Source of the DNA: a virus
Direction: 5' to 3' (one strand)
Virus record (IMG/VR): IMGVR_UViG_3300032240_000589
Location: 1-21,114 of that record
Length of the DNA: 21,114 nt
The notes under the pieces are model-generated. The model did no database searches. It worked only from the letters and a program-made list of their open reading frames with translations, and was not told the DNA's origin. Of this stretch, positions 1-21,114 are shown piece after piece. The number at the start of each line of letters is the position of its first letter. Position 1 is the stretch's first letter. The position numbers were made by a program, and so were the translations under genes.

Positions 1-187
1 AACCTATCTCGTTGCACATTGCTTTCGCTATTGTTGTCTTGCCTACACCCGCCCCACCAGTCAGTAGAAGATTCGGTATCTGCTTTTGATTGACGTACTC
101 CTGAAAAGGAATCTTCAATCGTTCTGGCAGGATACAATCTTCTACTATCTTTGGGCGATACTTTTCTGTCCACAGAAGATGTTCCAT
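1..187 (-). CDS. 44: Sliding-clamp loader large subunit, gp44-like (partial, N-terminal 62 residues)
   Basis: This is the beginning of an AAA+ clamp-loader ATPase; the rest lies beyond the left edge. The visible 62 residues open with MEHLLWTEKYRP, matching the 'W-x-E-KYRP' opening of gp44/RFC-type loaders. They continue through an 'ED(C)ILP' segment typical of T4 gp44 to a Walker A motif, GGAGVGKTT, at about residues 44-52. In T4, gp44 forms a complex with gp62, uses ATP to open the gp45 ring and places it on primed DNA. The start at 187 follows a GAAAGG-type ribosome site; an earlier ATG is followed immediately by TGA. It lies downstream of the clamp gene in the same direction, as expected for a replisome operon. 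Family assignment is confident; completeness cannot be judged. Confidence 0.93.
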   Translation of the reverse strand, partial: MEHLLWTEKYRPKIVEDCILPERLKIPFQEYVNQKQIPNLLLTGGAGVGKTTIAKAMCNEIG

Positions 188-228
188 GAAAACCTTTCAC
201 ATAAATCATAATAAAAAAATAAAGTATA

Positions 229-444
229 TCAGTCTGAATTTATAATATCAAGAACCTGTTTATAAGATTCTTTTACATGCCAATCAATATTATTTACTCC
301 ATAAAGTATAGTATATGAATTCAAGTTTCCGTTTGCATTCGCTTCAATTGATTCATATATCGATGAAATTATATCGATGTTAATAGTGACGGGATCACCA
401 AAATATTGTGGTGCTGCGTTGGTAAACTCTTTAAATTTTGCCAT
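229..444 (-). CDS. Small conserved-type protein (71 aa) between clamp and clamp loader
   Basis: The reading frame is open further upstream, but I chose the ATG at 444. It lies one base after the clamp stop codon (TAA-C-ATG) and has an AAAAGG ribosome site in the clamp's last codons, which suggests translational coupling. The protein (MAKFKEFTNAAPQYFGDP...) has a 'fixed peptide, strand, turn, strand, VKESYKQVLDII' pattern. This vaguely resembles the small FlbD/YlzI-type fold, whose members end in 'VKES...EVI'. That resemblance is by eye only and gives no function. Its place between gp45 and gp44 suggests expression with the replisome. I do not recognise a named family. Confidence 0.72.
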   Translation of the reverse strand: MAKFKEFTNAAPQYFGDPVTINIDIISSIYESIEANANGNLNSYTILYGVNNIDWHVKESYKQVLDIINSD

Positions 445-445
445 G

Positions 446-1126
446 TTATGCCTTTTCGTATTTTGAGCCTGCTTCAGTAGCAATCCAATACTGAAGATTC
501 AGTGTTTTGTGTTTAAAATGAGCGATGCCTTTTGATGATATTGTTACGAAATAACCGCCAGAAAGCATTTTCAAATTTTCAGTTTTAAATATCATTTTAT
601 ACTTTGCACCACTTCCAGTTGAAACCTCAAGTGATTCGGTATGTGCTGAATCGTTTTGAGTATCGAAAGCCGTAACAAAGATTTTTGTACCGTCAGATTC
701 GACAGCAACATGTGGTGAAGAAAGAATACTTGCTGATCTAAGAACCCAATCAAAATCTTCAGCACCAAATTCGAATTTGATTTCTGGATCGTTTAATTCT
801 AAATTCTTGTCAGGTGGAGTAACTATCATATTGGAAGCACAGAATCGATATTTGATTTTGCTACGACCTTGCAGTCCAGAGATTAAAACATTACTATCAT
901 CGAATTCAATGATTGGATCGTCTTTGTGTAAAGACAGAATTGAAAGAAAATTATTTAGATCATACACACCAAATTCTTTTGGTATATCTTCTCCAATAAC
1001 AGCCTCAGCAAGAATGTTCTTATGTGCTGAGATAGTGCGGATTGTTTTGCCTGATTTGAAAAGCATGCCCTGATTAATATTGGCAAAGTTTTTCAAGAAG
1101 GACATTGTTTCTGTCGAAAGTTTCAT
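446..1126 (-). CDS. 45: DNA polymerase sliding clamp gp45
   Basis: This 226-residue protein is the trimeric processivity clamp of the phage replisome; T4 gp45 is 228 residues. The N-terminus (MKLSTETMSFLKNFANINQG) closely follows T4 gp45 (MKLSKDTTALLKNFATINSG). Further on, 'VYDLNNFLSILSL' matches the T4 'IYDLNGFLGILSL' segment. In T4 the clamp tethers gp43 polymerase to DNA and, together with gp33 and gp55, activates late transcription. This fits the presence of a gp55 gene in the window. The start at 1126 has a good TATGGAGT ribosome site. The gene follows the DUF5664 gene by 14 bases and is followed by a small gene after a single base. Confidence 0.97.
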   Translation of the reverse strand: MKLSTETMSFLKNFANINQGMLFKSGKTIRTISAHKNILAEAVIGEDIPKEFGVYDLNNFLSILSLHKDDPIIEFDDSNVLISGLQGRSKIKYRFCASNMIVTPPDKNLELNDPEIKFEFGAEDFDWVLRSASILSSPHVAVESDGTKIFVTAFDTQNDSAHTESLEVSTGSGAKYKMIFKTENLKMLSGGYFVTISSKGIAHFKHKTLNLQYWIATEAGSKYEKA

Positions 1127-1140
1127 CAGTTACTCCATAA

Positions 1141-1482
1141 TTAAGTTTGTTTTTCACTTGCAGAATATAGTATATCATGTTCATACAAAAACATCAAGCA
1201 GCAAATTGCATGTGCTAGGTGATGTTTACCAGAATCGGAATCAATCTGTTCACCTTCTTGGTATTGCCACATGTGTCTTTGTGCAGCATCAAAGTATCGA
1301 TTGATTGAATCTGGAACATGTTTCCAATTACCGGGTTCGTATTTTTCGGCACCGAATGTCAGAACATCTGCGGTCGCTTTTAATGCTAATGGTGGTAAAA
1401 GACCATAACGAATTTTACCACCATCAAATTTACGACCACCAGTTGTTGCTGTTTGGGATGCCTTGATAGCATCCTTATCCAT
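1141..1482 (-). CDS. DUF5664-type protein, dATP/dGTP diphosphohydrolase N-terminal-like (113 aa)
   Basis: The protein shows the DUF5664 signature in order. 'GGRKFDGGKIRYGLLPP' is near residue 15, 'VLTFGAEKYEPGNWK' near 40, 'RYFDAAQRHMWQYQEGEQIDSDSG' near 62, and 'HHLAHAICCLMFLYE' near 86. The paired His/Glu-rich helices are reminiscent of all-alpha (MazG-like) nucleotide pyrophosphohydrolases. Some members carry the database label 'dATP/dGTP diphosphohydrolase N-terminal'. A role in trimming the nucleotide pool is plausible next to the clamp and clamp loader but not shown. The start codon overlaps the previous stop (TAATG), indicating coupling to the glycosyltransferase gene. The family call is good; the biochemical call is tentative. 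Confidence 0.85.
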   Translation of the reverse strand: MDKDAIKASQTATTGGRKFDGGKIRYGLLPPLALKATADVLTFGAEKYEPGNWKHVPDSINRYFDAAQRHMWQYQEGEQIDSDSGKHHLAHAICCLMFLYEHDILYSASEKQT

Positions 1483-2297
1483 TACAGTCTACCAGTATAC
1501 TGTGCAACCGCTGGCATATTACCAGTGAATGCGTAGGTACCAATGTGCTGAGTTTTCATCCACGGACACAGATAGATTTGACCGCCCATCTTACGCCACA
1601 TCTGACAGAACATATAATCTTCTGACAGATAACGTTCCGATCCACCACCAATCATAGAATCTTTGGTATCAATAACGGTATCAAAGTATGCATGAATGTA
1701 ACGTGAACCATCAAAGTGTGCCTGACCAATATGATCTGGTTTATATTTGATTGATGGATATTCCTTTTCCATTTTCTCAAATACACTACGTTTAATCATC
1801 ATATGACCAGTGCCAATTTCCATAACCTCTAGTGGTTCAGAAACTTGAAATTGCTGAGTGCCTTTAACAACGTTGAACACATATTCACCAACAAGATTCT
1901 CAAGTTCTTTGGGATTCAAGTCTGGATTCTTACGTGCAGTCTCGGCAATATTATTCCAGTTGATAGATTTCTTAGGATACGGCCCACCGATAACATCTTT
2001 GTCGAGTGCCATTAATGCTATAACATCATTCGGATCAAAGTGAATGTCCGAGTCAATAAACATCATGTGTGTAAAGTCTGTGCGGAGAAATTCGTCTACC
2101 AAATAATTTCTGGCACGTGTGATGAGGGATTCGTTGAAAAGAAAGGAAAACTTCACTTCAATACCATAACGTATCATTACAGTTTGTAAGTCTAGACACG
2201 ATTTCATATAAAGACCGTGATTCATACCACCATACATCGGTGTTGCTATGAATAGTTTGTTCTTTCTCAGTTCTTCAATATTTACTTGTAATTGCAT
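1482..2297 (-). CDS. GT-A-fold glycosyltransferase-like protein (271 aa)
   Basis: The sequence begins with a Rossmann-like strand (KLFIATPMYGG). It then has 'NESLITRARNYLVDEFL' and the motif 'FTHMMFIDSDIHFDPNDV' with a DxD-type D82-S83-D84, the expected metal/nucleotide-sugar site of GT-A enzymes. After it comes 'DVIGGPYPKK', common in phage glycosyltransferases. The C-terminal part has 'SEDYMFCQMWRKMGGQIYLCPWMKTQHIGTYAF', like the acceptor-side 'EDY.FC...' segment of the family. No membrane segment is obvious. The acceptor is unknown; DNA, a virion protein or host glycan are all possible. It lies directly after an intrinsic terminator and leads the clamp operon. A GGAT segment nine bases upstream may serve as the ribosome site. 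Confidence 0.82.
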   Translation of the reverse strand: MQLQVNIEELRKNKLFIATPMYGGMNHGLYMKSCLDLQTVMIRYGIEVKFSFLFNESLITRARNYLVDEFLRTDFTHMMFIDSDIHFDPNDVIALMALDKDVIGGPYPKKSINWNNIAETARKNPDLNPKELENLVGEYVFNVVKGTQQFQVSEPLEVMEIGTGHMMIKRSVFEKMEKEYPSIKYKPDHIGQAHFDGSRYIHAYFDTVIDTKDSMIGGGSERYLSEDYMFCQMWRKMGGQIYLCPWMKTQHIGTYAFTGNMPAVAQYTGRL

Positions 2298-2308
2298 AAT
2301 TTATCCAT

Positions 2309-2348
2309 AAAAAAAGAGTAGAGACACAAAGTATATATGTCTCCACTC
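2309..2348 (-). terminator. Intrinsic terminator after the HTH gene
   Basis: Read on the minus strand, GAGTGGAGACA pairs with TGTCTCTACTC (11 bp with one G-T wobble) across an 11-base loop, followed directly by seven T residues. It starts 19 bases after the HTH stop codon and ends 11 bases before the glycosyltransferase start, so it separates the HTH gene from the clamp operon. The plus strand has no T-run on its exit side, so it should work in one direction only. Confidence 0.88.
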
Positions 2349-2367
2349 CGCAAAGTTTTAAACTAAT

Positions 2368-2622
2368 TTAGGCAAATGCTTGTGCGCCCATCAATGAGTA
2401 GGCTGCTGCTACCATCGCACGACTAGGTGTACCTAAACGATATACTGTAGCACCGTTTTTGGTTTTGTTTTTGTAGATGCTATAACCTTCTGCACGAAGT
2501 TCAGCAATACGTGCTGGCAAATTTGCTACACCAAAACGGGTACGGGCTTGACCTTCAGTGATATCTTTACCTGATTTAAAAAACTCAACCAGTTTTTCAT
2601 TTTGAGATTTTGTTACCGACAT
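2368..2622 (-). CDS. Small helix-turn-helix protein (84 aa), putative transcription regulator
   Basis: This compact basic protein has a winged-helix look. Helices cover about residues 5-17 (QNEKLVEFFKSG) and 20-30 (ITEGQARTRFG). A recognition-helix-like 'NLPARIAELRAEGYSI' is at 33-48, and then comes a wing 'NKTKNGATVYRLG'. 'ARIAELRAEGYxI' is typical of the phage helix-turn-helix family HTH_39. The C-terminus is a hydrophobic Ala/Met-rich tail. The gene has its own strong promoter with a palindrome inside it and is closed by a terminator, so it is a single-gene unit. I infer it is a small DNA-binding regulator that may act on its own promoter or on the adjacent AAA+/VWA promoters. The ribosome site is TATGGAGT. 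Confidence 0.8.
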   Translation of the reverse strand: MSVTKSQNEKLVEFFKSGKDITEGQARTRFGVANLPARIAELRAEGYSIYKNKTKNGATVYRLGTPSRAMVAAAYSLMGAQAFA

Positions 2623-2640
2623 AATGTAACTCCATAATTA

Positions 2641-2668
2641 GTATCACACAATAATCGAGAGGTGATAC
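2641..2668 (-). repeat. Inverted repeat in the 5' leader of the HTH gene
   Basis: GTATCAC and GTGATAC form a perfect 7-base inverted repeat around a 14-base loop. It lies between the promoter and the ribosome site of the HTH gene, so it would be in the mRNA leader. It could be an RNA hairpin or a protein-binding half-site pair; nothing in the sequence decides between them. Confidence 0.45.
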
Positions 2669-2686
2669 ATCTCTCTTTAGAATACA

Positions 2687-2715
2687 ATTATGACACAGGC
2701 TTGCACCTGTGTCAA
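2687..2715 (-). promoter_or_regulatory. Sigma70-type promoter of the HTH gene with a palindrome in its spacer
   Basis: On the minus strand: TTGACA (2715-2710), a spacer of exactly 17, then CATAAT (2692-2687). A perfect 9-base inverted repeat, TGACACAGG / CCTGTGTCA with a 6-base loop (2691-2714), fills the whole region from -35 to -10. A dyad placed like this is typical of a repressor operator. As RNA it would be a hairpin without a T-run, so a terminator is less likely. The promoter drives the HTH gene that follows. Confidence 0.82.
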
Positions 2716-2737
2716 TGGTTTAAGTGGTAATGATGAA

Positions 2738-3925
2738 TTAGAAGGGTACTTCTACCGAAGGGTCTGCTACTTCTGGTGTTGGTGCAGGCACTGTTGGATC
2801 CACACCAGCATCAATCTTAGTATACAGATCAAGGAAGGTAACTTTCGTATCGGTATCAAAACGATTCAAGCAGAACTGAATCGCTTTCAATTTATTACCG
2901 AAGATACCGTAGGTCTTTACAATGTGTACCAGACGGCGTGTTGAAATAACCTCATCGCAACCACCCTCATCAAATGTACTACGGATTACTGTAGCCCATG
3001 AAACAAGTTTATCGGCAAAATCTTTATCTTCTTTACCGACAGATTCTAATTCTTTAGCAACAATTTTTTTCTCAACTGATGCTGGCGCCCATTCTTGTTC
3101 GAATGTATTTGGGAAACGTTCAAGGAATGCTTCATTCAGAACATTGGTAAACATATAGCGACCATCTTCTGAACCTTTACCTTTTGTATTTGCAGTAGCA
3201 AACACTGTAAAGCCTTCAGCAGGTGTGATTAACTCATTCTTTTTCTTTAGCAAGAATGGTTTACCTTCAAATACACGTTGTAAGCATGACAGATTATTTG
3301 AGCCGTAGTCAATCTCATCAATACAGAGTACAGCACCTTGGCGGGCCGCAAGAGTAACTGGACCGTCACGCCATTCCATCTGACCGTTAATCAGAACATA
3401 GTTACCAAGCAGATCACCCTCATCGGTATCTGGTGTCATTGATACGCAAACGAATTTGCGTTTTGCTTTGGCACAAGCCTGTTCGATTGACATTGTTTTA
3501 CCGTTGCCAGAAGGACCAGTGACAAAGACAGGGAAGAACTGTTTTGATTGTATGATTGACAACATATCTTCAAAGTTGCCAAAAGGAACATAGTTGTTAT
3601 ATTTGACAGGCACTAAGTCTTCCATCTCAAGTTCTGTTATCACATTCGCAATCCGATTACCAGACTTAGATTCTACGGGTTTTGACATAGGTAATACCTG
3701 TGCTGAGAGTTCTATAACGGGCGCTGGAGCCGTCGAATTAACTGCGGAGGGTACACGATACAGACCACGACCTACGCGGTTTGTCTCATCTTTTGTGAAC
3801 CATTGCGGACTTGCTAACCCTAACTTTTTAGCAAGGTCTTTTGCTTCTTGACGGGTTACTGTTGTCTTACCTGTAAGGATAAGAGCATTAATAAATTTAC
3901 TACGCACATCGGAACGACTAGCCAT
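2738..3925 (-). CDS. MoxR/CobS-type AAA+ ATPase (395 aa)
   Basis: This is a single AAA+ ATPase of the MoxR/CbbQ/CobS type. Walker A GPSGNGKT is at 137-144, Walker B VLCIDEID at 199-206 and sensor-1 ATAN at 243-246. An arginine-finger-like FLERF is near 268. 'SMTPDTDEGDLLGNY' before Walker B is characteristic of CobS/MoxR proteins. The first 60 residues form a separate domain that looks like a small helix-turn-helix or winged helix, followed by a Pro/Ala linker. The C-terminus is Pro-rich. T4-like aquatic phages often carry this gene labelled cobS, but MoxR ATPases generally work with a VWA partner, and one is encoded immediately upstream. I infer a two-part remodelling machine. The gene has its own consensus promoter and a GGAGTTT ribosome site. 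Confidence 0.92.
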   Translation of the reverse strand: MASRSDVRSKFINALILTGKTTVTRQEAKDLAKKLGLASPQWFTKDETNRVGRGLYRVPSAVNSTAPAPVIELSAQVLPMSKPVESKSGNRIANVITELEMEDLVPVKYNNYVPFGNFEDMLSIIQSKQFFPVFVTGPSGNGKTMSIEQACAKAKRKFVCVSMTPDTDEGDLLGNYVLINGQMEWRDGPVTLAARQGAVLCIDEIDYGSNNLSCLQRVFEGKPFLLKKKNELITPAEGFTVFATANTKGKGSEDGRYMFTNVLNEAFLERFPNTFEQEWAPASVEKKIVAKELESVGKEDKDFADKLVSWATVIRSTFDEGGCDEVISTRRLVHIVKTYGIFGNKLKAIQFCLNRFDTDTKVTFLDLYTKIDAGVDPTVPAPTPEVADPSVEVPF

Positions 3926-3956
3926 AATATAAACTCCAATTAACTATTGAAACATC

Positions 3957-3985
3957 ATTATAAATGGTACCCGACCGTTTGTCAA
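3957..3985 (-). promoter_or_regulatory. Consensus sigma70 promoter of the MoxR-type gene
   Basis: Minus strand TTGACA (3985-3980), 17-base spacer, TATAAT (3962-3957): both hexamers and the spacing match the bacterial housekeeping consensus. It lies in the short gap between the VWA stop and the MoxR start. The predicted transcript would begin about 3950, leaving a leader of roughly 25 bases that contains the ribosome site. It is expected to be read early by host polymerase. Confidence 0.93.
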
Positions 3986-3997
3986 GTGGTCGGGCAC
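3967..3997 (-). repeat. Inverted repeat around the -35 box of the MoxR promoter
   Basis: Minus strand GTGCCCGACC and GGTCGGGTAC form a 10-base stem with one G-T pair; the 11-base loop contains the -35 hexamer TTGACA. It starts four bases after the VWA stop codon. It may be an operator, or an RNA hairpin at the 3' end of the VWA message. A T-run is missing, so a standard terminator is not supported. Confidence 0.6.
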
Positions 3998-4000
3998 TTA

Positions 4001-6283
4001 TCAAACTGCTATCTGTGTTATGAACCTTGACACTAACACACGGTTAATCTGACGGGTCTTATTGAATTTCATGAATGCTTTGGTAAGTGTTGCTGTTGTT
4101 GCCTTACCGTTCACTTCAAAAACTTCATCTTCAACTGACAGATCAGAACCAGCAGGTAAAATATAAAAAGAATCGTAACCTACATTTTTTGATTCAAGGT
4201 ACTTTTCTTTCTTCAATTTCTTCACATACTTTGCAAGAATTTCATTTGCTTCATGGTACTTGTGACGGACTGCATTCAAATCATCAGCAAACATACGGCG
4301 CTTCAATGCCAACTTAGCACTGGTGATTGGTGTCAGATAGAAACCAACAATCTTGGTACCAGTTGTTTTCTGCAACCACTCACATATACCTTCACGAACA
4401 TCATCCTCACCAGCCTTCAGATTTACTTGCACTTTGTTTTTCTTATCGACCAGAAAAACGTTTTGATTGTTTGAATCAAAATATTTTGCTTTCTCAGCAT
4501 TTTGTGCATTGAACCAGCATATCGTATCAGCATCACCATCGTGAACGATTGTGGTATTTACAATATCAAGATTATTGGCACGGCGAAACTCTTTGATGAT
4601 TGGTTGCATAGCAATCAATGCTTCGGACATCGGTGTATTTGATAATGCATCACATTGTGGACGAAGGAACTTACCACGTGAACCGTTACGATTTGCCCAT
4701 GCATCCATCAAGCAAAGAATGTTCTTTACTGATTTTGAAAACTCTGCATTGTTCATTTTAGAATTGATCATCTCACGAAGATAAATTTCTGAACAACGAA
4801 TTTCACCAACGTTTTCACTGAAGCAACCTGAACTATGACCAAATTTGAAGTTGCCCTCTTCATCAAAGTTACTATTTTTTTCACGTGGATAATCTAAGTC
4901 ACGTAGACCTCGTGCATTACCAAAACCGTATGCTGTAAAAGGAATGTTTACTTTACGGCAGAACATTGCAAGAATAAGAATCTGTTCGTATGATGCAGCA
5001 AGATTACCAGCCATCGAACCAGACTTATCTAACAACAACATCATGCCGTGTGATTTACCTTTAGGAACACGCATAATCTTTTTGAAAATACTATCATCAA
5101 TCTGGTACTTGTAAATTTTGTTTACGTCAATGTCACCAGTCTCGGATACTTTTGCTTTTGCAAACTTGGATGCTGCTTTACGCATTTCAAATTCTTTTGC
5201 CAACAAAGAAATATAACGTTCATTCTTTTTACGGAACTCATTATACAATTCGTTAGCACCGCTACCGTATGCTACAGTACCGCATTGAGCAACAAAGGCT
5301 TCGGTCAACAATTCTTGAACACGTTTTGCAGGTGTCACGATTCTTTGCAGATTTGGCGTAGGAATATTTAAATACACATACTCACGTGCCTTAGCAGCAA
5401 TCAATGACGATTCATTCTTACGGAAGTTGTCATCAGTCTCACAAGTTGGTTCAAAATCCTCATCAGTACCAGTGGATTCTTTGTTGCGATTGATGATATC
5501 GGTTAGTTCATCATCTTCACCATCTTCATCATCTTCACCATCACCAGAACTTTTGCCTTCTGCTTCATCACCATCTTCATCAAGGTTGCCCTTAGACTTA
5601 CTTTCTTCTTCACCTTCACCATCAGTTTCGGTATCACCGTCACCTTGACCAGATTCAGAATCATCACCGTCACCAGATTCACCAGCACGGTAATCATACT
5701 CTTCAGGCAATTCATTTTCTTGCTGTTCTTTTTTAGAGTAATCCCAAACTTCATTGGTAACTCGGAGAACATCATCCCATGTTTCACATTCTTTAACTTT
5801 TTCAACCATCACCAATTCATCATCAGTGAATTGAATGTCCATTGTATAACCAGACTTGGTAAAAATATTCAAGCGGTCAATAAATGTCATGGTATTAACA
5901 TCACGATCTGTGATACCAAAAAAATCACGCTTCATTAATTCATCATAACCTTTGATGAATGATGAACGAAGGCCAGGGTAACGGCGCTTCTGGCGTTTCT
6001 CAATACGTGCATCTTCAACTACATTTAAGAACCCTTTATAGTTCTTACCCATAGCGTGGACTGCATCATGCCAACCGTCAGATGGTGTGTCTAATGCGTG
6101 ACCGACTTCATGACCCATCAATAAATCGTATAGGTCGCCTGACATATCTTCCCAGATAGGGCAATAGAGTACACGATTTTTAGGATCGAATGCTGCCGTA
6201 GAAATTTTTTGATGCTGGATTGTAAGATTCTCAGTAGCCAGCAATTTTGCTAGACCTGATTTTTGATTTTGAATGTTGCTCAT
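4001..6283 (-). CDS. Metallopeptidase-like/VWA domain protein, CobT-like (760 aa)
   Basis: The protein has three parts. The N-terminal third (1-185) contains HEVGH at 58-62, a zincin-type HExxH, with 'NVVEDARIEK' about 25 residues later supplying a possible third ligand (E90). Residues 185-290 are an Asp/Glu/Gly/Ser-rich acidic linker. The C-terminal half holds a von Willebrand A domain with MIDAS residues D419-x-S421-x-S423, T550 and an Asp in HDGD near 582. VWA proteins of this CobT/YehP-like type are partners of MoxR ATPases, and one follows immediately. I chose the ATG at 6283; the frame extends five codons to a TTG that lacks support. The gene has its own promoter. A literal cobalt-chelatase role is doubtful because no CobN is visible here. 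Confidence 0.88.
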   Translation of the reverse strand: MSNIQNQKSGLAKLLATENLTIQHQKISTAAFDPKNRVLYCPIWEDMSGDLYDLLMGHEVGHALDTPSDGWHDAVHAMGKNYKGFLNVVEDARIEKRQKRRYPGLRSSFIKGYDELMKRDFFGITDRDVNTMTFIDRLNIFTKSGYTMDIQFTDDELVMVEKVKECETWDDVLRVTNEVWDYSKKEQQENELPEEYDYRAGESGDGDDSESGQGDGDTETDGEGEEESKSKGNLDEDGDEAEGKSSGDGEDDEDGEDDELTDIINRNKESTGTDEDFEPTCETDDNFRKNESSLIAAKAREYVYLNIPTPNLQRIVTPAKRVQELLTEAFVAQCGTVAYGSGANELYNEFRKKNERYISLLAKEFEMRKAASKFAKAKVSETGDIDVNKIYKYQIDDSIFKKIMRVPKGKSHGMMLLLDKSGSMAGNLAASYEQILILAMFCRKVNIPFTAYGFGNARGLRDLDYPREKNSNFDEEGNFKFGHSSGCFSENVGEIRCSEIYLREMINSKMNNAEFSKSVKNILCLMDAWANRNGSRGKFLRPQCDALSNTPMSEALIAMQPIIKEFRRANNLDIVNTTIVHDGDADTICWFNAQNAEKAKYFDSNNQNVFLVDKKNKVQVNLKAGEDDVREGICEWLQKTTGTKIVGFYLTPITSAKLALKRRMFADDLNAVRHKYHEANEILAKYVKKLKKEKYLESKNVGYDSFYILPAGSDLSVEDEVFEVNGKATTATLTKAFMKFNKTRQINRVLVSRFITQIAV

Positions 6284-6298
6284 TTGATATCCAATCAA

Positions 6299-6475
6299 CT
6301 ATTGAACTAACATTGTATCTGGGACCACGACATTTGTCAAGTGGGTTATAAGGTGTGACGGCAACACTTCTGCTAGTATATCTATACCGTAGGTTGATAT
6401 TGCATTCTTGATATCAAGAATAGCAAATTGATAATCCATTTCATTTCTGTCAACTAACTCTTGTAATTTTGACAT
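6299..6475 (-). CDS. Small protein of unknown function (58 aa)
   Basis: This short open frame (MSKLQELVDRNEMDYQFAIL...) has a strong ribosome site, AGGAG, six bases before its ATG, and a promoter just upstream. It ends with TAG at 6301-6299, 15 bases before the VWA start codon. The first half is predicted amphipathic-helical; I recognise no family. The last 15 or so codons overlap the VWA gene's promoter, so that part is under double constraint or may be incidental. Support for it being a gene rests on the ribosome site, the promoter and the gapless fit between neighbours. Confidence 0.6.
   Translation of the reverse strand: MSKLQELVDRNEMDYQFAILDIKNAISTYGIDILAEVLPSHLITHLTNVVVPDTMLVQ
6312..6340 (-). 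promoter_or_regulatory. Sigma70-type promoter of the VWA gene
   Basis: Minus strand TTGACA (6340-6335), 17-base spacer, TACAAT (6317-6312). It lies inside the 3' end of the 58-aa gene. From the -35 box to the ribosome site (6340-6290) it aligns without gaps to the MoxR promoter and leader (3985-3935), matching at about 38 of 51 positions by my count, so the two are probably copies. Confidence 0.85.
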
Positions 6476-6502
6476 TTTTTCTCCTAATCAATCAATATAC
6501 GT

Positions 6503-6531
6503 ATTGTCTCATAGGTACCGCTAATTGTCAA
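6503..6531 (-). promoter_or_regulatory. Sigma70-type promoter of the 58-aa gene upstream of the VWA gene
   Basis: Minus strand TTGACA (6531-6526), 17-base spacer, GACAAT (6508-6503). The spacer contains GGTACC, as does the MoxR promoter spacer, though shifted by two bases. It follows the CmoA-like stop codon and would restart transcription for the small gene and the VWA gene. Confidence 0.72.
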
Positions 6532-6536
6532 GCCCT

Positions 6537-7217
6537 CTATTTTATTGCAATAAAAGCAACAAAGCCATAGTTCTGCCAGAATGATTCTATTTTCTGAAAA
6601 CAAAATCCAACAGTGGCACATTTGTTGATTAACTCATTTCTCGTATTCAACTTCATCATGTGGCGCAACTGTCTTTCTTTATTTAGAATATCATCAGATG
6701 TGAAGTGCTCTCGTTTGTAATCGTAGTATGTAAAAGTTCTTATCTCATTTATTCTGGCACACTCCGATACAGTTTTCTCAGCAAAGATAAATGCACCGCC
6801 AGGATTTAAGCCATCATAGATTTGTCGAATGACACTTGTTCTTGCGGCCTCAGGTATAAATTGCAAAGTGAAGATTGAAGTTACCAAAGAACAATTCTTA
6901 AATTCAAAGTCACGAACATCACCTTTAAAGTATTTAAGATTAGAAAATTCTTTTTCATCTGCTTCATATGTAGGAAAGAAATCTTCTTCTACTTCAATAC
7001 CAAAGTAGTTTGCTTTAGGTGCAAAGGTGTTCTGATCTATCATTGCCTTCAACAGTTTACCTGTTGAGCAACCAACATCAACAACCGATGCTTCATCTTC
7101 AACAAAGTATTCCGAATACTTCAATACATCATTCCATAGATTGCTATAACCACGAATAGAATGTTCTATGTGATTATCGAAACCTTCTTCTCTCTGTGCG
7201 AATGTAAACTTAGTCAT
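6537..7217 (-). CDS. CmoA-like carboxy-S-adenosylmethionine synthase (226 aa)
   Basis: This class I SAM-binding protein matches CmoA rather than a generic methyltransferase. 'HSIRGYSNLW' (19-28) parallels CmoA 'RSVPGYSNII', the SAM loop is VDVGCSTG (46-53), and 'FTLQF' (116-120) and 'IYDGLNPGGAFIFAEK' (133-148) follow. Then come 'YYDYKRE' and 'KERQLRHMM' (180-188). R182 aligns by eye with E. coli CmoA Arg199, which contacts the carboxylate. CmoA converts SAM plus prephenate to carboxy-SAM, normally for CmoB in tRNA wobble-uridine modification. No CmoB gene lies in the window. Instead the start overlaps the DNA methyltransferase stop as ATGA, suggesting carboxy-SAM is made for that enzyme. An ordinary methyltransferase remains possible. 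Confidence 0.85.
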   Translation of the reverse strand: MTKFTFAQREEGFDNHIEHSIRGYSNLWNDVLKYSEYFVEDEASVVDVGCSTGKLLKAMIDQNTFAPKANYFGIEVEEDFFPTYEADEKEFSNLKYFKGDVRDFEFKNCSLVTSIFTLQFIPEAARTSVIRQIYDGLNPGGAFIFAEKTVSECARINEIRTFTYYDYKREHFTSDDILNKERQLRHMMKLNTRNELINKCATVGFCFQKIESFWQNYGFVAFIAIK

Positions 7218-8449
7218 AGCGATTCCTTGTAGGGCTTCAATATATTTTCATAAATGTTTGATGCTAATGCTGCCATCATCTTCGGTGCAACCATACGTCC
7301 AAGTCGTTCTGCTTTCTGATCGAATGTTCCAGTCAGTATATAATCATCTGGAATGCTCATCAGTATTTTTAATTCTTTGATTGTCAACTTACGATTCTTA
7401 GCATAGTGAAATACACCACTTACACCTTTCTGTTGACCTGCTTGTGTCAATGTAGGTGATGGTAATTGAATCGCTGGTCGAATCATATTGAAACACGAAC
7501 CCTTGGGATTCTTATCACGAAACTCTGGGTCAGATGGTTTAGTGTGTCTAGTTGGATTGAAAGGTAGTAACTCAACGAACTTTTTCTGAAACGAACCTTC
7601 AACGAAATCTAACAGTTCTTTTTCTTCTTCTGGATCATTTTCAATATGATCGATAGCATCTTTGATACCTATGTGTTTTGACAGTGTGGGTGGTCTAGTC
7701 ATCGACTCTAAATTTAGAAAGTTTATACCGACAGCATCAGCAACATCTTGACGAACACACACAAAGAATAATCGTTCACGTGCTTGTGGTACACCATAAT
7801 CAGCAGCATTCAACACATGGTGTGTTACAAGATAACCTGGTTCGATTTTTTCAAATGCATTCTGAAAATCAAAAAGTTTTTTACGGGCCTCACCCATAGT
7901 AATGCCTTTGACATTCTCTGCAATGATAATCTTGGGTTGCATCTCTTTTGCTACACGAATATACTCAAAGAATAAATCTTCAATTGCTTCTACAGTCTGA
8001 TCATCAGAATATTGTTTTACACCAGTTTTAACTTCGACTTCACCTTCAGATATTACTTCACCAGTTTCAAAATCAAAATGACTTTCGGTAGTATCTTTGA
8101 CTGCACCTTTCCAATTCTTTTCACGTTTACCTGCAACTGAAAATGCAGAACATGGCGGTGAACCATCAAGTATATCTAACTCACCAACTTCTAAATTACC
8201 AGCATCAAGAAAATCTTTACCACTGATCTTCTTGATATCGCCTGGAATTACTATAGTGTCTGGGAAATTTGTAGAGTATGTTTTGATTGCTTCTTCCACA
8301 AACTCATTGATAGCAATCACTTTGCCACCAGCAAGTCTATAACCTGTCGAACTGCCACCACCACCAGCAAATGTACTGACTACGGTAAACAGTTTACGGG
8401 CAGAAGATTTTTTTACATCATCAATTGAATAGTGTTCGTACTTCAGCAT
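7214..8449 (-). CDS. Cytosine-C5 DNA methyltransferase family enzyme with Arg in motif X (411 aa)
   Basis: The conserved C5-methyltransferase motifs appear in order: motif I 'FAGGGGSSTGYRLAGG' (27-42), motif IV 'GSPPCSAFS' with catalytic C100, motif VI 'ENVKG' (178-182), motif VIII 'QARERLFFV' (222-230), a target-recognition region at about 245-350, and motif X 'ERLGRMVAPKM' (381-391). Motif X normally reads GN(A/S)V-P-P; here the Asn is Arg (R385, codon 7295-7297). An acidic insert at 112-150 follows motif IV. I start at 8449 because GGAAAG precedes that ATG at good distance; an ATG at 8473 lacks a site and lies deeper in the upstream gene. It overlaps the PP-loop gene and, by ATGA, the CmoA-like gene. 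With those neighbours it may transfer carboxymethyl rather than methyl groups. Confidence 0.93.
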   Translation of the reverse strand: MLKYEHYSIDDVKKSSARKLFTVVSTFAGGGGSSTGYRLAGGKVIAINEFVEEAIKTYSTNFPDTIVIPGDIKKISGKDFLDAGNLEVGELDILDGSPPCSAFSVAGKREKNWKGAVKDTTESHFDFETGEVISEGEVEVKTGVKQYSDDQTVEAIEDLFFEYIRVAKEMQPKIIIAENVKGITMGEARKKLFDFQNAFEKIEPGYLVTHHVLNAADYGVPQARERLFFVCVRQDVADAVGINFLNLESMTRPPTLSKHIGIKDAIDHIENDPEEEKELLDFVEGSFQKKFVELLPFNPTRHTKPSDPEFRDKNPKGSCFNMIRPAIQLPSPTLTQAGQQKGVSGVFHYAKNRKLTIKELKILMSIPDDYILTGTFDQKAERLGRMVAPKMMAALASNIYENILKPYKESL

Positions 8450-9233
8450 AATCTTTCCAGTCTCGGTATACATCTAACATGCGTTTTCGTTTTTTAACAT
8501 TTACTCTATCTGATTGTAACAGAACTCCAAATGCTTTGTCAATACCTGATCCTAATTGGAGATTAATATGTGGCTTAGGTTTACCTATAGTTTCAAACTC
8601 TGGAAATGCGGCAAGAACATGATGCTTCTGATGTGGTTTGTTTAATTCAAACCAATCGTATTGTCGGAAGAAATTGACAATGGTAGTATCAAGATATGGC
8701 GCTACAAACTTTTTATTGTAATGTTCGGCAAGTAATAGTTGTTGACTTAATCCAGCAGGATTAGATTGCCCAAAGTAATCTTGACGGAATTGATCGAACA
8801 ACGACTTTGGTTGTTTGAAATGAATACATGCTCTCTTTGATACTCCATAGTGTCCATCAGCAGCAATTCCAGATAGTATAGTTGTCTCTTCTATTTTAGG
8901 ATAGATGTACATAAAAGGAAACGTGCATTCATAATGCGTTTTCTTAACACACTTCCATTGTCTACGGAGTGTTTCAAAATCATTTTCTAAATTGTTCGTT
9001 GGTACAACTATAGTTGTGCAATCCCAACCCATCTTATCACTTGCACTCTTTGCTTTCTCAGCATCATATGTAGGTTGACTTTCTAAGTGAAAAGTATACG
9101 CATGAACTTTCTTACCTAATCGGTGTGCAGTGAATGCTAACGATAATGAATCAACCCCACCAGAAAGAAGAATTGCAACTGTTTCTTCATTACAATTAGT
9201 TGCAACAACTTTCTCAAGCAAACTGTCTATCAT
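8421..9233 (-). CDS. Asparagine-synthetase-like PP-loop ATPase (270 aa)
   Basis: The PP-loop SGGVDS is at 24-29 in 'VAILLSGGVDSLSLA'. 'LSGIAADGHYG' (120-130) parallels the 'LSGxGADELFG' element of asparagine synthetase. 'EHYNKKFVAPYLDTTIVNFF' with 'ELNKPHQKHHVLAAF' matches the 'E...RVPFLD...' and 'K..LR.A' region of the AsnB synthetase domain. The glutaminase half of AsnB is absent, so the amine donor would be ammonia or another amine. Relatives (AsnB, beta-lactam synthetase) adenylate a carboxylate and let an amine attack. Placed just before a C5-DNA methyltransferase and a carboxy-SAM synthase-like gene, it could act on a carboxylated base; this is inference. The start at 9233 overlaps the deformylase end by 20 bases. 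Confidence 0.82.
   Translation of the reverse strand: MIDSLLEKVVATNCNEETVAILLSGGVDSLSLAFTAHRLGKKVHAYTFHLESQPTYDAEKAKSASDKMGWDCTTIVVPTNNLENDFETLRRQWKCVKKTHYECTFPFMYIYPKIEETTILSGIAADGHYGVSKRACIHFKQPKSLFDQFRQDYFGQSNPAGLSQQLLLAEHYNKKFVAPYLDTTIVNFFRQYDWFELNKPHQKHHVLAAFPEFETIGKPKPHINLQLGSGIDKAFGVLLQSDRVNVKKRKRMLDVYRDWKDYAEVRTLFN
8513..8542 (-). promoter_or_regulatory. Possible internal promoter before the DNA methyltransferase gene
   Basis: Minus strand TTGACA (8542-8537), 18-base spacer, TACAAT (8518-8513), inside the PP-loop gene and about 60 bases before the methyltransferase start. The hexamers are good, but the site is in coding sequence and the spacing differs from the four 17-base promoters, so chance is a real possibility. 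Confidence 0.35.
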
Positions 9234-9801
9234 TCTTCGCTTTTCTCACAATCGTTTTGATTGTTTTATTTTGTTTCTTTCGTGCCATCTGTAGTGCTAC
9301 AGGTTTAGCATGCCTGATAAAGATAATTCCATTTAGATGTTCTAGTTCATGTAAAAAACATTGAGCACTTACGCCATCAAGTCTACCTTCTTTTACTATA
9401 CCATATTCATCCATATATTCCACATCAATCCAATCAGGTCGATTAACACCTATAAACAATCCAGGAAAAGAAAGACATCCTTCTTTATTCTTGACAAGTG
9501 TTTCCGATTGTCGAATGACTTTTGGATTTAAGCATACCATTTGAAACTCGTCTGTACCTATAACAAACATCCTTTCTGATACGCCACATTGATTGGCGGA
9601 TAGACCAACACCACCATACAATTTCATTGTCATCTTTAATCGTTTCGCCAATGTCACCAGAGACGGATTAGGAAATCCACGATCATACTCTGGCATTACT
9701 GTGTGCAGCATTGCATAGTTTTCACCGAATAGTGGTAACGGATCAAGTTTCTCTGTTGTTTGGATACCTGCAGAGGTATCAATCGTTAATATCTCACTCA
9801 T
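9214..9801 (-). CDS. def: Peptide deformylase (195 aa)
   Basis: All three deformylase motifs are present: 'GVGLSANQCG' (64-73; family GxGxAAxQ, with Ser for one Ala), 'EGCLSFPG' (107-114, metal-binding C109) and 'HELEHLNG' (151-158, H151, E152, H155). The enzyme removes the formyl group from new polypeptides using a bound metal ion. Phage copies are common in T4-like phages of aquatic bacteria. The ATG at 9801 is chosen because it overlaps the previous stop as ATGA; the frame also has an ATG at 9816 inside that gene. Residues 1-45 before the core are longer than a minimal deformylase, and the C-terminal basic tail (ARKKQNKTIKTIVRKAK) may touch the ribosome. Confidence 0.95.
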   Translation of the reverse strand: MSEILTIDTSAGIQTTEKLDPLPLFGENYAMLHTVMPEYDRGFPNPSLVTLAKRLKMTMKLYGGVGLSANQCGVSERMFVIGTDEFQMVCLNPKVIRQSETLVKNKEGCLSFPGLFIGVNRPDWIDVEYMDEYGIVKEGRLDGVSAQCFLHELEHLNGIIFIRHAKPVALQMARKKQNKTIKTIVRKAKNDRQFA

Positions 9802-9974
9802 TTTTCCAGTACCCATTCTTCAGCAAAATTTTCTGCTGATTCTAAATTAACAAAAGATGCGTTATACTCTACACCAAATCCATCTCTACATTTCACGATA
9901 TATTTTTTTGTTTCTTCTTCCATGAATACAACCGCTTTACGGTCTCTATCCATGTGGCCGCTTATCTCTATCAT
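9798..9974 (-). CDS. Small acidic protein of unknown function (58 aa)
   Basis: This open frame begins at an ATG overlapping the gp46 stop (ATGA) and ends in a TGA overlapping the deformylase ATG (ATGA), a perfect fit in a coupled operon. The sequence MIEISGHMDRDRKAVVFMEE continues into 'KYIVKCRDGFGVEYN', a beta-hairpin-like stretch, and ends with 'LESAENFAEEWVLEK', an acidic helix. The pattern 'strand, strand, SAENFAEEWV' recalls small conserved proteins of T4-like cyanophages, but I cannot name one. A role with the adjacent recombination nuclease or deformylase cannot be told from sequence. Confidence 0.75.
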   Translation of the reverse strand: MIEISGHMDRDRKAVVFMEEETKKYIVKCRDGFGVEYNASFVNLESAENFAEEWVLEK

Positions 9975-11677
9975 TTTACTATCCTCGAAAAGTTTTTTAT
10001 TTTCTCAAATTTAATTGTATTCGCAAACTTGTCTTGAAGTATATCACCTTTATGGCTAATCACAAACAAGTTTACTTCATCAAGACCATGTAGAATCTTC
10101 ATCAATTCTTCTGTGCCTGTGGTATCTAAACTCGAATCAAACACTTCATCTAATATCAATAGATTGGTGCTTGAAGAGTTCTTTAGTTTTGCTACTGCTC
10201 TCCAAGTCAACATCAGTGCCATATCAATACGCTGCTTCTCACCTTCAGAGAAGTTGTGATAACCAAAATCATCACGATGGCGTGACTTAATTGTTTCTTT
10301 GAAAGATTCATCAAGATTAAAATTGACAAAGAAGTCCAGTGATGCAAGATACTTATTAATCAACTTGTTGATGATTGGTAGATACTGCTTGATGATCTTA
10401 GTCTTGATACCAGTATCTTTTAAAAGAACCGATGCTGCATCATAGTATGCCTTCTCTGTAATCAACACTCTCAAATCAGATTGTGATGTTGATATTTGTT
10501 CCTGTAAAACAAACAACTCATTAGCATCAGCACTTTCTTCAGATGCATTTAAGTCTGCAATTTGTTTTTCTAGTCTTACAATTGCTGCTTCCAATCCCGC
10601 TTTGCCAGTTTGTTTGGTAGCAAGTTCAATTCGTATGGTGTGAAGTTTCTGTTCGTCAGAACGCAATTGTTCTATTATACTTTCACGTTCCAATATCTTT
10701 GCTTGAAGGTCTGTTAGACCACTAACAAGTTCCTGCTCTTTTGATAGTAGATCGCCCAAGTGCCCCTCTTTAAACTCCAAGGTAATGGCCTGCCTACACG
10801 TTGGGCAATCAGCATTGTGTTCATAGAACTTTCTATCTGTTCCCACTTGGGATATCTTGCTCTCAATTTTTGATTCAACTTTTTTAAACGTAGTAAGCGT
10901 TTTTTCATTTTCAGGAATTTTCGAGCAGATGTCGATATATGTTTGTTTCTGTCGCTCCAGATCGTCAATCTCTCTATGTAGGGTGCGTATGGTTTCTCTG
11001 CAACTTTGTATCTCACTAGCATATTCGTTTACCTTTACATCCTTATCTTCGTTGAGTTTGTCTTGGTGTTCTTTCTTCAGACTATATTTCTGTGACAGTA
11101 AATCTATCTCACTTTTCTTTACAAAGGTTTGTTCTTTATTTGCTGAAGTTCTTTCTTTTACCAAACTGTTCATAGTAGAAAAGATTTCAATGTCCAACAA
11201 ATCTTCTATGATTGCACGACGGTCTGATGCCGACAATTGCATGAACGGTGTAAAAGATGCTGAACCGAGAATAACAATCTGTGTAAATGACTTGTAGTTT
11301 AATTTTAAAATAAACTTTTCCAAATACTCTTGGTAGTCCCGTACTGCGGCATCTTGATTAACCAATTCACCGTCTTGATATATCTCAAACAAATTTGGCT
11401 TGATGCCACGAACAATTTTATATTTTTTGTTACCAATATCAAACTCAACTTCTACAATACAATCTTTACCGTTGATTGAATTTAATAGATTAGGTTTGTT
11501 TATATTACGAAATGGTTTGCCAAACAAGGCAAAGCATAACGCATCCAGCATGGTGGACTTACCAGAACCATTCGTACCAACAACTAGAGTGTTGGTATTA
11601 CTGTTTAGTTTTAGTTCTGTAAAGTGATTACCCGTTGAAAGTAAGTTTTTCCAGCGGAGTGTTTTGAATATTATCAT
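9971..11677 (-). CDS. 46: Recombination endonuclease subunit gp46 (SbcC/Rad50-like ATPase, 568 aa)
   Basis: This SMC-type ATPase has Walker A 'GTNGSGKST' (34-42), 'ALFGKPFRNINKPNLLNS' as in T4 gp46, and two coiled-coil arms (about 170-290 and 300-400). Between them is a zinc-hook CPTC at 291-294. The C-terminal half carries the signature 'NFSEGEKQRIDMAL' and Walker B/D-loop 'LLILDEVFDSSLDTTG'. Length is near T4 gp46 (560). With gp47 it forms the Rad50/Mre11-type complex that resects DNA ends for recombination-dependent replication, and in T4 it also helps degrade host DNA. Its start overlaps the gp47 stop as ATGA, which fits the fixed subunit ratio of the complex. Confidence 0.97.
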   Translation of the reverse strand: MIIFKTLRWKNLLSTGNHFTELKLNSNTNTLVVGTNGSGKSTMLDALCFALFGKPFRNINKPNLLNSINGKDCIVEVEFDIGNKKYKIVRGIKPNLFEIYQDGELVNQDAAVRDYQEYLEKFILKLNYKSFTQIVILGSASFTPFMQLSASDRRAIIEDLLDIEIFSTMNSLVKERTSANKEQTFVKKSEIDLLSQKYSLKKEHQDKLNEDKDVKVNEYASEIQSCRETIRTLHREIDDLERQKQTYIDICSKIPENEKTLTTFKKVESKIESKISQVGTDRKFYEHNADCPTCRQAITLEFKEGHLGDLLSKEQELVSGLTDLQAKILERESIIEQLRSDEQKLHTIRIELATKQTGKAGLEAAIVRLEKQIADLNASEESADANELFVLQEQISTSQSDLRVLITEKAYYDAASVLLKDTGIKTKIIKQYLPIINKLINKYLASLDFFVNFNLDESFKETIKSRHRDDFGYHNFSEGEKQRIDMALMLTWRAVAKLKNSSSTNLLILDEVFDSSLDTTGTEELMKILHGLDEVNLFVISHKGDILQDKFANTIKFEKIKNFSRIVK

Positions 11678-12744
11678 TCAGTTTCGGTGTTAATTGCTTC
11701 AACATAAAGTTCACGCATTAGACCTTTAAGTTTATCACTTTCAACATTCAGTGTCAAGTTATCAATATATTTGGAAAGAATCGTCATGGTGTCTTCCGCT
11801 TGATCAATCAAGTCTTGATCTGCATCAAGAGTGACTTCGGTAAAGTCCTCAACGATAGAAATGTCAGCAGCACCTGCTTTGTATAATTGGTCTATTACTA
11901 TGTCAAACAAAAATGGATTTATTTTGTTTATCACTACCACTTTAACATAAGAACCTTCATATATTGAATAGTCGAATGCCTTATATTGTTCTGCCATATT
12001 TTCTAAGGCATCATCGTAGTTTATTTTATAGAACATGCGGTATGGATTCTCTATGAATTCCATTTCACGGGTATGCGTATCAAAGATATGGAACCCTCTT
12101 GGGTCTTTGTAGTCTGACCAAGTTATCTCACCTGGTGTGCCAACATAGAAGATGTGACCATCATTTGACTTGTGATGAAAGTGACCAGAAAGAACTATAT
12201 CATACTTGGAAAGTTTATTCTTATCTAAACCTTCGTGGCAAAATACTCCACGTTCCATTTCAAAACCTTGAAGTTCAAAATGTCCTAAACAGATTTGTGA
12301 TTTTGTTTGTTTGATTTGATCAAAGATAGCATCTTCATTATCATCACATAACCAAGGTATGATATCAACATCAATGCCGTCAAAGTTAAGTGTAGTAAAA
12401 GAATCACATACAGTAACGTTGTCATACTCGTTTAAGAGTAATTGTGATGAGTTAACCTGTAAGGTGTTTTTGAATGCGACATCATGGTTTCCCAACAATG
12501 TAATGAACAGTATACCATGTTCTTGTAATTTCTCGAAGAAATATTTACGGCACAGGTAAAGTGAGTTAAAGTTAATAAACTTCCGACGGTCGAATAGATC
12601 ACCAAGTTGTATAACGGTAGTAACATTGTGATCCTTTAGATATGGAAAGAACGTGTTCGTGTAGAACTTCTCCATATATTTATGAAAGTCTAAAGAGTCA
12701 CCACGCATTCCGTGATGTGTATCGCCAAGTATGCAAATTTTCAT
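11674..12744 (-). CDS. 47: Recombination endonuclease subunit gp47 (SbcD/Mre11-like nuclease, 356 aa)
   Basis: The calcineurin-like phosphoesterase motifs are in order: 'GDTHHGM' (7-13), 'QLGDLFDRRK', 'LLGNHDVAFKN' and 'LGHFELQG', followed by 'LSGHFHHKS'. 'IDVDIIPWLCDDNEDAI' closely follows T4 gp47 'LIDLIPWMCEEN', and 'YVGTPGEITWSDYKDPRGFHIFD' is also T4-like. Length is near T4 gp47 (339). It is the manganese-dependent nuclease partner of gp46. The start at 12744 comes four bases after the gp55 stop, placing sigma factor and nuclease in one operon. Confidence 0.97.
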   Translation of the reverse strand: MKICILGDTHHGMRGDSLDFHKYMEKFYTNTFFPYLKDHNVTTVIQLGDLFDRRKFINFNSLYLCRKYFFEKLQEHGILFITLLGNHDVAFKNTLQVNSSQLLLNEYDNVTVCDSFTTLNFDGIDVDIIPWLCDDNEDAIFDQIKQTKSQICLGHFELQGFEMERGVFCHEGLDKNKLSKYDIVLSGHFHHKSNDGHIFYVGTPGEITWSDYKDPRGFHIFDTHTREMEFIENPYRMFYKINYDDALENMAEQYKAFDYSIYEGSYVKVVVINKINPFLFDIVIDQLYKAGAADISIVEDFTEVTLDADQDLIDQAEDTMTILSKYIDNLTLNVESDKLKGLMRELYVEAINTETE

Positions 12745-12748
12745 ACTA

Positions 12749-13285
12749 CTATTCTACATCATTTTCTAGGAAAGATTCAAGGCCTTCCGTTTTCTTTTCC
12801 TTTTTTTTCCTCTTATTTTCCTCGAAGTTGTGGATAAATTCCGATATGTTGTCGTACAGTTCAAACTGTTTCATGTGACCGTTCTCATCTTCAAACATCT
12901 CACCCTCATCCAATAATCCAAACTGTTGAGTTGCCTTGTACTTTACATAGAGTTGTTTCTTCTCACGCATGATCCTGCGGAGAAAAGCATAGTAAATTAT
13001 CTGAGTGAAATATGCAAATGGATTCTTAGATTTGGCAGGATCAAAATTACGGAAGTATTGAATACAATTCTCTACGCCATCACAGATCATCTCGTCACGA
13101 TAAGTATACGAAATAAAATTTGGCTTACGGGATAGATGCTCTGCAATCTTTAAAAAACATTCACCGATGTAATTCGGTATCTTTGGCTCTGGACCATTTG
13201 TTTTTTTTGCTTCTGCACAATCTTCATGATACTTGATTAGTGCTGCCAGAAAGTCGGCATTGTTTACATAGTGATTTGTAGCCAT
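12749..13285 (-). CDS. 55: Late-transcription sigma factor gp55 (178 aa)
   Basis: The protein follows T4 gp55 through its core: 'YVNNADFLAALIKY', 'IAEHLSRKPNFISYTYRDEMICDGVENCIQYFRNFDPAKSKNPFAYFTQIIYYAFLRRIMREKKQLYVKY'. In T4 the matching segments are 'YVNNKELLQAI', 'EMIADGIEASIKGLHNFD' and 'KNPHAYITQACFNAFV'; this is the sigma-2-like region that contacts core polymerase and the -10 box. gp55 directs polymerase to late promoters (TATAAATA), and one exact copy is present before the tail-tube gene. The C-terminus is Lys/Glu-rich. It is preceded by a 109-base gap with an AT-rich inverted repeat, so it may start its own transcript. The ribosome site is TAAGG. Confidence 0.94.
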   Translation of the reverse strand: MATNHYVNNADFLAALIKYHEDCAEAKKTNGPEPKIPNYIGECFLKIAEHLSRKPNFISYTYRDEMICDGVENCIQYFRNFDPAKSKNPFAYFTQIIYYAFLRRIMREKKQLYVKYKATQQFGLLDEGEMFEDENGHMKQFELYDNISEFIHNFEENKRKKKEKKTEGLESFLENDVE

Positions 13286-13365
13286 AATATATTTACCTTA
13301 ATTAATCCTTGACAACTTTAAAATTCGGGCGTAAACTGCTTGTGTAGTGATTGGAATCCTTATTA

Positions 13366-13396
13366 GATATTATACTGCATTCATTAGTATAACATC
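13366..13396 (-). repeat. AT-rich inverted repeat upstream of gp55
   Basis: Minus strand GATGTTATACT and AGTATAATATC pair over 11 bases with one G-T, around a 9-base loop. It starts within the oxygenase stop codon region. A TATAAT (13374-13369) lies in the downstream arm but no matching -35 is seen at 16-18 bases, and there is no T-run. It may be an operator or an mRNA 3'-end hairpin in front of the gp55 gene. Confidence 0.5.
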
Positions 13397-14174
13397 ATTC
13401 TGTTCTATATGCATCCTTAATTGTCTCAGAACTCGATCTTTTTACGATCAATTGTCTAATATTCTCATCATTCTTTTGGTCTTTGTGTGCCGAAAACAAT
13501 GCTCTTTCTCTTGAAGAGATTCCTTCTCTTGGCTCAGTTAAGTAATATATATTTAGACTCTTACGTAAGACATTCGAAGGCGCTTTAATCTCATCAGGTA
13601 AACCATGCCATGAATTTTGTGTTGTGTCAAAGATTACTGCACGATTGAATTTTACCTCAACCTTACTTACACATTCTTTAGGTCCATTTGTAGTTTCATC
13701 ATGTGACCACAGTTGCAAAGCACCATCCCATTCTTGTTGCCAATGTGATAGATAGATTATTAGATTCGCTCTGCGTTCTATTTTTAATTTTGGATGAACA
13801 GAATAATCCATGTGTATGTTCAATTTGCCACCACCTGGGGTTACGTGCCAGCCACCACCATGTAATCCCATATCAGGTTTGATATTTTCAATCCCAATAA
13901 TATGTTCAATCTGATTGATAAATTCTGGAGTATTTAAAAAAGTAAATGCTCTATATGTCAAAGCAGGAAACAAATTCCAATCTGGAGTCAGTCTCTTGTT
14001 CTCTAGTGGATTCTTATAGATGTTCCAAACTTTGTCATCGTTATAATCTGGGAACTCGTTTGATAGTTGTTCTGCGACATTTTCCTTAAAGAAGTTATCA
14101 ATGACAACGTAATTGAAAGGTTTGCCTTGCTTGTATTCTTCTCTCAAAGAATCAAGATCAAAATTGTTGATCAT
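13395..14174 (-). CDS. 2-oxoglutarate/Fe(II)-dependent oxygenase-like protein (259 aa)
   Basis: The double-stranded beta-helix signature is visible: H121-x-D123 in 'LNIHMDYSVHP', the distal His in 'FDTTQNSWHGLP' (H190) and a 2-oxoglutarate-binding Arg in 'RKSLNIYYL' (R205). An early 'FNYVVIDNFF' is typical of prolyl-hydroxylase-like members. Such enzymes hydroxylate proteins, sugars or bases. Here it ends a sugar-gene operon, overlapping the upstream gene by ATGA, so a glycan-related substrate is possible, but a virion or host protein is equally possible. T4-like phages of aquatic bacteria often carry several such genes. The iron ligands are intact, so the enzyme is probably active. Confidence 0.87.
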   Translation of the reverse strand: MINNFDLDSLREEYKQGKPFNYVVIDNFFKENVAEQLSNEFPDYNDDKVWNIYKNPLENKRLTPDWNLFPALTYRAFTFLNTPEFINQIEHIIGIENIKPDMGLHGGGWHVTPGGGKLNIHMDYSVHPKLKIERRANLIIYLSHWQQEWDGALQLWSHDETTNGPKECVSKVEVKFNRAVIFDTTQNSWHGLPDEIKAPSNVLRKSLNIYYLTEPREGISSRERALFSAHKDQKNDENIRQLIVKRSSSETIKDAYRTE

Positions 14175-14899
14175 AGTGTTTTCTTTCTATTATAAAGACT
14201 AACTAATCCAGTATGCGCTTCTCCATAAATTGTTTTATAATTTGGATAGTCTATTGGGAATTTTTTAACTTTAGTTTTTTTATATAGTATATTGTGCAGA
14301 GAAAATAATCTCTCAGTCACAAATGGAAAACCTGGTACTTGATTTCCATTATACGAAATTGTTTTCTCATACATGTAATGTTTCATTTCGGGATCATCTT
14401 CAATGATATTCAAACATTCATCTAGGAATGAAATAAAACTTTTCCAGAAATTCTCATTACCAATATAATAATTACAAGTGGCAAAGTCATCTGGATGATA
14501 CACATAATCTTCAACTTTAGTATTGATTCCCAATTTTGGAAATAATCTATTACAGAAATCTATCATGCCAGGAACCCATATGTCTCCTTGCGTCCATATG
14601 TTAGTATGTGTAGCAGCAACATCAAGAAATGGATCAATGTGATAGACATCGTAACCAGGATTATTTAATATCCATGCACGAAAAACTTCTGGTTCTAAAT
14701 GTGTTTTCTCCATCCAACGCCAAGATAATAATCCCCAATAGGCATCCGTACCTTTATGATTCTCATAGAGTTGTTTCCACATTGGGTATTCTCTAAGAAG
14801 TGGCTTAGGATTATTTAAGTTATTATACGGAATGAATACAGGACTTAGTTTACTTAATTGCTCTTCACTGTAATAAGATTGGTATAAACATAAATTCAT
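14171..14899 (-). CDS. Unrecognised protein in the sugar operon (242 aa), possibly glycosyltransferase-related
   Basis: I do not recognise the family with certainty. It begins MNLCLYQSYYSEEQL and has 'DAYWGLLSWRWMEKTHL' (about 52-68) and 'NNPGYDVYHIDPFLDV' (about 79-94). An aromatic-rich stretch 'FCNRLFPKLGI' follows. The pattern 'tryptophan-glycine-leucine-leucine-serine-tryptophan' followed by 'GYDVYxIxPF' recalls uncharacterised proteins of bacterial polysaccharide clusters. It overlaps the SDR gene upstream and the oxygenase downstream by four bases each, so it is made together with sugar-nucleotide enzymes. No signal peptide or membrane segment is seen. A role in transferring or detecting a sugar is a guess. 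Confidence 0.7.
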   Translation of the reverse strand: MNLCLYQSYYSEEQLSKLSPVFIPYNNLNNPKPLLREYPMWKQLYENHKGTDAYWGLLSWRWMEKTHLEPEVFRAWILNNPGYDVYHIDPFLDVAATHTNIWTQGDIWVPGMIDFCNRLFPKLGINTKVEDYVYHPDDFATCNYYIGNENFWKSFISFLDECLNIIEDDPEMKHYMYEKTISYNGNQVPGFPFVTERLFSLHNILYKKTKVKKFPIDYPNYKTIYGEAHTGLVSLYNRKKTL

Positions 14900-15717
14900 C
14901 GAATCATGTCCTCAATCATTTTTTCTTTATCAATGAATGGTTCGTATCCAAGTGCTTTTAATTTTTCTGCTTTCATCCACATAGAAAGTACCTGAACAGT
15001 CTTGTGAAACTCAGGTTGTGATATGGTATTAAAGTTACTTTTGCTATCTGTAATCTTCTTGGCATAATCTAACATATCGATAAATCTAATTGGTTCGTTA
15101 TTACCAATGTTATAGACAGTATTAAGTTCACCTTTTTCCATCACAATATTCAATGCTCTGCATACATCCGAAACATGAATATAATCACGCAACATTCCAC
15201 CACCCTCATAAACATTAATATCATTACCTGCTTTGATTTCATTGATTAGATGTTGAAGTGCATTCTTTTTTGGTGATGCTTTAGGATCACCGCTACCCAC
15301 CACATTAGATAAACGAAGGATGCGATACTTAATATTAAATGTCTTACAATAGCAGATCAGAAGTTCTTCTGCTGCTCGTTTAGTGATAGAATAAAAGCCT
15401 GATGGATTACATATGGATTCTTCGGTTGCGGGCATGTCAGTATGTCCGTAGACAAACCATGAACTAATAAAATTAAAGGTAACATCTTTATCTTTACATT
15501 GTTCCAATACACGCATCAAGGTAATCAAGTTTGTTTCAATGTCAATGTACGGATTGACTTTCATGTTATAATTTGTAATTGTCGAAATAAAATATAAAAT
15601 ATTTTTCGATTTAACTGTATAATCATGTTTATCATTCACAATACAATTGTCATGAGTCTGTACAAATTTTGACCCAATAAAACCATGTCCGCCGAATACT
15701 TGTAGATCGTTTACCAT
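14896..15717 (-). CDS. NAD(P)-dependent sugar-nucleotide epimerase/dehydratase/reductase, extended SDR (273 aa)
   Basis: The Rossmann glycine motif is GGHGFIG (9-15). The catalytic pair is in 'YSITK' (Y109, K113), with 'NFISSWFVYG' supplying the Ser segment. 'LRLSNVVGSGDP' and 'GGGMLRDYIHVSDVCRAL' are typical of NDP-sugar epimerases and reductases. At 273 residues it is short for a 4,6-dehydratase (usually 310-360) and nearer to the reductases that finish deoxysugar synthesis. Because its upstream partner looks like the 3-dehydrase RfbH, a CDP-3,6-dideoxyhexose reductase/synthase role (as abequose or paratose synthase) is a reasonable inference. Its start lies within the end of the RfbH-like gene (7-base overlap). 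Confidence 0.88.
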   Translation of the reverse strand: MVNDLQVFGGHGFIGSKFVQTHDNCIVNDKHDYTVKSKNILYFISTITNYNMKVNPYIDIETNLITLMRVLEQCKDKDVTFNFISSWFVYGHTDMPATEESICNPSGFYSITKRAAEELLICYCKTFNIKYRILRLSNVVGSGDPKASPKKNALQHLINEIKAGNDINVYEGGGMLRDYIHVSDVCRALNIVMEKGELNTVYNIGNNEPIRFIDMLDYAKKITDSKSNFNTISQPEFHKTVQVLSMWMKAEKLKALGYEPFIDKEKMIEDMIR

Positions 15718-16988
15718 TTTTGCATTACCTCTTCAAGATAAGCAAACACCTTCTCATTATAAAATGGTGGGCATCCTAAAAAGAATACATGAGATAATGC
15801 TTTGTTCGCATTAGGATACTTACTGAAATCATCTAAGTTTTTAAAACCAGGATGCAACAAAATATTACCAGCAAAGTATGGACGTGTCTGAACTCGATTT
15901 GACTCAAAGAAATCGACCATGAATTCTTTTTGTTCTTGCGACTCACATACAATTGGAACACCAAACCAAGATGGATCAGATTTGTCTAATACTTTGACAG
16001 GCTTGATGCCAATATGTTTAACTAACAATTCTTCGATTCTATTCTTGTGCAATCTACGTTTAGTTTCAATCTCATCAATCTTACCTAATTGAGCAAGACC
16101 AATAGCACCCTGTAAATCTAATGGTTTGATATTGTAACCAGCATGCCTAAATATATATTTGTGATCAATGATACCATCATAATTATCTAACCAATTGGAA
16201 AAACGTTTACCACAGGTACCGCAAGGCAATGTATTATTAATACCAATGCAATAGCAATCACGACCCCACCAAGAAATACTTCTAACGGTTTCGATAAACT
16301 CTTTATCGTTTGATGATACCATACCACCTTCACCTGTGGAGATATGATGTGCTGGATAGAACGAACATGACCATGCGAAATATAACTCATTGATCAACTT
16401 GCCATCCCACATTGTACCCAATGAATCACAATTATCACCGATTAATAGGATGTTGTGTCGATTACATATATCGACTATTCTATCCATATCAGGTGGATTA
16501 GCAAGAACTGGTGAAACAAAAATTGCTTTTGTTTTTGGTGTAATCTTTTCTTCAATTAGATTGACATCAAAGTTTAGGGTATCAAACTCAATGTCAATAA
16601 AAACTGGTTTTAGATTTGTCTGAACGATAGGAGCGATTGTGGTAGCAAAGCCGACAGGAGAAACAATAATTTCATCACCATCATTCCATTTGAAGTGTGA
16701 TTTGAGTGCGGCAAGCATAGCAAGATTTGCTGAACTGCCAGAATTGACCATATGAGAATAGCCAGCATTAAATCTCTTGGCAAATGCTTCTTGGAATTTT
16801 AAGACGTTTTCACCTGATGCTATCCATGCACCAGTAAGAAAAGCAGTCATTGCCAATTCTATTTCATTGTGATCCCAGTATTGTCCAGAGTAAAGCACAT
16901 AGTCTTTTTCTGGATTAAAGTTATCATAATTTTGTATATACTTTGGCTTAGCAATTCTGCTAAGTTCTTTAATCATATTTTCTATCAT
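15711..16988 (-). CDS. rfbH: RfbH/E1-like CDP-6-deoxy-4-hexulose 3-dehydrase, [2Fe-2S] PMP enzyme (425 aa)
   Basis: This DegT/DnrJ-type protein has the marks of the E1/RfbH subgroup. In 'SFYPAHHISTGEGG' the usual PLP-binding Lys is replaced by His (H214 by alignment). Cysteines C187, C245 and C247 sit in the exact C-X57-C-X1-C spacing of E1's iron-sulfur ligands; a fourth is C256 or C259 in 'CGTCGKRFSNW'. RfbH removes the 3-hydroxyl from CDP-4-keto-6-deoxyglucose in 3,6-dideoxyhexose synthesis, using an electron-donating reductase (E3) not seen here. Length is near the family's 435-440. The start at 16988 has AGGTGAT upstream. It heads a sugar block inserted after uvsW, which could build or alter a surface sugar. 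Confidence 0.92.
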   Translation of the reverse strand: MIENMIKELSRIAKPKYIQNYDNFNPEKDYVLYSGQYWDHNEIELAMTAFLTGAWIASGENVLKFQEAFAKRFNAGYSHMVNSGSSANLAMLAALKSHFKWNDGDEIIVSPVGFATTIAPIVQTNLKPVFIDIEFDTLNFDVNLIEEKITPKTKAIFVSPVLANPPDMDRIVDICNRHNILLIGDNCDSLGTMWDGKLINELYFAWSCSFYPAHHISTGEGGMVSSNDKEFIETVRSISWWGRDCYCIGINNTLPCGTCGKRFSNWLDNYDGIIDHKYIFRHAGYNIKPLDLQGAIGLAQLGKIDEIETKRRLHKNRIEELLVKHIGIKPVKVLDKSDPSWFGVPIVCESQEQKEFMVDFFESNRVQTRPYFAGNILLHPGFKNLDDFSKYPNANKALSHVFFLGCPPFYNEKVFAYLEEVMQKW

Positions 16989-17003
16989 AACGAATCACCT
17001 ATA

Positions 17004-17423
17004 TTAATGTAATGTTCTGTTCTTCACTTCTTCTACAAATTGAATTAAGTCTTCCATACTATACTCTTCTTCACTATCATCTTCTTCACCCGCTTGATCT
17101 TTCAACAACCCTGCAATCATATCTTCAGACTTTTCCATCTCAAGCATAGTTTTGATTACAAGATTTTCATAATACTCTATCATCGATTCTTTTGGATCAA
17201 CAATAGTAATTATATCCGAGTTATACACCAATGCACTATTATCTTTGATCAATTCTACTGGTAACCATGGCATCATCATCATTACAGTTTGACCTGTAGG
17301 CATCCGGCGAAATATCAATCTCATTGGATCTTCAAGAAGAACTGTTTCTTCTTGTTCTTCGCCTATCATAGATGCCATAATATCTTCACCAGTCTGCATT
17401 CTTATAATTTTTACATTATGCAT
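17004..17423 (-). CDS. Small Sm-like protein (139 aa), conserved-type phage protein
   Basis: The first 85 residues look like a small beta-barrel of Sm/LSm type: 'VKIIRMQTGEDIMASM' as strand 1-2, 'VLLEDPMRLIF' as strand 3, 'VMMMMPWLPVE' and 'IITIVDPKESMIEYYENLV' as the closing segment. The rest is an acidic, probably disordered stretch (EEDDSEEEYSMEDL) and a short helix. Proteins with the same 'MxTGEDIxA...LxDP...PWxP...V..P...Y' pattern are, as I recall, widespread in T4-like cyanophages, without known function. RNA binding is suggested by the fold only. The start overlaps the end of uvsW by eight bases. Confidence 0.75.
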   Translation of the reverse strand: MHNVKIIRMQTGEDIMASMIGEEQEETVLLEDPMRLIFRRMPTGQTVMMMMPWLPVELIKDNSALVYNSDIITIVDPKESMIEYYENLVIKTMLEMEKSEDMIAGLLKDQAGEEDDSEEEYSMEDLIQFVEEVKNRTLH

Positions 17424-18879
17424 TCTTGACCTCTATGTTGTAGAACTTGTATTTGAATTTTTCCTCATCGTATATTTTAACACGTTCGGCAAAATGTTTC
17501 AAGGTAAAATTCACATGTTTGCCTGTACGAAAATCATCTACAATATCATATAGAACTGCCTCAGTTTTGTTCTCACCTATTCTAAGACCACGACCAATAG
17601 ACTGTAAATTTCTTACTCTTGATTTGCTTGGAGAAGCAAATACGACATTATGCAAATTCCGTATATTGATGCCGGTACTAAAAGTGCCATAAGAGGCAAC
17701 GATGATTGCATCATTTTGTGTCTCTGTAATCTCACGAACTTGTTCACGGACTTCAACATCTGTTCCACCATACACAAAGAAAACGTGGCGATCACCAGCC
17801 TTCTCTTTAATAATCTTATGCAGTTCTTTACCATGTCTCTCAACTAACTGAAATAATACAAGTGAGTTACCTTCTAACGACAACACCAAGTTACGAATAA
17901 ATTCATTTCGATACTTACTCTTTACTATATATTCTATCTCATTTTGATAGTCCCAACCACGTGATGCTTTACATGCTTCTTCTGGATACTTGAGTATCAA
18001 TGCTTTGATTTTGAAGTCTGCTAATTGTTTCTTCTCAATCAATTCAGCAGTGGTAGTAGATTGAAACACTGGTCCAAACAAACCTTCTAGCACCAATCGA
18101 TGCGTATTTGTGCCATCAATAGTACCTGTACAACCAATTCGATACTTTGCTTTAGTCAGACCAGTCATGATGGTTGTCAATGACTTTGCTTTGAACTGGT
18201 GTGCTTCATCACCAAGAACGAAATCAAACTGTTCAAAGTATTCTGGTGGATTCTTATAGATTGATTGCCATGTTGTGATAGTCAAAAACTTTTCAGTAGT
18301 CTTATCTTTACCTGAGTATTGTCTATGACAATATTTTTCTGAATCATAATCATAATCTTCAAAATCTTTATACATTTGTTCTACCAATGATGTAGTAGGA
18401 ACAATTAGCAAACCTTTTTTGTGATTGCGTTGTATGTACCTTAGAATGATGTACTGTATTAGAGATTTGCCTGATGCGGTAGGTGAAAGCAAAAGCATTC
18501 GTTTATTTCTAATTGCATGAACAAATGCTTTTAATTGATAGTCCCGAACTTCATGAGGTAAATTTAAGGTAGCAATAAATTCTTTTGCTTCCACTACCGA
18601 GAAATCTGTAGTAGAATTAATTGATGAATCGATTTCTAACTTATAATCTCTTTCAATGCAGAACTTTTCTATGTATGGAACAAGACCATGATATATGGTA
18701 GTTGAACGAAGATCAGCAAGTCGAATCTTGCCATCCCACATTCTGTTCTTATATGCTGGCATGAACTGATAACCAGGAACATAGAATGTAAAGTAGTCGG
18801 CAAGTTCTTGTGCTATGCCTTTGTCACATGCGAATCGAATGAATGCTTCATTCTGCTTATATAAAACTAGATCAGACAC
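17416..18879 (-). CDS. uvsW: DNA/RNA helicase UvsW (487 aa)
   Basis: This superfamily 2 helicase resembles T4 UvsW. It has the N-terminal 'FTFYVPGYQFMPAYKNRMWDGKIRLAD' (T4 'FFSFEADGYRFNPRFRYGNWDGRIRLLD'), Walker A 'PTASGKS' (133-139), DEAH (224-227), 'CTGTIDG' and motif VI 'QSIGRGLRIGE'. UvsW unwinds branched DNA and R-loops and switches T4 from origin to recombination-dependent replication. The frame opens at a TTG (18903), but I chose the GTG at 18879. It gives an N-terminus of the T4 length and overlaps the UvsY stop by eight bases. Neither start has a clear ribosome site, so translational coupling to uvsY is likely. Confidence 0.95.
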   Translation of the reverse strand: MSDLVLYKQNEAFIRFACDKGIAQELADYFTFYVPGYQFMPAYKNRMWDGKIRLADLRSTTIYHGLVPYIEKFCIERDYKLEIDSSINSTTDFSVVEAKEFIATLNLPHEVRDYQLKAFVHAIRNKRMLLLSPTASGKSLIQYIILRYIQRNHKKGLLIVPTTSLVEQMYKDFEDYDYDSEKYCHRQYSGKDKTTEKFLTITTWQSIYKNPPEYFEQFDFVLGDEAHQFKAKSLTTIMTGLTKAKYRIGCTGTIDGTNTHRLVLEGLFGPVFQSTTTAELIEKKQLADFKIKALILKYPEEACKASRGWDYQNEIEYIVKSKYRNEFIRNLVLSLEGNSLVLFQLVERHGKELHKIIKEKAGDRHVFFVYGGTDVEVREQVREITETQNDAIIVASYGTFSTGINIRNLHNVVFASPSKSRVRNLQSIGRGLRIGENKTEAVLYDIVDDFRTGKHVNFTLKHFAERVKIYDEEKFKYKFYNIEVKNA

Positions 18880-19306
18880 CTTGTATAAACTTTTCCCAGT
18901 CAATGAACGATCTAAGTTGGAATGTCCTAGAGTTCAGTTCTTTTAATATAGCATTACAAACATCAACAACTTCTTCATGCATCATCTTAGATGCCAGATA
19001 CTTATTGATATCTTCATCTGCATCCAAGTATGTAGTGATGTCGGATTTGAGGGTGAATGGAAATGGCTCCCAACCATGTTTCTTCAAATCATCATCATCT
19101 AATTTACCTGTATAGTATTCCCACTTGAGTTTCTTCATGCGGTTATATTTAAACTCGGCATCCTTCACTAACAGTCTATGTTGTGATAGAATGTTGAGAT
19201 ACTTGCTGTGAAGTTTAGGAATATCTATCAGTGCTTTACCTGGTTCAGTACGATCTATATTAGAATCGTCTGCCCACATTTTTAATACATCATCAAGTTT
19301 GCTCAT
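18872..19306 (-). CDS. uvsY: Recombination mediator UvsY (144 aa)
   Basis: The length (T4 UvsY is 137) and segments fit: 'KLHSKYLNILSQHRLLVKDAEFKYNRMKKLKWEYYTGK' corresponds to T4 'SKWLNKHSSIKKEML...LKARLDYYSGR', 'DITTYLDADEDINKYLASK' to 'KTVLSADKDVLKVD', and the end 'ELNSRTFQLRSFIDWEKFIQG' to 'AIKSRGFAIKHIQDMRAFEAG'. UvsY loads the recombinase UvsX on gp32-covered single strands. It is next to uvsW as in T4. The start has a very strong AAGGAGG ribosome site, part of which can pair in a small hairpin. Confidence 0.93.
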   Translation of the reverse strand: MSKLDDVLKMWADDSNIDRTEPGKALIDIPKLHSKYLNILSQHRLLVKDAEFKYNRMKKLKWEYYTGKLDDDDLKKHGWEPFPFTLKSDITTYLDADEDINKYLASKMMHEEVVDVCNAILKELNSRTFQLRSFIDWEKFIQGV

Positions 19307-19313
19307 AACTTAC

Positions 19314-19326
19314 CTCCTTCTAGGAG
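19314..19326 (-). promoter_or_regulatory. Small hairpin covering the uvsY ribosome-binding site
   Basis: Minus strand CTCCT-AGA-AGGAG is a 5-bp stem with a 3-base loop, and the 3' arm is most of the AAGGAGG site of uvsY. It could damp or time translation. The stem is short, so the effect may be small. Confidence 0.4.
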
Positions 19327-19336
19327 TATAACACAT

Positions 19337-19876
19337 CTATATCAATTTTTCAACATTAAAATAGGTAAATCTAAATGTGGCATCGGAAGTAATAATAGTC
19401 TCTGGTGTATCCGTAGATGACATCATAAAACCACCAATAGAAATTGGGAACATATTAAAGAAGTTAAATTTAAAATATGGTTTGTTTGATGCTGAAAGAA
19501 TAGTTACCGCACCATCTGCATACTGTGGGGTTTTAGATTGAGCAGTAGTGGTAAATCGATTTTGTTGTCCAAGATTTACATACTCTTCAAATGAAGTTGG
19601 AAATGTCATACCACGAAGCCAATCATGAATTTCTAACCAACCTGTCATCTCTGCATCTACCATAAAGGTAATGTTCAATGTGTCATAGATTGCTTTTTCA
19701 CCTGGAGCATACAGTTCAACAAATGGATTGTTTACTGGTATCTCAGATGTTGATAAGCCAGGCAATGTTATTGTCTGACAAAAGTATTGAAGATTGGGTG
19801 CTCTAGAAAAGTTCAACTGGAACTTATTCCCTTGGAGCATGTTTGGATTAGATGGATTTCTATTGAGTGCGGTCAT
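19337..19876 (-). CDS. Tail-tube-fold protein, gp19/gp54-like (179 aa)
   Basis: The sequence has the T4 gp19 family pattern: 'NKFQLNFSRAPNLQYFCQTITLPGLS' (about 17-42), 'VELYAPGEKAIYDTLNITFMVDAEMTGWLEIHDWLRGM' (about 53-90) and a C-terminal beta stretch 'SDATFRFTYFNVEKLI'. T4 gp19 (163 residues) forms the inner tube; related folds are gp54 (tube initiator) and the tail terminator gp3. As it lies alone between gp23 and uvsY, away from a sheath gene, it may be a paralogue such as a tube-end protein rather than the major tube protein. An exact late promoter sits just before the start, as expected for a structural gene. The C-terminal aromatic-rich segment 'YFKFNFFNMFPISIGG' is unlike T4 gp19. 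Confidence 0.82.
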   Translation of the reverse strand: MTALNRNPSNPNMLQGNKFQLNFSRAPNLQYFCQTITLPGLSTSEIPVNNPFVELYAPGEKAIYDTLNITFMVDAEMTGWLEIHDWLRGMTFPTSFEEYVNLGQQNRFTTTAQSKTPQYADGAVTILSASNKPYFKFNFFNMFPISIGGFMMSSTDTPETIITSDATFRFTYFNVEKLI

Positions 19877-19881
19877 ATGTG

Positions 19882-19889
19882 TATTTATA
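19882..19889 (-). promoter_or_regulatory. T4-type late promoter TATAAATA
   Basis: The octamer TATAAATA (minus strand, 19889-19882) is identical to the T4 late -10 consensus recognised by gp55. It lies only five bases before the tail-tube start codon. T4 transcripts begin about six bases after this box, so the message would start at or next to the ATG and have almost no leader. Confidence 0.85.
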
Positions 19890-19894
19890 TGGAT

Positions 19895-19923
19895 AAAAAA
19901 AGGGGGAGAATTTCTTCTCCCCC
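19895..19923 (-). terminator. Strong intrinsic terminator after major capsid gene
   Basis: Minus strand GGGGGAGAA-GAAA-TTCTCCCCC is a perfect 9-bp GC-rich stem closed by a GNRA-type GAAA tetraloop and followed by seven T residues. It follows the gp23 stop by 41 bases and immediately precedes the next late promoter, so it isolates the capsid transcript from downstream genes. Confidence 0.96.
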
Positions 19924-19964
19924 AATCAGTCTCTTATTATTATAAGAATAGTCGAGACTTTAAA

Positions 19965-21114
19965 TTACATCAAGTTAGTGATACCGAACGAACGATAGTA
20001 GTTGTTTACACCAACTGTGTCGATACGACCTAAACCTGCGCCAGTACCTTCAGCAAATGGGTTTGCAACCATGCCGTAACGTGTCTTGAAGCCAATCTTA
20101 GGTTGGAATGTACCTGTATCAACAGCACGAACCATTTGCAGAGGAACGTATGGGCAGTAGAACAAACCTGCGTCATAAGCATTCGTACCTTTGTAACCAA
20201 CAACTGCAAATTCAGCAGTAGAGCCAGTTTGTGAATATGGATCGATGTACACTTTGATACGACCGAAGATTGTACCAGCAAATGTATTGCCAGTGTCATC
20301 AACTGTCAACGATACTTGACCAGCAAGTGCTGAGTTGTAATCGAGAATGCCAGCCATTGCCAGAGCAGAAGCAACATCAGAAGAACAAATCATGATGTTA
20401 CCTTTACCGCGACGAGTTGTCTTGGCAATTTGATTTGCTTCACGTTCGATTTGGAATGCCAAACCTTTGATTTTTTCAACCATCCAACGACCGTTCGAAT
20501 CTGTATCCAGATTGAACACGCCCTTAGTAGTTGTGCCTGCTTGTGCGCCACGCTTCGATGTGAAGTAAATTGTACGAATAACTTCACGGTTAATTTCAGC
20601 AAGAATTTCAGCAGACAGGATGTTTGCTAATTCAGTTTCAGCATCCAGACCATGAACTGCTTTCAAGTCTTGTGCCAATTCCATCGAGTATTCTGCTTTC
20701 AGAGCACGGGTCTTAGCAGTAACAGTAACTTTCTCAATCGAGAATGCCATCTGTTGGAATGTGTTACCAGCAGCACCGTCACCCAATGCTTCAGCGGAAC
20801 CAGTAGTCATTGCAGCACCAGAAACAGCGTTACCTACAAATACGTCAGTACCGTTAGCCGAAATAGTCATCGAACCAGCAGTGATAGCACCGTTAGCGCC
20901 AGAGAAGTTTGTATTGGCTTCGTTGTAGAATGCTTCAGTACCGCCTTGTGAGTCGTACTTAGTACGCATTGCAAAGATCAAACCTGTAGGACCAGTCATT
21001 GGCTGAACGCCGCAAAAGTCATAAGCAATCAGATTAGGCAACGAACGACGAACCAAACTGATAAGGATTGGATCGAAACCAGCAACTGGGCCAGCAGCAG
21101 CAGCACCGCCACCG
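19965..21114 (-). CDS. 23: Major capsid protein gp23 (partial, C-terminal 382 residues)
   Basis: The window holds the C-terminal part; the frame continues past the right edge, so the true start is outside. Visible at its beginning is 'GGGAAAAGPVAGFDPILIS', then 'LVRRSLPNLIAYDFCGVQPMTGPTGLIFAMRTKY', nearly identical to T4 gp23 'MVRRTMPQLIAYDLAGVQPMTGPTGLIFAMR'. 'FSIEKVTVTAKTRALKAEYSMELAQDLKAVHGLDAETELANILSAEI' is likewise a hallmark of gp23. The end 'NNYYRSFGITNLM' matches the gp23 C-terminus. It forms the hexamers of the capsid; in T4 a precursor is cut by gp21, whose site would be upstream of this window. A hairpin terminator follows. Confidence 0.97.
   Translation of the reverse strand, partial: GGGAAAAGPVAGFDPILISLVRRSLPNLIAYDFCGVQPMTGPTGLIFAMRTKYDSQGGTEAFYNEANTNFSGANGAITAGSMTISANGTDVFVGNAVSGAAMTTGSAEALGDGAAGNTFQQMAFSIEKVTVTAKTRALKAEYSMELAQDLKAVHGLDAETELANILSAEILAEINREVIRTIYFTSKRGAQAGTTTKGVFNLDTDSNGRWMVEKIKGLAFQIEREANQIAKTTRRGKGNIMICSSDVASALAMAGILDYNSALAGQVSLTVDDTGNTFAGTIFGRIKVYIDPYSQTGSTAEFAVVGYKGTNAYDAGLFYCPYVPLQMVRAVDTGTFQPKIGFKTRYGMVANPFAEGTGAGLGRIDTVGVNNYYRSFGITNLM

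Follow-up and report, generated by a model that had tools for sequence, protein, structure and literature searches.

A stem-loop promoter and a covarying leader pseudoknot before a small winged-helix gene of T4-like phages: a candidate genetic switch

Background

What is a perfect palindrome doing in the spacer of a promoter that drives a small regulator-like gene? The locus lies in a 21,114-base virus record from a T4-like phage, which was analysed at full length and is called the window here. Its minus strand encodes a gp45-like clamp, a gp55-like late sigma factor and a UvsW-like helicase, together with a tail-tube protein, a CobS-like AAA ATPase and a large 'peptidase'. Judged by the 84-aa gene behind the promoter, the nearest annotated phages were Stenotrophomonas phage DLP_6, the Pelagibacter phages HTVC008M and Mosig, and Methylophilales phage Melnitz (11 records). 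A sequence-only reading had proposed that the palindrome is an autoregulated operator, with a weaker dyad nearby as a possible second site. According to the present analysis, two stacked control elements, a promoter stem-loop cassette and a leader pseudoknot, probably serve this one small regulator gene.

Results

The promoter and its palindrome

The palindrome was located between the CobS-like gene (phrog_249; 2738-3925, minus strand), whose stop codon at 2738 ends 23 nt before it, and the 84-aa gene (2368-2622, minus strand), which was assigned to HTH_39 (PF14090) and phrog_4973 by profile match. A promoter-like sequence was found at the place named by the sequence-only reading. It lies on the minus strand and has TTGACA at 2715-2710 and CATAAT at 2692-2687, a spacer of 17 nt and agreement with the consensus at 11 of 12 positions; the -35 element is also conserved in relatives. 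The perfect palindrome at 2691-2714 was likewise confirmed and reads TGACACAGG-CTTGCA-CCTGTGTCA. It does fill the spacer, and its arms reach beyond it, over five bases of the -35 element and two of the -10. Read in the sense (minus) strand, it forms nine Watson-Crick pairs, and its GCAA tetraloop is closed by an additional U-G pair. RNA folding gave -16.6 kcal/mol for the sense hairpin and -14.5 kcal/mol for the antisense one. The gap thus holds two of the features by which promoter-early stem-loops (PeSLs) are recognised, a strong intergenic promoter of the sigma-70 type (TTGACA-17-CATAAT) and a stem-loop overlapping it. Only five T were counted in the ten bases after the stem, and because a clean U-tract is missing (UAAUUGUAUU), intrinsic termination at this hairpin may be weak.

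Taken alone, the palindrome is not rare in the window: three perfect inverted repeats with arms of at least 9 and loops of 3-10 bases were present, and 60 dinucleotide shuffles contained 1.45 on average, 41 of the shuffles having one or more. It rises above chance because it is placed in one of only four promoters in the window that score at least 11/12, and because it is conserved with compensatory changes in relatives. A second copy within 3 mismatches was not found in the 21-kb window. A second composite of stem and promoter was located at 3967-3997 (minus strand), where the stem GTGCCCGACC/GGTCGGGTAC encloses the -35 element of the promoter of the CobS-like gene (TTGACA-17-TATAAT, 3985-3957). 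Far from this locus, a strong terminator-like hairpin (19902-19923, minus strand; stem GGGGGAGAA/TTCTCCCCC, GAAA loop and T run) was noticed 3' of the ORF at 19965-21056.

Upstream of the -35 element, an ACC (2726-2728, minus strand) places CC exactly 10 nt before TTGACA. Among 47 distinct upstream sequences of HTH_39 genes, 43 have the CC at exactly this distance from TTGAC, and all 47 have C at -11. This box accompanied 50 of 192 strong promoters in the loci of the clade, compared with 10 of 267 in background contigs, and is possibly an activator or UP-like element. At the other end of the gene, a terminator-like hairpin with a T tract follows directly (2315-2349, minus strand), so that the gene is apparently transcribed as a separate unit.

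The 84-aa protein

The promoter had been said to drive a gene for a small protein of DNA-binding type. The product is indeed a winged helix by profile (Pfam HTH_39, E 2.8e-11), and the AlphaFold2 model predicts a winged helix with a C-terminal helix at a mean pLDDT of 82.3. In a fold search of the PDB, the closest structures were MarR/ArsR-like DNA-binding repressors (E 0.023 at best), followed at lower rank by Oskar LOTUS and a ribosomal protein; the search returned the winged helix only, with nothing better than E 0.02. Since all of these matches are weak, the fold speaks neither for DNA nor for RNA binding. Sequence search of the PDB gave no significant match (best E 0.094), and NCBIfam gave nothing above the cut-off. 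The most conserved residues of the family include a YRLGTP stretch.

Promoter hairpins in relatives and before other genes

The palindrome is kept in all close relatives (L002-L015). One of them (L015) carries symmetric, compensatory changes (ACATAGG/CCTATGT), and the loop is exchanged between U(GCAA)G in the window, C(GCAA)G in L010 and C(UUCG)G in L011, L012 and L014; the three loci with the UUCG loop have a different upstream gene. At the same site, L016 and L017 carry a stem that has the shape of a terminator, with a U tract, and holds the -35 element in its loop, and L065-L068 and L071 carry ACAGATT-GTAATA-AATCTGT. A stem of at least 7 pairs over the promoter was counted in 31 of 68 distinct pseudoknot-bearing HTH_39 upstream regions and was absent in the other 37, under a lenient rule that allowed one G-U pair and admitted some A/T-rich, weak stems. 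The promoter itself is kept in nearly all 68 regions, four having no promoter match and one a poor match.

A scan of IMG/VR with the pattern TTGACAYAG-N8-CTRTGTCATANT returned 34 contigs. As is characteristic of PeSLs, the same element was found at several unrelated genes, namely HTH_39 genes, gp32-like genes and genes adjacent to tRNAs. It preceded genes for gp32-like single-strand-binding proteins in four loci (L100, L104, L113, L114), of which L113 alone was confirmed by Pfam as carrying a member of the gp32 family. In L101, L102, L110 and L115, and in L103, it preceded two other kinds of genes. All five of these latter loci are tRNA-adjacent: in four, TTGACA directly follows the tRNA gene, and in L115 its first base coincides with the last base of that gene. 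Permuted and betaproteobacteria-type tmRNA matches were observed in two contigs with a gp32-like gene and a palindromic promoter (L100:1856-2203, L113:1553-1945).

Sixty distinct hairpin promoters were collected from 203 loci of the clade; their loops include UUCG (6), GAAA (5) and GCAA (2). Counted in the sense of the transcript, 12 imperfect stem pairs were GT, 8 TG, 6 CA and none AC, next to 15 other mismatches. Sense-strand G-T accounted for every imperfect pair, and C-A for none, in the five strongest of the imperfect stems that have a four-base loop. The excess of sense-strand wobble pairs is modest and only suggestive, as the sequences are related and some GT pairs stem from the promoter hexamers. 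Together, the loop types and the sense-strand G-U pairs point to a hairpin made of RNA. The stems at the different loci, the loop types and the varied downstream genes fit a hairpin that acts in RNA made from upstream and is joined to a promoter serving the following gene, which is the idea of the PeSL.

A general enrichment of palindromic spacers in viral contigs was not found. Among the IMG/VR matches listed, 9 of 117 TTGACA-N14-TGTCATAAT sites in viral contigs had at least 3 extra pairs, with about 5.5 expected. A survey of the promoters of Melnitz and RB49 found strong stems in a few spacers only; ORFs were masked in this survey, and the window's own promoter was left out by way of an antisense ORF.

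Some further features of these loci were recorded. About nine early-type promoters of Melnitz (L237-L239) form a phage-wide family: their spacers resemble TTTGTT-N5-AACATG, and most have GCC immediately ahead of TTGAC. Other palindromic promoters of the same clade read TGACAAAGGC-CTAG-GCCTTTGTCA (L091) and TGACAGAGGC-TCAC-GCCTCTGTTA (L011). In L098, the CobS-like gene is separated from the promoter hairpin by a GmrSD_N/HNH_5 gene of 477 aa (6229-7662), and in L096 the hairpin is directly preceded by a gene (4405-5526) whose HNH match stays below the threshold. A Pistol ribozyme (L047:2211-2282; Rfam, 55.8 bits) was detected about 200 nt 3' of the HTH_39 gene of that locus.

A pseudoknot in the leader

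The weaker dyad at 2641-2668 noted beside the promoter is real (GTATCAC at 2641-2647 and GTGATAC at 2662-2668, as read on the given strand). Its proposed role as a second operator did not hold, as its halves form a stem of a predicted RNA pseudoknot. In the minus-strand leader (2675-2641), an H-type pseudoknot was recognised by a finder and by alignment. Stem 1 pairs GAGAG (2671-2675) with CTCTC (2657-2661), and stem 2, which stem 1 directly abuts, pairs GTATCAC (2662-2668) with GTGATAC (2641-2647); loop 1 has 2 nt and loop 3 has 9 nt. The pseudoknot ends 18 nt before the ATG, just before the Shine-Dalgarno-like GGAG (2630-2633, minus strand), and GGAG or a similar sequence also follows the pseudoknot in most relatives. 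Nested folding of the window's leader gave a mixed structure, the nested model being unable to represent a pseudoknot.

Relatives were taken from two IMG/VR protein searches (80 loci of 142 and 80 of 291). Enough upstream sequence was available for 158 loci, which, with the window included, gave 98 distinct regions of 90 nt. The finder, which looks for abutting stems of five or more pairs, scored at least 12 in 67 of the 98 regions, compared with 2.7% of shuffles, and at least 14 in 43, compared with 0.2%. It found no pseudoknot in 21 of the 98 regions; among finder-negative loci, one is visible by eye in L048, L286 and L299, and L311 was misread by the finder. The pseudoknot is absent in the groups L018, L028, L029-L046, L035, L051-L057, L073, L075, L078 and L079.

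For covariation, 54 sequences (the window and 53 of 56 prepared regions) were aligned with MAFFT, blind to structure. The three regions dropped were near-copies of the window's leader; groups with unrelated stems, such as L047, L050, L065 and L074, and weak or chance hits had been left out earlier. Standard pairs filled 94.4% of 863 cells, compared with 34.5-47.5% in slid controls. Double-sided changes occurred in 10 of 16 pairs and amounted to 92 cells against a shuffled mean of 18.9. The covariation score was 0.366, compared with 0.162 +/- 0.011 after shuffling (0 of 500 reached it) and at most 0.100 after sliding. Both helices contribute, stem 1 with five of its nine pairs and stem 2 with five of its seven. 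The excluded groups keep the topology with unrelated sequence, for instance CGGTAATG/CATTATCG with AACCGC/GCGGTT in L065, and likewise in L074, L050 and L047. By alignment column, A14-U34 and C28-G59 are invariant in the 54 sequences; the loops are not conserved in sequence. The leader thus has an H-type pseudoknot backed by covariation, as would be expected of an autogenous element like that of gp32, and the predicted structure is well supported by the comparison of sequences.

Where the distance was measured, the pseudoknot starts 7-11 nt after the -10 element in 56 of 64 regions, which places it at the expected 5' end of the mRNA. Two DNA patterns, which cover the commonest stem sequences only, retrieved 97 elements (18 and 79 contigs), and all 95 with a testable ORF within 100 nt precede an HTH_39 relative. 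In a protein tree of 47 members, 29 of them with the pseudoknot, four changes of state were inferred, and pseudoknots occur in three deep branches.

At the gathering score, Rfam 15 matched nothing in the window, and it did not match the leaders of 20 related loci either; a relaxed threshold added a single hit in the window, to a lncRNA family that is unrelated (E 5). In the literature that was searched, no description of an HTH_39 leader pseudoknot was found. Judged from sequence comparison, the element looks like an undescribed genetic switch.

Discussion

Could the palindrome be an operator after all, at which the 84-aa winged helix, or another repressor of phage or host, binds the 24-bp dyad and shuts the promoter off? 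Such a site has the expected shape, a perfect dyad between -35 and -10, and the best fold matches of the protein, weak as they are, belong to MarR/ArsR-type repressors (E 0.023 at best). The recurrence of the arms TGACACAG/CTGTGTCA at promoters of unrelated genes could be explained by a shared protein binding site, in which case gp32 and the other promoters would form a regulon. However, the dyad was expected to be conserved in related phages with the same gene, and its absence from 37 of 68 distinct regions goes largely against this. In other lineages (L016, L065, L282, L252) unrelated stems stand in its place, the need to pair with the -35 element already accounts for the outer TGACA/TGTCA arms, the 21-kb window holds no further copy within 3 mismatches, and the strongest stems carry tetraloops of RNA type and sense-strand G-U pairs. 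The sharing of the palindromic promoter by unrelated genes and the RNA-type loops and wobble pairs make autoregulation at a DNA operator not the best reading. As the main reading it was set aside on the grounds of distribution, loop types and wobble pairs, and we consider it unlikely. More improbable still is that the stem-loop is mainly a recombination hot spot, a mobile regulatory cassette whose effect on transcription is secondary. This would account for the same 29-bp promoter and hairpin with different neighbours and for the GmrSD_N/HNH and HNH-like genes beside the hairpin in L098 and L096; recombination between PeSLs is reportedly the theme of earlier papers. Yet gene order near HTH_39 is mostly conserved in close relatives, with the CobS-like gene upstream, and the compensatory changes imply selection on pairing that goes beyond homology.

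The pseudoknot, too, has other readings. It might need no specific ligand and stabilise the mRNA by shielding its 5' end from RNase E or pyrophosphohydrolase, as would be allowed by its variable loops and by its start where the mRNA is expected to begin, in most cases 7-11 nt past the -10 element. The association with one gene family suggests a specific partner, however, and so does a stem sequence partly conserved across proteins that are only 37-43% identical to that of the window; we hold a mere shield to be rather unlikely. Pseudoknot riboswitches exist. For related phages, a glutamine riboswitch is reported in the paper on Melnitz (PMC9004378), and the leader might likewise be a small-molecule riboswitch. 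But the loops have no conserved nucleotides of the kind found in aptamers, Rfam is without a match, and the gene is a regulator, not a metabolic gene, so that a riboswitch appears very improbable.

The preferred reading, that of a promoter stem-loop followed by a leader pseudoknot, would work as follows. The palindrome would be a stem-loop built into an early-type sigma-70 promoter, a composite cassette like the PeSLs. Transcripts arriving from the upstream gene would fold the hairpin, which may end, pause or protect them. New transcripts would start just downstream of it, at about 2680, and so lack the hairpin; they would begin almost directly with the H-type pseudoknot (GAGAG/CTCTC, GTATCAC/GTGATAC). 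From its position, the pseudoknot may control the translation, or the stability and decay, of the regulator mRNA. Its ligand could be the winged-helix protein itself, in autogenous control as in gp32. By this analogy, we regard the gene's own product as a possible ligand, though somewhat short of an even chance, and equally tentative is the proposal that the winged-helix protein binds the 5'-end pseudoknot of its own mRNA and represses its own translation.

A pseudoknot backed by covariation and tied to one family of small regulators in uncultured T4-like phages offers a testable second case and a new RNA family. If the proposal is true, T4-like phages would have another autogenous pseudoknot switch next to that of gp32, and in many marine and freshwater phages RNA would be bound by a fold that is commonly classed among the DNA-binding repressors. 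The locus also advises caution with interleaved dyads near promoters, which can belong to an RNA structure instead of being operators.

Comparison with known systems

The promoter hairpin is of a kind already described for T4-like phages. PeSL cassettes of T4-type phages were reportedly described by Arbiol et al. in 2010 and Comeau et al. in 2014, and RB49 is said to be a phage in which they were described; several RB49 promoters were found here to be overlapped by stems. The likeness consists of a strong sigma-70-type promoter and a stem-loop, combined in a short intergenic element that precedes unrelated genes. In contrast to PeSLs, the stem of the window fills the spacer between -35 and -10, pairs with the -35 element, is followed by no strong U-tract and occurs in another phage family. 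Among the annotated relatives, the HTH_39 homologues of HTVC008M and Melnitz lie in similar neighbourhoods, with the peptidase and CobS genes before the gene in HTVC008M and DUF3310 and the gp45 clamp after it in Melnitz. The Melnitz promoter has a spacer hairpin (TACCCTA-GAAA-TAGGGTA), and no pseudoknot was found in the leaders of the two homologues.

For the leader, structured RNAs of marine T4-like phages are represented by the manA and wcaG motifs, as described in PMC2864571. The HTH_39 leader shares with them the occurrence of a structured RNA in T4-like phages; it differs in that the genes are others and no Rfam family matches it. The closest counterpart is the pseudoknot in the gene 32 leader of T4, T2 and RB69, by which gp32 regulates its own translation (PMC3014915). 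Both pseudoknots stack two helices, and both are placed in the leader of an mRNA that encodes a nucleic-acid-binding protein of a T4-type phage. The leader described here differs in that it belongs to an HTH_39 gene, lies 18 nt from the start codon and not 67 nt upstream, is placed at the expected 5' end of the mRNA, and is bound by the protein only putatively. Judged by these likenesses and differences, the T4 gp32 leader is a working analogue of the HTH_39 leader, not a homologue.
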